Shown: positions 1 through 64,000 of the stretch, in pieces
How the letters are laid out: the number at the start of each line of letters is the position of its first letter
Numbering within the stretch: position 1 is the stretch's first letter
NCBI GenBank assembly: GCA_022072085.1
Contig: JAJVII010000003.1
Span: 1 to 64,000 of the forward strand
Source: Phycisphaerae bacterium
GTDB taxonomy: Bacteria > Planctomycetota > Phycisphaerae > JAJVII01
Direction of reading: 5' to 3'
DNA length: 64,000 bases
Notes under the pieces: generated by a model
Database searches by the model: none
Told to the model about the DNA's origin: nothing
Seen by the model: the letters and a program-made list of their open reading frames with translations, nothing else
Program-made: the position numbers and the translations under genes

Positions 1-29
1 CCGGCCGCCGGTCGCGCCGGGCTCAGGGG

Positions 30-590
30 TCAGGCCTCCTCGACGGTGACTTCGACGGGCGTGGACCGCGTGATCGTGTTCAGAACCGGCGAGTAGTTGG
101 CCAACTCGGCCAGCACCTCCGGCGGCGCGTCGGACTTGACGCGGATCGCCATCCGGATCTGCTGGAAGCCGCGCTCGACCTCATCGGAGAGGCCCAGGAA
201 GCCCCGCACGTCGATGTCGCCTTCGAGCGTGGACTCGATGGACTCGATACGGATGCCGCGGCTGGCGGCGTGGCAGGCGATGCCGGTGGTCACGCAACTG
301 GCCAGCGCGGTCAACAGGTGTTCGACGGGGTTGGGCGCCGAGTCATTGCCGAACACCACCGGCGGCTCGTCGGCCTCGGTCTGGAAGGGCCTGGGGTGTT
401 CGATGTCCCGGCCGACGCCGTGGAAATCGGCGATCCGCGTGCTGTTGCGGGTGCCGGTGATCCAGCGGTTGCTGGCGCGGAACTGGAACCGGGCCAGCGA
501 AGGGTCGCGCTTCAGGGCCGCGACGGTTTCCTTCACCTGTGTCATGTCGACGCCGTTAACGCGGCTCGTGGCCTTCATCGTCGTGGTCAT
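30..590 (-). CDS. OsmC family peroxiredoxin-like protein
   Basis: 186-aa OsmC/Ohr-fold protein. Family members reduce organic hydroperoxides or act as thiol-dependent stress proteins in the cytoplasm. The C-terminal half carries the family pattern: NPVEHLLTALASCVTTGIACHA (first conserved Cys in ALASCVT), then a second region ending in SPVLNTITRSTPVEVTVE. The second region has no obvious second catalytic Cys, so it resembles the YhfA/OsmC-like subgroup rather than true Ohr. I chose the ATG at 590 because AAGGAGGATCGAAG lies just upstream; the longer reading to 644 lacks such a site. It is divergent from a TetR regulator gene, with three operator-like dyads between them, so it is probably that regulator's target. 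Confidence 0.9.
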   Translation of the reverse strand: MTTTMKATSRVNGVDMTQVKETVAALKRDPSLARFQFRASNRWITGTRNSTRIADFHGVGRDIEHPRPFQTEADEPPVVFGNDSAPNPVEHLLTALASCVTTGIACHAASRGIRIESIESTLEGDIDVRGFLGLSDEVERGFQQIRMAIRVKSDAPPEVLAELANYSPVLNTITRSTPVEVTVEEA

Positions 591-652
591 CTTCGATCCT
601 CCTTCCTGCGGACTGGACGTGTCAAGCGGTGTCGTGTCGTGCATTCACCCAA

Positions 653-681
653 AGCATAGCCGCGCTTCGGGCCCCGGTCAG
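653..681 (-). promoter_or_regulatory. Putative sigma-70 promoter of the osmC-like gene
   Basis: On the minus strand, CTGACC (676-681) and TATGCT (653-658) are separated by exactly 17 bp and point toward the osmC-like gene. The -35 box abuts the first of the three operator-like dyads, so a repressor bound there would block polymerase. Prediction from spacing and consensus only. Confidence 0.45.
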
Positions 682-740
682 TTGACTGGGGGTCAAGGGA
701 AGGTGGACTTGTGGTCAAGGGAAACTTGACCGCGGGTCAA
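682..740. promoter_or_regulatory. Three phased TTGAC-N5-GTCAA dyads (putative TetR operator)
   Basis: Dyads lie at 682-696 (TTGACTGGGGGTCAA), 704-718 (TGGACTTGTGGTCAA, one mismatch) and 726-740 (TTGACCGCGGGTCAA). Their centres are 22 bp apart each time, which is two helical turns, so all three face the same side of the DNA. The array sits between the divergent osmC-like and tetR genes and overlaps the likely -35 regions of both. Autoregulation by the adjacent TetR protein is inferred. Confidence 0.65.
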
Positions 741-756
741 CCCATCGCGGCACGCC

Positions 757-762
757 TATAAT
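757..762 (+). promoter_or_regulatory. -10 hexamer of the tetR gene
   Basis: A perfect TATAAT lies 40 bp upstream of the chosen tetR start. No good -35 is present at 16-18 bp; that position is occupied by the third operator dyad (726-740), consistent with a repressible or weak promoter. Confidence 0.45.
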
Positions 763-802
763 GGCCCGGCCGGGGAGCCCATCGACGACGGGGAGAACGA
801 CG

Positions 803-1393
803 ATGACAGCCAACACACGGGATCGCCTGATCGAGAAGGCCTACAGCCTGTTCGGCCATCATGGCTTTCACGCCGTGGGGCTGGACCGGATCATTGCCGA
901 GGTGGGAGTCACCAAGACCACGTTCTACAACCATTTCCAGAGCAAGGACGACCTGGTGCTGGCGGTGCTGACTTACCGCGACGAGATCGAGTCGGGCTAC
1001 TTCCGCGACAAGCTCGGCGAACTGGGCGGTCGCAGCGCCCGGGGGCAACTGCTCGCGGTGCTGGACGCACTGGCGGCGTGGTTCAACGAGCCTGAGTTCC
1101 GCGGCTGCATCTTCATCACCGCGGCGGCGGAGTTCCCTTCGCCGCACGAGCCGGCCCACCAGGTGGCCGCCGGCCACTACGAGACGCTGCGCCGCCACAT
1201 CGAGGAACTGGCCGAGGAGGCAGGTTGCGCTTCGCCCGACCACGTGTCCGAGCAGATTTGCCTGCTCATGCAGGGCGCGATCGTCATGCGGCATCTGGCC
1301 GGCAATCATGCAGCCGCCGACGTCGCCCGCCCTGCGTTCGACCGGCTCATTCGCCAGCATCTGTCCGGCGCGGACCCAGCCGCCGCGGGGTAA
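803..1393 (+). CDS. TetR/AcrR family transcriptional regulator
   Basis: 196-aa one-component repressor. The N-terminal helix-turn-helix domain is typical: RDRLIEKAYSLFGHHGFHAV, then DRIIAEVGVTKTTFYNHF, whose recognition helix ends in the conserved YNHF. The C-terminal ligand domain (about residues 80-190) includes WFNEPEFRGCIFI and is not specific enough to name an effector. I chose the ATG at 803, which follows GGGGAGAACGACG; the in-frame ATG at 761 lies inside the -10 hexamer. It is divergent from an OsmC family gene across three TTGAC-N5-GTCAA dyads, so it probably represses itself and that gene in response to an electrophile or oxidant. The effector is unknown. Confidence 0.9.
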   Translation: MTANTRDRLIEKAYSLFGHHGFHAVGLDRIIAEVGVTKTTFYNHFQSKDDLVLAVLTYRDEIESGYFRDKLGELGGRSARGQLLAVLDALAAWFNEPEFRGCIFITAAAEFPSPHEPAHQVAAGHYETLRRHIEELAEEAGCASPDHVSEQICLLMQGAIVMRHLAGNHAAADVARPAFDRLIRQHLSGADPAAAG

Positions 1394-1424
1394 CGCCGCG
1401 CGTTGCGTTACGCATGTCGGGGAC

Positions 1425-1640
1425 TCAGTTCTGTTCGGCGAAAGCGTCGGCGCCGCGGATGTCGGCGTGCTCAACGGCGACCGGATCCAGCGCCCGCAGC
1501 AGTTCCATGCCCGCCAGTACAACGCTGGCGATCTCGCAGACGGCCCCCGCGGCGAACAGCGCCAGGCAGAGCAGGCCGCAGGCCGAGATCATTACCACCT
1601 GGGCCACAAGCAGATGAATGATTGATTGGACATCGGACAT
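1425..1640 (-). CDS. Small hypothetical membrane protein
   Basis: 71-aa protein with one long hydrophobic stretch that could form one or two membrane helices (VVMISACGLLCLALFAAGAV, then a second hydrophobic run to about residue 48). A charged tail follows. GGCGGAGC precedes the ATG at 1640, which supports translation. I recognise no family. It lies between tetR and the next minus-strand gene with no clear functional link. Confidence 0.45.
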   Translation of the reverse strand: MSDVQSIIHLLVAQVVMISACGLLCLALFAAGAVCEIASVVLAGMELLRALDPVAVEHADIRGADAFAEQN

Positions 1641-1747
1641 CGGGCTCCGCCAGGCTGGAGCGCAGGGGTCGTTGTCTGCGTCAGCATAACCGCGAGGGCG
1701 GGCCGTTCAAGGGATCGCGTGGGGCGCTCGAGGCGACGAGCGGGCGG

Positions 1748-2098
1748 TCAACCGAGGAAATACTTGATGAGCCAGTCGATGCGGCCGCGGCGGGCGAAGT
1801 GCATGCCGGAGAACTTCATCACCTCGCGGATCTTCTCGCGGAACGGCGACTGGTAGCAGTGGACCTTGCACTCCTTGCACTTGGGCTTGGGCTCGAAGGG
1901 GCAGTGGGTCAGCCGCCGCAACGCGTAGGCGGCCAGCTCGTCGCACTCGGGGCAGAGCGTGCGGCCGCGCGTGCGGTGGTGCTTGTGGCAGTAGACCTCG
2001 ATGAACCGCCGGACGGTGGCGGCCTCGCGCGTCTTGGCCGGGCTCAGCTCCCGCTCGCGGGCCGGTGTGCCGGGTTGTGGCGTGGCATCGGTCATCAT
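1748..2098 (-). CDS. Nitrous oxide-stimulated promoter family protein
   Basis: About 116 aa, matching the NO_stim (nitrous oxide-stimulated promoter) family. Family features seen are RRFIEVYCHKHHRT near the N-terminus, a CxxC pair (LCPECDELAAYA), a second cysteine set (CPFEPKPKCKECKVHCY), and the ending MKFSGMHFARRGRIDWLIKY. The conserved Cys/His residues suggest metal binding. The biochemical role is not established. The start is uncertain: ATG codons lie at 2098 and 2095, while a TTG at 2146 has a badly spaced GGAG. A perfect dyad overlaps the ATG region, so expression is probably under a repressor or activator. Confidence 0.8.
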   Translation of the reverse strand: MMTDATPQPGTPARERELSPAKTREAATVRRFIEVYCHKHHRTRGRTLCPECDELAAYALRRLTHCPFEPKPKCKECKVHCYQSPFREKIREVMKFSGMHFARRGRIDWLIKYFLG

Positions 2099-2115
2099 GC
2101 AACTATTGTTGCATG
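2096..2115. promoter_or_regulatory. Perfect 8-bp-arm dyad at the NO_stim gene start
   Basis: CATGCAAC-TATT-GTTGCATG is a perfect inverted repeat with a 4-bp spacer. It overlaps the likely start codon of the NO_stim family gene. Its size and position suit an operator for a dimeric regulator. An Rrf2- or FNR-like NO/redox regulator is an attractive guess given the target, but no such regulator is encoded nearby. Confidence 0.5.
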
Positions 2116-2153
2116 CCCCCTGCTGAGTCAACGTGACGTGGATCAAATCTCCG

Positions 2154-2483
2154 TCATTGCAGGAACCGCTGGAAGGGCGCGGAGATGGTGACGATGCGTT
2201 CGGCCCGGATCAGCGGGACCGTGCGGCCGCCCGACGGAGTGCTGCCCAGCGTGCCCTCGACGCGGACCCACGAATCGCGCGGCAGGGCCCCGGCGCCCTT
2301 GCAGTGGGCCAGCACGGCCACCGGCTGGGCGTCGGCGGCGCAGCAGGCGATGACGAACCGGAAGACGACGACGGTGTCGGCCGGCAGGTCGTCTCGCGGG
2401 TTGACCATGCCGATGGTGGAAATGCGTTGCCGGGCCAGCCTGTCGAAGTCGTTGAAGATGTCCAGCAGCGAGACGGCGGTCAG
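2154..2483 (-). CDS. Stand-alone DUF1980/TIGR03943 C-terminal-like domain protein
   Basis: About 109 aa, related to the C-terminal domain of the YcgQ/TIGR03943 family. Visible features are SLLDIFNDFDRL, the core VVVFRFVIACCAADAQPVAV (RFVI-CCAADA is the hallmark) and DSWVRVEGTLG. Normally this domain follows a membrane part and is paired with a DUF318 permease; neither is present here. Homology begins immediately after the end of the upstream permease gene. The only in-phase start covering the domain is CTG at 2483, which overlaps the permease TGA as CTGA. Internal ATG 2408 would remove a third of the domain. It may be translated by coupling or by a -1 shift. Confidence 0.65.
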   Translation of the reverse strand: MTAVSLLDIFNDFDRLARQRISTIGMVNPRDDLPADTVVVFRFVIACCAADAQPVAVLAHCKGAGALPRDSWVRVEGTLGSTPSGGRTVPLIRAERIVTISAPFQRFLQ

Positions 2484-3652
2484 CCCTTGACCGAGCCGAG
2501 GGTCAGGCCGGCGATGATCTGGCGCTGGAGGAGCAGGAAGATCAGGAACGTCGGGGCCCAGAGGATGACGATGCCGGCGAACAGGGCCGGCCAGTTGGCG
2601 GCGTATTGCTGGCTGACGTTGAGCGTGTAGAGCCCGACCGGCAGCGTCTTCAGCCGCGGGTTGGTGATGAAGACCAGGGCGAAGTTGTATTCGTTCCACA
2701 CGCCGAGGAAGTTGAAGATGGCGGCGGTGGTGATGCCCGGGGCGGCCAGCGGGAAGTAGACCTGGCGGAACGTGGCGAACTCGCCGCAGCCGTCGATGGC
2801 GGCGGCCTCGCCCAGTTCCGACGGCAGCGAGCCGAAGAACCCCGTCAGCAGAAAGATCGTGAACGGCAGGCCGGTGGCCGAGTAGATCAGGATCAGCCCA
2901 AAGCGGGAGTCCATGAACGAGAAGCCGGCCGCCGGCAGCGTCCAGTGACGCAGCATGAGGAACAGCGGCACGAGGATGAGCTGGCCGGGGATGGCCAGGC
3001 CGGCGATGAAGGCGTAGAGGATCGCGTCGCGCCCGGCGAACGTCAGGCGGCTGAGGGCGTAGGCGGCCATCGAGGCGGTGAGGATCGTCAGCAGCACCGA
3101 GCCCACGGCGATCAGGGCGCTGTTGACGGCGTACTCCCCCATGTGGGCGACCAGCAGGGCGGTGGCGTAGCTGGCATACCAGGCGCCGTAGCCGTTGAAG
3201 TGGGCCGCGACCAGCAGGACGCCGGCCGCCACGCAGCCGAGGGCGATGCGCAGCGACAACACCGCGCGCCGCCGCCGCACCTGTAGCGGCCTGGCCGGGA
3301 GGATGCGACCCATGAGCACCATGGCCGCCACCGCGAGCAGCGCGAACAGGCCGGCGGCGAAGGTCAGACGCTGATGCGGATCGAAGAACTGGCTGATCGC
3401 GCGTTCGGGGTGCTGGACGAACTGCTGGTTGGAGCCCATCGACGTGACGACGACCCAGAGGAACGCGAGGATCGTGCCGGCCACCCACAGCGACTTGACG
3501 GCGTAGAGCATGGGCAGCCGCGTGCGGCTGCTGAAGTAGAGCAGCACGACGGTGACCGTGGCGTAGGTCAGCACGGTCCAGGGGCTCACCAGCGAGCCGA
3601 GCCATCCGGGCCCAGCCGACTGCGCCGCCAGCATGTCCGCCCAGATCGTCAT
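2480..3652 (-). CDS. Carbohydrate ABC transporter permease (MalG-like)
   Basis: 390-aa inner-membrane permease. The C-terminal 280 residues match the MalG/binding-protein-dependent permease domain, with the EAA loop GEAAAIDGCGEFATFRQVY that contacts the ATPase and the family ending LLLQRQIIAGLTLGSVKG. The N-terminal ~110 residues add about three membrane segments, making it longer than the usual 270-300 aa. It lies 5 nt downstream of the other permease gene in one operon with the binding protein. No ATP-binding subunit gene is next to it; a shared MsmK/UgpC-type ATPase elsewhere is likely. The substrate cannot be named. Confidence 0.88.
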   Translation of the reverse strand: MTIWADMLAAQSAGPGWLGSLVSPWTVLTYATVTVVLLYFSSRTRLPMLYAVKSLWVAGTILAFLWVVVTSMGSNQQFVQHPERAISQFFDPHQRLTFAAGLFALLAVAAMVLMGRILPARPLQVRRRRAVLSLRIALGCVAAGVLLVAAHFNGYGAWYASYATALLVAHMGEYAVNSALIAVGSVLLTILTASMAAYALSRLTFAGRDAILYAFIAGLAIPGQLILVPLFLMLRHWTLPAAGFSFMDSRFGLILIYSATGLPFTIFLLTGFFGSLPSELGEAAAIDGCGEFATFRQVYFPLAAPGITTAAIFNFLGVWNEYNFALVFITNPRLKTLPVGLYTLNVSQQYAANWPALFAGIVILWAPTFLIFLLLQRQIIAGLTLGSVKG

Positions 3653-3657
3653 TGGGT

Positions 3658-4767
3658 CTAGAACTCCAGCGGCTCGCGCTCGCGCAGCGAGCGCATGGCC
3701 ATCGTGCCCAGCACCACCAGCACCAGCAGCACGACGGCCATCGCCGTCGCGTAGCCCATCATGTAGATGTTGTCGCGGTTGGAGAACGCCAGCTCGTACT
3801 GCCGCACGCTGACGACGGAAGTCTTCTCGGTGTGGCTGATCGTGAACGCCTGGAACAGGCCGAACACCTTGAGGCTGCCGATGACCCAGAGCGTCAGCAC
3901 GATGAGGATCACCTCGCGCAGCATGGGCAGGGTGATGTGGCGGAAGACCTGGCCCTCGCCGGCGCCGTCGATGCGGGCGGCCTCGTAGTAGGTCGGCGGA
4001 ATCCGCTGCATGCCGGCCAGCAGCAGGATCATCTGGCTGCCCACGCCGGCCCAGACGCCGCAGACGATGATCGAGTTGAGCATGTTGTCGCCGCTCAACC
4101 AGGCGAACGGGTCGATGCGGCAGAGCCGCAGCAGGAAGTTGGCCAGCCCGTTGCTCGGGTCGTAGATTCGCTGCCAGAGCATGGCCACGCCGATGGCGCT
4201 GATGAACGAGGGGAAGAAGATCATGGTGCGAAAGAACGCCTTGCCCCGGAACGCCGGCAGGCCCAGCGCCGCCGCAAACAGGAACGCGTAGACGAAGTGG
4301 AACAGCCCGCCCACGATCATGTAGGTGAAGTTGTTCCGCACGCAGCCGCGAAAGAAGCTGTCGCCGTCGTTCCACACCAGCAGCCAGACCAGCAGGAACG
4401 TCCCCACCGCCGCGACGATGCCCAGCATCGCCAGCCCGCCCAGCCGACGGGCCAGACGCTGGGCCCGCGCCGTCGGCCGACTGCGGCGCAGCAGCTGACC
4501 GGCCACCGCCGTCGCCCCCAGCAGCAGGACGGCTGCCCCCAGCAGCGGCATCCAGCGCATCGCCGTCGGCCCGAAGAGCGTCGCGTAGTGCTCGCCGCCC
4601 ACCGGCTCGGTCCGCGGGCTGAACCCCGTCCATCGCTGCGTGCTGACCCACAGCGCTCGCATCGCCGGCCAGGCCACCAGCACCCCGAACAGCGCCGCCG
4701 CCGGCGCCAGCAGGAGTGCCGCCGCCAACGCCTGCCTCAGGTGCGGATGCCGCCCGCGGACGATCAC
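3658..4767 (-). CDS. Carbohydrate ABC transporter permease (MalF-like)
   Basis: 369-aa inner-membrane permease with a MalF-type domain. The EAA loop reads YEAARIDGAGEGQVFRHITL; FFRTMIFFPSFISAIGVAML and the end helix are also typical. The GTG start at 4767 overlaps the stop of the upstream solute-binding protein gene (GTGA), indicating translational coupling. The N-terminus contains extra hydrophobic segments and a basic linker around residue 100 not usual in MalF homologues. It works with the following permease (3652) and the binding protein to import a sugar or sugar-like compound. Confidence 0.87.
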   Translation of the reverse strand: MIVRGRHPHLRQALAAALLLAPAAALFGVLVAWPAMRALWVSTQRWTGFSPRTEPVGGEHYATLFGPTAMRWMPLLGAAVLLLGATAVAGQLLRRSRPTARAQRLARRLGGLAMLGIVAAVGTFLLVWLLVWNDGDSFFRGCVRNNFTYMIVGGLFHFVYAFLFAAALGLPAFRGKAFFRTMIFFPSFISAIGVAMLWQRIYDPSNGLANFLLRLCRIDPFAWLSGDNMLNSIIVCGVWAGVGSQMILLLAGMQRIPPTYYEAARIDGAGEGQVFRHITLPMLREVILIVLTLWVIGSLKVFGLFQAFTISHTEKTSVVSVRQYELAFSNRDNIYMMGYATAMAVVLLVLVVLGTMAMRSLREREPLEF

Positions 4768-6557
4768 TTGGCCGTCCCTCCGTTGCGGGCGTAGTGCTCC
4801 TGGGCCCGCCGCTCCAGTTCCTCGACGAACTGCTCGGGCGTCAGGTTGTCCTTGAGCACGACGAAGAAGCGGTTGTAGGTCTCGGTCAGCACGAACTTGT
4901 TGAACCGCGGGGCATACCACGAAACGCCCAGGCCGACGAAGTCCTCCGGCCCGGCCCGCGAGAACGCCGGCTCGATGTCCGCGAGCACCCGGGGAAACGG
5001 CGTTCCCTGCGTCACGGGGATGTAGTTCAGCTTGCGGGCGAACAACTCGCCGGCTTCAGCCGTCAGGTAGCGCAGCAGCAGCACGGCCCCCTCGGGGTCG
5101 CGGCCCTGGCGGCAGAGGACGTAACCCTGCGTGCCGACGTCCATTCGGCCGGGGCGGCCCGATCCGCCAGTCATGTCGGGGAAGACGAAGCAGCCCAGGT
5201 CCATTACGTCGGGGTCCCAGCTCCGCGTGCCGGCGATCTCCGCCGGCAGCCATGTGCCGGTGAACAGGAACGTGCAGTCGCCGCTGCCGAACCGCCGCTG
5301 GGCCGCCGGCCACTGGCTGGAGCTGAAGTCGCGCATCCAGAAGTTCTCCCGGTCGCGCCAGCCGCGCAGTCGGCGGGCGATTTCCAGGTAGCGCGGGTCG
5401 GCGCCGGGTCCGGCGAACCGCTTGGCGCCCGGCATGTTCATGGCCGTGGCCATGAACGCCTCATAGCCGATCTCGCGGTAGACCATCCACTGCCACCAGT
5501 AGGGCGTGTAGTCCATGCCGTCGTTGGCGATCGGCTCGATGCCCGCCGCCCGCAGCTTGCGGCAATCCTCCTCGAACTCCGCGATCGTTCTGGGCGGGAA
5601 GGGCAACCCGACCTTGCGGAAGTGGGCCTTGTTCGCGAAGACCACCGTCGTGCTCACCATCCGCGGCAGCATGTAGAGCACGTCCGTGCCGGCGGGGAAG
5701 GGATTGCCGCTCTCGGCGACGTCCTCGGGGGCGACCCGGTAGAGCGACTGCCGCAGGGCCCACGGCTGGAACTCGTCGGCCAGCGTGCGCGACGGATCGA
5801 AGTACGACTTCTCGCCGCGCAGGATGCCCTGGCTGCGCCAGGCCGCCACCGGCGCGTCCGGCAGCGGCTGGTCCAGCGGCATCGCGAGGTTCTCGCGATA
5901 GAGGATCCGCAGTTCGGCCAGCGATCCGGTGATCAGATCCGGCACGTCGGTCCCGGTCAGAAAGCGAGGCCGGTTGGCCGACAGCACCCAGCGGCTGTCC
6001 CATCGCGGCACGACCTTGTAGTCCGGGTGTCGCCGCTCGAAGTCCTCGAACAGCCCGACCGTCCAGGCCGGGTGCAGACGCTCGAACTGGAGGATCATCC
6101 TGCGGTCGAACTGCGGATGGGCCTGGGCGAACGCATCGAACAGCCGCAGCCGGTTGCCGCGATCGGCGTCGTTCAGTGCGGCGACGAGCTTGTCGACGTA
6201 GCCCGGCGCCAGCTCGCGATAGTCAGCGACCAGTTGCGCGTCGGGCGTCGCGTCGGCGGGCCAGTTCCGTCCGGCGCAGGTCCGCCAGGCGGCCCCGATC
6301 CGCCCGCGATGCCCGGGCCACGCGTCAGCCAGGGCCACGAAGTTCGCCCGGTTCCCGGGCCCCAGGGGCGTCCGCGACGCCGTCGCCGGCGCAGGCCCGC
6401 CGTAGAGCACCTGCATCGGCTCGCCGGGCCCGAACATGCTGGCGTAGATGATGACTTTGCGCCCGGGGTATTCCAGCCGCTCCTGGTTGAGGTCCCAGAT
6501 CAGAATCCCGATGAGGGTGATCGCGGTGACCGCAGCCAACCGGCTGAACAGGTGCAT
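4764..6557 (-). CDS. Extracellular solute-binding protein (family 1-like), sugar ABC transporter
   Basis: 597-aa binding protein, larger than the usual 400-450 aa. An N-terminal hydrophobic segment (LAAVTAITLIGILIW) acts as signal or anchor; there is no lipobox. The body follows the family 1 pattern: LFEDFERRHPDYKVV early, DVPDLITGSLAEL, WWQWMVYREIGYEAFM, then FLFTGTWLPAEIAG and the C-terminal EQFVEELERRAQEHYARNG. An extra ~150 residues precede the first lobe. I chose ATG 6557, preceded by GGCGGAG; an ATG at 6650 gives a Pro/Arg-rich extension unlike a signal peptide. It is the first gene of the operon with two permeases and captures the substrate outside the membrane. Confidence 0.85.
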   Translation of the reverse strand: MHLFSRLAAVTAITLIGILIWDLNQERLEYPGRKVIIYASMFGPGEPMQVLYGGPAPATASRTPLGPGNRANFVALADAWPGHRGRIGAAWRTCAGRNWPADATPDAQLVADYRELAPGYVDKLVAALNDADRGNRLRLFDAFAQAHPQFDRRMILQFERLHPAWTVGLFEDFERRHPDYKVVPRWDSRWVLSANRPRFLTGTDVPDLITGSLAELRILYRENLAMPLDQPLPDAPVAAWRSQGILRGEKSYFDPSRTLADEFQPWALRQSLYRVAPEDVAESGNPFPAGTDVLYMLPRMVSTTVVFANKAHFRKVGLPFPPRTIAEFEEDCRKLRAAGIEPIANDGMDYTPYWWQWMVYREIGYEAFMATAMNMPGAKRFAGPGADPRYLEIARRLRGWRDRENFWMRDFSSSQWPAAQRRFGSGDCTFLFTGTWLPAEIAGTRSWDPDVMDLGCFVFPDMTGGSGRPGRMDVGTQGYVLCRQGRDPEGAVLLLRYLTAEAGELFARKLNYIPVTQGTPFPRVLADIEPAFSRAGPEDFVGLGVSWYAPRFNKFVLTETYNRFFVVLKDNLTPEQFVEELERRAQEHYARNGGTAK

Positions 6558-6693
6558 GCTCCGCCTCGTCCGTTTGGGCTGCGTGCCGCGTCGCGGGGGC
6601 GCATCCGGTCCCGGTCGCGTCGGCTGCGCAGGCGATGTCTCTGGGCCCACAATGTAGACGCCCCGCCGCCGCCGGGCAAGGGCACGGGAAGCC

Positions 6694-6805
6694 GAAGTGT
6701 TGAGTGCTGAGTACTGAGTGCTGAGTGCGGAGTGCTGAGTGCGGAGTGCTGAGTGCGGAGTGCTGAGTGCGGAGTGCTGAGTGCGGAGTGCTGAGTGCGG
6801 AGTGC
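6694..6805 (+). repeat. Heptamer tandem array (16 units)
   Basis: Sixteen consecutive 7-bp units without phase slip: GAAGTGT, then TGAGTGC/GGAGTGC alternating in the later part. The next unit degrades to GGAATCA. It resembles short tandemly repeated repetitive (STRR) heptamers described in cyanobacteria. It lies between the divergent ABC binding-protein gene and the PQQ-like gene. Confidence 0.9.
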
Positions 6806-6852
6806 GGAATCAAGAGAGGGGAGTCGGAGGAGAGGCGACATCGCGGCGGACG

Positions 6853-6896
6853 CCTCTTCTCCCTCTCCCCCGCTCGCGAGGGAGAGGACCAGGGTG
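6853..6896. repeat. GC-rich imperfect palindromic element (REP-like)
   Basis: Contains CTCCCTCTCCC facing GGGAGAGG across a short CGCTCGCGA-containing loop, so either strand can fold into a hairpin. Similar sequence occurs in frame inside the radical SAM gene at 21582-21626. It lies between the two heptamer arrays of this intergenic region. Confidence 0.65.
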
Positions 6897-6900
6897 TCTT

Positions 6901-6928
6901 CATTCCGCATTCCGGATTCCGCATTCCC
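6901..6928 (-). repeat. Reverse-orientation heptamer array
   Basis: Four 7-bp units on the plus strand: CATTCCG, CATTCCG, GATTCCG, CATTCCC. Read on the minus strand they are CGGAATG-type units, similar to the GGAGTGC units at 6694-6805. The two arrays therefore form an inverted pair around the palindromic element. Confidence 0.75.
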
Positions 6929-6964
6929 CCGCTCTGTCCGCTCGAAGTGCGGGCGGCGGGGCGT

Positions 6965-6970
6965 TATAAT
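6965..6970 (+). promoter_or_regulatory. -10 hexamer upstream of the PQQ-like propeller gene
   Basis: A perfect TATAAT lies 49 bp before the gene start. At 17-bp spacing the -35 position reads TCGAAG, a weak match. It probably starts the transcript of the whole redox cluster that follows. Confidence 0.4.
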
Positions 6971-7018
6971 CGGCTGGTCCGGCGGGCCTGGTTTCTTCCA
7001 CTTGTGAGGCAAGGCGAG

Positions 7019-8467
7019 ATGATGTTCATGCGTCGACGGGTCGGGATCGGTTCACTGGCGATTCTCCTGGCGCTGCTGGCCTGCGGGTGCGGCAAGGACA
7101 AGCAGGCCGGCGACGGCGGCGCAGCCGCCAAGTCGCCCGCGACGTCGCCCGCCGCCGACGAGCCCCGCAAGTTCGACGGCGAGCCCTCGGACGATCCGGG
7201 AAGCTGGCCTCAGTTCCGCGGGGCGGCCCGTGATGACATCGCCGCCGACGCCAAGGAACTGTTCCGCACCTGGCCGGGCGGCGGACCGAAGGTGCTCTGG
7301 AAGATCGAGGGCCTGGGCGAAGGCTACAGCGGGCCGGCGGTCGCGTCCGGCCGAGTCTTTTTCAACGACTACGACATGCAGAAGAAGGAGTGGTCGGTCC
7401 GCTGCGTCTCGCTGGCCGACGGCAAGGACATCTGGCAGTGGAGTTACGGCGTTCGCATCCCGCGCAACCACGGCGTGACGCGGACGGTGCCCGCGGCCGA
7501 CGACTGCTTCGTCGTCAGCCTCGACCCGCTGGGCACGCTGCACGGCATCGACGCGACGACCGGCAAACAGCTCTGGAAGCACGACCTGTTTCGCGAATAC
7601 GGCAGCGTGGTCCCGGAGTGGTACAACGGTCAGTGCCCGCTGAATGAGACCGACCGAGTCATCGTGGCCGTCGGCGGCACGAAGGAGGTCGAGATCGACG
7701 GCCGCAAGCAGACCGTGCTGATGGCCGCGTTCGATAAGGCCAGCGGCAAGGTCCTCTGGGCGACGCCCAACGCCTCCAAGCACTCGATGAGCCACCCGTC
7801 GGTGATGCCCATGACGCTGGACGGGAAGTTCTACTACGTCTGGACGTCGATGGTCGGCATGGTCGGCGTGACGCGCGAGGGGACGCTGGCGTGGGAGGTC
7901 CTCTGGCCCAAGGCCGACACGCCCGGCCAGTGGCGGGCCAAGACGGCCGTCGCCCCCAGCCCCGTGCAGGTGGGCCCCGACCGCATCTTCCAGACCTCCA
8001 GCTACCGCGCCGGGTCGGCCATGTTCCGCGTCGCTGGCGGCCAGGTCCAGACGCTCTGGACAATCAACGACGACCAGTTCAACAGCGATACGCACACGCC
8101 GATCGTCGTGGGCGACCGCCTGTTCGCCACCTACGCCGAGAAACAGTTCTGCTGCATCGACCCGGCGGACGGTCGCATCGTATGGCAGGGGCCCAAGGAC
8201 CGTACGGTCGGCCTGGGACCGTACCTGATGGCTGACGGGCTGATCTACGTGCTCGAAGCCGACGGCGGCCACCTGGACCTGATCGAAGCCAGCGCCGAGG
8301 GCTGGAAGGAACTGGCCCGCGCCCGCGTGCTGCCCGACAACGCCCAGGAGGCCTGGGCCCCGATGGCCCTGGTCAACGGCAAGCTCATCTGCCGCGACCT
8401 GGGCACGATGGTCTGCCTCCAGGTCGGCCCGCAGCAGCCGCCGGTCAAACCGGCTGGGACGCCATGA
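7019..8467 (+). CDS. PQQ-like beta-propeller repeat lipoprotein
   Basis: About 482 aa. The N-terminus is a lipoprotein signal (SLAILLALLACGCGK; lipobox LLAC or ACGC), so the protein is probably anchored outside the cytoplasmic membrane. The body contains PQQ-type beta-propeller blades with Trp-rich strands such as GSWPQFRGAARDD, GKDIWQWSYG, TGKQLWKHDL and GRIVWQGP, typical of planctomycete PQQ-like proteins. No quinoprotein dehydrogenase catalytic residues are obvious, so it is more likely a scaffold or sensor. ATGs at 7019, 7022 and 7028 are all possible starts after AAGGCGAG. It overlaps the next gene by ATGA and heads a run of iron-sulfur and flavoprotein genes. Confidence 0.85.
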   Translation: MMFMRRRVGIGSLAILLALLACGCGKDKQAGDGGAAAKSPATSPAADEPRKFDGEPSDDPGSWPQFRGAARDDIAADAKELFRTWPGGGPKVLWKIEGLGEGYSGPAVASGRVFFNDYDMQKKEWSVRCVSLADGKDIWQWSYGVRIPRNHGVTRTVPAADDCFVVSLDPLGTLHGIDATTGKQLWKHDLFREYGSVVPEWYNGQCPLNETDRVIVAVGGTKEVEIDGRKQTVLMAAFDKASGKVLWATPNASKHSMSHPSVMPMTLDGKFYYVWTSMVGMVGVTREGTLAWEVLWPKADTPGQWRAKTAVAPSPVQVGPDRIFQTSSYRAGSAMFRVAGGQVQTLWTINDDQFNSDTHTPIVVGDRLFATYAEKQFCCIDPADGRIVWQGPKDRTVGLGPYLMADGLIYVLEADGGHLDLIEASAEGWKELARARVLPDNAQEAWAPMALVNGKLICRDLGTMVCLQVGPQQPPVKPAGTP

Positions 8468-9492
8468 AACGCACGCTCGTCAGCCTGCTGCTCCTGCTGG
8501 CTGTCGTCGCACTGGCGACGGCCGGTGCGCTCTATCGCCGCAGCAAGGTCCCGGTCGTGAACCCGCCCTACATCCCGCCGACGCTGCTGACCTCCGAGCA
8601 GCGCGAGTCGTCCGGCTATGCGCTGAACTACAAGCCGGCCGGCAACGTCGGCGGCGAGGGGCTGTTCGCCTCGACGCTGGCCGGCGTCGCGGTCTACGAC
8701 GGCGGCGGGCAGGACATCCTCTACGCCGCCGGCGACAGCGAGGTGAAGGCCTTCGACCACTGCGCCACGCCGCGTCGGCTGGTCCCCTCGTTCCGCGTCT
8801 CGCTGCCGCCGCTGTCGATCGCCGTGAACGCCGCGGGCGACGTGCTGGTCGGGCAGGCGGGGCAGGTCGAGAAGTACGACCCGGCCGGCCACCTGCTGGC
8901 GACCATCGGCAAAGGCGAACTGGGGCGCGTCACGGCCGTCGGCCAGCGTGGCCAAGAACTGCTGGCCGCCGACGCCGACGGCGGGCTGATCCGGCGTTTC
9001 GACGCGGACGGCCGCCACCTGGGCGACCTGGCCCCGCCGCCGGTCGCAACGACGCAGCCGGACGACGCCGCTGGCGTAGCCCGGTTCCGCATCCGCCCGG
9101 GCGGTCGGCTGGCGATGGCCCTCCTGCCCGACGGCCGCGTCGCGGCGGCTGACCCGATCAACCATTGCGTGGTTCTCTTCGACACCGCTGGCCGGGCCGC
9201 CGACGTGTGGGGCCGGTTCGACGAGCAGGATCCCGCCGGTTTCGTCGCCTGCTGCAATCCGCAGGACCTCGGCGTGCTGTTCGGGCCGGGCGGGCCGGCG
9301 TTGATCGCGGCCGAGAAGGGCATTGCTCGGGTGAAGGTCTACAGCGTGGGCGGCCAACTGCTGGGCCTGATCGACGCGGCTGCGTTCGACCCAGCCAACG
9401 CCCACATGGCGGTGGCGTCCGACGCCGGCGGCCGCATCTACGTCTGCGACACGCAGCGGCGGACGATCCTGCTGTTCGCCCAGGCGCAGTGA
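8464..9492 (+). CDS. NHL-type beta-propeller protein with N-terminal anchor
   Basis: 342 aa. An N-terminal hydrophobic helix (TLVSLLLLLAVVALATAGAL) is a signal peptide or anchor, followed by a propeller with NHL-like repeats. Examples are GDVLVGQAGQVEKYDPAGH, ELLAADADGGLIRRFDADGR, GRVAAADPINHCVVLFDTAG and GRIYVCDTQRRTILLF. The start overlaps the stop of the upstream PQQ-like gene (ATGA), so the two propellers are translationally coupled. The family has no assigned enzymatic role; protein interaction or ligand sensing is likely. Its position upstream of a Tat ferredoxin suggests both belong to one extracytoplasmic complex. Confidence 0.8.
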   Translation: MKRTLVSLLLLLAVVALATAGALYRRSKVPVVNPPYIPPTLLTSEQRESSGYALNYKPAGNVGGEGLFASTLAGVAVYDGGGQDILYAAGDSEVKAFDHCATPRRLVPSFRVSLPPLSIAVNAAGDVLVGQAGQVEKYDPAGHLLATIGKGELGRVTAVGQRGQELLAADADGGLIRRFDADGRHLGDLAPPPVATTQPDDAAGVARFRIRPGGRLAMALLPDGRVAAADPINHCVVLFDTAGRAADVWGRFDEQDPAGFVACCNPQDLGVLFGPGGPALIAAEKGIARVKVYSVGGQLLGLIDAAAFDPANAHMAVASDAGGRIYVCDTQRRTILLFAQAQ

Positions 9493-9648
9493 CGGCAGCG
9501 AATCCGCCGGCCCCGGTGACGGTTGAAGTAACATGCGGGCCGGCGGGAAGGGGTCGCGGCCAACTGACCCGGTCCGCGCCGCTTGGTCGGACCGGCTGGA
9601 TGTGGTATATTTGAGAGGATTGGCGGGGCGGGTTGGGAGTGCGGGCCT

Positions 9649-10260
9649 ATGTGTGCCATGTCCGATGAGCCATCCACTCGGCGGGAGTTTCTCGGGTGCG
9701 TCGCCCGGATCAGCGGGGCGACCGCAATCGGCGTGGCGGCCGTCGGGCTGACTGTGCGCGCCGACGCCGACAAGGTCTGGACGATCGACATCCGCACCTG
9801 CGACGGGTGCGAGAAGTTCAACGCGTCGGCCGACGGGCTCAGCCGCTGCGCGACCGAGTGCGTGCTGAAGAAGTCCGCGGTGAAGGTCGTCAACAAGTTC
9901 GACGAGTGCGGCTACTGCCGCATCTGCCCGGGCTACCACGACGTCAACAGCGAGGTGGACGAAGAGGGCCTGCCGGCCGGACGCGTCTGCCCCTACGACG
10001 CGATCGCGCGGCGGCAGGTGGGTCTGGCTGACCCGGCGCTCAAGAAGAACTGGTTCTACGAATACACCATCGACGAATCCAAGTGCACCGGCTGCGGCAA
10101 GTGCATCATCGGCTGTGCGCCGGAGATGGGCAACGGATCGCTCAAGCTCCAGGTGCGGCACAACCTCTGCGTGGACTGCAACGAGTGCGCGATTGCGACG
10201 GCCTGCCCGACCGACGCTTTCGTTCGCGCCCCGATCGACGCCAAACGGCCCGGACGATGA
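9649..10260 (+). CDS. Tat-exported polyferredoxin (4Fe-4S)
   Basis: 203 aa. A twin-arginine signal is visible (STRREFLGCVARIS followed by a hydrophobic stretch), so the folded protein should be exported with its clusters. Cysteine motifs in order are CDGCEKF, CGYCRICPGY, CPYDAIA, CTGCGKCIIGCAP and CVDCNECAIATACP, enough for about four [4Fe-4S] clusters. It resembles periplasmic electron-carrying ferredoxin subunits paired with NapH-type membrane proteins. Start 9649 follows GGGAG at good spacing; ATG 9658 is possible. Its stop overlaps an ATG of the NapH-NuoE fusion gene, supporting direct electron transfer between the two. Confidence 0.82.
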   Translation: MCAMSDEPSTRREFLGCVARISGATAIGVAAVGLTVRADADKVWTIDIRTCDGCEKFNASADGLSRCATECVLKKSAVKVVNKFDECGYCRICPGYHDVNSEVDEEGLPAGRVCPYDAIARRQVGLADPALKKNWFYEYTIDESKCTGCGKCIIGCAPEMGNGSLKLQVRHNLCVDCNECAIATACPTDAFVRAPIDAKRPGR

Positions 10261-10307
10261 ACAGATTCCCCGCCGGCGGGTCCGCCTGCGGTGGGAAGGA
10301 TACGCTG

Positions 10308-12020
10308 GTGACCCGCTCGTTCCGTCTCATCCTCCCGCTCTGCCTGCTGGCAGGCGCCGCGATGCTCGCAACGGCTGCGCCCGTGCGGGCAGAGCCCCCC
10401 AAGACTTTCCGACAGGCCGTCCCCAGCGACGAGGACATCGGCGACGAATACGGCAAGCCGACCGCCGACAATCCCGAGCCGCGGGCCCAGGCGATGCACT
10501 GGGTCGATCTGGCTCTCTTCGTCGGGGCGCTGGTCGCGGCCGCCTGGCTGATCCACCGCAAGCGCAGCCGGGCGTGGCTGATCGCCCTGGTCACCGCGTC
10601 GGTCCTCTACTTCGGCTTCTACCGCTCCGGGTGTGTCTGCCCGATCGGCGCGACGCAGAACGTTCTGCTCTCGCTGATCGACCGCGGTTACACCATCTCG
10701 ATCGTCATCACGCTCATCTTCCTGCTGCCGCTGGCGGCGGCGCTGTTCATGGGCCGCGTCTTCTGCGGCGGGGTGTGCTGGCTGGGCGGTGTGCAGGATC
10801 TGATCCACCGCCGCACCGTCCGCGTGCCGCGCTGGATGGACAAGACGCTGCGCTGGGGGCGGTGGGTCTACCTCGGCCTGGCGGCCTACTGGGTCGTCGG
10901 CGGCGTGAACCTGCTGTTCTTCGACGGCCGCGTGAAGCGCGAATTCGTCATCTGCAAGTTCGACCCCTTCGTGAACCTGTTCCGCTCGGTCAACGTCCAG
11001 GCGGCCCTCAACGGCACGTGGAACCGCGTGTTCGACCTGGCCGGCCCGTGGTGGATGTGGATCGTCACTGGCGTCGTGCTGGGCAGCGGCATATTCATCG
11101 GCCGACCTTACTGCCGCTGGCTCTGCCCCTACGGCGCCCTGCTGGGCGTCTGCTCGCGGGCCGCGCGGCGCGGCGTTACGGTCATGCCCGACGCCTGCTG
11201 TGACTGCAAGCTCTGCGACGACGCCTGCCCCTACGGCGCGATCGAGGAGCACGCCGCGGTCAAGTCGACCTGCCTCGCTTGCAACCGGTGCTATCAGAGT
11301 TGCCCCCTGGAACGGCAGCGCCTTGGCGTGCCGGTCGCGATGCCGGCGCTGGTGCAACTGGGGACGGGGACCGAAGAGACGCGCTCCCTGACGATCGCAT
11401 CGCCGCGTTCAGGCGCGAGCGTCAGCGATCGCGCGGAGCGTGAAGAGACGCCCGTGCCCGCCGTCGCCGACCGCTCCCCCGTCCGCTATCGCCGCCTGGC
11501 GCCGTCGGCGGACCCCGAGGACATCGCCTACGTCGACGCGATGGTCGCCCTGCACGGCCGTTCCGCCGACGCGGGCCTGCCGATCCTCCAGGCCATCCAG
11601 GCCCGCCACGGGTATCTGCCGCACGCGGCGATCGCCCGCGTGGTCGAGTTGACCGACGCGACGATGGCCCAGGTGATTTCGCTGGCCACCTTCTACAACC
11701 GCTTCCGCACCGACCCGGTGGGCAAGCACCTGGTCCGTGTCTGCGTCGGCACGGCCTGCCACGTGGCCGGGGCCCGGCTGGTCGGCGACGCCCTGCGGCG
11801 GCATCTCGGCATCATGGGCGAGGCCGACACCGACGCCCTGCGGCGGTTCACCGTGCAGGAAGTCGCCTGCGTCGGCTGCTGTTCGCTGGCCCCGGTGGTG
11901 CAGGTCGACGAGCACACCTTCGGCCACCGCACCCCCGACAGCGTGGTCAAGGCGATCGATGCGTACGAGCAGGCAGAGAGAGAACCGCGAATGAACGCGA
12001 CTGGACACGAATCGGAGTGA
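10308..12020 (+). CDS. NapH-like membrane polyferredoxin fused to a NuoE domain
   Basis: About 570 aa. A signal-like N-terminus is followed by several membrane helices with CxC/CxxxC motifs (SGCVCPIG, FCGGVCWLGG, YCRWLCPYG) as in NapH/NosR/MauN-type proteins. Two [4Fe-4S] motifs follow (CDCKLCDDACPYG and CLACNRCYQSCP). A linker leads to a C-terminal thioredoxin-like [2Fe-2S] domain of NuoE type: QARHGYLP, FYNRFRT, VCVGTACH and ACVGCCSLAPVV supply the four cysteines. GTG 10308 has a strong GGAAGGA site and gives a clean signal peptide; the ATG at 10257, overlapping the previous stop, is the alternative. The last ~11 residues are encoded by a decamer repeat. The fusion would wire membrane clusters to the next gene's NADH module. 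Confidence 0.83.
   Translation: MTRSFRLILPLCLLAGAAMLATAAPVRAEPPKTFRQAVPSDEDIGDEYGKPTADNPEPRAQAMHWVDLALFVGALVAAAWLIHRKRSRAWLIALVTASVLYFGFYRSGCVCPIGATQNVLLSLIDRGYTISIVITLIFLLPLAAALFMGRVFCGGVCWLGGVQDLIHRRTVRVPRWMDKTLRWGRWVYLGLAAYWVVGGVNLLFFDGRVKREFVICKFDPFVNLFRSVNVQAALNGTWNRVFDLAGPWWMWIVTGVVLGSGIFIGRPYCRWLCPYGALLGVCSRAARRGVTVMPDACCDCKLCDDACPYGAIEEHAAVKSTCLACNRCYQSCPLERQRLGVPVAMPALVQLGTGTEETRSLTIASPRSGASVSDRAEREETPVPAVADRSPVRYRRLAPSADPEDIAYVDAMVALHGRSADAGLPILQAIQARHGYLPHAAIARVVELTDATMAQVISLATFYNRFRTDPVGKHLVRVCVGTACHVAGARLVGDALRRHLGIMGEADTDALRRFTVQEVACVGCCSLAPVVQVDEHTFGHRTPDSVVKAIDAYEQAEREPRMNATGHESE
11985..12014 (+). repeat. Decamer repeat at the 3' end of the NapH-NuoE gene
   Basis: Three 10-bp units (CCGCGAATGA, ACGCGACTGG, ACACGAATCG) inside the last codons of the fusion gene. 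The same units recur at 12431-12464 downstream of the GxxExxY gene and in reverse complement at 12511-12540. Confidence 0.8.
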
Positions 12021-12024
12021 AGGC

Positions 12025-12441
12025 ATGGGGAGCCCCGAAAGTCCGATGCCTTTCAGAGAGGAGGTCTTTCAAATCGTCGGGTGTGCCATTGAAGTGTTAA
12101 ATGGAATAGGGCATGGCCTGACGGAGAAACCATATGAGAATGCGATCGTCGTAGAGTTCCAGACGCGGGGCATACCGTATGCGCAGCAACCCAGATTCCC
12201 TGTTGCATACAAGGGCGTGACCGTTGGAGAGTTCGTGCCGGACCTGATCGCATACAAGCAGGTTGTGGTTGACGCGAAAGTAGTAGACCGCATCGGCGAA
12301 CATGAGCTTGGACAGATGATTAACTACCTGAGAATCACAGGTCTTCCGGTCGGCGTCATCCTGAATTTCAGACGCGCGAGACTGGAATGGAAACGAGTGG
12401 TCCTTGGTCAGGATGGCGATCGCAAAGAGAACAGCGAATGA
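12025..12441 (+). CDS. GxxExxY family protein
   Basis: 138 aa, matching the small GxxExxY family named for its motif, seen here as GHGLTEKPYENA. The rest is also typical: PYAQQPRFPVAYKGVTVGEF, DLIAYKQVVVDAKVVDRI and LGQMINYLRITGLPVGVILNF. The D-x(n)-DAK region resembles a PD-(D/E)XK nuclease core, but the activity is unproven. GGAGTGAAGGC precedes the ATG. The gene is visibly less GC-rich than its neighbours and sits between nuoE- and nuoF-type genes, flanked on both sides by decamer repeats. This looks like an insertion into the redox operon. Its last residues are also encoded by repeat sequence. Confidence 0.85.
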   Translation: MGSPESPMPFREEVFQIVGCAIEVLNGIGHGLTEKPYENAIVVEFQTRGIPYAQQPRFPVAYKGVTVGEFVPDLIAYKQVVVDAKVVDRIGEHELGQMINYLRITGLPVGVILNFRRARLEWKRVVLGQDGDRKENSE

Positions 12442-12464
12442 ACGCGAATGGACACGACTGGGAC
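12431..12464 (+). repeat. Decamer repeat downstream of the GxxExxY gene
   Basis: Units ACAGCGAATG, AACGCGAATG, GACACGACTG and start of GGACGCGAGC at 10-bp period. The GxxExxY stop codon is formed by the first GAATGA. It matches the array at 11985-12014. Confidence 0.8.
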
Positions 12465-12510
12465 GCGAGCGATAGGTGCGGGGCGCGGGCGCGCGATCCG
12501 CGTCTTCTCT

Positions 12511-12540
12511 CATTCGCGTCCATTTGCGTTCATTCGCGGT
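12511..12540 (-). repeat. Inverted decamer array upstream of the NuoF-like gene
   Basis: CATTCGCGTC, CATTTGCGTT and CATTCGCGGT are the reverse complement of the decamers at 11985 and 12431. About 45 bp separates it from the forward array, so a hairpin could form between the GxxExxY gene and the NuoF-like gene. Confidence 0.8.
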
Positions 12541-12571
12541 TCGTCTTTCCCCGGCGGGACGGGAGGCGTCC

Positions 12572-14458
12572 ATGACCCGGCCACCTGTTGAGATTCGCCT
12601 GGGGCTGGGGTCGTGCTGCGTGGCCAGCGGCAGCCGCGACGTCTATGACGCCGTCGAGCGGACGCTGGGGGCGATGCGGGCCACGGTCACGCTGCGGCAG
12701 GCCGGCTGCGTGGGCATCTGCCACCGCGTGCCCCTGCTGGAGATCATCGAGCCCGGCTGCGAGCCGGTGATGTACGGCAACGTCACGCCCGACGCGGTGC
12801 CGGCGATCCTCAAGCGTCACGTCGAGCCGCAGGGGTTCGGCGGCCGCATGGGCTACTGGGTCCGCCGCGGGTGGTCGCTGCTGACGCGGGACGCGGCCTG
12901 GGGCCGCCCGGGCGAGTTTGTCGTCGACGCCGACGCGGGCCCGGCGGGCGCGTTCTTCGCGCCGCAGATGCGCATCACCACCGAGGCCTGCGGGCGGATG
13001 GATCCCACTGACATCAACGAATACCGCATGCACGACGGCTACGAGGCCCTCCGCCGTGCGGTCCAGGGCATGAAGCCGTCCGACGTGGTCGAGACGATCC
13101 TCGCGTCGCAACTCCGCGGCCGGGGCGGCGCTGGCTTCCCCACCGGCAAGAAGTGGCAGGTCGTCGCCTCCCAGCCGCCGGGCCTGCGCTACGTCATCTG
13201 CAACGGCGACGAGGGCGATCCCGGCGCGTTCATGGACCGCATGCTGCTGGAGGCCTACCCGCATCGCATCCTGGAAGGGGCGGCCATCGCGGCCTACGCC
13301 GTCGGCGCCGAGGAAGTAATCTTCTACATCCGCCAGGAATACCCGCTCGCGGTCCAGCGCGTAACCGAGGCCATCCGCCAGGCGACGGCCGCCGGCGTGC
13401 TGGGCGAGAGCGTCATGGGCACGCCCGTCGCGATCCGCGCTTCGGTGCGCCAGGGCAGCGGTGCGTTCGTCTGCGGCGAGGAGACCGCGCTGATCGCCAG
13501 CATCGAGGGCCGACGCGGCAACCCGCGGCTGCGCCCGCCGTTCCCGGCAGTCTCAGGCTACCTCGGCCGCCCGACCTGCGTGAACAACGTCGAGACGCTG
13601 GGGACCGTGCCGTGGATCGTCCGCCACGGCGCCGAGGCGTTCGCCGCCATCGGCACGCCGTCGAGCAAGGGGACCAAGGTCTTCTCGCTCACCGGCAAGG
13701 TGGCTCGCGGCGGGCTGATCGAGGTGCCGATGGGCATGACCATCCGCCAGATCGTCGAGGAGGTCGGCGGCGGCATCAAGGGCGATCGCGGTTTCAAGTT
13801 CAAGGCCGTTCAGATCGGCGGGCCGAGCGGCGGGTGCATCCCGGCGGAACTGGCCGACACGCCCGTGGACTACGAGGCCCTGACGCGGCTGGGCGCGATC
13901 ATGGGCAGTGGCGGGCTGGTCGTGCTCGACGAGAGCGACTGCATGGTGGACATCGCCCGCTACTTCCTCCAGTTCACGCAGAACGAGAGCTGCGGCAAGT
14001 GCACGTTCTGCCGCATCGGGACCAAGCGGATGCTCGAAATCCTCAACCGGCTCGTCGAGGGCCGCGGCCGCCGCGAGGACCTGGACGAACTGGAGACGTT
14101 GGCTGGGCAGATCACGAAATCGAGCCTCTGCGGTCTCGGCCAGACGGCCCCCAACCCCGTGCTAACCACGTTGAAATATTTCCGCAGTGAGTATGAGGCC
14201 CACATCGACGGGCGCTGCCCAGCCCGCAAGTGCCCGGCGCTGATCCGTTACGAGGTGAACGACAAGTGCATCGGCTGCACCAACTGCGCCCAGGTCTGCC
14301 CGGCCGACGCGATCGAGCCGCGGCCTTACGCATTGCATTGGATCGACCCGGCCAAGTGCACGCGGTGCGACATGTGCGTCCCGGTCTGCCCGACCGAGGC
14401 GATCGACATCGTAACGGGCAAGGCAAGTGTCGAGTTGCGAATTTCAAGTGTCGAGTGA
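12572..14458 (+). CDS. NuoF/HydB-like NADH-binding flavoprotein with ferredoxin tail
   Basis: 628-aa cytoplasmic NADH dehydrogenase module. Residues ~1-100 form a thioredoxin-like [2Fe-2S] domain (GLGSCCVASG and GCVGICHRVP). Next is the NADH/FMN domain with LRGRGGAGFPTGKKW and CNGDEGDPGAFMDR, an SLBB region, and the [4Fe-4S] site ESCGKCTFCRIGT. The tail has two [4Fe-4S] ferredoxin motifs, CIGCTNCAQVCP and CTRCDMCVPVCP. This order matches HydB/HndC-type NuoF proteins of bifurcating and NAD-linked enzymes. GGGAGG precedes ATG 12572. The final 12 codons are a heptamer array. It should accept electrons from, or donate to, the NuoE domain of the upstream fusion. Confidence 0.9.
   Translation: MTRPPVEIRLGLGSCCVASGSRDVYDAVERTLGAMRATVTLRQAGCVGICHRVPLLEIIEPGCEPVMYGNVTPDAVPAILKRHVEPQGFGGRMGYWVRRGWSLLTRDAAWGRPGEFVVDADAGPAGAFFAPQMRITTEACGRMDPTDINEYRMHDGYEALRRAVQGMKPSDVVETILASQLRGRGGAGFPTGKKWQVVASQPPGLRYVICNGDEGDPGAFMDRMLLEAYPHRILEGAAIAAYAVGAEEVIFYIRQEYPLAVQRVTEAIRQATAAGVLGESVMGTPVAIRASVRQGSGAFVCGEETALIASIEGRRGNPRLRPPFPAVSGYLGRPTCVNNVETLGTVPWIVRHGAEAFAAIGTPSSKGTKVFSLTGKVARGGLIEVPMGMTIRQIVEEVGGGIKGDRGFKFKAVQIGGPSGGCIPAELADTPVDYEALTRLGAIMGSGGLVVLDESDCMVDIARYFLQFTQNESCGKCTFCRIGTKRMLEILNRLVEGRGRREDLDELETLAGQITKSSLCGLGQTAPNPVLTTLKYFRSEYEAHIDGRCPARKCPALIRYEVNDKCIGCTNCAQVCPADAIEPRPYALHWIDPAKCTRCDMCVPVCPTEAIDIVTGKASVELRISSVE
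14424..14458 (+). repeat. Heptamer array forming the 3' end of the NuoF-like gene
   Basis: Five 7-bp units in register: CAAGTGT, CGAGTTG, CGAATTT, CAAGTGT, CGAGTGA. The last supplies the TGA stop. They encode a C-terminal tail (SVELRISSVE) not expected in the family. Confidence 0.8.
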
Positions 14459-14464
14459 GGTCCG

Positions 14465-16456
14465 ATGATTCGGCTGACCGTTGACGGACATCCCGTGCAG
14501 GTTCCCGAAGGCGCGACGCTGCTGGACGCGGCCGCGGCGGCCGGCATCGACATCCCCACGCTCTGCAAGGTCGAGGGGCTGCCGCCGCTGACCTCCTGCT
14601 ACGTCTGCCTCGTGCAGGTGGTCGGCGGGCGCGGCGGGCGGCTCAGCCCTTCCTGCGCGACGGCGGCGGAGGAGGGCATGGCCGTCATCACCGATGCGCC
14701 GGAGGTGCGGGCGGCCCGCCGGGCCTCGGTCGAACTGCTGCTCAGCGACCACCTCGGCGAGTGCGCCGCGCCGTGCGAGATTTCCTGCCCCGCCGGATTC
14801 CGCATCCCGACCTTCATGGAATCGCTTGCCGGCGGCGACCGCGAAGCGGCGGCCCGCGTGGCCCGCGACGACCTGGTCCTGCCCGCGATCCTGGGCATGA
14901 TCTGCCCACGATTCTGCGAGCCCAACTGCCGCCGCAAGCAACGCGACGAGGCTGTCTCCATCGCCGAGTTACATCGGCAAGTGGGAGAGAGTGAATGCCC
15001 GGCCGCTTCCGCGGCCGGCTCGGGGGAGGGCGGGTGCAAGTCAGGCAAACGCGTCGCCGTGGTCGGCGCGGGACCGGCGGGGTTGGCGACGGCCTACAAC
15101 CTGCTCCGACGCGGGCACGCTGTGACGATCCTGGACGCGCGCGAGCGGCCCGGCGGGCAGCTCCACTACAGTATCGACGATCATCGCGTGCCCAAGGCGG
15201 TCCTCGCGGGCGAGATCGACGTTATCCGGCGGATGGGCGCCGAGTTCCGCATGAAGACACGGCTGGGCCGCGACGTGACGCTCGCATCGCTGCGCGAGGA
15301 GTTCGACGCGGTGATGATCGCCGTCGGCGCGCCGCGCTGGCAGAAGTTGACTTGTCCCGGCGCGGAGTTGGCAGCCGACGCGGGCGAAGTGATGGCCCGC
15401 ATCGCCGCGGGCGAGCCCGTGGACCTGGGCGGGCGGGTGGCCGTCGTCGGCGACGGGCAGGAGGCCATTGAGGTCGCCCGCACCGCCCGGCGGCGTGGGT
15501 CCGGCCCGGTCACCGTACTCTGCTCGCGGCCGCAGGCCCATCTGCCGCTGTTGGCGGCTCACATCCGGGCGGCCGAGGAGGACGGCGTCGCGTTCGAGTT
15601 CGAGGCGACGGCGTCGGAGATCAGCCGAAATGACGGCGGCGACATGCAGGTCAACTGCACGCGGAAGAAGGGCGAACCGTTCGCGATCGACTGCGACCAC
15701 CTGCTGGCGGCGATGGGCCGCGACGTGGATCTGGAACTGTTCGCCGGCCAGGGCCTGGAGGTCGGCAAACGGGGCGTCAAAGTCAGCCGCGATACGCTGG
15801 CGACGAACCTGCCGGGCGTCTTCGCCGGCGGCGATGCGGTCAGCGGCGGCGGCTTCTGCGTGCGGGCGATCGCCTATGGACAGATGGCGGCCGACGCGAT
15901 CGACCGCTTCCTGCGAGCGCCGGCCGGCCAGTCGCCCGAGCCGGCGCGGCATCCAATCAACGTCCGCTACGGGCCGCTCGCGTCCGAGGAGATGGCGATG
16001 CTGCTGGCGCGGACGGCCAACCCCGGCGGGCGGACGGCGAGGATCGACGACGACGTGGCCGCCCGCGCCGAGGCCGCCCGCTGCCTGATGTGCGGCTGTC
16101 AGGATTCGCACCTCTGCCGGCTGCGCGAGGTGGCGACGCGGCTGGACGCGGACTTCGCCCGGTTCAAGGGCGAGCGGCGGGCGATGCGGCGGGATGACAG
16201 CCATCCGCTGGCGGCCTACGAGTCGCACAAGTGCATCGTCTGCGGGGCGTGTGTGGCCATCGCCGGCGCCGAGCGAGACAAGCTGGGCCTGACCTGGGTG
16301 GGCCGCGGGTTCAACGTCCGCGTCGCGGTCCCGTGGGACGGCCCGATGAGCGATGCCCTGGGCGACCTGGCCCGCCGATGCGCCGAAGCCTGCCCTACCA
16401 GCGCCATCGTCCTGAAGCACCCGCGGCACATCGACTCGTCCGGCGCCCAGGAGTGA
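14465..16456 (+). CDS. [2Fe-2S]/GltD-like NAD(P)H-linked FAD oxidoreductase
   Basis: 663-aa cytoplasmic flavoprotein. Residues 1-75 form a plant-type [2Fe-2S] domain like NuoG's (LCKVEGLPPLTSCYVC, then SCAT). A GltD-like helical cluster-binding part follows (ECAAPCEISCPAGF, CPRFCEPNCRR). Then come an FAD site (VAVVGAGPAGLATAYNLL), a NAD(P) site (VAVVGDGQEAIEVA) and the FAD-closing GVFAGGDAVSGGG. The C-terminus has further cysteine motifs (CLMCGCQDSHLC, CIVCGACVA, CAEACPTSAI). It is related to the small subunit of glutamate synthase and NfnB-type proteins. A palindromic insertion occupies about residues 178-193. It starts 6 nt after the NuoF-like gene and likely forms one complex with it. Confidence 0.87.
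   Translation: MIRLTVDGHPVQVPEGATLLDAAAAAGIDIPTLCKVEGLPPLTSCYVCLVQVVGGRGGRLSPSCATAAEEGMAVITDAPEVRAARRASVELLLSDHLGECAAPCEISCPAGFRIPTFMESLAGGDREAAARVARDDLVLPAILGMICPRFCEPNCRRKQRDEAVSIAELHRQVGESECPAASAAGSGEGGCKSGKRVAVVGAGPAGLATAYNLLRRGHAVTILDARERPGGQLHYSIDDHRVPKAVLAGEIDVIRRMGAEFRMKTRLGRDVTLASLREEFDAVMIAVGAPRWQKLTCPGAELAADAGEVMARIAAGEPVDLGGRVAVVGDGQEAIEVARTARRRGSGPVTVLCSRPQAHLPLLAAHIRAAEEDGVAFEFEATASEISRNDGGDMQVNCTRKKGEPFAIDCDHLLAAMGRDVDLELFAGQGLEVGKRGVKVSRDTLATNLPGVFAGGDAVSGGGFCVRAIAYGQMAADAIDRFLRAPAGQSPEPARHPINVRYGPLASEEMAMLLARTANPGGRTARIDDDVAARAEAARCLMCGCQDSHLCRLREVATRLDADFARFKGERRAMRRDDSHPLAAYESHKCIVCGACVAIAGAERDKLGLTWVGRGFNVRVAVPWDGPMSDALGDLARRCAEACPTSAIVLKHPRHIDSSGAQE
14999..15018. repeat. 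In-frame perfect palindrome inside the GltD-like gene
   Basis: CCGGCCGC-TTCC-GCGGCCGG, 8-bp perfect arms, followed by a G-rich stretch to about 15040. It lies between the cluster-binding and FAD domains and encodes a low-complexity linker (PAASAAGSGEGG). Confidence 0.7.
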
Positions 16457-16471
16457 CGGACGTTCGCGGCG

Positions 16472-19234
16472 TCACTCCTTCAGCAGCGTGACGGGGGCGA
16501 TCTTTTCCAGGGAATCCTTCACCTTCGCAGCGTCCGCGACGACGACAATCACCAGGCGTTTGGGGTCGATGTGCGTCCGGGCGACGCGCAGAAGCTCGGC
16601 AGCGCTGCTGGCCTTGACGGTCGCGAGGTAGCGTTCGAGGAAGTCGTCCGGCAATCCCTCTCGGCGGATCATCCACAGGTCGCGGACCACGTCACCGGGC
16701 GTCTCGCGGCTGCCGGCGAAGCTGCCGACTATGTAGCTGCGGGCGATGTCCAGTTCCTCCGCGGCCGGCGCGGCGGTGCGGATGTCGTCGATCTGCTCCA
16801 GGGCCGCCTGCACCGCCTGGGCCGTCGTCTCAGTCCGCGTGAAGGTGCTGACGCGGAACTGGCCGGCGAAGCGCATGGGATAGAAGCCGCCGCCCACGCC
16901 GTAGGTCAGCCCCTTGTCGATCCGCAGCGACTGCATGAGGCGGCTGTTGAAACCCCCGCCGAAATACTGCGACATAAGCCGGGCGTCGGCGTAATCGGCG
17001 TCGCGGCGGGTCGGGCCGACCTGGCCGATGCGAATCTCGCTCTGCACCAGCCCGGGCCGATCGACCAGCACGATGCGCGTCGCGGGCGTCGGCGGCGCGG
17101 GCGGCACGTCCACAGCCGGCGGCGGGCCGGCGGCCTTCCATTGGCCCAGCGTCGCGTCAGCCAGCGCGAACGCGGCGTCGGGCGTCACGTCGCCGGCGAC
17201 GTAAAGCACGCAGGTGTCCGGCCGAACGCTCGCGCTCCACCAGGCGGCGACGTCATGCGGCGTCAGCTTGGCCAGTTTGTCTGGCCAGCCGGCCGGCGAG
17301 TAGCGGTAGGGGTGGCCGGGGAAGAGCTGCTCGCGCAGGACGCGGTCGGCGACGTAGCCCGGGCCGCGGAACTTCACGGTCAGTTGGCTGACCTCCTGGT
17401 CGCGCAGGATGTCGAATTCGTGCGCGTCGAACGCCGGCGAGGTGACGACCTCGGCCAGCAGGTTGGCGGTCCGTTGCGTGTGCTCGCTCAGGCAGGTGGC
17501 GTCGACGCTGGCGGCGTCGTCGTCGACCGAGCCGGAGAGCGTAATGGCGTAGCGGTCGAGTTCCTCCGCCAGCGCCGCGGCCGTGTGGTGGGCCGATCCG
17601 CGGGTGATCATCTCCATCGCCAGCATGGCCGCCCCGGGGCTCGTCTCGCAGAAAGAGCCGAAAGTGCAGGCCAGTTTCATCCGCACGAACGGCGCCTGGC
17701 GGTCGGGCACGACGACGATCTGGAGGCCGTTGGCCAGCGTGCGCTGGGCGGTCCGGGCCGGCGGAATCTCAGCCAGCAGCGGGGCGATCGGCGGGGCGCT
17801 GCCCAGGTCGGCGGGGCGTTGCTTCTCTGCCAGCAGCTCGCGCGACGAGGGCGTCATCTCCTCGTCCGGCCGGGTGGTCGGCTCGGGGGCGTCCTGGTCG
17901 CTGTCAGGGGCCTTGCCGTGCACGGGCTTGACGGTGACCTCGGTGAGCAGGCCGGGAACGAAATACCTGCGGGCGACGCGCTGGACGTCCTCGCGGGTGA
18001 CGGCGCGGATGCTGCCGAGGCGGCGATTGATCTCCTCGGCGTCGCCGAAGGTGGTGGCGTAGTAGCCAAGTCGGCTGGCCCGGCTGTCGGCGGTCAGGCG
18101 CGAGGTGACCTCGTCGCGGAGGAGCTGGTTGCGGGCCTTGGTCCATTCCTCCTCGCTGATAGGTTCGTCGCGGATGCGGTCGATCTGGCGGTGCAGGTCG
18201 GCCAGCGCAGCCGCGGTGTCGGCGTCCGGGCGAAGCAGCGTGGCCGAGATCCCAAACAGCCCGCCGTACTGGAGGGTGTAGCTGTAGGCGTTGGCGTCGG
18301 AGGCGATACGCCGGGCCTTGACCAGATCGAGGTAGAGACGGCTGGACTCGCCGCCGCCGAGCACCTGGGCCATGAAGTCCAAGGCGATGTCGTCGCCGCT
18401 GGTGGCCGGTACGGTGCGATAGGCCAGCGTGACGCGGGGCAGGGGCCCGGTGGGCTCGTCGATGGTCAGAAGGTGCGGGCCGTCCAGCGGTTCGTCGGGT
18501 GTGTCCACTTTCGGCGGCGTGGGGCCGGCCGGGATCCAGTTGAAGTACTCGCGGGCCAGCCGCTGGGCGTCGGCGGTGCGGACCGCGCCGACGATGACCA
18601 GGCGGGCGTTGTTAGGCAGGTAGTACCGCCGCCAGAAACTTCGCACGTCATCGATGTCCGCGGCCCGCAGGTCGGGGATGTTGCCGATGGGCGTCCAGCG
18701 ATAGGGGTGCTTGGGAAAGACCGCCGGGATGACCTTCTCAAAGACCGTGCCGTAGGGCCGGTTCAGGCCGAGGCGGCGTTCCTCCTCGACGACCTTGCGC
18801 TCGGTGTTGTAATCCTTGGGCGTGACGCGGAGGAAAGCCATCCGCTCGCTCTCCAGCCACAGGGCCAGCGGGAGCTGGTTGGCCGGCAGCCGCTCGTGGT
18901 ACACCGTGCGGTCGAAGGAAGTGTAGGCGTTGCAGTCGCCGCCGGTTCGGCGGACGTATTCAAAGTGGGCCTTGGGGCCCAGCCGCTCGGTGCGGCGGAA
19001 CATCATGTGCTCGAACATGTGGGCGAAGCCCTGTCGGTCCGGCCGCTCGTTCACCGAGCCGACCTGGTACCAGACCTGCACCGCGACGATAGGCGAGGAG
19101 AAGTCCTCCAGCGTGAGGACCTGAAGCCCGTTGTCCAGGGTAATCGAGTGGAAGTCGTAGGACCGCGGCTGCTGGCAGCCGACGATGAGGCAGATCAGCG
19201 GCAGCAGCGCGACGAGAATGAGCTTGAGATACAT
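16472..19234 (-). CDS. M16 family metallopeptidase, two-domain lipoprotein
   Basis: 920 aa. A lipoprotein signal (ILVALLPLICLIVGC) places it at the cell envelope. The N-terminal M16 domain has the inverted zinc motif HMFEH within GFAHMFEHMMFRRT, and downstream Glu (ERKVVEEERRLGL). The second half (from about residue 490) repeats the M16 fold, with a degenerate motif around MLAMEMITRGSAHHTA lacking HxxEH. This active/inactive pairing in one chain is known for M16 proteases that degrade peptides in a closed chamber. GGAGCGCCGC precedes the ATG. It converges on the redox cluster with 15 bp between stops and no visible terminator. Confidence 0.9.
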   Translation of the reverse strand: MYLKLILVALLPLICLIVGCQQPRSYDFHSITLDNGLQVLTLEDFSSPIVAVQVWYQVGSVNERPDRQGFAHMFEHMMFRRTERLGPKAHFEYVRRTGGDCNAYTSFDRTVYHERLPANQLPLALWLESERMAFLRVTPKDYNTERKVVEEERRLGLNRPYGTVFEKVIPAVFPKHPYRWTPIGNIPDLRAADIDDVRSFWRRYYLPNNARLVIVGAVRTADAQRLAREYFNWIPAGPTPPKVDTPDEPLDGPHLLTIDEPTGPLPRVTLAYRTVPATSGDDIALDFMAQVLGGGESSRLYLDLVKARRIASDANAYSYTLQYGGLFGISATLLRPDADTAAALADLHRQIDRIRDEPISEEEWTKARNQLLRDEVTSRLTADSRASRLGYYATTFGDAEEINRRLGSIRAVTREDVQRVARRYFVPGLLTEVTVKPVHGKAPDSDQDAPEPTTRPDEEMTPSSRELLAEKQRPADLGSAPPIAPLLAEIPPARTAQRTLANGLQIVVVPDRQAPFVRMKLACTFGSFCETSPGAAMLAMEMITRGSAHHTAAALAEELDRYAITLSGSVDDDAASVDATCLSEHTQRTANLLAEVVTSPAFDAHEFDILRDQEVSQLTVKFRGPGYVADRVLREQLFPGHPYRYSPAGWPDKLAKLTPHDVAAWWSASVRPDTCVLYVAGDVTPDAAFALADATLGQWKAAGPPPAVDVPPAPPTPATRIVLVDRPGLVQSEIRIGQVGPTRRDADYADARLMSQYFGGGFNSRLMQSLRIDKGLTYGVGGGFYPMRFAGQFRVSTFTRTETTAQAVQAALEQIDDIRTAAPAAEELDIARSYIVGSFAGSRETPGDVVRDLWMIRREGLPDDFLERYLATVKASSAAELLRVARTHIDPKRLVIVVVADAAKVKDSLEKIAPVTLLKE

Positions 19235-19317
19235 GCGGCGCTCCGTAGGGGTGTGGATGTCAGGCCACGGATTGTATGCCGCGGGCGGCTTGTTGTGAAT
19301 CGCCGGCTGCGGTCTAA

Positions 19318-19594
19318 GAGCGTGTATGAAAGCCTACGCGGGTCGCGACGACGGGTATTGCGGTCGCGGCCAAGGAGTCGAGGAGGAGTCGATACGAGAT
19401 GGAGTATCGTCGACGACGAGCGACGCCGGCCGCGACCGCAAGACCCGCCGTCCCGGCGGGTTGGGCCGCAAAGGGCCCGTCTGCGGCGTCGCCGCTCCTG
19501 GACGATACTTCTTTCGTATCGACTGCGTCGCGGCTCCTTGCATCCGGGCCCTTTGCGGCCCAACGCGATCCCGTGTAGGCTTTCATACACGCTC
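19318..19594. mobile_element. MITE-like element with 20-bp perfect terminal inverted repeats
   Basis: The left end GAGCGTGTATGAAAGCCTAC (19318-19337) is perfectly inverted at 19575-19594, and similarity continues imperfectly about 10 bp inward. Inside is a second nested inverted repeat with TTGGGCCGCAAAGGGCCCG near 19460-19478 matched at about 19546-19564. The 277-bp element has no plausible gene, and no clear target-site duplication is visible. It behaves like a miniature inverted-repeat element or a large folded RNA. It lies between the M16 gene and the next plus-strand gene. Confidence 0.7.
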
Positions 19595-19626
19595 GAATGA
19601 CCGCATTCCAACCGGAGGAAACGACC

Positions 19627-21357
19627 ATGGTGCGACGGGGTGCGATGCTGCTGGGCGCCGGGCTGCTGCTGGAGTGGACGGGATGCGTGCGCGCTGACCA
19701 GACGCGGGCGATCGACGTCGGCCAGGCGGCGGCGAACCTGAAGTTGCCGGCCTGGGCGACGTGGCAGATGAAGGACGCCGCCGCGTGCAACGCGTTCGCC
19801 GAGGCGTTCATGGCCCGGTTCGTGGACGCGAAGACCGGCAAGCCGGTGTGCGAGTTCAACCACGGCACCGCCGACGACGTGGTCGAGGGGGTGCAGACGT
19901 GGGACCGCTTCGCGCTGGCCTGCGGCAGCCCGGCGACACGCGCGGGCATGGTGCGGCTGCTGAACTACGTCTATGGCTGGATGGTCGAGCACGGCGACTT
20001 CAAGGAGGGCTTCTACGTCAAGCCCTACGACGCCGAGCACATGGGCGAGTTCTTCCAGATGCTCTGGGCCTGCCAGGAGATCGCCCCGGCCGACGCGAAG
20101 CTGGCCGACGAGAACCGCCAACTTGCCGACGCGATCATCGACCGCTGCTACAACGCGAAGACGCGACTGATCAAGCACCCCTGGCTGGAGTTGAGCGGCG
20201 GCGACTTCTACAAGATCCGCCACATCGACCGCGTGAACCCCGACCTCGACGAGCTGACCAACGGCGTGTTCATCAACTCGGCCTTCCGCGCCTACATGAC
20301 CACGGGCGACGAGAAGTATCGCAAGTGGGCGCTGGAGTACGGCGGCAAGTGGAATGAACTGGCGGCGGCCAACGGCGGCGTCTTCCCGTTCAGCGCCGAC
20401 AGTGCCACCGGCCTGGCGTCCAAGGAGTGGTGGAAGGGCTCGACCAAGTTCGACTTCCAGACCTGGGGGCTGATCGTCGCGGGGCGGTGGCTGCACGGCT
20501 GGCCGGTGGCGATGATGTACATGGACCGCGGCGACGCGAAGCACCTTGCCGGCGTCAACAGCACGCTGGATGTAATGTTCAAGTCCGGCGTCGGCGGACT
20601 GCCGGCCGACTTCTACGACCCGGCCGCCGGTAAGTGGGTCCGCGGCAAGCCCTCGACCTGGTGGGTGCCGAAACTGGTCGACCGGCCCTACGCGATGACC
20701 TTCGACAAGGCCGCGGGCCAGCGGATCGTGGACTACTACCAGGCCGCCAAGGCCGGCGGCAAGGACGCCGCGACCGAGGAGCACTTCCTCCAGTGGCACA
20801 TGTTCACCTACTTCGGCGCGTTCGACGAGGAGTGGGCGGGCATCCAGTTCAAGAACGGCGTCGATCACGCCCAGCGGCGCAAGGCCAAGGTTGACGCCTG
20901 CACCGAGATGCCCAAGTCGGGCGACAACCTGACCGACTACGCGATGCACCGGCCGATGGAGTTCGGCCTGATCGACGGCAGTTTCTTCGGCATGTATGAC
21001 AACGGGCGCGCGGGCAACCCGAGCACGGCCGTTCTCGGCTACTGGACCGACGCGAAGACGCCGGGCCTGCCGCCGGGTGTGGCGGCGCTGGTGCGGCACG
21101 TCGGGCCCGAGGGCGTGACGTTGCTGCTGTGCAACACCACGGACCAGCCGGTCACGCTGCACGTGATCGGCGGCTTCTACGGAACGCATCGCATCGACTC
21201 GGTGGCAGAGGCGGACCGGCCGACCGTGCCGGTCGGGGCGCGGACGGCGGCGGTTCGGCTGGCGGCCAACGGCGTGGCCAAACTTACGCTGAAGATGACG
21301 CGGTTCGCCTATCGGCCGACGCTGCTGCCGCTGGCGGGCGAGGCGAAGGCGTGGTGA
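19627..21357 (+). CDS. Secreted hypothetical protein, probably all-alpha toroid
   Basis: 576 aa; I cannot assign a family. The N-terminus is a signal peptide, possibly a lipoprotein one (MLLGAGLLLEWTGC). The body has regularly spaced aromatic/helical segments (FMARFVDAKTG, WDRFALACG, LLNYVYGWMVEHGDF, EFFQMLWACQEI) that recall (alpha/alpha)6 toroids of glycoside hydrolase or lyase type. A C-terminal beta-rich part follows (VTLLLCNTTDQPVTLHVIGG). GGAGGAAACGACC precedes ATG 19627. A polysaccharide-related role is only an inference from this architecture. The gene starts directly after the MITE-like element, which may carry or disturb its promoter. Confidence 0.7.
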   Translation: MVRRGAMLLGAGLLLEWTGCVRADQTRAIDVGQAAANLKLPAWATWQMKDAAACNAFAEAFMARFVDAKTGKPVCEFNHGTADDVVEGVQTWDRFALACGSPATRAGMVRLLNYVYGWMVEHGDFKEGFYVKPYDAEHMGEFFQMLWACQEIAPADAKLADENRQLADAIIDRCYNAKTRLIKHPWLELSGGDFYKIRHIDRVNPDLDELTNGVFINSAFRAYMTTGDEKYRKWALEYGGKWNELAAANGGVFPFSADSATGLASKEWWKGSTKFDFQTWGLIVAGRWLHGWPVAMMYMDRGDAKHLAGVNSTLDVMFKSGVGGLPADFYDPAAGKWVRGKPSTWWVPKLVDRPYAMTFDKAAGQRIVDYYQAAKAGGKDAATEEHFLQWHMFTYFGAFDEEWAGIQFKNGVDHAQRRKAKVDACTEMPKSGDNLTDYAMHRPMEFGLIDGSFFGMYDNGRAGNPSTAVLGYWTDAKTPGLPPGVAALVRHVGPEGVTLLLCNTTDQPVTLHVIGGFYGTHRIDSVAEADRPTVPVGARTAAVRLAANGVAKLTLKMTRFAYRPTLLPLAGEAKAW

Positions 21358-21425
21358 GCTTTGCGTTTTGAAGCCGCCCGCCGGCGGGCTAAGATAGACG
21401 GTTTCGCGTCGGGGCCTGGCCCCGC

Positions 21426-22874
21426 GTGCTCTCTAGCAACGGTGACTCTGTGCCCGTGACCACGCTGGACAGACCGTTTCACGTGATGCTCAAGCCCATC
21501 GGGCCGATCTGCAACCTCGACTGCCGGTACTGCTACTACCTCAGCAAGGAAGACCTGCTCTTCGGCAAGGACAAGCAGGAGACCCTCACCCCGCCCCTCT
21601 CCCTGGAAGGGCGAGGGAGGGGAGGCAAGTGGAAGGTCAGCGAGGAGCGACTGGCCAACTACGTCGGCCAGTATATCGAGGCCAACGCCCGGTTCGGCGA
21701 GGTGAACTTCGCCTGGCAGGGCGGCGAGCCGACGCTGCTGGGCGTGGACTTCTTCCGCTGCGTCGTCGATTTGCAGAAGCGCCTGGCCCCGCCCGGCGTG
21801 CGCGTCTCCAACGCCATGCAAACCAACGGCACGCTGCTGGACGACAAGTGGTGCGAGTTCCTGGCGGCTGAGCGGTTCCTCATCGGCCTGAGCGTCGACG
21901 GCCCGCGCGAGCTGCACGACGTCTACCGCGTCGACAAGAAAGGGCAGCCGAGCTTCGACCAGGTCATGCGCGGCCGCGAGCTGATGGCCAAGCACGGTGT
22001 GGACTTCAACGCCCTGGTGGTCGTCAACCGCCGCAACTCGCAGCACCCGCGTAAGGTCTACCGGTTCATCCGCGACGAGATGGGCTGCCAGTTCATGCAG
22101 TTCATCCCATGCGTCGAGCGGACCGACTTCGTGCAGATCGCCCCGCAGACCTGGGATCCGAAATCGCTGCCGGTGGTGGGGGACCGGTCGGCCAAGCCGG
22201 CCCGCGGCGAGGACGCGCTGGTCAGCGAATGGAGCGTGGCGGCGGAGGATTACGGCCGGTTCCTCTGCGAGGTATTCGACGAGTGGATCGTCCGCGACGT
22301 GGGCCATGTGTTCGTTCAGATCTTCGACGTCGCCCTGGGCCAGTGGATGGGCCTGGGCTCGTCGCTGTGCGTTTTCGCCGAAACCTGCGGCAACGCCCTG
22401 GCGATGGAGCACGACGGGAGCGTCTACTCCTGCGACCACTATGTCTATCCCGAGTACCGCCTGGGCAGCATCGACGAGCGCCCGCTGCTGGAGATGGTGC
22501 AGTCGGACTTCCAGCGTAAGTTTGGCGACGACAAGCGCGACAGCCTGCCGCGCTACTGCCGCGAGTGCCCGGTCCGCTTCGCCTGCAACGGCGAGTGCCC
22601 CAAGAACCGCTTCATCCGCACGCCCGACGGCGAGCCGGGGCTGAACTACCTCTGCGCGGGGCTCAAGCGATTCTTCACCCACATCGACCCCTGGATGCGG
22701 CGGATGGCGGCAGAGGTCCACGCCGGGCGGCCGGCGTCCAACGTCATGAACGTCGCCCGGTCACAGCGGGCGGCGGCCGGCTTCGAGTCCGTTGGGGCCA
22801 ACGATCTCTGCCCGTGCGGCAGCGGCCGCAAATTCAAGAAGTGCTGCATGGGAAAAGCCGGGCGACCCTCCTAG
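21426..22874 (+). CDS. Anaerobic sulfatase maturase-like radical SAM/SPASM protein with SEC-C tail
   Basis: 482 aa. The radical SAM motif is CNLDCRYCYYL (Cys 29, 33, 36), followed by NFAWQGGEPTLLG and MQTNGTLLDD as in anSME enzymes, which convert a sulfatase Cys/Ser to formylglycine. The SPASM region has CxxxxxC-type motifs (SCDHYVYPEYRLG, CRECPVRFACNGECPKNRF). The C-terminus ends in a SEC-C zinc motif (NDLCPCGSGRKFKKCC). Residues 53-67 (LTPPLSLEGRGRGG region) are an in-frame palindromic-element insertion before KVSEERL. The start is uncertain: GTG 21426 is used, and later GTG codons at 21450-21456 are possible. No sulfatase gene lies in the window. Confidence 0.85.
   Translation: MLSSNGDSVPVTTLDRPFHVMLKPIGPICNLDCRYCYYLSKEDLLFGKDKQETLTPPLSLEGRGRGGKWKVSEERLANYVGQYIEANARFGEVNFAWQGGEPTLLGVDFFRCVVDLQKRLAPPGVRVSNAMQTNGTLLDDKWCEFLAAERFLIGLSVDGPRELHDVYRVDKKGQPSFDQVMRGRELMAKHGVDFNALVVVNRRNSQHPRKVYRFIRDEMGCQFMQFIPCVERTDFVQIAPQTWDPKSLPVVGDRSAKPARGEDALVSEWSVAAEDYGRFLCEVFDEWIVRDVGHVFVQIFDVALGQWMGLGSSLCVFAETCGNALAMEHDGSVYSCDHYVYPEYRLGSIDERPLLEMVQSDFQRKFGDDKRDSLPRYCRECPVRFACNGECPKNRFIRTPDGEPGLNYLCAGLKRFFTHIDPWMRRMAAEVHAGRPASNVMNVARSQRAAAGFESVGANDLCPCGSGRKFKKCCMGKAGRPS
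21582..21626. repeat. In-frame GC-rich palindromic element in the radical SAM gene
   Basis: The segment has CCCCTCTCCC opposed to GGGCGAGGGAGGGG across a TGGAA loop, and encodes TLTPPLSLEGRGRGG. Homologues of the enzyme run directly from the helix after the radical SAM motif into the equivalent of KVSEERL. It matches the type of element seen at 6853-6896. Confidence 0.7.
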
Positions 22875-22949
22875 AATCCCCCGATTCTCATCCTCGGGCC
22901 GGCCGCGGGCATGGGGCCTGCGCGTGCGCCCGTCACGCAGAGGGAGCCT

Positions 22950-23969
22950 ATGGATTCGAACTCATCGGCCGGCGTCGTGGACCTGGTCATCCATGAACGC
23001 CGCGAGCGTGTCTTCCTGGTCTTCGCGGGTGTCTTTCTCGGCTCGATGGCGATGCTGAACATCATCGGCATCACCAAGTTCATCCACATCGGGCCGCTCC
23101 AGTTGGCCGTCGGCGTGCTGCCCTATCCGCTGACGTTTCTGTGTACCGACTTCATCAGCGAGTTCTACGGCCGCGAGCGGGCCAACTTCGTCGTCTGGCT
23201 CGGCCTGGCGCTGAACATCTTCATCATCTTCATCCTCTGGCTGGGCAACACGATTCCGGCGATCCCCTTCAAGACCGATCTCCAACGCATCGAGCAGGTC
23301 CGCCACGTCACCGTGATGGACCCGGCCGCCGACGGCGCCGAGGCCGCCCGCGACTCCCGCGGCATGCCGCTGGAGGAGCCTGCAGTGCGCATGCCCGACG
23401 GCAGCCTCAAGCCGGTGACCGATCCCAGGCTCCGCCCGGCCGTCGACGCCCAGAGCGGCCAGCCGCTGGTCAACCCCAACACCCATCAACCGGTCATGGA
23501 ACTCTACGACGCCGGAACCGATCAGCCGATTGTCGACGAGGACCACCTGTTCACACGCATCTTCCTGAGCACGCGGACGGCCGTCCTTGCGAGCATGCTG
23601 GCCTACCTGGCGGCCCAGTTCTGCGACGTCTTCCTGTTCCACTTCTGGAAGCGGCTGACACGCGGCAAGCACCTCTGGCTGCGCAACAACGGCTCGACCA
23701 TGATCAGCCAGATGGTCGACACCGTGATGGTCGTCTGCATCACCTTCGGCGGGTCGGTGCTGGCCGGCCGCCAGACCGTCGGCTGGCTGCTCACGGTCAT
23801 CGGCGGCAGCTACCTGTTCAAGTTCGTCATCGCCGCGCTGGACACCATTCCCTTCTACATCGGCGTGCGATATCTTTCCCGGTACCTGAAGATCGACCCC
23901 GCCCGCGAGCACAGCGGCGACGCCGTGCTGGGCGGCGAGGTGGCTCAGCCGGCCGCCGAGCCGGCATAA
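22950..23969 (+). CDS. Queuosine precursor transporter (YhhQ/VUT family)
   Basis: 339-aa integral membrane protein. Family features are LGSMAMLNIIGITKFI, FLCTDFISEFYGRERA, FCDVFLFHFWKRLTRGKHLWLRNNGST (split here: LWLRNNGSTMISQ is the hallmark) and MVDTVMVVCITF. YhhQ imports queuine or preQ precursors for tRNA modification. The family is usually 220-240 aa. The extra length is a hydrophilic stretch of about 100 residues between the third helix and the RIFLSTRTAVLASML region, rich in Pro and Asp. ATG 22950 follows GAGGGAG. A second family reading (generic VUT protein) carries the same functional expectation. Confidence 0.85.
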   Translation: MDSNSSAGVVDLVIHERRERVFLVFAGVFLGSMAMLNIIGITKFIHIGPLQLAVGVLPYPLTFLCTDFISEFYGRERANFVVWLGLALNIFIIFILWLGNTIPAIPFKTDLQRIEQVRHVTVMDPAADGAEAARDSRGMPLEEPAVRMPDGSLKPVTDPRLRPAVDAQSGQPLVNPNTHQPVMELYDAGTDQPIVDEDHLFTRIFLSTRTAVLASMLAYLAAQFCDVFLFHFWKRLTRGKHLWLRNNGSTMISQMVDTVMVVCITFGGSVLAGRQTVGWLLTVIGGSYLFKFVIAALDTIPFYIGVRYLSRYLKIDPAREHSGDAVLGGEVAQPAAEPA

Positions 23970-23990
23970 CCTGACCAAGCCGGAGCGACC

Positions 23991-25133
23991 ATGAATCCAG
24001 ATGCTACGATCGTTCTGCTGGCTGCGGGCGACCTGTCATTCGCCGGCGGCGTGGCCGATGGAATCGCAGAGCATGGCGTGGCGTGGGCCTTCGAGGGGAT
24101 CGTCCCGGCCTTGCAGGGCGCGGACATAGCGACGGCCAACTTCGAGAGCCCCGTCCTGCCGTCCGCGTCCGAGCCGCCGCCCAAGGGCCTGGTCGTGCCC
24201 GAGCGTCTGCTGGCCGGTCTGGCCGACGCGCTGCCGTCGCTGGCTGTCACTCTGGCCAACAACCACGCCTATGACGCCGGCGTCGAAGGCGTTCTGCGGA
24301 CGCGGTCGCGCCTGGACGAAATGGACGTCGCCCATTTCGGCAGCGGCCGGACCGAGGCCGAGGCACGGGCCCCGCGGTTCGTCGAGGTCGGCGGCCTGCG
24401 GATCGGATTCCTCGGCCGCAGCGAGGACTGCCCGCAACTGCACGCAAGGGGCTTCCCTGGGCCGGCCCTCATGCGGATGCCCGACATGCTGGACGACGTG
24501 CGTTCGGCAGCCGATGTGTGCGACGCGCTGGTCGTCCACCTGCATCACGGCGTGGAATTCGTCGACTGGCCCGGGCCGCATTTTGTCGCCCTCTGCCGCG
24601 CGATGATCGAGGCCGGCGCGACACTCGTGATCGGCGGCCACCCGCACGTGCCCCAGGGCCACGAGGTCTGGCGGCACGGCCATGTCTTCTACTGCCTGGG
24701 CAACCTGCTGTTCACGCCCGGCCGCTACATGCGCGAGGGCAGCGCGTGGACCGTCCGATCGGCCCTGGCGCGCATCCGCGTCGGGCGGCGATTCGCCGGG
24801 CCGCCGGAATGGTTCCCCTATCGCATCGACGACGCCGGGCGGCCGTTCCTGCTCAACGGCGCCGAGGCTGACGCCGTCCGCGGCCACCTGGCCGACATTT
24901 CGACGGAACTGGCCGATCCCGATGCGCTGCGGCAGCGCTTCCGCGAGACGGCGCTTCGCTACCTGGGAATCTACCTGGGCTGGGCGCAGGACGTGCTGAA
25001 GGCTGGGGGCCCGCAGGCTGTCGCCGAGAAATTCCTGCCGCGGCTGGGCCAGGACGAGAGCCGCCAGTGGGTCCGCGAACTTTTCGCCGCCGCCGACTGG
25101 CCCGCACAGGTGCTTCGCCCGCCCTGGACCTGA
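23991..25133 (+). CDS. CapA family protein (PGA_cap metallophosphatase fold)
   Basis: 380 aa. It fits the bacterial capsule synthesis CapA fold, a calcineurin-like metal-dependent domain: AAGDLSFAGGVADG at the N-terminus, ANFESPV, TLANNHAYDAG (NNH metal/active-site motif), VHLHHGVEF and IGGHPHVPQGHE (GHxH motif). The founding member functions in poly-gamma-glutamate synthesis, but most homologues are uncharacterised. No signal peptide is evident. GGAGCGACC precedes the ATG. It follows the YhhQ-like gene by 21 bp and converges on the corrinoid-activator gene. Confidence 0.85.
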   Translation: MNPDATIVLLAAGDLSFAGGVADGIAEHGVAWAFEGIVPALQGADIATANFESPVLPSASEPPPKGLVVPERLLAGLADALPSLAVTLANNHAYDAGVEGVLRTRSRLDEMDVAHFGSGRTEAEARAPRFVEVGGLRIGFLGRSEDCPQLHARGFPGPALMRMPDMLDDVRSAADVCDALVVHLHHGVEFVDWPGPHFVALCRAMIEAGATLVIGGHPHVPQGHEVWRHGHVFYCLGNLLFTPGRYMREGSAWTVRSALARIRVGRRFAGPPEWFPYRIDDAGRPFLLNGAEADAVRGHLADISTELADPDALRQRFRETALRYLGIYLGWAQDVLKAGGPQAVAEKFLPRLGQDESRQWVRELFAAADWPAQVLRPPWT

Positions 25134-25137
25134 GCGG

Positions 25138-26955
25138 TCAGGGGAAGATCATTGCGTCGGCGAACTTCATCTGGAAGCCCATGTCGGCCGAGAGGTCCAC
25201 GTGCTCGGTCGCCCGGGCCAGCGTCTCGGCGCGCTCGCGGGCTGGCTGGCTCAGCAGGGCGAGCTTGGCCCCCATGCTCGCGGCGTTGCCTACAAAGTGA
25301 ATCCGCTCGATCGGCACGTCGGGCAGCAGGCCGATCCGCAGGGCGTTCTCGCGGCGGACGTAGTTGCCGAACGCCCCGGCCAGGAAGACGCTCTCCAGGT
25401 CGCCTGCCGACACGCCGGCCCGCTCCAGCAGGATGGCGATGCCGGCGCGGATCGCACCGCTGGCGAGTTGCAGCTCGCGGATGTCGCGCTGCGTGAGGGC
25501 GACGGCCTCGCCGTCGGGCCCCTCGGCCAGCACGAAGCGGAGCTGCGTCCCTTCGCCGCGGAGCCGCGCCGCCAGCGGCGTCCCGGCAAGTGACTCGGGC
25601 AACTGGAGTCGCCCGGTCGTCTCGACCAGCCCGGCCCGCAGCAGGCCTGCGACCGCGTCGATCAGCGCCGTGCCGCACAGGCCGACCGGGGGCGCGTCGC
25701 CCAGCACGTTGATCCGCACGTCCCCGTCGATGACGACCTTTTCGATCGCCCCGACGGCGGCCCGCATACCCTGGCTGATCCGCGCGCCCTCGAACGCGGG
25801 CCCCGCAGCCGTGCTGGCGGCCCACATGCGACCGGCCTTGGCCAGCACGATCTCGCCGTTGGTGCCGATGTCGATCAGCAGCGTCGGGCCGGGCAGTTCC
25901 GCCAGCCCCGTCGCCAGCAGCCCCGCGACTGTGTCGCCGCCCAGGAACCCGCGGATCGCCGGCAACAGGTAGACCCCGCCGCGCGGATGGATGCCCAGCG
26001 GCAGCACCGCGGCCTCGATGCTCAGGCCCTGCGCGAAGCCGGGCGCGAACGGGATTACCCCCAGCGGTCCCGGGTGCACCCCGGCGAAGATGAGCTGCAT
26101 CGTCGTGTTGCCGGCTACGACCACCTCGCCGATGTCCGCGGCGGCGACGCGGGCCTTGGCGGCCGTCTCGGCGATCATCTCGGCGCAGCCGCGGACGATC
26201 GCGCCGTGCAGGCGGTCCAGCCCGCCGGGCTGCTCGATGCAGATGCGGATCCGCGAGACCACGTCGTCGGCGTACTGGACCTGCGGGTTCAGCCTGGCTG
26301 CGACGGCCAACTCCCGCCCGTCGCGCAAGTCCATCAGCGTCGCTACGACGGTGGTCGTGCCGATGTCGAACGCGACGCCCAGCGGCGAGGCCGGGTCGCG
26401 ACCGGGGGAGACGTTCAGCACGCCGTCGTCCAGCGTGGTGACCGTGACCTCCCACCCGCTGTCGCGCAGCAGCGTGGGCAGCGTGCGGAGCAGTTCGACC
26501 GGCACATGCAGCCCGGGCGTGCCCAGGCCCGCGCGCAGGCGGGCCAGGTCGTCGCGGTCGTCCTCCAGCGTCGGGGGGGCGAGCTTTACGAACCGCCGCC
26601 GCAGGGCCGGGGCTACGTCGATGTTCACCCGCTGGTCGGAGGTGAGAATCTGCTGGGTCGTGCCGTAGACGCTCTCAGCCGGCACGAGCAGCCGGACCGG
26701 AGCGGCCAGTTCGTGCCGACAACCCAGCCGCCAGCCCTCGTCCAGTTGGGCTGCGGTGAACTGTCGGCGGTCGGCGTCCAGCGGTGGCGGCGGGTCGGTG
26801 AGGAACCGTACGCGGCACTTGCCGCAGGTGCCCTCGCCGCCGCAGGGGGTCTGGATGGGCAGGCCGGCCAGCGCCGCTGCCTCCAGCACCGCGCTGCCGG
26901 GCAGCACGTGGGCGGTCCGTCCGCTGGGCTCGAAACGAATCGGCAGTTCGCTCAT
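25138..26955 (-). CDS. Ferredoxin/ASKHA protein, putative corrinoid enzyme activator (RACE type)
   Basis: 605 aa. Residues 1-90 form a [2Fe-2S] ferredoxin domain with CGGEGTCGKC and a later GCRHE. After a linker, a COG3894-type ASKHA ATPase domain follows: GVAFDIGTTTVVATLMDL (phosphate-binding loop), LIDIGTNGEIVLAK, VFLAGAFGNYVRREN and FVGNAASMGAKLALL. RamA/RACE proteins use ATP to reduce inactive Co(II) corrinoid cofactors of methyltransferases or acetogenic enzymes. No corrinoid protein or methyltransferase gene lies in the window, so the partner is unknown. No clear ribosome site is seen before ATG 26955. Confidence 0.88.
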   Translation of the reverse strand: MSELPIRFEPSGRTAHVLPGSAVLEAAALAGLPIQTPCGGEGTCGKCRVRFLTDPPPPLDADRRQFTAAQLDEGWRLGCRHELAAPVRLLVPAESVYGTTQQILTSDQRVNIDVAPALRRRFVKLAPPTLEDDRDDLARLRAGLGTPGLHVPVELLRTLPTLLRDSGWEVTVTTLDDGVLNVSPGRDPASPLGVAFDIGTTTVVATLMDLRDGRELAVAARLNPQVQYADDVVSRIRICIEQPGGLDRLHGAIVRGCAEMIAETAAKARVAAADIGEVVVAGNTTMQLIFAGVHPGPLGVIPFAPGFAQGLSIEAAVLPLGIHPRGGVYLLPAIRGFLGGDTVAGLLATGLAELPGPTLLIDIGTNGEIVLAKAGRMWAASTAAGPAFEGARISQGMRAAVGAIEKVVIDGDVRINVLGDAPPVGLCGTALIDAVAGLLRAGLVETTGRLQLPESLAGTPLAARLRGEGTQLRFVLAEGPDGEAVALTQRDIRELQLASGAIRAGIAILLERAGVSAGDLESVFLAGAFGNYVRRENALRIGLLPDVPIERIHFVGNAASMGAKLALLSQPARERAETLARATEHVDLSADMGFQMKFADAMIFP

Positions 26956-26963
26956 GGGGGCAG

Positions 26964-27033
26964 GGCTCGTGGCCCGTGACTAATGGCGCGTGGCTCGTGA
27001 CGGACCACGGACCACTAGCCACAAGCCACTCTC
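26964..27033. repeat. Heptamer array with converging halves
   Basis: Ten 7-bp units in perfect register: GGCTCGT, GGCCCGT, GACTAAT, GGCGCGT, GGCTCGT, GACGGAC, CACGGAC, CACTAGC, CACAAGC, CACTCTC. The second half is rich in the complement of the first, giving a partly palindromic array. It fills the gap between two minus-strand genes. Confidence 0.75.
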
Positions 27034-27034
27034 C

Positions 27035-27514
27035 TCAAGTGACGTTCCGGTTCTCGTGTTCGTGGTCCGCGTGCTCGGCCTGCGTCCGTTGCTGGTCCTG
27101 GCGGCGATGGTTGATCGTCAGCTTCTTGGCGTAGAGGCGCAGCACGTCCTCGACCTCCAGGCCGAGCAACTGGCAGAGCGACACCCAGAAAAAAAGCATG
27201 TCGGTCACCTCGACGCGGGCGTTCTGGATGTCGTTCAACTCGTGCTGCCGGCCGGCGCGGGCCTCGGCATACCAGTGCTTCCAGTACAGCGTTTCCTGCA
27301 ACTCGTGGCACTCAGCCGACAGGGCGTCGAGGTAGTTCTTGATCCATCGGCCGACGGTGAGCTTGATCTCGGCCAACGCCGCGGGGTCGCCGCTTTCCTC
27401 GGCCAGCCGCAGCCGTCGGCCGAGTTCAGCGGTGTCGATGCCGGCCTTGGCGTTCAGGCTGCTCTGCTGCCGCCAGATGTCGTTCAGGTCGCGGATGGGA
27501 ATATCGTCGCTCAT
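27035..27514 (-). CDS. All-alpha dimeric dUTPase (dUTPase_2/MazG-like)
   Basis: 159-aa all-helical protein. The metal-binding helices expected for the dimeric dUTPase/MazG superfamily are visible: ECHELQETLYWKHW (ExxxE) and NARVEVTDMLFFWVSL (ExxD). The family hydrolyses dUTP to dUMP, keeping uracil out of DNA; related members act on other dNTPs. GGAGGCGCG precedes ATG 27514. The His/Glu-rich C-terminal tail ends at the heptamer array. The divergent neighbour is an unrelated secreted protein. Confidence 0.85.
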   Translation of the reverse strand: MSDDIPIRDLNDIWRQQSSLNAKAGIDTAELGRRLRLAEESGDPAALAEIKLTVGRWIKNYLDALSAECHELQETLYWKHWYAEARAGRQHELNDIQNARVEVTDMLFFWVSLCQLLGLEVEDVLRLYAKKLTINHRRQDQQRTQAEHADHEHENRNVT

Positions 27515-27640
27515 CGCGCCTCCGTCGGGCCATGGCCCAAAGGGGCCATTCTGCCCGCTTCGTCCCGCTGCTGCAAGAGCGTGATTGCCCGCGACCGCGG
27601 CGGGGCGTCCGGGTTACTATCACTGCAAGACGGGGAAGAG

Positions 27641-27670
27641 CCACAGATGGACACAGATGCGCACGGATGT
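27641..27670 (+). repeat. Decamer repeat upstream of the transglutaminase/HEAT gene
   Basis: Three 10-bp units: CCACAGATGG, ACACAGATGC, GCACGGATGT. It lies in the divergent intergenic region, 54 bp before the gene start. Confidence 0.7.
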
Positions 27671-27723
27671 TTCCCAAAGGGGCGTCCGGACGCGGTGACG
27701 CCGAGGAGAGAAGAGAGAAACTG

Positions 27724-30231
27724 ATGATGCGTTTCGCATTTGTTCTCTGCACGTTCCTTTCTGTGATCCCTGCGATGGCCGACGATCCTGTCCCGGTCCC
27801 GCCGCCCACGCCGCTGGTGACGGGCAAGGCGGTCGCGCTTCAGCCGGCCGTGACGGGTCTGAAGGTCGTCTCGTCCAACTGGCCCGATGCGACCAGCCTG
27901 GCCGACTTCGGCCGCGATGCCGCCCGCATCGAGCACGCGACGACCGACGAGCAGCGGGCGATCGCCTGCTGGCGCTGGATGCGGCGCTGCACGACGTTCA
28001 CGGGCAGCGGACCGCCCTGCGAGCCGGGGCAGGGCTATCTCAGCGACCCCAACCTCGTGCTCAATGTCTACGCCGCACACCACTGCGACGGGCTCAGCCG
28101 ACTGACTGCGGCCATCTGGCGGGCGTCGCGCGGGCTGCCGGCGGTCAAGCTCTATCGGGCCGGGCACACCATGAGCGAACTGTGGTGGATCGACTCCGAC
28201 GGCGTCGGGCGATACCACATGTTCGACAACAACTACGGCTACTTCCTCTACGACCGCAGCGGATCGCACATCGTGTCGGCTGACGACATCGGCGCGGACT
28301 TTTCGCTGGAGGCCTTGCCCAGCGGCACGCTGCGGCCGTGGATCGAGAAGCAGTGGTGGATGTGGGCGTGGATCCACACCGCCTGGCCCGAGCCGGACCC
28401 CTACGACGGAACGATGAACCTGCACGCGGGGGAGTCGGTCCGGCGGCTGTGGGGCAATGTCGGCGTGCCGTTCTACGCCAACCTCCAAAAGGGCCCGCGC
28501 GAGTTGGACGACGGCGTCTACCCGATGGACTTCGGCAACGGCGTCTTCGCGTGGAGCGAGGACTTCGCGTCCGACGCCTGGCGCGGGCGGCTGGCCGTCG
28601 AATCGGCCAATGCGAAGGCGGCTGGCGGCGAGTTGGGCCAGGCCGACGCGGCTGCGCCGGCGGAGGTCGTCTATCGCGGCCGATTTCCCTACGTCGTCGC
28701 GGACGTCGCGCTGCGGCTGGCGTTCGGGCACGCCGGCGACGCGGCTGTTGAGACGAGCATTGACGGCGGGCGATCGTGGGCGACGCAGTGGCAGGGCCAG
28801 GCCGACCCGGCTTCGCCGAAGGACATCTCCCTGGCCCGCCTGCTGCCGCCGACGCACCAGCCGGCCAAGAAGCAGTTCGACCGGCGCACCGCGATCGGGC
28901 GATACGACTACCTGTTGCGGCTGCGGCTGGGCGGTGGGGCGACGCTGCGGTCAATCGGCTGCGTGACGACCGTGCAACTCAACCACATGGTCCTGCCCAA
29001 CCTGATTCCGGGCGATAACGCGATCACGGTCAGCGGCCAGTTGGCCGCCGGGCAGGCGGTCGAGGTGACCTACCTCTTCGACGACGTCGACGGCAAGGGC
29101 AAGCGGTCGGTGGCGGTGGCGGACAACTTGCCGTTCCGCTACACGATCCAGGCGGCCGGGCGGCGTTGGGCCGACGTTCAGTGCCGCAGCGTGACGGTAC
29201 GGGCGGTGCCGGCTGACGGCAGGGGCAGCCGCGTGGTCGAGGCCCCCGCGGCGGCCAAGGTGCTGCCCGACGGCGGGATGGCGGAGCTGGATTACCGCGT
29301 GCTGAACGCCCTCGTTCCCGAGGCGCCGGGGGAGGTGCAGGACTACGCCGGGCGAACACCCATGACCGAGGCGCAGGCCCGGGCGATGAAGTTCGCCCCG
29401 CCCAGACTCCGCACGACGGCCGAGTATGTGAAGGACCTGGCCAGCCCGGACGAGGACACTCGGCGGTTCGCGGCGGCCGGGCTGATCGTCCTGCGCGACC
29501 CGGCGGCGTGGGCGCCGCTGATGACGCTGGCTGAAAGCGACGTGACCCGGGCGAAGTATTACGCGATCCAGGCGCTGTTCTGGACCGACGCGAAGCGGGC
29601 CTGGCCGATGATGGCCGCCATCCTGCGCCGCGACGCGAGCGTGAAGTACGCCCCCGACGTCGAGGGCAAGACCGAAGCGCCAACGAACCTGAACCTCTGC
29701 GCGATGGTCGCGGCGCTGGCGGGGCGGGCGAAAATCGCCGAGGCCGTGCCGCTGATCGCGGCGGCCATGGTCCGCGAGGGCAAGTGGTGGGAGGAGCCCC
29801 GCTGGGCGATGATCCGGGCGCTGGGCCGCATCGGCGACCCGTCGGCCATGCCGATCGTGCGGCGCTACGTCAACAGCGGCTCGTCGGACAAGCGGGTCGT
29901 GGCGATCAATGCGGCCGCCGACCTGGGCGACCGCGAGGTGGTCCCGCTGATCGAGAAGTATCTCGAAGCCAAGGGGTGGAACCTGCTGCCGGACGCGACG
30001 ATGGGCGCCCTGACGCGGCTGCGCGCCGAGGGCTACACCGACCGTGTCGTGCCGCACCTGGGGAGCGATCGGGCGGACCGCCGCTGGCTGGCGGCCGACT
30101 ATCTGGCCGAGTGCGGCCAGCCGGACAAGGCCCTGCCGCCGCTGCGGGCGGCGCTGGAGAAGGAGATGTTCGCCTACGCCCGGGAGCGGATGCAGCGGGC
30201 GATCGACGTGCTCTCAGCGGGGGGCAAGTGA
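27724..30231 (+). CDS. Secreted transglutaminase-like/HEAT-repeat protein
   Basis: 835 aa with a signal peptide (FVLCTFLSVIPAMAD). The N-terminal 250 residues look like a transglutaminase-like domain: RAIACWRWMRRCTTF, HHCDGLSRL (candidate catalytic Cys), RAGHTMSELWWID (His) and YHMFDNNYG (Asp) appear in the right order. A beta-rich middle part follows. The last ~250 residues are HEAT repeats (AAGLIVLRDPAAWAPLMTL, MIRALGRIGDPSAMPIVRRY, AINAADLG-type, YLAECGQPDKALPPLRAAL). It may be a secreted peptidase or amidase tethered to partners. GGAGAGAAGAGAG precedes the ATG. The family is not otherwise identified. Confidence 0.7.
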   Translation: MMRFAFVLCTFLSVIPAMADDPVPVPPPTPLVTGKAVALQPAVTGLKVVSSNWPDATSLADFGRDAARIEHATTDEQRAIACWRWMRRCTTFTGSGPPCEPGQGYLSDPNLVLNVYAAHHCDGLSRLTAAIWRASRGLPAVKLYRAGHTMSELWWIDSDGVGRYHMFDNNYGYFLYDRSGSHIVSADDIGADFSLEALPSGTLRPWIEKQWWMWAWIHTAWPEPDPYDGTMNLHAGESVRRLWGNVGVPFYANLQKGPRELDDGVYPMDFGNGVFAWSEDFASDAWRGRLAVESANAKAAGGELGQADAAAPAEVVYRGRFPYVVADVALRLAFGHAGDAAVETSIDGGRSWATQWQGQADPASPKDISLARLLPPTHQPAKKQFDRRTAIGRYDYLLRLRLGGGATLRSIGCVTTVQLNHMVLPNLIPGDNAITVSGQLAAGQAVEVTYLFDDVDGKGKRSVAVADNLPFRYTIQAAGRRWADVQCRSVTVRAVPADGRGSRVVEAPAAAKVLPDGGMAELDYRVLNALVPEAPGEVQDYAGRTPMTEAQARAMKFAPPRLRTTAEYVKDLASPDEDTRRFAAAGLIVLRDPAAWAPLMTLAESDVTRAKYYAIQALFWTDAKRAWPMMAAILRRDASVKYAPDVEGKTEAPTNLNLCAMVAALAGRAKIAEAVPLIAAAMVREGKWWEEPRWAMIRALGRIGDPSAMPIVRRYVNSGSSDKRVVAINAAADLGDREVVPLIEKYLEAKGWNLLPDATMGALTRLRAEGYTDRVVPHLGSDRADRRWLAADYLAECGQPDKALPPLRAALEKEMFAYARERMQRAIDVLSAGGK

Positions 30232-30262
30232 CCGGGGGAATCTCAGCCGAACGTTAGCCGCT

Positions 30263-32626
30263 CTACCCGACGTGTATGCCGCCGCGCTTGGGCTTCATGC
30301 GCTTCAGCAGCAGGACGAACGCCGGCACCATCAGCGGGCGGACGAGGAAGGTGTCGATCAGTAGGCCGAGGATGAAGGCCACGCCCAGTTCCTGGAGCAG
30401 CCGCAGCGGCGAGGTGGCCAGCGAGCCGAGCGTGGCGGCCATGATGAGCCCGCAGCAACTCACGATGGCGCCGGTGCGGGCGATGGCCGACCCGGTCGCC
30501 GGGCCCAGCGGCTTGTGCATCCGCTCCTCGACGATCCGCGTGAGCATGAACAGGTTGTAGTCCTGTCCCACGGCGACGAGGATGACGAAGAGGAAGAACT
30601 CGACCTTCCAGTCCGGTCCGGTCATGCCGAACAGCCGCTCGAACAGCGTGCTGGTAATCTCCAGGGCCGCGCCGTAGGTGAGGATCGTCGCGGCCATCAC
30701 GAACAGCGTCACCGGCAGGTCGCGGATGAGCAGCATGACGATGACCAGCACGGCGGCGACCACGATGCTGCCGACGAACCAGAGGTCGCGATGGGTGACC
30801 TGCTTGACGTCGCGCATCTGGGCACTGTCGCCGGACATCAGCACCTGCACGTCAGCCGGAGCGACGCCCGTCGACCGGGCCACGGTTGTGCGAATGATCT
30901 CGGCCAGCGGATCGAGGCTGTCCATCGCCCGGTTGGTGTAGGAGGGGGCGTCCAGGGCGACGTCCCAGCGGGCGCAGCGGCATTGGCCGTTCCCGTCGCC
31001 AGCGCCGCTGGAGAGGTGACGCGGCACGACCTGCTGGGTGAACGCCGGCAGCAGCCGGGAGAGCTTGGACTCGAACGAGAGCGACTTGCCCAGCATGCCC
31101 GTCGCGTGCAGGCCGAGGGGGTGGACCAGGCTGTGCGCTTCCTGCACCGGGGCCTGGAGTTTGGAGCCCTGGGTCTCCAGCGCCGCGTCGACGGCGCTCA
31201 CCGCGTCGATCCACTGCTGCTGGCTGCGGGCGGCCGGCAGGCGGACCATCACGTGGACCGGGCTGGACTCGCCCTGCGGGAAGTGCCGCTTGAAGATCAC
31301 CGAGCCGCGCACCGAGTGGTTGTCTGCGGGCAGGTCGGCCAGCGTGTCGTAGACAACTTCCTGGCGGAACCCGCCAATCGCCAGCGGCGACAGCAGCGCC
31401 AGGCCCGCCAGCAGCACCAGCAGCGGATGGCGGACGGTGAAGTCGGCCAACCGGGCCCAGAAGCCGCGGGCCCGGCGCGTCTGCCCGCTGGGGTCGTGCG
31501 TGAAACGCCGCGGCCAGAACGTGCTGGTCCCGAACAGATAGGCCAGCGCGGGGCAGAGCGTCAGGCTGGCCAGGCAGGAGACCACCACGCTGACGCTCAC
31601 CGCGGGCCCGGCGTTGCTGAAGGCCTTGAACCGCGCGAGGTACATCAGCGCCAGGCCCGCCGCCACCGTGCCGGCCGACGCGACGATGGCCGGGCCTGTC
31701 CCGGCCAGCGCCCGGGCGATCGCCTGCCGCCGGGCCCAGTTGTCCTTCGTGCCGGCGGAGCGGCCGAGTTCCTCGTGATACCGCGACAGGAAGAAGAGCG
31801 AGAAGTCCACCCCCGCGCCGTAGCCGATCACGATCGTGAACAGTTCCACGACCATCGACACGGTCCAGCCGCACTTGCCGCCGATGGCCAGCAGCGACAG
31901 CGATACGCTGACCGCGATTGCGACCGTCAGCAGCGACACAGCGGCCGCCAGCAGCGCCCGGTAGGTCAGCAGCAGCACGACCAGCACGGCGATGACGGTG
32001 ACGATCGTCGTGCGGTTGACGCTCTTTTCTGTCGCGCTGAAGTAGTCGCGTCCGTAGCTGGCCGATCCGGTGACGGCCCACGTCAGCCCCGGCGGAGGCG
32101 AGGCGGCCTCGACGGCGGCCTGCACGTCGTTCACGTCGCGGATGGTCTGGGCCGAGACGAAGTTGTTGGGCAGGTCGGCCTTGATGACCGCCGCCACCGG
32201 CTTGCTCGCGGGGCTCAGCAGGTTGCCGCGGAGGAACGGTGTGGCCGGGTCGGCCGGCGAGAGCAGTTCCCACTGCCGCGCGGGGGCGAGTTGCGCCAGG
32301 CGTCGGGTCAGGTCCTGTATGAACCGCCAGTCGCTGCCGGGCTCAGCCGGCTGGGTCGTGGTCACTTCCGGCACGCCGGTCAGCCCGGCCGCTCGCTCGA
32401 CGACGACCGCGACGACCGACTGGGCCGGAGGACGTTTGAACTCCTCCTGCAGCGCCATCTGGGCCTGGCGGCTGGGCACGTCGTCCGGCAGCAGCGACGA
32501 CTCGTCGCGCGTGCGGACTTCCTTGATGTTGGGCGCGTAGACCAGCATCGCCACCAGCAACGCCAGCCAGGCCAGCACCACCAGGACGAACCGCCGCGAC
32601 ACGAACTGACCCAGACGCGAGAACAC
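30263..32626 (-). CDS. MMPL/RND family transporter
   Basis: 787-aa integral membrane protein with the two-fold RND layout: one N-terminal helix, a large extracytoplasmic loop (about residues 40-200), a five- to six-helix bundle (TIVTVIAVLVVLLLTYRALL, VELFTIVIGYGAGVDFSLFF), then a second loop and bundle. GYGAGVDFSLFFLSRYHEEL and VGQDYNLFMLTRIVEERM are the typical MMPL GxGxDY-like motifs in helices 4 and 10. Members export lipids or hydrophobic compounds using proton motive force. The start is a GTG with a weak ribosome site. The stop is separated from the facing HEAT gene by about 30 bp. Confidence 0.88.
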   Translation of the reverse strand: MFSRLGQFVSRRFVLVVLAWLALLVAMLVYAPNIKEVRTRDESSLLPDDVPSRQAQMALQEEFKRPPAQSVVAVVVERAAGLTGVPEVTTTQPAEPGSDWRFIQDLTRRLAQLAPARQWELLSPADPATPFLRGNLLSPASKPVAAVIKADLPNNFVSAQTIRDVNDVQAAVEAASPPPGLTWAVTGSASYGRDYFSATEKSVNRTTIVTVIAVLVVLLLTYRALLAAAVSLLTVAIAVSVSLSLLAIGGKCGWTVSMVVELFTIVIGYGAGVDFSLFFLSRYHEELGRSAGTKDNWARRQAIARALAGTGPAIVASAGTVAAGLALMYLARFKAFSNAGPAVSVSVVVSCLASLTLCPALAYLFGTSTFWPRRFTHDPSGQTRRARGFWARLADFTVRHPLLVLLAGLALLSPLAIGGFRQEVVYDTLADLPADNHSVRGSVIFKRHFPQGESSPVHVMVRLPAARSQQQWIDAVSAVDAALETQGSKLQAPVQEAHSLVHPLGLHATGMLGKSLSFESKLSRLLPAFTQQVVPRHLSSGAGDGNGQCRCARWDVALDAPSYTNRAMDSLDPLAEIIRTTVARSTGVAPADVQVLMSGDSAQMRDVKQVTHRDLWFVGSIVVAAVLVIVMLLIRDLPVTLFVMAATILTYGAALEITSTLFERLFGMTGPDWKVEFFLFVILVAVGQDYNLFMLTRIVEERMHKPLGPATGSAIARTGAIVSCCGLIMAATLGSLATSPLRLLQELGVAFILGLLIDTFLVRPLMVPAFVLLLKRMKPKRGGIHVG

Positions 32627-32656
32627 GGGCGATGATTACCCCGGATGCTCTTGGTT

Positions 32657-33805
32657 TCAGGCCCACGCAAACGGATCGGCGTCGCTCGTGCTGACGCGGA
32701 CCTCCAGGTGCGGCGCGAACGACCGCACGCGGTCGGCCAGCCGCGACAGCATCAGCCGCTCGCTGACCGAGTGCCGCACCATGACGACGGCCATGCCGGC
32801 CTCGACGGCGGCCAGGGCGTCGTGGTGCCGCAACTCGCCGGTGAGATACAACTGCGCCCCGGAGGCCATCGCCCGCTCGAAGAGACGCCCGCAGCTTCCC
32901 GCGCAGCACGCGGCGCGGGAAACGATGCCCGTCGCAAGCGACGGGGTCTCGTCGGAGGACCTGGGCGCCGCCAGCCAGACGGCCTCGACGCCCAGGCCGG
33001 CCTTGATCCGTTCGACCACGGTTGCCAGCGGGGCCGGGTCAGCCAGTTCACCGATTCGCCCCATGCCCACCCGCTCGTCGATGCCGGCCAGCGGGTAGAG
33101 GTCGAACGCGACCTCCTCGTACGGATGGGCCCGCCGAAGGGCCGCGACCGCGTCGGCCGCGTGCCCGGCCGGCACAACCACTTCCAGCCGCACTTCGTCG
33201 GCCTGCTCCATTCGCCCGGCCTGTCCGAGCGTCGGGTTTGAGCCCTCGCCGCCGAGGAATGTGCCCGTGCCGGACGACCGGAAACTGCACCGCGAGTATC
33301 GGCCGATCACCCCCGCGCCGGCGGCGAAGAGGGCGTCGGACACCTCCTCTACGGACGCCGCGGGGACGAACGTGACCAGCTTCTGCCCGCCCGGCGGGGC
33401 GTAAGGCTCCAGCGGACGCGTCGCGGTCAGGCCGAGCACGTCGGCCAGAGCGTCGTTTGTGCCGCCGGCCGTCGCGTCCAGGGTCGTGTGCATCGCCATC
33501 AGTGCGATGCCGGCGCGGATGGCGTGAAAGACGCGCCCGGCGGGGCCGGGCCGGTCGCCGCGGACGGCCCGCAGCGGCGTAAAGATCGGCGGATGATAGC
33601 AAATCACCAGATCGGCTTGAAAGGAAATCGCCTCGGCCAGCACGGCGTCGGTCAGGTCGATCGCCAGCAGCACGCGCCCGACGTTCGCTGATCCGTCGCC
33701 GACCAGCAGGCCGTTGTTGTCCCAGTCAGCCGCCAGCGCCGGCGGGGCGAACCGTTCCAGCGCAGCCACCAGGTCGGCCAATTTCGGTTTCGCGACGTCG
33801 CTCAT
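32657..33805 (-). CDS. Nif3-like dinuclear metal centre protein (YqfO type)
   Basis: 382 aa. The two Nif3 halves carry metal ligands (DWDNNGLLVGD, ICYHPPIFTPL, MAMHTTLDATAGGTND at the N-terminus; LTGELRHHDALAA and VRHSVSERLML at the C-terminus). Between them lies a PII/CutA-like insert (FVPAASVEEVSDALFAAGAG to RAHPYEEVAFDLYPL), as in Bacillus YqfO, which gives the ~370-aa length. The molecular function of the family is unsettled; a GTP cyclohydrolase-like or regulatory role has been suggested. The start overlaps the stop of the pabC-like gene (ATGA). Confidence 0.9.
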   Translation of the reverse strand: MSDVAKPKLADLVAALERFAPPALAADWDNNGLLVGDGSANVGRVLLAIDLTDAVLAEAISFQADLVICYHPPIFTPLRAVRGDRPGPAGRVFHAIRAGIALMAMHTTLDATAGGTNDALADVLGLTATRPLEPYAPPGGQKLVTFVPAASVEEVSDALFAAGAGVIGRYSRCSFRSSGTGTFLGGEGSNPTLGQAGRMEQADEVRLEVVVPAGHAADAVAALRRAHPYEEVAFDLYPLAGIDERVGMGRIGELADPAPLATVVERIKAGLGVEAVWLAAPRSSDETPSLATGIVSRAACCAGSCGRLFERAMASGAQLYLTGELRHHDALAAVEAGMAVVMVRHSVSERLMLSRLADRVRSFAPHLEVRVSTSDADPFAWA

Positions 33806-34665
33806 CTCCGGGTCTCCTGTTCGATGAGTCGGCGGAGGCCTTTGTGCAGCGTGCGGGCCATCGGGCCGGGCACGGGCTTGGCGGCGGCGGCCGGGATGGG
33901 CTTACGCTCGACCAGCACGACGGGCATGACCTCCATCGTCGAGGCGGTGAGCAGGACCTCCTCGGCGTCGAGCAGTTCGCGGTGCGTGATCGGGGCCTCG
34001 GCAACGTCGATGCCGTCGGCCGCCGCGACTTCCATCACCGCGCCGCGGGTGACGCCAGGCAGGCAGGGCGTCGAGGCCGGAGGCGTGATGAGCCGGCCGC
34101 CCGTGACGATGAAGACGTTGCTGATGCAACCCTCGGAGAGGTGGCCGTCGAGGGTGAACCAGAGGGCCTCGCCGAAGCCGGCCTTGTGGGCCTGCCGCAG
34201 CGTGGTCATGCGCGGCCAGTAGGCCAGCGTCTTGTGGCCGGCCATCGGGTCGGCCGGGTTGACGCGCGGGCCGGCGATGGCGACGGCCATGCCCTGCTCG
34301 TAGAGGTGGGCGGGGTAGCCGACCTGGCCGGTGACGGTGATCAGCAGCGTCGGCTGCGGGTCGCCCTCGGCGACGGCTGGCCCGGCCGTGGCGGTGATGC
34401 GCATGCGGGCATCGTCCAGGTCGTTGGCGTCCAGCAGGTCCGACGCGGCCGCGACGATCTGCTCGCGCGTGTGGCGGATGGGCAGGCCCAGGGCGGCGGC
34501 CGACGCGAAGAGACGGTCGAGGTGTTTGCTTATGCGGAACGGGACGCGGTGGTAGACCCGCAGCGTCTCGAACAGCCCCATGCCGTGCAGCAGCCCGGTG
34601 TCGCCGGGGTCGATCCGCGCCGCGTCGGCGTCGAGGATCGTGTCGTTCAGGAATACTTTCGCCAT
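33802..34665 (-). CDS. pabC: Class IV PLP aminotransferase, probable aminodeoxychorismate lyase
   Basis: 287-aa PLP-fold IV enzyme. Seen are MGLFETLRVYHRVPFRISKH, the conserved MAGHKTLAYWP (PLP lysine), the Glu region SEGCISNVFIVTGGRLITPP and LPGVTRGAVMEVA. Members include branched-chain and D-amino acid aminotransferases and PabC. I choose PabC (4-amino-4-deoxychorismate to p-aminobenzoate plus pyruvate) because the gene follows pabB in the same operon, 17 bp apart. AGGAGCCGTC precedes the ATG. Its stop overlaps the Nif3 start. Confidence 0.82.
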   Translation of the reverse strand: MAKVFLNDTILDADAARIDPGDTGLLHGMGLFETLRVYHRVPFRISKHLDRLFASAAALGLPIRHTREQIVAAASDLLDANDLDDARMRITATAGPAVAEGDPQPTLLITVTGQVGYPAHLYEQGMAVAIAGPRVNPADPMAGHKTLAYWPRMTTLRQAHKAGFGEALWFTLDGHLSEGCISNVFIVTGGRLITPPASTPCLPGVTRGAVMEVAAADGIDVAEAPITHRELLDAEEVLLTASTMEVMPVVLVERKPIPAAAAKPVPGPMARTLHKGLRRLIEQETRR

Positions 34666-34674
34666 GACGGCTCC

Positions 34675-34702
34675 TCATGCGCTCAGCACTCAGCGTTCAG
34701 CA
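34675..34702 (-). repeat. Heptamer repeat at the end of pabB
   Basis: On the minus strand TGCTGAA, CGCTGAG, TGCTGAG and CGCATGA run at 7-bp period. The third supplies the pabB stop codon and the units encode the last residues (LNAEC). They resemble the TGAGTGC heptamers at 6694 and 51571. Confidence 0.7.
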
Positions 34703-36155
34703 CCACTTCTCCCGCCGCCTGCACCAGCCCCTGTGCCTTGGCGATGGTCTCGTCGTATTCTCCGGCCGGCTGGGAGTCGGTCACGATGCCGCCGCCGACC
34801 TGGAGGTAGACCCGTCCGCCGGAAATCAGGGGCGTGCGGATCGCGATGTTGAACAGGGCCGACCCGTCCAGGCCGATCCAGCCGACCGCGCCGGTGTAAA
34901 CCGATCGCGCGACGGGCTCCAGTTCGGCGATGATCTGCATCGCGCGAATCTTGGGGGCTCCGGTGATCGACCCGCCGGGGAACGTCGCAGCCAGCAGGTC
35001 CATGACGTTGCAGCCGTCGCGCAACTCGCCCTCGACGGTCGCGACGGTGTGGTGGACGCGGGCGTGCGTCTCGACGGCCCGCGGATCGGTGACGCGGACC
35101 GACCCGAAGCGGCAGACGCGGCCGAGGTCATTGCGTTCGAGGTCCACGATCATGGCCAACTCCGCGGCGTCCTTGGCGCTGAGCAGCAGTTCGGCGATCG
35201 CGGACTGATCGCCCGCTCCGCCGGGGGCACGGGCGATGGTCCCCTTGATCGGCCGCGTGACGACCCGCCGACCGGCCAGCTTCAGGAACAACTCCGGGCT
35301 GGCTGAGCAGACCGCCTGCACCCCGCCGGCTTCGTCGCGCCACGCGAGCAGGGCCGAATACCAGCCCGGGTGTCGCGAGCGAAGGGCCGCGAACAGTCGG
35401 CCCGGGGCGGCGGCCGCGTCCCCGGCGAGCGGCCAACTGAACCGCTGCGAGAGGTTCACCTGATAGATGTCGCCGGCGGCGATGTATTCCCGGACGCGGG
35501 CGACGGCGGCTTCATACTGCGGGCGCGTGAAGCTGCGTTCGGCGGCGTCCAGCAGGCGGGCCGAGACGGCGAAGGCGTCCTCGTCGGCGTCGGTCTCCGC
35601 GTCTTCGTGTCCCCGCGTCCCCGCGTCTTTCGATCGCTCGCGCAGTCGCTGCTCCAGCGCATCAAGCCGGCGGTTGGCATCCGCCTCCGTGTCGCCGCCC
35701 AGACGCGTCGCGAAGAGCGTCCAGCGGCCGTCAGTCAGATCGCAGCAGGCGACGGTGTCGTAGAGCGCGAACCGCAGCAGGGGCAGGGCGGCGGCGTCGG
35801 GACCGGCCGCCGGGACGCCCTCCAGGGCCGCGCCCAGTTCGTAACCGAGGTGGCCGACCCAGCCGCCGGTGAATCGGCCCAGCGGATCGGCGGAGGATTC
35901 GAGCCCGTGGGTCCGCAGTCGGGCAGCCAGTCCGGGCAGGCCGTCCGCCGGATCGACGCAGAGCTCTCGCGGCTGGTGCATCAGGTAGCCGAAGCGGGCC
36001 CAGTCGCGGTGCGGGCGGCCGGAGTCGAGCACGACGCAGCCGGCGTCGGCGGCGTCGGGCCCGGCGAACGCGGCGACAGCGTCGTCCCACGCGGGGCCCT
36101 GTTTGAGCACGCGCGGGATTCGAAGGGGCAGGGTCGTCGGGACGGGCAAAGTCAT
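34683..36155 (-). CDS. pabB: Aminodeoxychorismate synthase component I
   Basis: 490-aa chorismate-binding enzyme that forms 4-amino-4-deoxychorismate for folate synthesis. The C-terminal half is typical: YIAAGDIYQVNLSQRF, SPELFLKLAGRRVVTRPIKG, AELAMIVDLERNDLGRV, HHTVATVEGELRD, LLAATFPGGSITGAPKIRAM and GAVGWIGLDG. PIKGT with no extra Trp-specific features favours PabB over TrpE, and pabC lies next. No PabA subunit is nearby. Residues ~177-187 are encoded by an in-frame octamer repeat. No ribosome site precedes ATG 36155; instead a -10 box ends 9 bp upstream, so the transcript is probably leaderless. Confidence 0.88.
   Translation of the reverse strand: MTLPVPTTLPLRIPRVLKQGPAWDDAVAAFAGPDAADAGCVVLDSGRPHRDWARFGYLMHQPRELCVDPADGLPGLAARLRTHGLESSADPLGRFTGGWVGHLGYELGAALEGVPAAGPDAAALPLLRFALYDTVACCDLTDGRWTLFATRLGGDTEADANRRLDALEQRLRERSKDAGTRGHEDAETDADEDAFAVSARLLDAAERSFTRPQYEAAVARVREYIAAGDIYQVNLSQRFSWPLAGDAAAAPGRLFAALRSRHPGWYSALLAWRDEAGGVQAVCSASPELFLKLAGRRVVTRPIKGTIARAPGGAGDQSAIAELLLSAKDAAELAMIVDLERNDLGRVCRFGSVRVTDPRAVETHARVHHTVATVEGELRDGCNVMDLLAATFPGGSITGAPKIRAMQIIAELEPVARSVYTGAVGWIGLDGSALFNIAIRTPLISGGRVYLQVGGGIVTDSQPAGEYDETIAKAQGLVQAAGEVVLNAEC
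35588..35627 (-). repeat. Octamer repeat inside pabB
   Basis: On the minus strand: GACGCGGG, GACGCGGG, GACACGAA, GACGCGGA, GACCGACG at exact 8-bp period. The encoded segment (DAGTRGHEDAETD) lies in the variable region between the N-terminal domain and the conserved chorismate-binding core, so it is tolerated. Confidence 0.75.
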
Positions 36156-36163
36156 AAGGGGGC

Positions 36164-36192
36164 AGTATAGCAACGTGCTGGCCGCCGGCCAA
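36164..36192 (-). promoter_or_regulatory. pabB promoter, probably giving a leaderless transcript
   Basis: Minus-strand TTGGCC (36187-36192), 17-bp spacer, TATACT (36164-36169). Only 8 bp separate the -10 from the ATG at 36155, so initiation should fall at or next to the A of ATG. Confidence 0.55.
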
Positions 36193-36337
36193 CCGGCGCG
36201 GCCGGGCGGCAGGCGGGAATCTAAGGCGATGTCGCGTTGCGTTGCGGCCATGTCGCGCGTCCGGCTGGCGATCTTCCGGATTTTCGGGGCCTTCGGCTTT
36301 GCGGTTTCTGACGATTGCGGCGTCTCGGTACAGCGAA

Positions 36338-36363
36338 CGAGCCGCGGCGCGGGCCGCGGCTCG
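36338..36363. terminator. Strong hairpin between rpoD and pabB
   Basis: CGAGCCGCGGC and GCCGCGGCTCG form a perfect 11-bp GC-rich stem with a GCGG loop, extended by AGCG/CGCT. It lies 24 bp past the rpoD stop. There is no U-tract on either strand, so it would be an atypical terminator or mRNA-end stabiliser. Confidence 0.4.
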
Positions 36364-36386
36364 CTGGTGTTCTCGCCTGTCGTTTG

Positions 36387-38129
36387 TCAGCCCTTGAGCA
36401 GGCGGCGGTTGTCCAGGAAGCCGTCGAGCTTGCGGGCCCGGACGGGGTGCTGGAGCTTGCGGATGGCCTTGGCTTCGACCTGCCGGACGCGCTCGCGGGT
36501 GACCTTGAAGATGCGGCCGACCTCCTCGAGCGTGTAGGTGTAGCCGTCGCCGATGCCGTAGCGGAGCTTGATGATCTCGCGCTCGCGGTAGGTCAGCGTG
36601 CGGAGCACCTCTTCGATGCGGTCGCGGAGCATCTCCTGGTTGGCGGTCTCCGACGGGTTCTCGACCGAGTCGTCCTCGATGAAGTCGCCGAAGTAGCTGT
36701 CCTCGCTCTCGCCGACGGGGCGGTCGAGGCTGATCGGGTGCCGCGAAATCTTCATAACGCGGCGGGCCTCCGAGACGCTCATCTTGGCTTCGCGGGCGAT
36801 CTCCTCGATGGTCGGCTCGCGGCCGAGATCCTGGAGCATGCGCTTGCTGATGTTGCGCAACTTGCTCATCGTCTCGATCATGTGCACGGGAATCCGGATC
36901 GTGCGGGCATGATCGGCAATGGCCCGCGTGATGGCCTGGCGGATCCACCACGTGGCGTAGGTGCTGAACTTGTAGCCGCGGCGGTACTCGTACTTGTCGA
37001 CCGCGCGCATCAGGCCGGTGTTGCCCTCCTGAATGATGTCCAGGAAGTGCAGCCCGCGGTTGCGGTACTTCTTGGCGATCGAGACGACCAGCCTCAGGTT
37101 GCCGCCGGACAGCTCACGCTTGGCCTTCTCATACTCGGCGAAGACGCGCTCCATCGTCGAAACGCGGTGGGCCAGTTCGTCGGGCGTCTCCAGGGCCAGG
37201 TCGCTGAGGCCGTCGACCTCGTCGTGGATCGCGGCGCGGTCCTCGGGCGGGATGCGGTTGACCTCGGCGTTGGCGAGCTGCCCCTGGCAGTCGTGCATCT
37301 TGGCGTGGATGCCGACCAGCTTCTTCATCATCGGCTGAATCTTGCTGGTGCGCAGGCTGAGCTCTTCCAGCAGCGTGACGGCCTTGCGGCGGCGGGCCCG
37401 CATGCGCTTTCGCACCTCGCGGGCCTCCGAGGCCGCGTGCGAGGAATCGCGAAGCTTCTCCCAGTCGCGCTGGTTGGACTCGATGATCAATTCGACCGTC
37501 CGGATATTCGGCAGCAGTCGCCGCGTGATGGTCTGCTTGGCCAGGTTCTCCAGCGTGGAGATCTTCATCGTCCGGTCGAACGGCAGTTCGCCGGTCTGGA
37601 CGCGGCGCAGGATGCTCACGGCCTCGCGCAAACAGTAGTCGCTCTCGAGGACCTTGCGGCGGAAGGCCATGCGGGTCAGCTCGATTTTCTTGGCCAGGGC
37701 GATTTCCTGGTCGCGCGACAGCAGCGGGATCTCGCCCATCTGGGTGAGATACATGCGGACCGGATCATCGATGTTACGGTGGCCGGGGTCGGCCGGCTCG
37801 GCGGCGGCGTCGTCAGCCGGCTTGCGGAGCAGGGCCGGAGCCTTCGCGTCGACCTCGGCGGCCGATTGGCCGTTGCCGCCATGGCGGGCCAGGCCCAGGC
37901 GTTCGAGGTCCGCCTCGTCCACCAGCTCGACACCGGCTTCGTCCAGCGTGAGCAGGAGCTGGTCCAGCCGCTCGGGCGCGACGGCGTCGTCGGGGAGGCG
38001 GTCGTTCAGCTCTTCCCAGGTCAGATAGCCGCGGGAACGGCCCAGGTCGATCAGTTCCTTTACCTGGGGATCCACCAGCGTGCCGCTGGTCTGTTCCTTG
38101 GCGCTCTTTGTCGTGGTCGCTTCAGCCAT
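36387..38129 (-). CDS. rpoD: RNA polymerase primary sigma factor
   Basis: 580-aa sigma-70 factor. Region 1.1-like residues ([20 protein letters not shown]) start the protein, then 1.2 ([21 protein letters not shown]), a non-conserved insert, region 2 ([39 protein letters not shown]), region 3 and region 4 with the helix-turn-helix near the end ([30 protein letters not shown]). It directs transcription of housekeeping genes. AGGAAAACTGA precedes the ATG. It follows dnaG by 73 bp, the common macromolecular-synthesis arrangement without rpsU. Promoters of sigma-70 type seen in the window fit its recognition helices. Confidence 0.97.
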
Positions 38130-38202
38130 TCAGTTTTCCTCAGACGCGGAGGAAGCAGTCGCAACCGCTTCATCGCGATCAAACCGGTCCCTTATCAGTC
38201 TC

Positions 38203-40008
38203 TCACCCACCTCGGCGCAGGTCCCGCGGACGCTTGCTCAGTTCCAACAAGTCCTGGTCGGTATACTCGCCACTGCGGACCCGGTCGGCCCGCTCGCGAC
38301 TCGCTGCCACCTGCCGCTCGTGCTCCAGGAAGCCCACGGCGTTCTCGAGCGTTCGTCCGAGATCGCCGCGCCGGGCCACCTCCTCCGACAGGTCAGTGGC
38401 CAGCCTGGCCAGGCCGGGCGACTCCATCCGTCGCAGCACGGCCGTCAGCGTCAACTCGCCTTCCTCGGCCAATTTCCACACCGGCTCAGCCAGGGCCCGC
38501 ATGTTCGGGTCGGCGAAGTCGGACGGGCTGACCGCCTGGCGGATCGAGTCGAAGTAGCTCGGCTCGCTCAGCAGCACGCCGAGCAACTGGGCCATCGCCA
38601 CATCGGCCGCCTTGCGAGGCCTGGCGGCTGGTTCCGCCACCTGGCTGGCGTCGGCTGCGGCCCCGGAGGGCCTCCGCCGATGCGTCAGCCGGCCCAGCAT
38701 TCTATTCAACTCGTCGGCCGATGTCCGCAGCAGACCGGCCAGCCGATCCAGCATGATCCCGCGCCGAACCGGGTCGATCGCCTCGTAGCCGTTCATGCCG
38801 GCCAGCGTCTGGAGCATCGCACCGACAGCCGACGAGCGGTCCGCGGTGCCGGTGGAGGAGGCGTACTGCCCGGCCACCTGCTCCCACTTGAACTGGAGCG
38901 CGTCGACCGCTGCGTCGATCGCCTTGGCCCATGCGTCAGGCCCCTGGTCGCGAATCAGGTCGCAGGGGTCCAGGCCCGCGGGCATTGTCGCGACGGCCAG
39001 GTCGACCCCGGACGCCAGGAACAACTCCAGCGCCCGGTCGGCTGCCTTGGCGCCGGCGGCGTCGGCGTCGAAGACCAGCACGATCCGCTTGGCCAGTCGG
39101 CCGAGCAGACGCATGTGGTCCTCGGTCAGCGCCGTGCCCAGGGCCGCGACCACGTTCTCGTGTCCGCCCTGATGGGCCATGATCACGTCGGTGTAGCCCT
39201 CGACGACGCAGGCTACGCCCGAATCGCTGACGGCCTTTCGGCCCCAGCGGAGCCCATACAGTTCCCGCCGCTTGTTGAACAGAGCCGTCTCGGCCGTGTT
39301 CAGGTACTTGGGCCCGACGTCGTCGCCCTTGCCCAGCGTTCGCCCGCCGAAGCCGATGACCCGGTCCGACGCGTCCAGGATCGGGAACATGACCCGGTTG
39401 CGGAACGTGTCGTAAAGCTGTCCCGGGCCGCGTCGGGATTCGCTTGCCAGGCCGGCAGCCGCCAGCAGCGTCTGATCGATGCCGCCCTGGCGGGCCTTGC
39501 TCAGCAGTCCGTCCCAGGCATCCGGGGCGAAACCCAGCCCAAATCGGCGGACGGTCTGGTCGCTGAAGCCTCTCTTCTCCAGATACTTACGAGCCTGCTC
39601 GCCCACCGGTTCGTTCAGCCAGGAGCGAAACTGGCGGGCGGCCCACTTGTTCGCCTCCGCCAGTGCCACCTTTCCGGGACCGGCAGGGCGGTCGGGGTCT
39701 TCGGAACGCTCGGGCAGTTCGATATTGGCTCGGCCGGCCAATATCCGCACCGCCTCAGGAAACTCAACCCTGTCCTCGAGTTGGATGAACTTGAAGACGT
39801 CCCCCCCAGCCCCGCAGGCAAAGCACTTGAATATCTGCTTGCTGGGACTGACGAACAGCGAGGGATTCTTATCGCTGTGGAAGGGGCAGAGCCCCTTGTA
39901 TTCCTTTCCGCTTTTCTTGAGCTGCACTCGCTCGCTTATAAGTTCAACAATATCAACAGCTTGCTGAACTCGGCGAAGGATGGCATCATCGAATTTAGAG
40001 TATCCCAC
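38203..40008 (-). CDS. dnaG: DNA primase
   Basis: 601-aa primase that makes RNA primers at the replication fork. The N-terminal zinc-binding domain has CPFH...CFACGAGG (GLCPFHSDKNPSLFVSP and FKCFACGAGGDVFKF). The catalytic core has FGGRTLGKG, the Toprim region VVEGYTDVIMAHQ and VLVFDADAAGAKAADR. The C-terminal DnaB-binding part is less conserved. The start is GTG 40008. A good promoter lies 84-110 bp upstream and rpoD follows in the same direction. Confidence 0.96.
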   Translation of the reverse strand: MGYSKFDDAILRRVQQAVDIVELISERVQLKKSGKEYKGLCPFHSDKNPSLFVSPSKQIFKCFACGAGGDVFKFIQLEDRVEFPEAVRILAGRANIELPERSEDPDRPAGPGKVALAEANKWAARQFRSWLNEPVGEQARKYLEKRGFSDQTVRRFGLGFAPDAWDGLLSKARQGGIDQTLLAAAGLASESRRGPGQLYDTFRNRVMFPILDASDRVIGFGGRTLGKGDDVGPKYLNTAETALFNKRRELYGLRWGRKAVSDSGVACVVEGYTDVIMAHQGGHENVVAALGTALTEDHMRLLGRLAKRIVLVFDADAAGAKAADRALELFLASGVDLAVATMPAGLDPCDLIRDQGPDAWAKAIDAAVDALQFKWEQVAGQYASSTGTADRSSAVGAMLQTLAGMNGYEAIDPVRRGIMLDRLAGLLRTSADELNRMLGRLTHRRRPSGAAADASQVAEPAARPRKAADVAMAQLLGVLLSEPSYFDSIRQAVSPSDFADPNMRALAEPVWKLAEEGELTLTAVLRRMESPGLARLATDLSEEVARRGDLGRTLENAVGFLEHERQVAASRERADRVRSGEYTDQDLLELSKRPRDLRRGG

Positions 40009-40091
40009 GCCAAACCCGGTTCGTTAGCGTCACTTCACTCTGTCGGGTGCTCGCCGCCAGATGAGTCTTGCGCAGGTCGATTATTCACCTA

Positions 40092-40119
40092 ATATTACCA
40101 CAGGAATCGAAGACTGCAA
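40092..40119 (-). promoter_or_regulatory. dnaG-rpoD promoter
   Basis: Minus-strand TTGCAG (40114-40119), 16-bp spacer, TAATAT (40092-40097) preceded by TGTGG. It lies in the AT-richer 185-bp gap before dnaG, giving a leader of roughly 75 nt. Confidence 0.55.
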
Positions 40120-40192
40120 AATATAGCACAGCGGGGTAGAAACGTCAAATTTCGCAGGCTGGACGCGGCTGGAAAAACAGTCGTAAGGTCGC

Positions 40193-41056
40193 CTACTGAA
40201 GGTCGGGGGCGTCCGCGGGCGCGACCGCCCGTCCGTTTCGGCAAACCACCGGAAAATGCGGGCCGGCGTCGGCCATCGGGGCCCCGTCGGGCAGGTGGAC
40301 GAACTGCTTCATCAGGTGCTCGCCGGCGGCGTTGAACCGGGCGTCGCCGGTCATGTAGTGCAGGGCGATGGCCCGCCGGGGGCGCGGGGACGTGTTCCGA
40401 TAGGAGCCGTGCCAAGTCAGCGAATGGTGGAACGAGACCTCGCCCGCCCGCACCGGCCAGGGGATGGCCTTCACGGCCTGCGTTGGGGCTTCGGGCGGCG
40501 GAATGAAATCCCGGCCGACGTCAAAGAAGGCCTCGGCCTTGAACCGGTGCAGGTATTCGATCCGGTCGCCCCACAAGTGCGAGCCGGGGACCATCCACAT
40601 GCAGCCGTTGTCGGTGTCCGCGTCGTCAAGGGCGATCCAGGCCGACACAGGCGTCATCGGCTTGATGACCGGCCAGTAGGGGGCGTCCTGGTGCCAGTTG
40701 TTCACGCCGCCGGTCCGCGGGGGCTTGAACTGGATCTGGTCGTGCCAGATTTGCAGGTCCGAGCAGCCGGTGAGTTGGCTGATGGCTTCGATGACCTGCG
40801 GGTGATGCAGCAGTTTGCGGAAAGGCTCGGAGGCCTCCCAGATGTTCACGATCTGCCAGACCGGCGAGGAAGGGCCTTTACCCATGTCAAGGAAGCGAAC
40901 CGGGCGAGGCTGGCCCGGCACGAAGCCGTCGGGTCCGGTGTCCAGTACCCGCTGCAGCTCCCCGCGGAGTTCCTCCAGCCGGGCCCAGTCGAGCACGCGG
41001 CCGGCCACCAGACATCCGTCGCGCTGAAACTGCTCTACCTGTCGGCTGGTCAGCAT
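40193..41056 (-). CDS. Phytanoyl-CoA dioxygenase (PhyH) family protein
   Basis: 287-aa Fe(II)/2-oxoglutarate dioxygenase fold. The iron ligands are visible as the HxD pair in NNWHQDAPYWPV and the distal His in SFHHSLTWHGSYRN, followed by the 2-oxoglutarate-binding Arg in PRPRRAIALHYM. The N-terminus (LTSRQVEQFQRDGCLV) is the usual PhyH start. Such proteins hydroxylate small molecules; planctomycetes carry many paralogues with unknown substrates. GGGAGGCCGCG precedes the start. Neighbours give no substrate clue. Confidence 0.88.
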   Translation of the reverse strand: MLTSRQVEQFQRDGCLVAGRVLDWARLEELRGELQRVLDTGPDGFVPGQPRPVRFLDMGKGPSSPVWQIVNIWEASEPFRKLLHHPQVIEAISQLTGCSDLQIWHDQIQFKPPRTGGVNNWHQDAPYWPVIKPMTPVSAWIALDDADTDNGCMWMVPGSHLWGDRIEYLHRFKAEAFFDVGRDFIPPPEAPTQAVKAIPWPVRAGEVSFHHSLTWHGSYRNTSPRPRRAIALHYMTGDARFNAAGEHLMKQFVHLPDGAPMADAGPHFPVVCRNGRAVAPADAPDLQ

Positions 41057-41169
41057 CGCGGCCTCCCATGCAGAGGGTTGCTGTCGCGGAGGATAATAGG
41101 CCGTGTGGACGGGCCGGGTCCAGCGACTGGCCGCGATTCATTTCGCTGGCCATGTTGCCCGATTCGGCG

Positions 41170-41769
41170 TCAGGGGAACTCCAGCAGCATCGGCAGCAGG
41201 TGGTGGGCGTAGAGCAGTTCGACGAGGTCGGCCAGCGGCGGGATGAGCAGCACGACGAACGTGTCGATGGCGGCCCGGCGGATGGCCGACGTCGAGACGC
41301 AGAGCGTTTCGGGACGCTCGTAGGATCGGAAGGAGAAGGAGAACCGCGGCACACGCCGCCGGTAGACGTCGTAGGGGATGCCGAAGAGCGACTCCAGCCG
41401 CTTTTCTTCCTCGATCGCGACGACCACGTGCAGGGGCACGATGACCAGCAGGGCGATCATCAACATGATCAGATTGTCGAAGGCGAACGCCGCGCCGATC
41501 GCGATAGCGAAGGTTCCGATGTAGAGCGGATTGCGGGTAAGCGAATAGGGCCCTTCGGTGACCAACTCGCGGCTCTTCAGTTGGCCGATGAAGAAGATCG
41601 CCCACATCCGCAGGAACAGGCCCGCGAGCATCAGGCCATAGCCGGCCCACTCGAAGACCGTGTCCATCGCCGATCCGCGCGGCCAGGGCGGTCGGCTGAT
41701 GAACGGCGCGATAACATACGGCACGAACACCAGCCGCAGCAGGCGCACACGCAACTTTCGAATGCTCAT
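41170..41769 (-). CDS. Isoprenylcysteine/phospholipid methyltransferase family membrane protein
   Basis: 199-aa protein with four to five membrane helices. It has the ICMT/PEMT signature in its C-terminal half: LVTEGPYSLTRNPLYIGTF, followed by a helical pair and IEEEKRLESLFGIPYDVYRRRVPRF. In bacteria these proteins are SAM-dependent methyltransferases with mostly unknown substrates. GGAGGATCGT precedes the start. It stands alone between the PhyH gene and the sulfur-transfer flavoprotein. Confidence 0.8.
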   Translation of the reverse strand: MSIRKLRVRLLRLVFVPYVIAPFISRPPWPRGSAMDTVFEWAGYGLMLAGLFLRMWAIFFIGQLKSRELVTEGPYSLTRNPLYIGTFAIAIGAAFAFDNLIMLMIALLVIVPLHVVVAIEEEKRLESLFGIPYDVYRRRVPRFSFSFRSYERPETLCVSTSAIRRAAIDTFVVLLIPPLADLVELLYAHHLLPMLLEFP

Positions 41770-41939
41770 ACGATCCTCCGTGCCCGGGTGAATCTAGCCG
41801 GACGCGACTGAAGAGACGATGAAGGGGCATGCCGCAACGGCTGGGATCCGCAGAAAAGGGGTGGAGCCGGAACATCCCAGCGCGGGGTTCCGGCTCCGGG
41901 CCTGCCCGGGGTAAGGCAGGCATTGGGGATCGTCTGATA

Positions 41940-44492
41940 TCAGATGAACAGGCTGACGCGCCCGGCGGCGGCGGTGTCCATGAAACTGGCCACCCCGCCG
42001 AACTCGACGCCCTCCAGCAGGTCCGCGTCTCGAAGCCCCAGCATGTCCATCGACATGCGGCAGGCGACCAGTCGGACGCCCGCCGACCGCGCCGACGCCA
42101 GCAGTTCATCCAGGTTCATCACGTTCTTGCCCTTCATGCGGCGGTTCATCAGCCAGCGTCCGGCCCCGGCGAAGTGCCACTGGCTCAGCTTCATCTTCCG
42201 CCCGCCGGCTGGCAGCATCCACGCGAACATTCGGTCCAGCAGCGACCGCTTCTGCCCGCGGGCGACGCGCGGGCGGCGGAGCAGGCTCAGGCCCCAGAAG
42301 GTGAAAAAAAGCGTCGAGGGCATGCCGTTGGCGGCTGCCCCGTTGGCCAGCACCAGCGCCGCCAGGGCCTTGTCCATCGAGCCGGAAAAGACCACCGCGG
42401 TGAAACCGGCCGGCCCGTCGTTCGGCGACTGGCTCCGGGCGTCGGCCGGTTGAACGTGCGGCGGCGACTTCTCGACCAGGGCGACGATGTGGCCGTTGTC
42501 GCGATGGCAATCCACCAGGCGGTTGCCGGTCCGATGGGCCCAGGCCGCCACGTCGGCGCCAAACGCCGGATCACCTGCGACGATACGGATGCGGTCGCCG
42601 ACGGCTGCGACTCGCACCGCGTCAGACAACTTCAGCAGCGGGCCGGGGCACTGGAGCTGCCGGGCGTCCACCTCCGCGACGGGGGCTGAGCCGCTTGTGT
42701 CCTTGCCGTCGCGGCCGGATGCGGCGGTCGGTTTGTCGCTCTTCGTCTCGACCGACGGCAGGCCGCCCGCGCCGCCCGGCCCGCCGGCTGGGGGCTTGGG
42801 CGAAAGGGGACGGGCGTCAGCCGGCGCGTGCGTCGCCCGATAGGTCGTGTACCCGCCGCTCAGGTTGGACGCCCGGAAGCCGCGCTGCTTGAGGATCCGC
42901 TCGGCCAGGTAGGCCCGCATGCCCACGCCGCAGTACACGTGGATCGCCCGGTCCTTGGGCAGCTCAGCCAGTCGGCTGCGCAGCTCGTCCACCGGGATGT
43001 TCACCGCGCCGGGGACCATGCCCGCGTCGCACTCGACGCAGGTTCGCACGTCCAGCATGAACTCGTCGCCGGCGTCGTCGAAGTGCGACACATCACTGAC
43101 CCCGCGAAGCGCGTTGCAGGCGATCGCCCCGGCGATGTTCACCGGATCCTTCGCGGCGCCGAACTGCGGCGCGTAGGCCAGTTCCATCTCACGCAGGTCG
43201 TGAACCGTCAGCCCGTGCCGCACGGCGACCGCCAGCACGTCGATCCGTTTGTCCACGCCCGCCGGCCCGTAGGCCTGGGCCCCGAGCACGCGGCCGCTCT
43301 GTGGGTCGAACAGCAGCTTGATGTGCAACTGCTGGGCGCCGGGATAGTAGCCGGCGTGGTCAGCGGCATGGACGTAGACCTTCTCGCAGGCCAGGCCGGC
43401 CTGGCGGAGTTGACGCTCGTTGGCGCCGGTCGTTGCGACCTGGAGGTCGAACACGCCGACGATGCCCGTGCCCTGCGTCGTGCGATAGCTGTCGTCCGGC
43501 TCACCGAAGATGTGGTTGGCCGCCGCCCGGGCCTGCTTGTGGGCTGGGCCGGCCAGCGGAATCAGCACCGGCTGACCGGTGACCGTGTGGGTCGTCTCGA
43601 CGGCGTCGCCGACGGCGTAGATCAGCGGATCGCTGGTCTGCATGTGCTCGTTGACGCGGATGCCGCCGGTGACGCCGATGTCCAGGCCGGCCTTGCGGGC
43701 CAGCGTCGTTTCCGGCCGAACGCCGATCGCCAGCACCGCGAAGTCGGCGTCGATCGACGTGCCGCTCTCCAGGTTCACGCGGAGCCGGTCGCCTGTGCTG
43801 GCAAAGCCGGCGACGCCGTCGCCCAGGACCAACTCGACGCCATGCGAGACGACGTGGGCCCCGACGGCGGCCGCCATCTCCTTGTCCATCGGTGCGAAGA
43901 CCTGGTCGAGCTTCTCGACCAGCGTGACCGACAGGCCGCGGCGGCGGAGGTTCTCGGCCATCTCCAGGCCGATGAACCCGGCGCCGATGACCACGGCCCG
44001 GGACCCGTCACGGGCGGCGGCCTCGAGGCGGTCCATGTCCGCGACGTTCCGCAGCGTCATCACCCGCGGGTCGTCGATGCCCGCCAGGGTCGGGCGAATC
44101 GGGTCGGCCCCGGGCGAAAGGACCAGCCGGTCGTAGCTCACCTCGCCGGTCTGGCCCGTGGCGTGGTTGAGGACGGTCACCTTGCGGCCCGGGCGGTCGA
44201 TGGCGGTGACCTCGCTGCGGTTGCGGACCTCGATGTTGTATCGCTCGCGGAAGGAGGCTGCCGCTCGACCGACGAGCTTGTCGCGCTCGCGGATCACGCC
44301 GCCGACGTGATAGGGAAGGCCGCAGTTGGCGAAGCTGACGTGCTCGCCGCGTTCGAGCATGAGGATGTCGGCGTCCTCGTTCAATCGCCGGCACCGGGTT
44401 GCGCAGGTAGCGCCGCCGGCGACGCCGCCGACAATGACGATCCTCAGTTTCGACTTCGATCCCTGGGTCGTGGTTTCCGCTGATGAAGGCAT
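41940..44492 (-). CDS. CoA-disulfide reductase-like flavoprotein fused to rhodanese, TusA and DsrE domains
   Basis: 850 aa. Residues 1-~455 form an FAD/NAD(P) pyridine nucleotide-disulfide oxidoreductase: VIVGGVAGGATCATRCRRL, SFANCGLPYHVGG (active Cys), AVVIGAGFIGLEMAENL, YAVGDAVETT. A rhodanese domain follows (HVYCGVGMRAYLAERIL, catalytic Cys). A Gly/Pro-rich linker leads to a TusA domain (DARQLQCPGPLLKLSDAV, CPGP motif). A DsrE/DsrF-like domain ends the chain (VVFSGSMDKALAALVLANG, RLVACRMSMDMLGL). All parts handle persulfide sulfur, so the protein probably moves or reduces sulfane sulfur within one chain. The ArsR gene just upstream likely controls it. Confidence 0.92.
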   Translation of the reverse strand: MPSSAETTTQGSKSKLRIVIVGGVAGGATCATRCRRLNEDADILMLERGEHVSFANCGLPYHVGGVIRERDKLVGRAAASFRERYNIEVRNRSEVTAIDRPGRKVTVLNHATGQTGEVSYDRLVLSPGADPIRPTLAGIDDPRVMTLRNVADMDRLEAAARDGSRAVVIGAGFIGLEMAENLRRRGLSVTLVEKLDQVFAPMDKEMAAAVGAHVVSHGVELVLGDGVAGFASTGDRLRVNLESGTSIDADFAVLAIGVRPETTLARKAGLDIGVTGGIRVNEHMQTSDPLIYAVGDAVETTHTVTGQPVLIPLAGPAHKQARAAANHIFGEPDDSYRTTQGTGIVGVFDLQVATTGANERQLRQAGLACEKVYVHAADHAGYYPGAQQLHIKLLFDPQSGRVLGAQAYGPAGVDKRIDVLAVAVRHGLTVHDLREMELAYAPQFGAAKDPVNIAGAIACNALRGVSDVSHFDDAGDEFMLDVRTCVECDAGMVPGAVNIPVDELRSRLAELPKDRAIHVYCGVGMRAYLAERILKQRGFRASNLSGGYTTYRATHAPADARPLSPKPPAGGPGGAGGLPSVETKSDKPTAASGRDGKDTSGSAPVAEVDARQLQCPGPLLKLSDAVRVAAVGDRIRIVAGDPAFGADVAAWAHRTGNRLVDCHRDNGHIVALVEKSPPHVQPADARSQSPNDGPAGFTAVVFSGSMDKALAALVLANGAAANGMPSTLFFTFWGLSLLRRPRVARGQKRSLLDRMFAWMLPAGGRKMKLSQWHFAGAGRWLMNRRMKGKNVMNLDELLASARSAGVRLVACRMSMDMLGLRDADLLEGVEFGGVASFMDTAAAGRVSLFI

Positions 44493-44540
44493 CTTTCTGG
44501 TCCTTGTTGCATGGCGGCTGATGAATCCGGCGCCGATGAC

Positions 44541-44864
44541 TCAGGCGTATCGCGTCCGGCTGAAGCAGTCCTTGTGACTGCGGATGCAGGTCAGCACCTG
44601 GAGGACGGCCGGGTTGACGACGGAATAGAAGACCTGCACTCCGTCCCGCCGGGCCGCCAGCACGCCGCGGTCGCGCAGCAGGGCAAGCTGACCGCTGGTC
44701 GCCGACTGGCGGGCGCCGAGGTAGGCCTGGATGTCCCCGACGCAGCGTTCCCGCCGGTCCTCCAGAAGTTCCAGAATCTTCAGCCGAAGCGGGTGGGCCA
44801 CGGCCCGAAGCACCTCGGCGGCGGCGTGGAGCATGTCATCGCTCATGGGTTCTGCCTGGGCCAT
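44541..44864 (-). CDS. ArsR family transcriptional regulator
   Basis: 107-aa winged-helix repressor: VLRAVAHPLRLKILELLEDRRERCVGDI (split: AHPLRLKILELLED is the hallmark), then the recognition helix ARQSATSGQLALLRDRGVL, and the wing RRDGVQVFYSV. Cys appears in the ERCVGD helix and near the C-terminus (TCIRSHKDC), arranged like persulfide-sensing ArsR proteins such as SqrR/BigR; this is an inference. ATG 44864 follows AAGGAGG. It lies 48 bp upstream of the sulfur-transfer flavoprotein gene in one operon, which supports a sulfide or persulfide signal. Confidence 0.9.
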   Translation of the reverse strand: MAQAEPMSDDMLHAAAEVLRAVAHPLRLKILELLEDRRERCVGDIQAYLGARQSATSGQLALLRDRGVLAARRDGVQVFYSVVNPAVLQVLTCIRSHKDCFSRTRYA

Positions 44865-44892
44865 CCTGCGGTCCTCCTTATTGAAACATGGC

Positions 44893-44927
44893 AATACATA
44901 TATATACCAGTATTTGGATGTTGTCAA
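44893..44927 (-). promoter_or_regulatory. Promoter and operator-like dyad of the arsR operon
   Basis: Minus-strand TTGACA (44922-44927), 17-bp spacer, TATATA (44899-44904). The dyad AATAC-N12-GTATT (44893-44914) covers the -10 and half the spacer, the place where an ArsR repressor would act. Confidence 0.55.
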
Positions 44928-45106
44928 ATGCGGCGCGGGCCTTTCCGCGGGGCGACTCAAGCTTCTTCATTCAAGCTCTGCTGTTTGCAGCGAGGGGGAT
45001 TTCCGTCGCAAGCGATGGGGCTTGTCCGAAGTCCGACCGACGCGATCAGCTTCTCTCCCGAGCCCGGAATCGAGGATCTCGGGGCTCTTCCCGCCAGCGT
45101 CCCGCG

Positions 45107-45136
45107 TTGCGGATCGCCAGGCGGTGGGCATAGAAT
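45107..45136 (+). promoter_or_regulatory. moaA promoter, probably leaderless
   Basis: TTGCGG (45107-45112), 18-bp spacer, TAGAAT (45131-45136). The ATG starts 7 bp after the -10 and there is no ribosome site in between, so transcription should begin at or beside the start codon. Confidence 0.5.
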
Positions 45137-45142
45137 GGCCTC

Positions 45143-46165
45143 ATGAGCCTGCTTCCCATCCTGCTCCCGCCTCCGGTGCCATCGCCGACGGGCCGCCCAG
45201 GCGGGCCGCGGTCGGTCGCCGCAGTCGAGGTCCTGCGCATCTCCGTCACCGACCGCTGCAACTTCCGCTGCGTCTACTGCATGCCCCAGGGCGGCGTGCC
45301 CTGGGCGCCGCGCGAGGAACTGCTGACGTTCGAGGAGATTGTCGAGGTCGTGCGGGCGGCGTCGGGTCTGGGCATCGGGCGGTTCAAGATCACCGGCGGC
45401 GAACCGCTGGTCCGCCGGGAACTGGACCGGCTTGTCGGCTGGATCCGAAGCGAACCGGGCGTCGAGGAAATTTCGCTGACCACCAACGGCCTGCTGCTGG
45501 CGGGCCAGGCCCGTCGGCTCGCGGACGCGGGTGTCGGCCGCGTCACGGTCAGTCTGGATACGCTGGACGAGGCGAAGTTCGCCCAGGTGACCCGGGCCGC
45601 CGGCACGCTGCGGCAGGTGCTTGCGGGCATCGACGCAGCCCGGGCCGCCGGCATGGAGCCGATCAAGGTCAACTGCGTCGCGATGCGCGGCGTGAACGAC
45701 GACGAGATCGTCCGCTTTGTCCGTTGGAGCGGGCAGGCGGGCGTTGCGGTGCGGTTCATCGAATTCATGCCGCTGGCTGACCACAGCCTGCTGGCCGACG
45801 GCAGCCTGCTCACCGAGGCCGAAATGCGGGCGATGATCGAGCCGGAACTGGGGCCGCTGACGCCCGAGCGGGACGAAGCCGGCGTCGGACCGGCCAAGAT
45901 GTTCCAACTGAACGGCGGGGGGCGCATCGGTTTCATCAGCGCGATGAGCCTGCCGTTCTGCGATCGCTGCAACAGGCTGCGGCTGACCAGCACGGGAATG
46001 CTGCGGAGTTGCCTCTTCGACGGCGGCGAGGTGGACGTGCGGGCCCTGCTGCGGAGCGGGGCGGGGCAGAGCGAGTTGGCCCGGGCGTTCGTCGACTGCG
46101 TGCGGCTGAAGCCCGAGGTCCATTCGGCCCGCGGCGGCGAGCAGATGAGCCGGATCGGCGGGTGA
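45143..46165 (+). CDS. moaA: GTP 3',8-cyclase (molybdenum cofactor biosynthesis)
   Basis: 340-aa radical SAM enzyme, first step of molybdopterin synthesis from GTP. The N-terminal cluster motif is TDRCNFRCVYCMP; the C-terminal [4Fe-4S] cysteines are seen in FCDRCNRLRLTSTG and RSCLF. RFKITGGEPLVR, TTNGLLLA and RFIEFMPL are typical. MoaA usually ends in GG; this sequence ends SRIGG, which fits. The first ~35 residues are a Pro-rich extension before VEVLRISVTD. It is followed by moaC with a repeat-filled gap of 179 bp. Confidence 0.95.
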   Translation: MSLLPILLPPPVPSPTGRPGGPRSVAAVEVLRISVTDRCNFRCVYCMPQGGVPWAPREELLTFEEIVEVVRAASGLGIGRFKITGGEPLVRRELDRLVGWIRSEPGVEEISLTTNGLLLAGQARRLADAGVGRVTVSLDTLDEAKFAQVTRAAGTLRQVLAGIDAARAAGMEPIKVNCVAMRGVNDDEIVRFVRWSGQAGVAVRFIEFMPLADHSLLADGSLLTEAEMRAMIEPELGPLTPERDEAGVGPAKMFQLNGGGRIGFISAMSLPFCDRCNRLRLTSTGMLRSCLFDGGEVDVRALLRSGAGQSELARAFVDCVRLKPEVHSARGGEQMSRIGG

Positions 46166-46169
46166 AGGG

Positions 46170-46265
46170 GCAATGACGAATGTCAAATGGCGAATGTCGA
46201 ATCAATGACCAAGCCCGAATGACGCAGGGCCTGTCTTCATTCGCCATCCGACATTCCGCAAATAA
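46170..46265. repeat. Heptamer array with inverted second half, between moaA and moaC
   Basis: Forward units GCAATGA, CGAATGT, CAAATGG, CGAATGT, CGAATCA run at 7-bp period from 46170, degrading to 46225. From 46238 the units CATTCGC, CATCCGA, CATTCCG are their reverse complement. Forward and inverted halves could pair. Confidence 0.75.
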
Positions 46266-46344
46266 CATTTGCAGGAATCTGCAAAGACGCTAACTTGAGC
46301 CGCGAGCCTGCGGCAAATGTCCCGGCTGGGACAGGGGTCGCCCG

Positions 46345-46848
46345 ATGAGCGACGGGGTCGGCAAACGGAATGAGCAGAAGCTGACGCACGTGGACGCGAC
46401 CGGCCGCGCCGCGATGGTGGACGTTTCCGCCAAGCCGCCGATGGTGCGAACCGCGACGGCGGGCGGCATGGTCCGCTGTGCCGCGGCGACGACGGACCTG
46501 CTGGCGGCCGGCAACGTTCCCAAGGGCGACGTGTTGGCGGTGGCGCGGATCGCGGGCATCCAGGCGGCCAAGCGGACGGCGGACCTGATTCCGCTCTGCC
46601 ACCAGCTGGGGCTGGACCACGTGGCCGTCGAGTTCGACGTGCAGCCCGAGGCGATCGCGATCACCGCGACGGTTCGCACGCGGGCGGCGACGGGCGTCGA
46701 AATGGAAGCCCTGACGGCAGTGGCGGTCGCCGCGTTGACGGTCTACGATATGTGCAAGGCGGTTGACCGGACGATGCGGATCGACGGGATTCGCGTGCTG
46801 GAAAAACGCAAAGAGGCGGCTCCCACGGATCACCGAGACGGCGTATGA
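46345..46848 (+). CDS. moaC: Cyclic pyranopterin monophosphate synthase
   Basis: 167-aa MoaC, which converts the MoaA product to cyclic pyranopterin monophosphate. Signature segments are [55 protein letters not shown] and MCKAVDRTM. The conserved Lys/His/Asp residues of the active site are all present. Its stop overlaps the start of the polyprenyl synthetase gene (ATGA). It lies downstream of moaA; other moa genes are not in the window. Confidence 0.96.
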
Positions 46849-47837
46849 GCACGATTTCCTCCACGACGACCACGCTGGAACAGGCCTATCGCCGCATCCG
46901 ACCCGACCTGGAAAAGGTTGAGCGGATCATCCGCGATGAGTTGACCAGCGATCGGCCGGAGGTTGCCGAACTCTGCCGCCACCTTTCGCGCTTTCACGGC
47001 AAGATGCTCCGCCCGGCGCTGCTGCTGCTGACGGCGCGTGCCACCGGTGGGGTGAAGGACATCCACCTCGGCCTGTCGGCAGTGCTCGAGATGTTCCACC
47101 TCGCGACGCTGATCCACGACGACATCCTGGACGAGGCCGGCACCCGCCGCCAGGTCGACACCATCAATAGCCGCTGGGGCAACGAGTCGGCCGTCATGCT
47201 GGGCGACTGGCTGATCAGCCACGCTTATCACCTCGCGACGCGGCAGGGCAGCCCGTGGGCGAGCCTGGAGATCAGCCAGACCAGCCATCGCGTCTGCGAG
47301 GGCGAGCTGATGCAGTTGGCCCGCCGGGGCCGGCTCGATCTGTCGGTCGAGGACTACCTCAGGCTGATCGAGCTGAAGACCGCGACGCTGACGGGGCTGG
47401 CGGCCCGGCTGGGGGCCCACTTCAACGACGTTGCCGCGCCCGTCGAGTCCGCCTGCCTGGAGTATGGCACAGCGCTGGGCATGGCCTTCCAGATCACCGA
47501 CGACGTGCTGGACCTGGTCGGCGACGAGGTCGAGGTCGGCAAGACGCTCGGCTCGGACCTGGCCAAGGGCAAAGCCACGCTGCCGCTGATCCAGTGCCTG
47601 AACAACGGCCACGCCCGCGAGGCGGCCCGGCTGCGCGACCTGCTGGCGGACCCGGCCTGCTGCAACACGTCAGCCGTTCGCCGACTGCTCGCCGACGCCG
47701 GCTGCATCGCGTCGGCTGAGGCCGTTGCCCGCGACTACGTGCAAGCCGCGAAGTCCGCTGCCGACGCTTTGCCTGCCGGCGAGGCATGCACGGCGCTGAA
47801 ACTCGTCGCGGACTTCGTCCTCGTCCGCTCGCGCTGA
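46845..47837 (+). CDS. Polyprenyl diphosphate synthase
   Basis: 330-aa trans-prenyltransferase. The first Asp-rich motif is [14 protein letters not shown], the second [28 protein letters not shown] near the N-terminus and [13 protein letters not shown] are also typical. It elongates allylic diphosphates with isopentenyl diphosphate, most likely to make the quinone side chain (IspB/HepT-like); chain length cannot be read from the sequence. Start overlaps the moaC stop, so it is co-translated with it. Confidence 0.93.
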
Positions 47838-47947
47838 AGTCCCAAACCGTTCTCTGACGACATGGGGCCCTGAAGTGCCCCCCGCCCGGTCGCTTCGGCG
47901 ATCCAGGTTCTGCCTGCCAATGCAGTTCGGCGCGGTCCTGTTTGATC

Positions 47948-47976
47948 TTGCAAGCCGGCCGGCGGGTTCGTAGGAT
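47948..47976 (+). promoter_or_regulatory. Promoter of the HEAT/Fn3 lipoprotein gene
   Basis: TTGCAA (47948-47953), 17-bp spacer, TAGGAT (47971-47976), 124 bp upstream of the ATG. The 262-bp gap before it holds no gene that I can support. Confidence 0.45.
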
Positions 47977-48099
47977 GCAGCCGGCACGGAAGCCGTGGAG
48001 TTGCAACCGGAGTTGAGTTTCCGTTCCGTTCGCAGCCATCAACTGGAATCTCACGTTCTCAGGCGGGAGCCGCCCGCAGTCTGCCCCAAGGAGCCGACG

Positions 48100-51000
48100 A
48101 TGAACCGCCCGGCCTTGCTCTTCGCGATGCTCGCCACCGTGAGCCTCCTGGTCTTCTGCGTCGGCTGCCCGCCGGTTGAGAAGGTTCCGCCGGACGTCAA
48201 CCCGCAGCCGGCGCCCGTGCCCAGCGGCCCGCTGGTTGTCGTGCCGCGCACCTACATGACCGTGCCCGAAGCCCTGACGGTGGCCAACCTCCAGCTCGGC
48301 ACGCAATACGCCGCCCCCGACTCGGCGCTCACGGGCGTCGTCGGGCCTTACCCCGTCGGCGGCAGCGTCGGCCTGGACGACTTGCTCAACGACGTTGCTC
48401 GGGCGACCGGCATGACCCGCGAACAGGTCAAGGGCGTGTGCGTCTTCGAGAAGCCGGCCGACCCCGCGTCGGTCGAGGCGGCCATGACCGCGCTCAAGAG
48501 CGACGACCCGCAGCATCGGCGGCAGGCGGCCTACGACCTGGGTGAACTGGCGGCCCCGCGGGCGATCCCGGCGCTGATGGCCGCCGTCGGCGACAACGAC
48601 CTCTCGACGCAGTTCCAGGCGCTGATGGCGTTGGAAGGCCTTGAACGCGACTTCGTCACCCGGGCCCGCTACCCCGGACGGGCCTCGCTGATAACGCTGT
48701 TCGGCGACAACTCCGGCCAGGACGCGCTGCTCTACATCATCGACGAACACAAGGACCAGGGCGGGCCGGTCTGGCTGGCTGCCGTTTCCGTCGCCAGCCG
48801 GGCGCAGCTGCCCGGCGTGACGCCGCTGCTGATGAAGGTCTTCGCCGGCCGGCGGGACTACGTCCGCGGCGACGATCGCCCGGTCCGGGCCGCCGCCTGG
48901 GCATGCAGCGAATACAGCGACCCGGCGACCGTGCAGCCGCTGTCGGACCTGCTGACCGCTGACGACGTGGACTACGACCTGGCCCGCGAGGCGGCGGTCG
49001 CGCTGGGCCGCATCAACCTGGCGTCGTCGGTCGAGCGTCTGGGCGACGCCGCCGACAGCAAGCGAGCCGACGTGCGGCGGGCAGCGGCTGAAGGCCTGGG
49101 CTTCTGCCAGAGCCAGCCGCGGGCGCTGGAAATCCTGCGCCAGTTGCTGCGCGATCAGGATACGACGACCTGCTGCCTGGCCTGCGAGGCGCTGGGGCGG
49201 CTGAACAGCACCAGCTCGCTGGCGATGCTCGGGGCGACGCTGACAAGCGACGTGCCCCTGGCGGTTCGACTGGCGTCGGCGTCGGCGCTGGGGCGGACCT
49301 ATCAGCCTGGCGCGCGGCAGGCGCTGCTCAGCGCCAAGGGCGTGCTCGATTCCCGCGTGCGGGTCGCGGTGGCCGAGGCCCTGGGCGTCATCGGCGGGCC
49401 CGGCGCCGAGAGCGCCCTGCTGGTACTCATCGGCGACCAGGACATGCACGTGCGGGCCGCCTCGGCCCAGGCGCTGGGGCGGCTGGGCACGGTCAACGCG
49501 ATCCTCGCGGCGACCACCGTGCTGAGCAACCGCAACGAGCAGATGGAAGTGTTGATGGCGGCGGCCGACGGGCTGGGCGAATCGCACCAGGCCCCCGACG
49601 CGGTGAAGGAACTGGAGAAACTGGCTGCCTCGACCGACGCGTTCGACCGGCTGCGCGACTCAGCGGTTGTGGCCCTCGGCCGCAACGGGTCGGCCGAGGC
49701 CCTGCTGTCGATCGACCGGCTATGCCCGACGGCGGCGGCGACCGGCACGACCCAGCGCGACCTGGCGGTCCGGTTCTACAACCCGCCCGACGGCAACATC
49801 GCCGTGCAGCGTCTGACGCACTACCTCCGCAGCGGCAACCGGACGCAGAAGGCCTACGCCGCCGACCGGCTGAGCGAACTGGCCGACCCGGTCGGCCTGG
49901 ACCAGATGGTCCTCCGCGTCAAAGAGTGGGACCCCTACGTGCGGTCGGCGATCGTGCTGGGCCTGATGCGTTCGCGCGGCCCGCAGGTTGTGCCCGCGCT
50001 GGTGTCGCAACTGGCCAGCCGCCAGGCGTCCAAGCGCCGGGCCGTCGCCCTGACGCTGGGCAACCACCGCGATCCGCGGGCCGTGGCGGCGCTGCTGGGG
50101 CTCAGCGGCGACCAGGACCCGACGGTCCGCTGGGCGGCGGCCCAGAGCCTGGGGCTCATCGGCGACCCGGCGGCGGTGTCCAGACTGATCCAGATGGCGA
50201 CCTCCGAGACCGAGAAGCAGCCGCGCGACGCGGCCATCCGCGCCCTGCGATGGCGCTACTTCGCATGGATGGACAACGTGAAGACGACGCTGTCGGCGAT
50301 CGCCGGAACCGAGGGAGATTGCGGCGTGCGGACATCGGCGGCGCCGGCTGAGGGCGTCTGGACGCTGCTGGCCGTCGCCCAGGATCCGCAGGACCCGACG
50401 ATGCGGGCGGCCGCCTGCGACGCCCGGGCCGTCAGCGACGGCGGCGGACTCCAGGTCGCGGCGGTCCGCGGCCGGCGCGTGGGCTCGCCGCTGGCCGGGA
50501 TGCGATACCAGTTCGTGGGCGGACGGTTCATGCCCGTCGGACCGCAGAGCGGCGCCGACCCGGCCGGCGAGTGGCAGTTCGACCGCCGCAACCTGCTGGA
50601 CTACCCGCTGCCCGGGACCGAGGCGTCTGCTGCCGGGGACAGCGTCGTCGTGACCGACCCGGCGAACAACGTGCGGCTGATGTTCACGCCGCCGACGGTG
50701 AGGAACGAACTGCTCCAGGGCAGTGTGGGCGTTCAGATGCAGGCCAAGGGCCAGAACGCGTGGGAAGCGGTCCGGCCGGCCGGGGCCGCGCCGGCGCTGC
50801 GGGACTTCACCGCGGCATGGGACGCGGACCTGGGCGCGGTCGTGCTGGTCGGCGGAGCGGCGTCGGACGAGACGGGCAGTTTCGCGTCGCTGGAAGTGTG
50901 GGCGTTCAAGTACAAGAACGCTGGGGCGTCCGGCGGAGCGTTTCCCCGCGTGTCCGCGGATCGCCCGGTCCTGACGGTGCTGGGCAACGGCCGCGTGCAG

Positions 51001-51570
51001 GTGAACTGGCAGGCCGTGCCGCGGGCCCGGAGTTACGAGGTCCAGCGGGCCTCGGTGGACGTCAAGAGCCTCTGGACGCAGAACCCGCACAAGGTGATCG
51101 GCAAGTTCGAGAAGGTCAACGACCAGTCGCTGGAGGCGACCGGCTTCGAGGACGTGGTCAACGCCTTCAAGAGCGCCCAGGCCGACACCGACGCGATCGC
51201 GCCGGTCTTCGCCTACAAGGTCGTCGCCCTGGACAGCGGCAAGAAGGCCATCGAAGAAAGCGCGGTGGCCCTGACGCTGGCTGACGCCCCGAGCGGCCTG
51301 CGGGCCATCGAGCGCGACGACGGCACGACGCTGCTGGTCTGGAACGCCTCGCCGCAGGAGGGACTGCGCGGCTACTACGTCTATCGCCAGGACGCCTTCG
51401 CCGGCGACGCGGTCTTCCGCCAGCAGAGCGTCCCGACGCCGCTGACGGTCTTCGTGGACGGCCGCAACTGGCCTCGCACGGCCCGGCGGAAGTATTATAT
51501 TGTTCCGGTGGACTACCTGGGCCAACTCGGCATCCCGTCGGCTGGGGTGTGGAGCTTCGGAGCCCCATAA
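48100..51570 (+). CDS. HEAT-repeat lipoprotein with C-terminal Fn3-like domains
   Basis: 1156 aa. A lipoprotein signal (TVSLLVFCVGCPP, lipobox CVGC) anchors it outside the cytoplasm. From about residue 120 to 760 there are HEAT/PBS-lyase-like repeats (RRQAAYDLGELAAPRAIPAL, RRAAAEGLGFCQSQPRALEI, VRAASAQALGRLGTVNAI, RAVALTLGNHRDPRAVAAL, VRWAAAQSLGLIGDPAAVSR). A beta-rich region follows. The last ~200 residues look like two fibronectin type III-like domains (VQVNWQAVPRARSYEVQRAS, TLLVWNASPQEGLRGYYVYRQ). It is probably a large interaction scaffold; no enzymatic motif is seen. AAGGAGCCGACG precedes the ATG. Confidence 0.85.
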   Translation: MNRPALLFAMLATVSLLVFCVGCPPVEKVPPDVNPQPAPVPSGPLVVVPRTYMTVPEALTVANLQLGTQYAAPDSALTGVVGPYPVGGSVGLDDLLNDVARATGMTREQVKGVCVFEKPADPASVEAAMTALKSDDPQHRRQAAYDLGELAAPRAIPALMAAVGDNDLSTQFQALMALEGLERDFVTRARYPGRASLITLFGDNSGQDALLYIIDEHKDQGGPVWLAAVSVASRAQLPGVTPLLMKVFAGRRDYVRGDDRPVRAAAWACSEYSDPATVQPLSDLLTADDVDYDLAREAAVALGRINLASSVERLGDAADSKRADVRRAAAEGLGFCQSQPRALEILRQLLRDQDTTTCCLACEALGRLNSTSSLAMLGATLTSDVPLAVRLASASALGRTYQPGARQALLSAKGVLDSRVRVAVAEALGVIGGPGAESALLVLIGDQDMHVRAASAQALGRLGTVNAILAATTVLSNRNEQMEVLMAAADGLGESHQAPDAVKELEKLAASTDAFDRLRDSAVVALGRNGSAEALLSIDRLCPTAAATGTTQRDLAVRFYNPPDGNIAVQRLTHYLRSGNRTQKAYAADRLSELADPVGLDQMVLRVKEWDPYVRSAIVLGLMRSRGPQVVPALVSQLASRQASKRRAVALTLGNHRDPRAVAALLGLSGDQDPTVRWAAAQSLGLIGDPAAVSRLIQMATSETEKQPRDAAIRALRWRYFAWMDNVKTTLSAIAGTEGDCGVRTSAAPAEGVWTLLAVAQDPQDPTMRAAACDARAVSDGGGLQVAAVRGRRVGSPLAGMRYQFVGGRFMPVGPQSGADPAGEWQFDRRNLLDYPLPGTEASAAGDSVVVTDPANNVRLMFTPPTVRNELLQGSVGVQMQAKGQNAWEAVRPAGAAPALRDFTAAWDADLGAVVLVGGAASDETGSFASLEVWAFKYKNAGASGGAFPRVSADRPVLTVLGNGRVQVNWQAVPRARSYEVQRASVDVKSLWTQNPHKVIGKFEKVNDQSLEATGFEDVVNAFKSAQADTDAIAPVFAYKVVALDSGKKAIEESAVALTLADAPSGLRAIERDDGTTLLVWNASPQEGLRGYYVYRQDAFAGDAVFRQQSVPTPLTVFVDGRNWPRTARRKYYIVPVDYLGQLGIPSAGVWSFGAP

Positions 51571-51605
51571 GAAGTGCTGAGTGCTGAGTGCTGAGTGCTG
51601 AGTGA
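51571..51605 (+). repeat. Heptamer array after the HEAT/Fn3 gene
   Basis: Five units in register: GAAGTGC, TGAGTGC, TGAGTGC, TGAGTGC, TGAGTGA. Same consensus as the array at 6694. It begins directly after the TAA stop and runs into the possible start of the next small gene. Confidence 0.9.
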
Positions 51606-51817
51606 TGTCCCAGGGCCCGCACAAACTGGGCAACGGCGTGACGATCGCGAGGCGCGACGGCGATGAGCCGCTGGAACTGCTGATCCGGGCAGCCGACCTG
51701 GACGAACTGGTCTGGCGGCTGCACGACCTGATCCCGCTGATCCAGAGCGGTGAGTTGAATCGCGTCGTCGCGGGGCTTTCGCCCAAGGCCGATCCACAGC
51801 GGCCCGGCAAGGCTTAA
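51605..51817 (+). CDS. Small hypothetical protein
   Basis: 70 aa, soluble and slightly acidic (LGNGVTIARRDGDEPLELLI, then AADLDELVWRLHDLIPLIQ). I recognise no family. ATG 51605 and GTG 51602 both fall in the end of the heptamer array, which leaves no normal ribosome site, so its expression is uncertain. Codon use and composition fit a real gene. It lies between the HEAT/Fn3 lipoprotein and a promoter for the following gene. Confidence 0.5.
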   Translation: MSQGPHKLGNGVTIARRDGDEPLELLIRAADLDELVWRLHDLIPLIQSGELNRVVAGLSPKADPQRPGKA

Positions 51818-51842
51818 ACTCCGCTGGGCCCGCCTTTTGCCC

Positions 51843-51872
51843 TTGCAACCGTCGGCAATCGCCAAATATAAT
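51843..51872 (+). promoter_or_regulatory. Promoter of the small membrane protein gene at 51912
   Basis: TTGCAA (51843-51848), 18-bp spacer, TATAAT (51867-51872, perfect). It argues that the downstream gene starts at the TTG 51912 rather than further upstream. Confidence 0.6.
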
Positions 51873-51911
51873 GCGGATCACGGCATCTTCGCCCCAGCGC
51901 GCGAGGTATCG

Positions 51912-52361
51912 TTGGACCAGGACGCAACACAGCATGGCCGCTTCGCCGGGCCGGTCTTTACCGGACCGGCACAGGTGGCGCTGTGGCTGATCGTCGTGCT
52001 GTTGGCTGTGATTGCGACGATCATGCTGCTGGGCCCCGGCGGCACGCAGTCGGCGCAGGGCCAGGTGACCCGGGCCGGGGCGGCCTACGACCCGTCCGGC
52101 GTGTTCATCGTGCCCGGCCAACTCGGCAAGGACCTGTGGGGCCTCTATGTGATCGATTCGCGAGTGGGGACGCTGGTGCTCTATTACTACAATCCGAACA
52201 CCAAGAAGCTCACGCTGGCGGCGGCGCGGTCGTTCGTGAACGACCGCTACCTGGAGGACTACAACACCGATCCTCCCCCGCGCGAGATCGCCGAGATGAT
52301 CGAAAACCTTCGGCGGATGTCGCCGCCGCCCGCAAAGGACAACAGCGGCGGAGGGCAGTAG
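51912..52361 (+). CDS. Hypothetical single-pass membrane protein
   Basis: 149 aa. One hydrophobic helix (VALWLIVVLLAVIATIMLL) is followed by an extracytoplasmic domain with a conserved-looking segment GVFIVPGQLGKDLWGLYVID and LVLYYYNPNTKKLTLAAARSF. The TTG start at 51912 has GCGAGG at 5-bp spacing and a perfect -10 box upstream; an earlier TTG at 51837 would lie before the promoter. I recognise no family; similar small anchors accompany planctomycete HTH/membrane proteins like the next gene, which starts 64 bp downstream. Confidence 0.65.
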   Translation: MDQDATQHGRFAGPVFTGPAQVALWLIVVLLAVIATIMLLGPGGTQSAQGQVTRAGAAYDPSGVFIVPGQLGKDLWGLYVIDSRVGTLVLYYYNPNTKKLTLAAARSFVNDRYLEDYNTDPPPREIAEMIENLRRMSPPPAKDNSGGGQ

Positions 52362-52425
52362 GAAACGCCCCCGCCCGCCGGCCCGCATCGGCCGGGGATG
52401 GACCCAGGACCAGGAGATCGCAAGC

Positions 52426-53193
52426 ATGGCCAAGATGTTCTACACGCAGTCCGAGTCCGCCACCAAGCTGGGGATCAGCGTTGACGACCTCAAGGCGATG
52501 GTCCGCGACGGCCGGTTGCGGGAGTTCATGGACAACGGGCCGGTCTATCGCGTTGAGGACATCAACAAGATGGCCGGCGAGCCCCGCCCGGGCGACACCG
52601 ACGCGGTCGACCTGGAACTGGTGGAGGAAGAGGGCGAACCGGGCAAGGAGGACACCGTCATCACCTCCGCCGGCATCAGCGTCTTCGACGACGAGGATCT
52701 GGAGATCGAGGCCGACCCCATGGCCCAGACCCAGATCACCCAGTCAGTCAACGACTCGATCAGCCTGGAGAGCACCGGCAGCGGCAGTGGCCTGCTCGAC
52801 CTGACCCGCGAAGCCGATGACACCAGCCTGGGCGCCGAGCTGCTGGAGGAAATCTACCCCAGCGCCCCGACGGTCGAGGCGGCCGACGTGATTACCCCCG
52901 AGGCCCCGTCCATCGAGCCGCAGGTCCCGGCGTTCGGCGCTCCGGCGGTCATCGAGTCGGCCGACCCCAGCGCTGCGGCCTTCTCGGGCATCGCCCTGGT
53001 GGGCGTGGCGGTGGCAGTCTTCCTGGGCATCATCGTCGTGTCGCTGGCCAACAACACCTGGCCCAGCTTCCTGGACAGCATCGCCGAAGGCAACACGCCG
53101 ATCGTCGTCGGTGTGGTCATGGCGGCGCTGGCTGGGGCGTTCGGCGTGGTCGGCCTGCTGATCGGCAAGAGCACCAGCGGCCCGCGCGTCTGA
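52426..53193 (+). CDS. Excisionase-like HTH protein with two C-terminal membrane helices
   Basis: 255 aa. The first ~50 residues form an HTH_17/MerR-like DNA-binding fold (QSESATKLGISVDDLKAMV, then REFMDNGPVYRVEDINKMA). A long acidic, low-complexity middle (about residues 60-175) follows, then two hydrophobic helices (GIALVGVAVAVFLGIIVVSL and VGVVMAALAGAFGVVGLLIG). AGGAGATCGCAAGC precedes the ATG. This domain order suggests a membrane-tethered regulator or anchor whose N-terminus binds DNA or a peptide. The precise role is unknown. Confidence 0.75.
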   Translation: MAKMFYTQSESATKLGISVDDLKAMVRDGRLREFMDNGPVYRVEDINKMAGEPRPGDTDAVDLELVEEEGEPGKEDTVITSAGISVFDDEDLEIEADPMAQTQITQSVNDSISLESTGSGSGLLDLTREADDTSLGAELLEEIYPSAPTVEAADVITPEAPSIEPQVPAFGAPAVIESADPSAAAFSGIALVGVAVAVFLGIIVVSLANNTWPSFLDSIAEGNTPIVVGVVMAALAGAFGVVGLLIGKSTSGPRV

Positions 53194-53331
53194 GCGCGTC
53201 GCTGCCGGGGCAGTCCGGTTTTGCTGGGGAATCACGCGCCCGTCAGCCGATATTATCCCGACGGTGCGGCACGGTTTCGTGCACGTCAATCGGGATTCAA
53301 CACTAGGGCGGTCGAGGAAAAGGAGTCGGAC

Positions 53332-54174
53332 ATGAAGCGGGCCAGTGCGGTAGTGTTCTTTGCTGTTGCGGGGTTGGTTCTGATGGGACAACTGGGCTGC
53401 GCCCAGATGGATGCGCTCAAGGCCGAGAACGCCGCCTGCCAGAAGGCCCGCGGCATCCTCACCAACGACCTGCGCATCGCCAACGGCAAGGTCGACAGCC
53501 TCCAGCGCGAGCGCGATGTCGCCCTCGAACAGGCCAAGGATAGCCAGGGCCGCATCGACGACATGATGAGCAAGGTGCAGGCCGCCAACACCGAGAACGC
53601 CCGGCTGGCCTCGGCCAACAGCGAGTTGCAGACCCGCCTGCGCGAAGCGGAGGAGCGGGCCAAGGTTCCCGACGTGATCACCGTCAAGGAGCCCGGCGCG
53701 GTCAAGCTGGCCCCGGCGGTGGACGAGGCCCTCAAGGCCCTGGCCCAGCGCAACGGCCTCGAGTATGACGCCCGCCTGGGCCTGGTCCGCTTCAGCACCG
53801 ACCTGCTGTTCGACCTGGGCAGCACCAAGATCCGCCCGGAGGTCGAGAAGTCGCTGGCCGAGTTCGCCCGCGTCATCAACATGGACGAGGCCAAGCAGTA
53901 TGACGTCATCATCGCCGGCCACACCGACGACGTGCGGATCGCCAAGCCCGAGACGCTTCGCGTGACCCCGACCAACTGGCACCTGTCGGCCTACCGCGCC
54001 TGCGCGGTGCTGCTCGACCTCCAGAAGGACGGCGTTAGCGCCGACCGCATGTCGGCGATGGGCTTCGGCGAGACCCGCCCGCGCGTCGCCAACAAGGGCC
54101 GCGGCGGCACCCCGGAGAACCGTCGCGTCGAGGTCTTCCTCGTGCCCAAGGGCAGCGTCGCGTCCGCCGGCTGA
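53332..54174 (+). CDS. OmpA family lipoprotein with coiled coil
   Basis: 280 aa. A lipoprotein signal (VAGLVLMGQLGCAQ, lipobox LGC) is followed by a coiled coil (about residues 28-110, KAENAACQKARGILTNDLRI to LREAEERAK) and a C-terminal OmpA-like peptidoglycan-binding domain. That domain shows LLFDLGSTKIRPEVEKSL, IAGHTDDVRIA, SAYRACAVLLDL and NRRVEVFLVP, with the Asp/Arg residues that bind diaminopimelate. It probably links the outer membrane to the cell wall. AAAGGAGTCGGAC precedes ATG 53332. A rho-independent terminator follows. Confidence 0.9.
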   Translation: MKRASAVVFFAVAGLVLMGQLGCAQMDALKAENAACQKARGILTNDLRIANGKVDSLQRERDVALEQAKDSQGRIDDMMSKVQAANTENARLASANSELQTRLREAEERAKVPDVITVKEPGAVKLAPAVDEALKALAQRNGLEYDARLGLVRFSTDLLFDLGSTKIRPEVEKSLAEFARVINMDEAKQYDVIIAGHTDDVRIAKPETLRVTPTNWHLSAYRACAVLLDLQKDGVSADRMSAMGFGETRPRVANKGRGGTPENRRVEVFLVPKGSVASAG

Positions 54175-54206
54175 TTGGCCGCATGTTACACATTCAGGAT
54201 TCGTCC

Positions 54207-54238
54207 ATCGCCCTCCGCCTCGCGGGGGGCGATTTTTT
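54207..54238 (+). terminator. Rho-independent terminator after the OmpA gene
   Basis: ATCGCCC (54207-54213) pairs with GGGCGAT (54227-54233), loop about 13 nt with further GC pairing, followed by a six-T run (54233-54238). It lies 33 bp past the OmpA stop and is the clearest terminator in the window. Confidence 0.85.
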
Positions 54239-54370
54239 GTTTCCGGGACCGCGGCACGAGGATTCACGCGGGCGAGGCGGATTTCCGTCTGTCACGTGTC
54301 TATCATAGCGGTAACATTTGCCCGGCTGCCCGACGCGGATCGCCGGCGTTGATCGAACAGGACACGCTGC

Positions 54371-55537
54371 ATGATTCGATTCCGTTCCGCCCCGACGCTT
54401 GCGATGCTTGCGGCACTGCTCCCCCTCGCAACGCTGACCCCCGGATGCCGACAGAAGGAAGACGTCCGCGTCTACACCGTTGACCGGGCCGACGAGCGGT
54501 TGAACGAGTCGGTCGCGAGCGGCGCGACGCGGGCGGGCCTTCCGCCCAACCATCCGCCCATCGACGGCAGCCGCCTGCCTCCAGGCCATCCCGACATCAG
54601 CGGCATACAGGGCATGGGTTCGATGGGCCCCGTCGGCGGGCAGTCGTCCCGTGTTCGGATGCAGTGGACCCTGCCGCCCGGCTGGAAGGCGGACCCCCAG
54701 CCCAAGGCGCCGCGCTACGCCACATTGCTGGCGCCGGCCGGCAGCGGGACGATGGATGTCGGCGTCTTCAACCTCGGCGGCGACCTGCTGAGCAACGTCA
54801 ACCGTTGGCGGGATCAGCTTCATCTGCCGCCCATCGCCGAAGCGGACCTCGCGACCGCGACGACTTCGCTGAAGACCGACGCCGGCGAGACGGCGACGCT
54901 GGTGGAGATCAGAAGTGAAACCGCGCCGATCAGGGCGACGCTGGGCGTCATCTTCGAACGTCCGGGAAGTTCAAGTTCCTGGTTCATCAAAGCCGAGGCG
55001 GGCCCCGAATCCGTCGCCGCCATCCGCGGCGCGCTCCTGGCCCTGGTCAAGTCGGTCCGCTTCGCCGGCCCGTCTACCCAGCCGGCGATGGGCGCGGGCT
55101 TGATCGTCCCGGCCGCACCGGCCGGTTGGAAGCCATCGGCAGAAGGCGCCGATGGTTCTGCCTTCGACTACCGGATCGGCGATGACGCACATCGCGTCCG
55201 CGTCGCAGCCAGCCTGAGTCCCGCCGGGGACCCGGCGCTGCTGTCGTTCCTTAACAAGTGCCGCGAGATGGCCGACCAGCCGCCCGTGAGCGACCTCAAG
55301 GATCAGCCGGCCGCCGGCCGGGCCGAGGTGGCCGGAGCGGATTGGCCCCTCTATTCCTTCACCGGGTCGGCCGGCTCGGCCCACGCCCGGACGCAGATTC
55401 GTGTCGTCCGCATCGCCCATGGCGATCGCGACTGGATCATCGCCGTGGGCGGCCCCCCGGCGGACATCGACGCCCGCTGGCCGGCTGTGACGGCCTTTCT
55501 CAAGACCCTGCGGTTCGAGGAGGGCGGCCATGAGTAG
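54371..55537 (+). CDS. Hypothetical lipoprotein linked to cytochrome c biogenesis
   Basis: 388 aa. The signal peptide ends in a lipobox (LATLTPGCRQ). No known domain is recognised. The sequence has two similar-looking halves, each with a beta-rich unit (WTLPPGWKADPQPKAPRYATL and VPAAPAGWKPSAEGADGSAFDY) followed by a segment with WxxQL/NKCREMA and a C-terminal FxKTLRF-like strand. The repeat suggests an internal duplication. It overlaps the ResB gene by 8 bp, so it is co-translated with System II genes and may assist haem delivery or cytochrome assembly; this is an inference from position. Confidence 0.7.
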   Translation: MIRFRSAPTLAMLAALLPLATLTPGCRQKEDVRVYTVDRADERLNESVASGATRAGLPPNHPPIDGSRLPPGHPDISGIQGMGSMGPVGGQSSRVRMQWTLPPGWKADPQPKAPRYATLLAPAGSGTMDVGVFNLGGDLLSNVNRWRDQLHLPPIAEADLATATTSLKTDAGETATLVEIRSETAPIRATLGVIFERPGSSSSWFIKAEAGPESVAAIRGALLALVKSVRFAGPSTQPAMGAGLIVPAAPAGWKPSAEGADGSAFDYRIGDDAHRVRVAASLSPAGDPALLSFLNKCREMADQPPVSDLKDQPAAGRAEVAGADWPLYSFTGSAGSAHARTQIRVVRIAHGDRDWIIAVGGPPADIDARWPAVTAFLKTLRFEEGGHE

Positions 55538-56714
55538 GCATCCGGTCGCCAGGCTGCTCCGCCCGCTGGCGTCGCTGAAGATGACGGTCGTGCTGATGGC
55601 GCTCTCGATGCTGCTGATTTTCGCGGGCACGCTGGCCCAGATCGACAACGGCATCTGGTGGGTGCAGCGGCACTACTTCAACTGCCTCTGGCTGATCTGG
55701 GACGTGCCGGGCGTGAGCTGGCTGAAGGTCCCGCTGCCCGGCGGCTACGCCCTGGGCGGGTTGATGTTCGTGAACCTGCTGGCGGCCCACACGCTGCGAT
55801 TCCGCCTCTCCTGGCGTCGGAGCGGGATCATCCTGCTGCACGCGGGGATCGTCCTGCTGCTGGTCGGCCAGTTCGCGACCAGCCTCTCCCAGGTCGAAAC
55901 GCAGATGGTCATCCCCGTGGGCGGATCGAGCAACTACTCCGAGGACCCGCGGCACATGGAACTGGCGGTCATCGACCCCACGCCCATCGACCATCTCGTG
56001 GTCGTCGCGATCCCGCAGTCGAAGCTGACCGAGGGAGCGACCGTCGCCGACGGCCGCCTGCCGTTCACCGTCAAGGTCGAGAAGTGGTTTGCCAACGCCG
56101 AACTCCATCGGGCCGGCGGCGGGACGGCCGCCGTCGCCGATCGCGGCGTCGGCCGGCAGCTCGTCGCGGTCGCGCAGGCGGTCGTCCCGGGCACGAGTTC
56201 GGGTCGCGACTGCCCGGCTGCATATGTCAAACTGACCGGGGCCAAGGGAACGGACCTGGGGATCTGGCTGCTTTTCTGGAGGCCGGACCTGCGGGACATG
56301 CCGACCGCCCAGCCGCAGCAAGTGGAGGTGGACGGGAGGCCTTACCTTATCTCGCTCCGACCGCGGCGCTACTATCACCCCTATCGCATCTACCTCGACC
56401 GGTTCATCCACGAGGACTATCCCGGCACGAACAGGCCGAAGTGGTACGAGAGCCAGGTCCGGCTGGTGGACAAGACCGGCAACGTCGACCGCAAGGTGCG
56501 GATCTACATGAACAATCCGCTCCGCTACGCGGGGCAGACGTTCTACCAGGCCAGCTTCCTGGCCGGCGACTCGGGCACCATCCTTCAGGTCGTTCGCAAC
56601 CGCTACTGGCTGATCCCGTACGTCTCCTGCGTCATGGTCGGGCTGGGGCTGTTGATCCACTTCGCGTTGTCGCTGACGCGGTTCGCGTCGCGGCGGACGG
56701 AGGACCGGCCGTGA
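55530..56714 (+). CDS. ResB-like cytochrome c biogenesis protein
   Basis: 394 aa. Three N-terminal membrane helices (LKMTVVLMALSMLLIFAGTL, GGLMFVNLLAAHTLRF, GIILLHAGIVLLLVGQF), a large extracytoplasmic domain, and one C-terminal helix (YVSCVMVGLGLLIHFALSL). GTLAQIDNGIWWVQRHYF and RYAGQTFYQASFL are typical of ResB/CcsB. With CcsA it carries haem across the membrane and ligates it to apocytochromes (System II). It overlaps the upstream lipoprotein gene and the downstream ccsA start. Confidence 0.9.
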   Translation: MSRHPVARLLRPLASLKMTVVLMALSMLLIFAGTLAQIDNGIWWVQRHYFNCLWLIWDVPGVSWLKVPLPGGYALGGLMFVNLLAAHTLRFRLSWRRSGIILLHAGIVLLLVGQFATSLSQVETQMVIPVGGSSNYSEDPRHMELAVIDPTPIDHLVVVAIPQSKLTEGATVADGRLPFTVKVEKWFANAELHRAGGGTAAVADRGVGRQLVAVAQAVVPGTSSGRDCPAAYVKLTGAKGTDLGIWLLFWRPDLRDMPTAQPQQVEVDGRPYLISLRPRRYYHPYRIYLDRFIHEDYPGTNRPKWYESQVRLVDKTGNVDRKVRIYMNNPLRYAGQTFYQASFLAGDSGTILQVVRNRYWLIPYVSCVMVGLGLLIHFALSLTRFASRRTEDRP

Positions 56715-58897
56715 TGCACAAGCTGCTCGTCCCTGTCGCGGCCGTCGCCCTGTGCAGCGTCTACCTGCTGGTCGCCGCCCTGCGCACGCCGCCGACGGTG
56801 AATGGGTTCGACCTGGAGGCGTTCGGCCGACTGCCCGTGCAATACGGCGGGCGGATCAAGCCGATCGACTCGGTCGCCCGCACCGCGCTGCTCACCATCT
56901 ACAACAGGCAGTCGTTCCACGCCGACGGGCACGACGCGACCGCCCTCCAGTGGCTGCTTACGCTGGCGACCGACCCGGCTGAGGCGAACACGTGGAAGGT
57001 CTTTCGCGTGGACCTGCGCGAGATCGTGGACATCATCGGAGCCGAGAATGAGGGGCAGCACTACTTCTCCTACAACGACATCGCCGCCAAGTGGGAGACG
57101 CTGGCCGACCAGTTCGACCAGGCCGGAGAGGTCGACGAGTCGCAGCGGTCGCTCTACCAGAAGAAGGTGCTCGAACTCCAGGGCAAGGTCTACATCTACC
57201 TCGGCCTGTCGCAGTTCAGCCGCATGCTCGTGCCGCCCGGCGACGGCGGGGATTGGGTCGATCTCTACGGCGCGTGGAGCGACCCGGCCGACACGCGCGG
57301 CGTCGGCGAGGACGCCGCGGCGCGGCTGGCGCTGACGTGGTTCAACGGCCGGCCGACGGTGAAGGTCGGCGAGAAGGAGCTGACGCCCGGGCAGTGGCTG
57401 GCTCGTCTGCGGTCGGCCCCCGAGACCGCCAGGGACGACGCGGTGTTCCTCGCATCCGACGCGGACGCGGCGATGCTGCTGGAGCAGATCGGGATGATGT
57501 CGCGGGCCAGGGCGACCGGCGCTGCCGCGCAGCCGGGCCAGCGGCGATACTCGTACAACGAACTGACGCGGCTGATGCAGTCGGTCGCCCCGCAGATGCG
57601 CGACGCCCGGCAGGTATTCGCGTCCGGCCGGACTTCCCCAAGCATCCGCCGAGCGCTTAACCTGGCCGACTACGTGGAGGAGCGGCTGGGCCTGTTCAAT
57701 CGGCTGATCGGCGTGACCGGCCGGCCGACATCCCAGCCGGCAGCGATGCCCGGTCCGGCAGCCGACGCGCCGGCGGCCGCAGCCATCCTTCGTGCCGTCA
57801 GCGCCTGGTCGTCCGGCGACGCAACCGAGTTCAACGTGCAGGTGCAGGCCCTCGCGAAGCTGGCCGACGCCGCCAACGCGACGGCTGTAGAGAAGTCCGC
57901 GTTCGAGGCCTGGTTCAACCGGTTCGACCCGTGGATCAAGTGCATGTTCTTCTACATCGCCGTGCTGCTGCTGGCCTGCATTTCGTGGCTGGGGCTGGGC
58001 GGCGTGCTTCGGCCGACGGCGTTCTGGCTGCTGGCGCTGACGATGGTCGTTCACACGCTGGGCCTGGCGGCGCGGATCTACATGCAGGGCCGCCCGCCGG
58101 TGACCAACCTCTACAGTTCCGCCATCTTCATCGGCTGGGGCGTGACGGTGCTGGCACTGATCCTGGAGGTTCTCTTCCGCAACGCGATCGGCTCGGTCGC
58201 GGCGGCGTTCACCGGGTTCTGCACGCTGCTGATCGCCCAGAACCTCAGCGTCGACGGCGACACGATGGCGACGCTCCAGGCAGTGCTGGCGACGAACTTC
58301 TGGCTGGCGACGCACGTTGTCTGCGTGACGCTCGGCTACGCGACGACGTACCTGGCGGCGCTGCTGGCGGTGATCTACATTCTCGGCGGGGTGTTCACGA
58401 CGGCCATCCGCGGCAAGCTGGCGGCCGACCTGTCGCGGATGATCTACGGCACGATCTGCTTCGCGCTGTTCTTCAGCTTCATCGGCACGGTGCTGGGGGG
58501 AATCTGGGCTGACCAGAGCTGGGGCCGCTTCTGGGGTTGGGACCCGAAGGAAAACGGCGCTCTCATCATCGTCATCTGGAACGCCCTGATCCTGCACGCC
58601 CGCTGGGACGGCATGGTCCGCCGCCGCGGCCTGGCGGTGCTCACCGTCTTCGGCATCGTCGTGACGACCTGGTCGTGGTTCGGGGTCAACCAGCTCGGCG
58701 TGGGCCTGCACAGCTACGGCTTCCGGGCCGGCGCGATGACCTGGATTCTCGCGGTGGTGGCACTGTCCGTGCTGATCATGATCACCGGCATGCTGCCGAA
58801 GAAGTACTGGCTCAGCCACGCGATTGAGCAGACTGCCGCCGACGGCGGACCGACGCCGCCGCTGCCGCCGCAGCAGTCTTCCCAGGCTGGCGGCTGA
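56714..58897 (+). CDS. ccsA: Cytochrome c assembly protein CcsA-like
   Basis: 727 aa. The N-terminal half (to about residue 400) is an extracytoplasmic region following one helix, with LPVQYGGRIKPIDSVARTAL. The C-terminal half contains eight or so helices and the tryptophan-rich haem-handling motif WGRFWGWDPKENGALI, plus conserved His-bearing helices (MVVHTLGLAARIYMQGRPPVTN, THVVCVTLGYATTYLAALL). It is the haem-lyase partner of ResB in System II. ATG 56714 shares its A with the ResB TGA. Large N-terminal extension is common in planctomycete and Bacteroidetes CcsA proteins. Confidence 0.92.
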   Translation: MHKLLVPVAAVALCSVYLLVAALRTPPTVNGFDLEAFGRLPVQYGGRIKPIDSVARTALLTIYNRQSFHADGHDATALQWLLTLATDPAEANTWKVFRVDLREIVDIIGAENEGQHYFSYNDIAAKWETLADQFDQAGEVDESQRSLYQKKVLELQGKVYIYLGLSQFSRMLVPPGDGGDWVDLYGAWSDPADTRGVGEDAAARLALTWFNGRPTVKVGEKELTPGQWLARLRSAPETARDDAVFLASDADAAMLLEQIGMMSRARATGAAAQPGQRRYSYNELTRLMQSVAPQMRDARQVFASGRTSPSIRRALNLADYVEERLGLFNRLIGVTGRPTSQPAAMPGPAADAPAAAAILRAVSAWSSGDATEFNVQVQALAKLADAANATAVEKSAFEAWFNRFDPWIKCMFFYIAVLLLACISWLGLGGVLRPTAFWLLALTMVVHTLGLAARIYMQGRPPVTNLYSSAIFIGWGVTVLALILEVLFRNAIGSVAAAFTGFCTLLIAQNLSVDGDTMATLQAVLATNFWLATHVVCVTLGYATTYLAALLAVIYILGGVFTTAIRGKLAADLSRMIYGTICFALFFSFIGTVLGGIWADQSWGRFWGWDPKENGALIIVIWNALILHARWDGMVRRRGLAVLTVFGIVVTTWSWFGVNQLGVGLHSYGFRAGAMTWILAVVALSVLIMITGMLPKKYWLSHAIEQTAADGGPTPPLPPQQSSQAGG

Positions 58898-58906
58898 CGT
58901 CCGCAC

Positions 58907-59860
58907 TCACCACGGCTTGACGGGCTTGTTGCCCAGTGCCTTCTCGATCTGTTCCAGTTCGGCATCCGTCAACTTGATCTCGCAGGCCGCCACGTTCTGG
59001 GCGATCTGCTCGGGACGCGACGCGCCGGTGATCGCGCAGGTCACCTCCGGCCGCCGCAGCACCCACGCCAGCGCGAGCTGGCCGAGCGTGCAGCCCCGGG
59101 CCTTGGCGATCGGTTCCAGCCGACGGATGCGGGCGAGGTTCTCGCGGGTCAGGTGGGGGCTCTTGCGTTCGGCCAGCCGCGTGCCGGCGGGCCCCTTGCC
59201 GGCGGACTTGTACTTGCCCGTCAGGATGCCCTCAGCCAGCGGGCTGTAGCAGACCACGCCGATGCCGTGCCGCCCGCAGAAGGGCAGGTCGTGCGTTTCG
59301 ACGTGGCGGAAGAGCATCGAGTACTCCGGCTGGAGGCTGTCGAACCGCGTCACGCCCAGCCGCTGAGCCGCGAGCATCGCCTCGGCCAGTTCGTGGGCGT
59401 AGTAGTTGCTGCATGCGGCGTAGAGGATCTTGCCCTGGCGCCGCAGGTCATCCATTGCCCGCAGCGTCTCCTCGGCCGGCGTGTCCTTGTCGGGGTAGTG
59501 CGTCTGGAGCAGGTCGACGTAGTCCACGCCCAGCCGACGCAGCGAGCCCTCGACCGACTCGAAGATGTGCTTGCGATTGAGCCCGAATCCCAGCGGGCCG
59601 GGCCACATCCGGAAATAGCACTTGGTTCCGACGACGATCTGGTTGCGGGGCAGGGCGCGGATCGCCTTTCCCAGCAGCAACTCGGCCTGCCCGGCGGCAT
59701 AGACGTCCGCGGTGTCGAAAAAGTTGACCCCCGCGTCAAACGCCGCCTGCACGCAGGCGACGGCGGCTTCCTCCGCGACGCTCTTGCCGTAGGTCAGCCA
59801 CGAGCCCAGGCCGATCTCGCTGATCCGCAACCCCGTCCGTCCCAGCACGCGATAGTTCAT
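58907..59860 (-). CDS. Aldo/keto reductase
   Basis: 317-aa NAD(P)H-dependent (alpha/beta)8 oxidoreductase. Catalytic tetrad residues appear as Asp/Tyr in NFFDTADVYAAGQAE, Lys in IVVGTKCYF and His in VDLLQTHYPD. IGVVCYSPLAEGILTGKYK is typical of the Kv-beta/YghZ-like subgroup. The N-terminus MNYRVLGRTGLRISEIGLGSW is a family hallmark. Its start lies 1 bp after the pheT stop, so it is co-transcribed. The substrate is unknown. Confidence 0.92.
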   Translation of the reverse strand: MNYRVLGRTGLRISEIGLGSWLTYGKSVAEEAAVACVQAAFDAGVNFFDTADVYAAGQAELLLGKAIRALPRNQIVVGTKCYFRMWPGPLGFGLNRKHIFESVEGSLRRLGVDYVDLLQTHYPDKDTPAEETLRAMDDLRRQGKILYAACSNYYAHELAEAMLAAQRLGVTRFDSLQPEYSMLFRHVETHDLPFCGRHGIGVVCYSPLAEGILTGKYKSAGKGPAGTRLAERKSPHLTRENLARIRRLEPIAKARGCTLGQLALAWVLRRPEVTCAITGASRPEQIAQNVAACEIKLTDAELEQIEKALGNKPVKPW

Positions 59861-59861
59861 C

Positions 59862-61880
59862 TCACTTGTCCCTCAGTTGGGCCCCCAGCCGATCGGCCAA
59901 CGCCGCGACCGTCGGGGCAATGTAGCCGTCCACTTCCTCGTGCGTCAGCGTGCCGTCGGCGCGACGGTATCGCAGCGTGAGCGTCAGGCTCTTCTTGCCG
60001 GCGGGCACCTGCTTGCCGCGGAACTCCTCGACGAAGTCCACGGCCTCCAGTTGGCACGGGGCGCTGTCGCGGATCGTCCGCACCACCTCTGCCCACGCAG
60101 CTGCCTGGTCCACGAGCATCGACAGGTCGCGTTCGATCGCCGGGAAGCGGGCCAGTGCCGTGAACCGCCGCGGGTGCGACGCCAACTCGATCAGCGGCTG
60201 CACGTCGATCTCAGCCACCGTGACCTCGACGCCCAGGTCGAACATGCCGCGCACGTCGGCCGACACGACGCCGATCAGGCCGATCGCCACGCCGTTGAGC
60301 AGGACCGCGCCCGCTCGGCCGGCCTCCAGTCCAGGCCGGTCCGCCGGTTCGATGGTCATCGCCGCGTTGCGGTCCAGCCCGCGAACGACCTCCTCGATCA
60401 GCCCGCCTGCGAAGCGGAACCCGCCATCGGTGCACAGGCCAAGCCGCAGCGGCTCGTCGGGCAGCACGGAGTCGGGGGCCGGCGGGTTGAAAACGTGGGC
60501 GATCTCGAACAGGTCGGCCCGGCGGACCTGGACCGTCTCGTTGTGCCGCCGCGCCCGCAGCAGGCTGGGCAGCAGCGACCGACGCAGGGCGTTCTCCTGC
60601 TTGCGCGACGGGTGAGTGACAGCCAGGTGGCCGGCCGGTCCGCGGGCAAACAGCTCCGCCAGATCGCCGGGCACGAAGGTGAAGCTGACCGTCTCGTGCA
60701 GGCCGAGCGAGCAGAGTGTCGCAGCCACGCGGCGGACCGCCTGCCGCCGCGGGTTGGGCGGGCGCACATCCACCTCGACCCGCCCGCCGACGGGGATCGC
60801 ATCGTAGCCCTGCACGCGGGCGACCTCCTCGATCAGGTCCACCTCGCGGCGGAGGTCCTGGCGGAAACTCGGCGCCGTGCAGCGGACGACCCGGTCGTCC
60901 AGCTTCGGTGAAAGTTGGAGGGACGCGAGAATGGTCATCGCGCGGTCAGCCGGCACGTCGATGCCCAGCAGCATCGCCAGCCGATCCAGCCGCATGGCGA
61001 TCTCGGGCGTCTGCGGGTCTAGCTTGCCCCCGGCCGCGAAGCCGGGCAGGGGCCGCCCGCCGCAGAGCTGCGCGATCAGATCGACGGCTCGGTTGGACGC
61101 CTCACGCACGCCGGCGGGGTCCACGCCGCGCTCGAAGCGATAGGACGAATCGCTGAACAACGCCAGCTTGCGGGCCGTCGAGCGGATGGACATGGGGTCG
61201 AACCACGCGCTTTCCAGCAGGATGGTCGTGGTGGCGCTGCTGACTTCGGTGTCGCGGCCGCCCATTACCCCTGCGACGGCGACGGGGCGCCTGGCGTCGG
61301 CGATGACCAGCATCGACGGGTCCACCTTGCGCTCGTGGCCGTCGATCGAGGTGATCGTCTCGCCGGCGCGGGCCATCCGCACGACGATGCGGCCCTCGGC
61401 CAGCTTGTCCATGTCGAACGCGTGCAGCGGCTGGGAATACTCGAACAGCACGAAGTTGGTGATGTCGACGACGTTGTTGACGGGGCGCAGGCCGATGGCC
61501 TCGATCCGCCGAACGAGCCAGTCGGGGCTGGGCCCGACCTTCACGCCTTCGATGATCCGCGCGGTGTAGAGCGGGCAGGCGGCCGGGGCTTCCATCGTCA
61601 CGCTCGTGCGGCCGGCCGTGTCTGGCGCGTCGCCGGCGGGCGTGACTTTGGGCGGAGTGAACGTCGCCCCGGTCAGTGCCGACACCTCGCGGGCCATGCC
61701 GAGATGGCACAGCAGGTCAGGCCGGTTGCTGGTCACCTCGACGTCCATCAGCGTGTCGCCGCCGGCGGCTGCGAACATCTCCTCAACGGGGAAACCGGCC
61801 AGCAGTAGCTTCTCGGCCAGCGCGTCCGCGGGCAGGTCGGTGGGGGCGTACGTCTTGAGCCAGTCGTAGCTGATCTTCAT
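59862..61880 (-). CDS. pheT: Phenylalanine-tRNA ligase beta subunit, short form
   Basis: 672 aa, versus about 800 aa usual. The N-terminal strands (MKISYDWLKTYAPTDLPADA) run straight into DVEVTSNRPDLLCHLGMARE; the EMAP-type tRNA-binding OB fold that normally lies between is missing. The rest is present: B3/B4 editing region (TSIDGHERKVDPSMLVIAD, AVAGVMGGRDTEVSSATT), B5 domain, the catalytic-like core and a C-terminal anticodon-binding FDX-ACB domain (RFPAIERDLSMLVDQAAAW to RRADGTLTHEEVDGYIAPTV). The start overlaps the CDF transporter stop (ATGA). PheS is not in the window. Confidence 0.93.
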   Translation of the reverse strand: MKISYDWLKTYAPTDLPADALAEKLLLAGFPVEEMFAAAGGDTLMDVEVTSNRPDLLCHLGMAREVSALTGATFTPPKVTPAGDAPDTAGRTSVTMEAPAACPLYTARIIEGVKVGPSPDWLVRRIEAIGLRPVNNVVDITNFVLFEYSQPLHAFDMDKLAEGRIVVRMARAGETITSIDGHERKVDPSMLVIADARRPVAVAGVMGGRDTEVSSATTTILLESAWFDPMSIRSTARKLALFSDSSYRFERGVDPAGVREASNRAVDLIAQLCGGRPLPGFAAGGKLDPQTPEIAMRLDRLAMLLGIDVPADRAMTILASLQLSPKLDDRVVRCTAPSFRQDLRREVDLIEEVARVQGYDAIPVGGRVEVDVRPPNPRRQAVRRVAATLCSLGLHETVSFTFVPGDLAELFARGPAGHLAVTHPSRKQENALRRSLLPSLLRARRHNETVQVRRADLFEIAHVFNPPAPDSVLPDEPLRLGLCTDGGFRFAGGLIEEVVRGLDRNAAMTIEPADRPGLEAGRAGAVLLNGVAIGLIGVVSADVRGMFDLGVEVTVAEIDVQPLIELASHPRRFTALARFPAIERDLSMLVDQAAAWAEVVRTIRDSAPCQLEAVDFVEEFRGKQVPAGKKSLTLTLRYRRADGTLTHEEVDGYIAPTVAALADRLGAQLRDK

Positions 61881-62842
61881 GGCCGATGCGTTTCCATGTG
61901 CGCGGGCGGGTTGACGTGGTCGCCCGCATAGTAGGGCTCGACGTGCACCAGCACATCGGCGATCTGATCGACGCGCTCGACGACGCGGTCGCGCACCGCG
62001 GTGGCCACGACGTGGGCGTCGGCGACGCTCATCTGCGGGTCGACCTCCACGTGCAGTTCAACGAGGACGTCCAGCCCGCTTCGGCGGGCGATGAGCTTCT
62101 CGGTCTCGCGCACGCCCTGCACTCCGGCGGCGATGCTGCGGATCTGCCGGAGCATTCCGCCGCTGACGGCTTCGTCCATCAATTGCGGCGTGGCTTCGCG
62201 GAGAATGCCGACGGCCATCCACGCGACGAAGCCGCAGGTGATCAGCCCGGCGATCGGGTCGAGCACGACCCAGCGCCCGCCCAGGGCGATCGCGGCGCCG
62301 ACGGCGACAAGACCGATCGCGGAGGAGTAGACGTCCTTGCGATGGTCGGCCGCCTCGGCCCGCAGGGCGACTGAATTCAGCCGCCGGGCCTGCCACAACT
62401 TATACTGGGCCAGCGATTCGCTGACAATGCAGGTGCCGCCCAGGAAGAGCAGGGCAGCCCAGTGCGGCGGGGGCAACTCCTCGGCGTGGATGACCTGCCA
62501 GACGCCGCGGCTGCCCAGCCCGACCGCGAGCATGACCATGAACCAGGCGATGAAACCGGCCGCCAGCACCTCGGCCTTGCCGTGGCCGTAGGGGTGCTCG
62601 GGGTCTGCCGGCAGTGCCGCGATCCGCCCGCCGATGATGACTGCCAGAGCGATGGCACTGTCCGAAAGGCTCTCGACGCCGTCGGCGACCAGGGCGGTCG
62701 AGCCGGTCAGCCAGCCGCTGATCATCTTGACGGCGGTCAGCGCGAGGGTGACCACGATGCCGACCCAGGTGACCTGGACGACCTTGCGATAGCCGGCCCG
62801 ACTGGTCGTGGGCAGGCGGATTGAACTTGGCGTCTGCTGCAT
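61877..62842 (-). CDS. Cation diffusion facilitator family transporter
   Basis: 321-aa membrane protein with six helices. The metal-site signatures are STALVADGVESLSDSAIALA (DGxxSxxD in helix 2) and AADHRKDVYSSAIGLVAVGA (HxxxD in helix 5). A cytoplasmic C-terminal domain (LIARRSGLDVLVELHVEVDP) completes the family. It exports Zn2+, Fe2+ or Mn2+ in exchange for protons; the helix-2/5 residues (D-D, H-D) suit zinc or broad metals. GGGAGACCC precedes the ATG. pheT overlaps it downstream. Confidence 0.93.
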   Translation of the reverse strand: MQQTPSSIRLPTTSRAGYRKVVQVTWVGIVVTLALTAVKMISGWLTGSTALVADGVESLSDSAIALAVIIGGRIAALPADPEHPYGHGKAEVLAAGFIAWFMVMLAVGLGSRGVWQVIHAEELPPPHWAALLFLGGTCIVSESLAQYKLWQARRLNSVALRAEAADHRKDVYSSAIGLVAVGAAIALGGRWVVLDPIAGLITCGFVAWMAVGILREATPQLMDEAVSGGMLRQIRSIAAGVQGVRETEKLIARRSGLDVLVELHVEVDPQMSVADAHVVATAVRDRVVERVDQIADVLVHVEPYYAGDHVNPPAHMETHRP

Positions 62843-62953
62843 GGGTCTCCCGGCAAAGGGGGCAGATTACGTCGGGGCGGCAAACCTGTCAAGGAACACG
62901 GCCTATGGCCGGGCCGGGGCGCCTGCAAGTCACAGCCAAATGACGCCATTGCC

Positions 62954-62982
62954 TTGACACGCCCCCGTGAGGAACCTATCTT
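62954..62982 (+). promoter_or_regulatory. ATP synthase operon promoter
   Basis: Perfect TTGACA (62954-62959), 17-bp spacer, TATCTT (62977-62982). It is followed by a leader of about 160 nt before the first ATP synthase accessory gene. Confidence 0.65.
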
Positions 62983-63006
62983 ACGCTGTCCGTGCGGCTC
63001 TGGACG

Positions 63007-63156
63007 ATGCGCATCGGCCGATTCGCGTCGGCGTTGCAGGGCGCCTGTGACGGTGTCGGCCGACAGATCCTGATCTGTCAGCCGCCACGTGAAAGAAGTC
63101 ACGGACTGCCCATCGTTGAGCCGGGCGGTGACTTCGGTTCCGGAGATATGTCATAA
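63007..63156 (+). CDS. Possible 49-codon leader ORF of the atp operon
   Basis: An ATG at 63007 opens 49 codons ending TAA at 63154-63156, exactly across the presumed atpZ start. The product (MRIGRFASALQGACDG...) resembles nothing I know. Its position suggests coupled re-initiation at atpZ. It may equally be chance. Confidence 0.25.
   Translation: MRIGRFASALQGACDGVGRQILICQPPRERSHGLPIVEPGGDFGSGDMS
63062..63079. promoter_or_regulatory. Perfect 8-bp-arm palindrome in the atp leader
   Basis: GACAGATC-CT-GATCTGTC, within the 5' leader of the ATP synthase operon. It could be an operator or a short RNA hairpin. No cognate regulator is evident. Confidence 0.35.
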
Positions 63157-63416
63157 CGTCGGACTCGCCCAGGCCGGAAGGCAGCGGGCCGAACGGGCAG
63201 GGCGCAGGGCCCGGGCCTTCGCTGGCGAACTACGCGGCGCTGGGCATCGAGTTCTTCGCCACCGTCGGCGTGTTCATTCTGCTGGGCTGGTGGCTGGACG
63301 GCCGGTGGAACCCCGGCGGCGGGCCTTGGTTCATGTTGACGGGCACAGCCGTGGGGTTCGCAGCCGGCATGTATCTGCTCGTGCGGGTGCTCAAGGCGCG
63401 AGAGGGACGCGGATGA
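63153..63416 (+). CDS. atpZ: AtpZ/AtpI-like F1F0 accessory protein
   Basis: About 87 aa. Two membrane helices of the AtpZ family are clear: YAALGIEFFATVGVFILLGW, WWLDGRWNPGGGP, then WFMLTGTAVGFAAGMYLLVR. These proteins assist ATP synthase assembly or Mg2+ supply. There is no ATG, GTG or TTG between the upstream in-frame TGA (63129) and the first helix. The best site is ATA 63153, which has GGAG at 7-bp spacing and overlaps the leader ORF stop as ATAA. The start is therefore provisional. The stop overlaps atpI (ATGA). Confidence 0.7.
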   Translation: MTSDSPRPEGSGPNGQGAGPGPSLANYAALGIEFFATVGVFILLGWWLDGRWNPGGGPWFMLTGTAVGFAAGMYLLVRVLKAREGRG

Positions 63417-63838
63417 GCGCCGAGACGACGGCTTTGAAACTTCGGCCGCTGCTGCTGGCGACGCTTGCAGTCGCGGCGGTAGCGGCCGGTCTGGCGGCCG
63501 GCATCTGGCCGACGTGGAAACTGGCTGGCAGCCGAGGGTTGGCCGGTCTGGCGGGCGGACTGGCGGCGACGGCGGTCGGACTGGCTGCCGGGTTGCTGGT
63601 CATGCTGCCGCGGGCGGCCCGCGGGCGGCAGGCGCTGGCGATGGGATTCCTGATGGCCAGCCCGGTGCGGCTGGCGGTGACGATCGTCCTGGCGATGCTG
63701 CTCTACTGGCTGACGCCGTGGGGCGGAAGGACGCTGGTGCTCTGGTCGGCGATCTGGTATCTGCTGCTGTTGACGGTTGAAGTCGTGTGGTTGGCGAACA
63801 TCTTGAATCCGGGCGTGACGCCGAAGACGAACGACTGA
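63413..63838 (+). CDS. atpI: ATP synthase protein I-like membrane protein
   Basis: 141 aa with four hydrophobic helices (PLLLATLAVAAVAAGLAAGI, LAGLAGGLAATAVGLAAGLL, FLMASPVRLAVTIVLAML, IWYLLLLTVEVVWLANIL). Position between atpZ and atpB is the standard place of AtpI, which helps assemble the c-ring. Sequence conservation of this family is low, so the call depends partly on context. ATG 63413 overlaps the atpZ stop. Confidence 0.75.
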   Translation: MSAETTALKLRPLLLATLAVAAVAAGLAAGIWPTWKLAGSRGLAGLAGGLAATAVGLAAGLLVMLPRAARGRQALAMGFLMASPVRLAVTIVLAMLLYWLTPWGGRTLVLWSAIWYLLLLTVEVVWLANILNPGVTPKTND

Positions 63839-63848
63839 GCGGGTGCGA

Positions 63849-64000
63849 ATGCTGATCGGAGCGATGAGAGTTCTGGCCGAGGCGGAAGCCAAGAGCAACC
63901 CCCTCGATCACGTCAAGGACGTCCCCTGGCACGGATTCGACGTGTTCGGCGCGCCTATTCTGTCGGCGCAGATCGCCGTGATGATCCTGGCGGCGCTGCT
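63849..64000 (+). CDS. atpB: ATP synthase subunit a, N-terminal part (runs off window)
   Basis: First ~50 residues only: MLIGAMRVLAEAEAKSNPLD, then HVKDVPWHGFDVF and a first membrane helix. The pattern of HVxDxPW before the first helix matches F0 subunit a of planctomycetes. ATG 63864 is an alternative start. The gene continues beyond 64000. Confidence 0.75.
   Translation, partial: MLIGAMRVLAEAEAKSNPLDHVKDVPWHGFDVFGAPILSAQIAVMILAAL

Follow-up and report, generated by a model that had tools for sequence, protein, structure and literature searches.

In the Rnf complex, a membrane Fe-S path is connected to ferredoxin and NADH. The nearest PDB relatives of the cytoplasmic proteins analyzed here belong to the Stn/Nfn-Bfu enzymes of Bfu Type 1, represented by StnABC of Sporomusa ovata and Nfn-Bfu of Thermococcus sibiricus (PMC10482914, PMC9304861). 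In this family, the B2 cluster of bifurcating BfuB has a His ligand, and non-bifurcating homologues are without it (PMC9304861). Two predicted membrane-bound forms, Nuo-Bfu and Mbh-Bfu, join a Bfu core to a membrane module (PMC9304861). NapGH of E. coli and the NapH-like flavinylated systems (PMC8238504) pair a Tat four-cluster ferredoxin with a membrane protein that has two Cx3C motifs and cytoplasmic [4Fe-4S] clusters.

We analyzed a 64,000-nucleotide stretch of DNA from a Phycisphaerae bacterium (GCA_022072085.1 JAJVII010000003.1:1-64000), referred to here as the window, with positions counted from its first letter. Positions 7019-16456 contain seven ORFs, all in one direction and nearly contiguous. 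The original prediction had described seven co-directional genes that include two propellers, a Tat ferredoxin, NapH-NuoE, NuoF and a GltD-like flavoprotein, and the ORF list and the Pfam and NCBIfam matches agree. Six of the seven ORFs are the genes of the system, and the seventh, GxxExxY, is a hitchhiker. The features are as follows.

7019..8467, plus strand: PQQ1, an exported PQQ_2/BamB-like propeller with lipobox LLAC (Pfam PQQ_2; predicted fold; kept 5' of NHL in relatives)
8464..9492, plus strand: NHL propeller with an N-terminal anchor or signal and an invariant CCN(P) motif (Pfam NHL; predicted fold)
9658..10260, plus strand: Tat-exported ferredoxin with 16 Cys in four [4Fe-4S] motifs (Fer4 domains; RR motif)
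10257..12020, plus strand: NapH-like membrane polyferredoxin (about 10257-11450) fused to a NuoE/StnA-like [2Fe-2S] domain (about 11514-12017) (Pfam; NCBIfam; PDB match)
12025..12441, plus strand: GxxExxY protein (PDDEXK_3; TIGR04256)
12572..14458, plus strand: NuoF/BfuB/StnB-like subunit with an FMN and NADH site and clusters B1-B4 (PDB matches; ligand counts), with a Trx-like domain at its N-terminus and two [4Fe-4S] motifs at its C-terminus (Pfam/NCBIfam)
14465..16456, plus strand: NuoG-N [2Fe-2S] and GltD-like flavoprotein, BfuA/StnC-like, without an FdhF-like C-terminal domain (PDB matches)
About 15362-15784, plus strand: degenerate NAD(P)H domain of the GltD-like flavoprotein

The start of the Tat ferredoxin is placed at 9658, with an alternative at 9649. 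A 14-bp tandem repeat lies at 6702-6805, just 5' of PQQ1, and no sigma-70-like promoters were found.

When an alignment of the exported ferredoxin was scanned over one genome per species, at least 578 relatives were confirmed. By record title, the best 80 of these cover about 10 phyla, with members of Planctomycetota, Verrucomicrobiota, Bacteroidota, Lentisphaerota and Kiritimatiellae, KSB1, Sumerlaeota, Armatimonadota, Omnitrophota, Firestonebacteria, Caldithrix, Chitinispirillales and other groups, and they include the cultured hosts Rhodopirellula sallentina SM41 (L128) and Aporhodopirellula aestuarii (L100). The median pairwise identity of the ferredoxins is 55%, so the relatives are not near-copies. 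Gene order was assessed in 51 loci, each with 4 kb or more of upstream and 8.5 kb or more of downstream flank. All seven genes occur in the single order PQQ1-NHL-ferredoxin-NapH-PQQ2-NuoEF-GltD in 38 of these loci, and this order is broken in none of the 51, which excludes chance association. The propellers and the NuoE, NuoF and GltD genes, whose separation in related genomes had been named as evidence against a single system, are instead linked across the roughly 10 phyla. Among the window genome and 60 others of its class, 23 of 61 carry the set; of 392 genomes drawn from the Planctomycetota, 37 have the ferredoxin. We conclude that the gene set is one conserved system that is not specific to planctomycetes. 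Plasmid carriage of the ferredoxin was not detected (0 matches in 72,556 records).

Five genomes depart from the linked arrangement. Two of them (L081 and L120) lack NuoEF of this family but contain NHL, ferredoxin, NapH and propeller 2; in two more (L123 and L118) NuoEF of this family is on a separate contig, and in another (L132) it is farther along what is apparently the same contig. The first four indicate that the membrane part is able to use a different cytoplasmic partner. No universal additional partner gene was found in the flanks of the loci. About 19-25 loci have genes for an FtsX-type permease/ABC ATPase 5' of the set, and 19 have a gene encoding about 390 aa 3' of it.

The window locus is a derived variant of this arrangement, in which propeller 2 has been lost, NuoE has moved from NuoF onto NapH, and one B2 ligand is missing. 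Loci outside the window family (G000, G001) have NuoE as part of a fusion with NuoF and, after NapH, a membrane-anchored second propeller. Among the loci compared, the NapH-NuoE fusion is confined to the window family. The same fusion is present in a sister genome (L033), so it is not an assembly error, and it physically ties the core to a membrane protein. A full membrane-anchored second propeller was not found in the window genome or in its sister, both of which gave only propeller-domain matches without the N-terminal part. In the sister genome the NuoF and NapH-NuoE ORFs overlap with no gene between them, and because the GxxExxY gene (12025-12441) is absent at that place, we regard it as an insertion and rejected it as a subunit; six genes of the unit originally claimed thus remain. 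GxxExxY genes in three other loci (L037, L038 and L052) are at a different place from the window's.

By sequence, the cytoplasmic flavoproteins form a bifurcating core of the Bfu/Stn type (HydBC-like). The best PDB matches of NuoF are NfnB (9n5u_B, E 1e-210), 9bov_B (5e-210) and StnB (8oh5_B, 3e-203), with hydrogenase subunits ranking below them, and the NuoE domain fused to NapH best matches StnA (8oh5_A, E 2e-34). As in the Stn/Nfn-Bfu enzymes, the ligands of FMN, of clusters B1-B4 and of the NuoG-N [2Fe-2S] cluster are kept, the window being without one B2 ligand. The Cys ligands of B1, B3 and B4 are present in the window and in 60-61 of 61 NuoF sequences, and the B2 ligands His544, C457, C549 and C554 in all 61. 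At the fifth B2 position, 57 sequences have Cys, 2 have Thr and 1 has Arg, and the window has Val495 (codon 14054-14056) in place of the ligand; since this position is Cys or Thr in most BfuB (PMC9304861), the substitution calls for caution. In the Trx-like domain, Cys 15, 16, 46 and 50 are present in 55, 60, 61 and 52 of the 61 sequences, and the B5 ligand set is uncertain; the B5 cluster, which belongs to the N-terminal Trx-like domain of BfuB, is missing from StnB (PMC10482914). Bifurcation had been suggested to involve the two flavoproteins, but homology points elsewhere: bifurcation would take place at the NuoF FMN together with Fe-S clusters close to it rather than at two flavins (PMC9304861, PMC10482914).

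The GltD-like subunit, which best matches 9bov_A, NfnA and StnC in the PDB, differs from its Stn/Nfn-Bfu relatives in several respects. Of 58 sequences, 54 carry a deletion of the NAD(P)H-binding domain; the other 4, the window among them, have a degenerate version of it, with motifs such as GDGQEA where StnC and NfnA have GGGNTA. An FdhF-like domain is missing as well. StnC Arg239 sits beside FAD (PMC10482914); the corresponding residue is Arg in the window but in only 7 of the 58 family members. The FAD GxGxxG motif is retained in 57 of 58 sequences, and the Fe-S ligands in all 58 with one exception at C551. Given the lost NAD(P)H domain and the unconserved Arg239, NADP(H) is probably not the third substrate of the core, and the subunit looks like a multi-cluster electron wire. 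Because the GltD-like subunit lacks an NADPH-binding site, the system is not a Stn transhydrogenase. This alters the original prediction, in that the GltD-like flavoprotein probably no longer acts as an NAD(P)H dehydrogenase.

The core is also set apart from Stn/Nfn-Bfu by its link to a membrane protein, an exported ferredoxin and propellers. In place of the complex I or Mbh membrane subunits used by Nuo-Bfu and Mbh-Bfu, it is accompanied by a NapH-like polyferredoxin, an extracytoplasmic ferredoxin and propellers. Rnf membrane subunits are absent, and the RnfB and RnfC models match only Fe-S/FMN motifs, well under cut-off. In the NapH-like protein, Cys 126, 128, 170, 174, 233, 286, 290, 314, 317, 320 and 324 are invariant (95/95). 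The protein shares with NapGH the pair of Cx3C motifs and the cytoplasmic [4Fe-4S] site, as well as the company of a Tat four-cluster ferredoxin. By a simple estimate from hydropathy and charge, the cytoplasmic face would bear C170, C174, C286 and C290, and the outer face C126, C128 and C233. E. coli NapH has equivalents of the former four but P, F and W at the positions of the latter three, and the window protein scores 32 bits with the NCBIfam NapH equivalog and subfamily models, below their cut-offs of 234 and 213. The additional outer-face CxC...C triad and the link to a Bfu core distinguish the protein from NapGH and NapH-like flavinylated systems; an FMN-binding domain or ApbE partner, as in the latter (PMC8238504), was not seen in the loci. 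These features suggest a transmembrane Fe-S conduit. In 99 ferredoxin sequences the RR motif and Cys are conserved, with a Tat-like motif in 92.

Predicted structures of the propellers point to generic folds. The AF2 model of PQQ1 (mean pLDDT 81) has BamB as its top Foldseek match, followed by tetrathionate hydrolase, and that of the NHL protein (mean pLDDT 84) matches NHL domains and PAL, generic propellers only. Although the folds of PQQ1 and the NHL protein are those of BamB/tetrathionate hydrolase and NHL-domain propellers, identity is about 12-20%, and the conserved residues and gene context are different. C263, C264 and N265 of the NHL protein are invariant in 87 sequences. A Tat-like signal occurs in 29 of 89 NHL proteins, which may reflect a cofactor loaded in the cytoplasm.

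Heme-copper oxidases were found in 6 of the 23 genomes with the set versus 29 of the 38 without it (Fisher p = 1.7e-4; 61 genomes), and the strongest matches in 2 of 23 versus 29 of 38 (p = 2e-7), both statistics ignoring kinship. The window genome has weaker heme-copper matches. It also has three 2-oxoacid:ferredoxin oxidoreductase matches, so reduced ferredoxin can be made.

Taken together, these observations lead us to favor, at a probability of roughly 0.55, a membrane-spanning redox complex whose Bfu-type core would exchange electrons across the membrane, likeliest outward. By homology, NADH would bind at the NuoF FMN and ferredoxin at the C-terminal 2x[4Fe-4S] of NuoF. The NuoG-N/GltD-like subunit, its NAD(P)H site lost, would serve as a multi-cluster wire that exchanges electrons with the NapH-like protein (in the window, the carrier of the NuoE domain as well). 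Electrons would cross the membrane by way of the Cys4 site at the predicted cytoplasmic face and the additional Cys3 site at the predicted outer face, both putative cluster sites, and would pass to the exported four-cluster ferredoxin and then to an outer redox site or partner presumably held by the propellers. In the outward direction, NADH and reduced ferredoxin would be co-oxidized (confurcation), and their electrons, aided by the membrane potential, would reduce an extracytoplasmic acceptor. We consider the direction probably outward on energetic grounds: Bfu cores join electrons of NADH and ferredoxin, the low-potential ferredoxins are located outside, and the membrane potential favors outward flow. 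More tentatively, at somewhat less than even odds, this would be a widespread new type of Bfu enzyme with its third substrate outside the cytoplasm, in which the NADP site was discarded, the wire was joined to a transmembrane conduit and exported ferredoxin, and the joint oxidation of NADH and reduced ferredoxin, with help from the membrane potential, powers a reduction at low potential on the outer side.

The single transmembrane electron system of the original prediction is supported as a conserved system, with its linkage kept across phyla and a core of Bfu/Stn type by sequence. One complex is favored by the closeness of the core to the bifurcating NfnABC/StnABC complexes, the invariant B2 His, the conserved gene order, the NuoE-NapH fusion, the outer-face Cys triad, the loss of the NAD(P)H domain with Fe-S ligands kept, the four-cluster exported ferredoxin, and the scarcity of strong heme-copper oxidases in genomes with the set (a statistic that ignores kinship). 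The Val at the fifth B2 position of the window, the two genomes without NuoEF of this family and the two with it on a separate contig argue against it. The two genomes without it, where NHL, ferredoxin, NapH and propeller 2 occur on their own, would fit an ordinary Stn-type NAD(P)H:ferredoxin enzyme that merely neighbors an unrelated exported-propeller/NapH system. We judge such an adjacency of two units quite improbable, given an order held over the phyla and the fusion in the window family; moreover, none of the 58 GltD-like subunits has an intact NADP(H) domain, so the core is not an ordinary transhydrogenase.

It is unlikely that the same complex works inward, with an outer donor oxidized at the propellers and the core bifurcating to NAD+ and ferredoxin. 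Inward electron flow runs against the membrane potential and would require an outer donor near -400 mV, and neither Pfam nor NCBIfam recognizes a dehydrogenase in the set, although three extracytoplasmic propellers could house one. Bfu cores are reversible (PMC9304861), and NapH-like systems from oxidases are known (PMC8238504), both of which would suit this direction. Slightly less probable again is an exchange between the NapH-like protein and menaquinone, in a Nuo-Bfu-like or NapGH-like quinone module from which the outer ferredoxin branches off. In its favor, NapH serves nitrate reduction as a quinol dehydrogenase, the Cx3C motifs here are homologous to those of NapH, and Nuo-Bfu uses menaquinone (PMC9304861). 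Against it, a plain quinol dehydrogenase has no use for the outer-face Cys triad, which is invariant here and which E. coli NapH does not have. The Pfam PQQ_2 and PQQ matches raise the further idea that the propellers are PQQ quinoprotein dehydrogenases passing electrons to the ferredoxin, which we rejected as very improbable on family cut-offs, fold and missing pqqE. The PQQ-dependent dehydrogenase model gives 29.5 bits against a cut-off of 480, and the nearest fold is BamB. Of 18 genomes that carry the set, none reached the pqqE cut-off, with control genomes that gave no positive control, and the complete genome G018 has no pqqE match whatever.

Returning to the membrane-spanning complex, we consider the system best filed in the Bfu family as a variant with a transmembrane partner, its mechanism being the one we infer above. 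Searches of open-licence papers gave no published description of the combined gene set, which is weak evidence of absence, and the Bfu papers examined mention neither NapH nor propellers. If correct, this would be a membrane redox complex not yet described, encoded in hundreds of genomes that come mostly from uncultured lineages and also from cultured Rhodopirellula. The Bfu family would gain a third substrate beyond the cytoplasm, and ferredoxin-level electrons would have a path through the membrane other than Rnf. For mostly anaerobic bacteria, the complex would be an unstudied route to pass electrons into or out of the cell, and it would help explain how NADH and ferredoxin are balanced in bacteria that are mostly without classical oxidases.

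GxxExxY genes lie within the operon in the window and in three loci of relatives (L037, L038 and L052; coordinates after a handle are positions in that locus):

window 12025-12441, GxxExxY gene inside the operon
L037:13706-14191, GxxExxY gene inside the operon
L038:13400-13885, GxxExxY gene inside the operon
L052:4078-4716, GxxExxY gene inside the operon

The position of the gene within the operon varies among these four genomes. It looks as if GxxExxY genes have repeatedly hopped into the operon. Immediately 5' of the operon in the window is a 14 bp tandem repeat (6696-6805; 7.4 copies, 97% matches).

Elsewhere in the window, close to the operon, a gene at 21393-22871 encodes an anaerobic sulfatase-maturase-type Radical SAM/SPASM/SEC-C protein; this gene shows no conserved linkage with the operon. 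The gene at 25141-26979 (-) encodes a RACo-like protein, a kind of reductive activator of corrinoid proteins, with middle, linker and ASKHA C-terminal domains. At 41943-44540 (-), one large fusion protein joins pyridine nucleotide-disulphide oxidoreductase, rhodanese, TusA and DsrE-like domains, a make-up that suggests a role in sulfur or persulfide handling.

Among the relatives, two to four extra PQQ1-like propeller genes lie upstream of PQQ1 in Bacteroidota and KSB1 loci; loci with such genes are L058, L103 and L131 (Bacteroidota), L060 and L102. Two Verrucomicrobia loci, L081 and L120, encode the NHL protein (here with a Tat signal), Tat ferredoxin, NapH-like protein and propeller 2, and NuoEF of the system's family is absent from both whole genomes. 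In one relative, the GltD-like subunit (L051:3696-5279, -) lacks the FAD GxGxxG motif and retains its Fe-S ligands, providing a natural test of the need for FAD.

Follow-up and report, generated by a model that had tools for sequence, protein, structure and literature searches.

Why a small GxxExxY gene lies between the NuoE-like and NuoF-like genes of a redox operon, where the two should be adjacent, is the question raised by this locus. An earlier note on the 64,000-nucleotide stretch of Phycisphaerae DNA analyzed here (the window) had described a low-GC gene bracketed by identical decamer repeats and suggested a mobile cassette that uses the repeats as its ends. The coordinates and architecture given there are right: the gene lies between two forward arrays, with an inverted array beyond, and splits nuoE from nuoF (Table 1). 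The NuoE-like and NuoF-like identities are backed by PF01257, PF01512, and TIGR01959, and the two genes are neighbors in those class relatives that have both. The GC content of the GxxExxY gene, 0.53, is below that of the whole window (0.69) and of the nuoE part (0.72). The repeats are present as placed, but the two forward copies are near-identical rather than identical, agreeing at 26 of 29 positions and differing at 3. As also noted before, repeat sequence supplies both the codons that close the NuoE-like gene (...REPRMNATGHESE*) and the stop of GxxExxY, a TGA within GCGAATGAAC of the second array. The GxxExxY gene starts 4 bases past the NapH/NuoE-like stop and ends 130 bases ahead of the NuoF-like gene. 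The NapH-like and NuoE-like domains share one open frame and likewise run on together in a genome of the same family; in other class relatives, they are ~2–3 kb apart.

Table 1. Features of the GxxExxY locus and a related array in the window
Feature	Position	Strand	Remark
Upstream operon gene with NapH-like and NuoE-like (2Fe-2S thioredoxin-like) domains	10083..12020	+	Array sequence forms the 3' end
Forward decamer array 1 (GCGAATGAAC GCGACTGGAC ACGAATCGG)	11984..12015	+	Last NuoE-like codons; GxxExxY start codon follows
GxxExxY gene, 138 aa (PF13366/TIGR04256, PD-(D/E)XK family)	12025..12441	+	Short C-terminal-loop (LEWKR) type
Forward decamer array 2 (GCGAATGAAC GCGAATGGAC ACGACTGGG)	12434..12462	+	Contains the GxxExxY stop codon
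Hairpin spacer between array 2 and the inverted array	12463..12508		
Inverted decamer array (AACCGCGAATGAACGCAAATGGACGCGAAT on the minus strand)	12509..12541	-	
Downstream operon gene, NuoF-like flavoprotein subunit	12572..14458	+	NuoE neighbor in relatives
Lone CACAGATG-type array	27639..27668	+	Dialect of another GxxExxY gene (L002) of the same genome

The 18-mer GCGAATGRACNCGAATNG has 8 matches in the window at three or fewer mismatches, where 1.3 are expected, and no shuffle reached 8; six of the matches are the arrays around the GxxExxY gene. This excess, together with the shifted controls and the genome array counts given below, rules out a chance origin of the repeats. Array 2 and the inverted array fold together strongly, into a hairpin of -74.9 kcal/mol (z = -5.75; 0 of 200 shuffles). 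The commonest layout at GxxExxY loci is forward–gene–inverted, and the forward–gene–forward–spacer–inverted order in the window is best read as a GxxExxY unit that abuts or shares a gene-less hairpin.

The protein in the window matches TIGR04256 (E = 1.6e-34, 118.7 bits versus a cut-off of 35) and PF13366 (E = 4.4e-32, 111.3 bits versus a cut-off of 22), and its family residues are found in the motifs GLTEKPY and DAK. Glu35, Asp75, Lys87, Gln99, and Tyr103 are invariant in the family, and Glu85 is near-invariant (Asp in the window protein). Compared with the RecB motifs, these residues presumably fit a RecB/Cas4-like nuclease. An AlphaFold2 model of a family member, L047, has a pLDDT of 92.7, and its best structural matches, which are weak, are Cas4 (Foldseek E = 0.0045) and lambda exonuclease (E = 0.026). 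L047 also matches the Cas4 profile at 8e-4; the window protein matches neither this profile nor any PADLOC anti-phage defence model, and a sequence search of the PDB gave no match. The PD-(D/E)XK look ascribed to GxxExxY in the earlier note is supported by the profiles, the conserved residues, and the predicted fold. Carriage by phages or plasmids was rejected, as a consensus-like GIKR-type query matched none of 50,697 phage records and only 8 of 72,556 plasmid records.

The comparison with related genomes that had been suggested indicates that GxxExxY is not conserved at this position. The operon (NHL, Fe-S, NapH, NuoE, NuoF, and GltD-like) is conserved across the class, and no insertion was found at any NuoE–NuoF junction read in relatives, including that of the same-family genome G001. 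Two further loci, named from our reading of the flanking proteins and taken to be groEL|dnaJ and ruvA|ruvB, are also variably occupied. The groEL|dnaJ gap of a second genus holds a GxxExxY unit in two species and a short ordinary spacer in three, and ruvA|ruvB of a third genus holds a unit in two species and is empty in one; the flanks of occupied and empty sites are 83–95% identical at both loci. No array is present at the empty nuoE|nuoF, groEL|dnaJ, and ruvA|ruvB sites, few as they are, and gene and arrays therefore come or go together. With these three empty loci and the inverted flanking arrays found across phyla (see below), the mobile cassette is well supported. No target duplication of gene-bearing copies could be read at the compared sites because the intergenic sequence has diverged. 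The GxxExxY orthologues that are retained are under purifying selection, with a dN/dS of 0.05–0.12 where synonymous sites are unsaturated. At the groEL|dnaJ gap, two related species carry other small genes (L186 and L189), one of them macro-domain-like by eye, and the gap is possibly a cargo hotspot. Other GxxExxY units between operon genes lie at radA|FAD protein of Bacteroides and fabD|fabG of Sphingomonas (L182 and L183), and the flanks of L159 and L163 were read, presumably correctly, as mutA|mutB of Bacteroidaceae and a map neighbor in Flavobacterium. These operon cases are striking, but the neighbors are co-oriented in 60% versus 48% when all loci are considered, and a strong rule of insertion only along transcription was dropped.

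Inverted ~10-bp arrays stand on either side of each of the six GxxExxY genes in this genome. Their dialects differ: GCGAATG, CACAGATG, CACGAAGG, CACGGATT (two genes), and CACAGAG. The earlier note had expected GCGAATGAAC-type decamers at GxxExxY genes genome-wide and would have counted their absence from other copies against its reading. The exact decamer is indeed missing from the other copies, whereas the architecture is present at every one; GCGAATGAAC is not a general end, as every GxxExxY lineage has its own dialect. For a wider survey, loci were picked by protein similarity alone, the upstream flank was aligned to the reverse complement of the downstream flank, and a score of at least 30 was counted. 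Inverted arrays flank 54 of 72 GxxExxY loci in named genomes of many phyla, archaea included, compared with 2 of 510 shifted controls. The count is 167 of 215 when all sets are pooled, recognizable arrays being missing at about a fifth of the loci. The family occurs in 27 of 41 class relatives and in 108 of the 246 genomes of the phylum that were sampled. The array units recur mostly every 9–10 bp, roughly one DNA turn, and the variable length and sequence of the linkers would fit repeated binding sites better than slippage. Frames upstream of many GxxExxY domains (L046, L047, L054, and others) translate array DNA (...NRRERRER..., ...PQRRGARRGE...), and annotated GxxExxY N-termini may be array sequence.

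The array dialect follows the protein clade. The consensus of the unit is CRCNVA, with the next base mostly G or T. Setting unclassifiable arms aside, the arrays number 75 G and 0 T for proteins whose C-terminal loop is the longer one (...KDGIKR), and 0 G and 46 T for those with the short loop (...LEYKR, the type in the window). On the protein tree, this letter changes 4 times, compared with 42.6 times when shuffled, and none of 500 shuffles was as low; arrays and gene are thus co-inherited. Repeated independent coevolution of arrays and protein was rejected, since four dialect changes give too few independent pairs.

Arrays are also abundant without a gene. Elsewhere in the genome, the window's dialect recurs in about 25 gene-less units with the order forward–spacer–inverted. 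Sampling of 0.86 Mb of the genome gave 191 arrays versus 66 in shuffled sequence; the sampled arrays form 54 pairs, mostly 29–210 bp apart, in which the dialects of resident genes dominate. The window's dialect accounts for 36 of 52 strict arrays in its own genome versus 0 of 25 in the same-family G001, whose GxxExxY genes have other dialects. Across 41 genomes, gene number correlates with array number (rho = 0.66, p = 3e-6, an optimistic p value as kinship is uncorrected), and a reversed-pattern control is near zero. The 14 genomes without a GxxExxY gene have 0–8 arrays each, and arrays without a gene are found in G008 and in G024 (83% complete). Concentric palindromes are common in this genome (C68:5270–5570, C68:15410–15665, C2:22590–26190, and C5:8390–13460, within L419, L397, and L402). 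The order of their shells is constant, with CACAGAG outermost, CGCAGATT next, and CGCGAATG innermost, and they may have arisen either by repeated insertion into hairpin loops or by the spread of a composite. Separately, positions 19314–19595 of the window hold a MITE-like palindromic repeat of ~275 bp with the ends GCGTGTATGAAAGCCTACGC and GTGTAGGCTTTCATACACGC, which is 95% identical over 242 bp to C1:148640–148881 of the same genome.

An unrelated protein family has a similar architecture. The four-helix-bundle/S23 (TIGR02436) genes of the class are flanked by inverted arrays at 25 of 28 testable loci, compared with 1 of 112 controls. The period of their arrays is mostly 7–8 bp, versus ~10 bp for GxxExxY (loci L037–L044 and L353–L381). 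AGTGCTG arrays of 7-bp period lie at 6696–6805 and 51573–51604 of the window with no four-helix-bundle gene nearby; AGTGCTG is the unit that bounds a four-helix-bundle gene (L040) of the same genome. The intervening sequence in Coxiella 23S rRNA encodes a four-helix-bundle protein and has already been called a selfish element (PMC4990558).

Here, we propose, with slightly better than even confidence, that the locus holds a widespread selfish element consisting of a nuclease gene and palindromic arrays, which is RAYT/REPIN-like in its working and yet no member of that group. We infer that GxxExxY acts on the arrays as transposition ends. The protein would bind the arrays cognate to it, either folded into a hairpin or as a series of sites along one face of the DNA, and would cut as a RecB/Cas4-like nuclease, and the array-bounded DNA would thereby be copied or inserted into intergenic gaps. 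The gene-less hairpins would be non-autonomous and depend on the protein in trans for their movement, as REPINs depend on RAYT proteins. The copy in the window would then be a gene unit beside one gene-less hairpin, inserted between nuoE and nuoF. Other enzymes may take part in the movement, because one array family lies inside a TA-flanked MITE-like repeat. A broader proposal joins the GxxExxY and four-helix-bundle units into a new class of mobile elements of bacteria and archaea, whose end period is specific to the protein and whose protein moves the unit and mobilizes gene-less hairpins; we regard this extension as tentative and somewhat doubtful.

Homing offers another explanation of the same-dialect gene-less hairpins, although an unlikely one. 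The hairpins would spread by other means, and GxxExxY would be a parasite that cuts its cognate hairpin and enters the loop, the gene-less hairpins being its empty targets and the gene-bearing ones its occupied targets. The commonness of such hairpins, the agreement of dialect with protein clade, as for a target-specific enzyme, and the frequent nesting of palindromes in the loops of other palindromes are consistent with this explanation. However, among the orthologous pairs there was none with a hairpin at the empty site, and the three empty loci, a small number of sites, are free of arrays. One related site (L091 in G020) has a lone array between NuoF and the GltD-like gene.

Alternatively, but with a lower probability, an IS630/Tc1-mariner-type transposase moves the hairpins, which would then be MITEs, and the GxxExxY genes are captured passengers. 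One gene-less CACAGAG hairpin (~163 bp, L422–L450) has about 28–30 dispersed copies, the ends of which are exact, TA-CTGAATCCTG...CAGGTCTCAA-TA, with sharp outer terminal repeats. TA at both ends and sharp terminal repeats are expected of a MITE of this type. The copies often lie within a GCGCTCCCTTACGGTCGCGG palindrome, in two orientations of a palindromic target, and a composite hairpin has the same ends as the TA-flanked CACAGAG unit; a search of the 0.86-Mb sample found no uninterrupted palindromic target of the unit. Another transposase may thus move some of the hairpins. Passenger capture, however, leaves unexplained why ~10-bp arrays accompany GxxExxY across phyla and 7–8-bp arrays the four-helix-bundle family, and why dialect is linked to protein clade. 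Moreover, ends of the TA type are not seen around the GxxExxY gene in the window.

It is improbable that the arrays are control or processing sites, such as operators through which the nuclease regulates itself or hairpins of the operon's RNA that are processed as in 23S rRNA intervening sequences, rather than ends for mobility. The purifying selection on the gene, the supply of start- and stop-proximal sequence by the arrays, and the strong hairpins would suit such a role. Two facts argue against it: gene-less copies are numerous at distant positions, and gene and arrays are present or absent jointly at orthologous sites. The co-orientation of neighbors given above is weak for an RNA-level rule. 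Finally, that GxxExxY is an ancestral component of the redox operon to which repeats were added later is hardly credible and was rejected: although G011, G019, and G028 carry a GxxExxY gene in the same operon, it is a different gene with other arrays at another junction, between NuoF and the GltD-like gene, the three proteins are from other branches and no nearer each other than to copies elsewhere, the gene in the window belongs to another C-terminal class, and most relatives, including the same family, have no GxxExxY gene in the operon.

The open literature that we searched gave no description of an association between GxxExxY and arrays. GxxExxY genes are common yet have no assigned function, and their own arrays offer a testable one, that of an array-specific nuclease of a selfish element. 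The four-helix-bundle parallel, with a period of its own, suggests that one-gene elements with iterated ends reflect a general principle.

The selfish element proposed here shares with RAYT/REPIN systems a small gene for a nuclease with palindromic DNA on its flanks, many gene-less intergenic copies in the genome, a dialect common to gene and copies, and a ratio of few genes to many palindromes. RAYT (TnpA-REP) proteins, however, are HUH Y1 transposase-like, whereas GxxExxY is of the PD-(D/E)XK type and hence falls outside the HUH enzymes. RAYT/REPIN ends consist of one REP hairpin, those of GxxExxY of iterated ~10-bp units, and, unlike RAYT/REPIN, several GxxExxY genes and dialects coexist in one genome. 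IS630/Tc1-mariner MITEs are also short non-coding palindromic repeats with inverted ends, and one gene-less family here is TA-ended, but a DDE transposase is missing from the gene-bearing units, and no TA duplication was seen at the copy in the window. A homing endonuclease gene differs in that the empty sites here are not the uncut recognition sequence, the few loci read, three in all, being array-free. The conserved Asp, (D/E)xK, and QxxxY residues are shared with Cas4, lambda exonuclease, and RecB; in contrast to these enzymes, GxxExxY has only ~125 amino acids and no CRISPR or recombination neighbors. The Coxiella intervening sequence (PMC4990558) is likewise a small ORF in a hairpin-forming selfish insertion, and the S23 family is bounded here by inverted 7–8-bp arrays. 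GxxExxY, by contrast, is another protein family, and its site in the window is an mRNA operon (nuoE|nuoF), not an rRNA. The TAACTGA heptamers of Beggiatoaceae (PMC4679880) and the cyanobacterial STRR are short-period intergenic arrays of obscure origin as well, but in their descriptions they are direct repeats, and no gene family is linked to them. The period of the Beggiatoaceae heptamers, 7, is that of four-helix-bundle units, and the GxxExxY arrays suggest an origin for a large pool of bacterial and archaeal intergenic repeats of short period.
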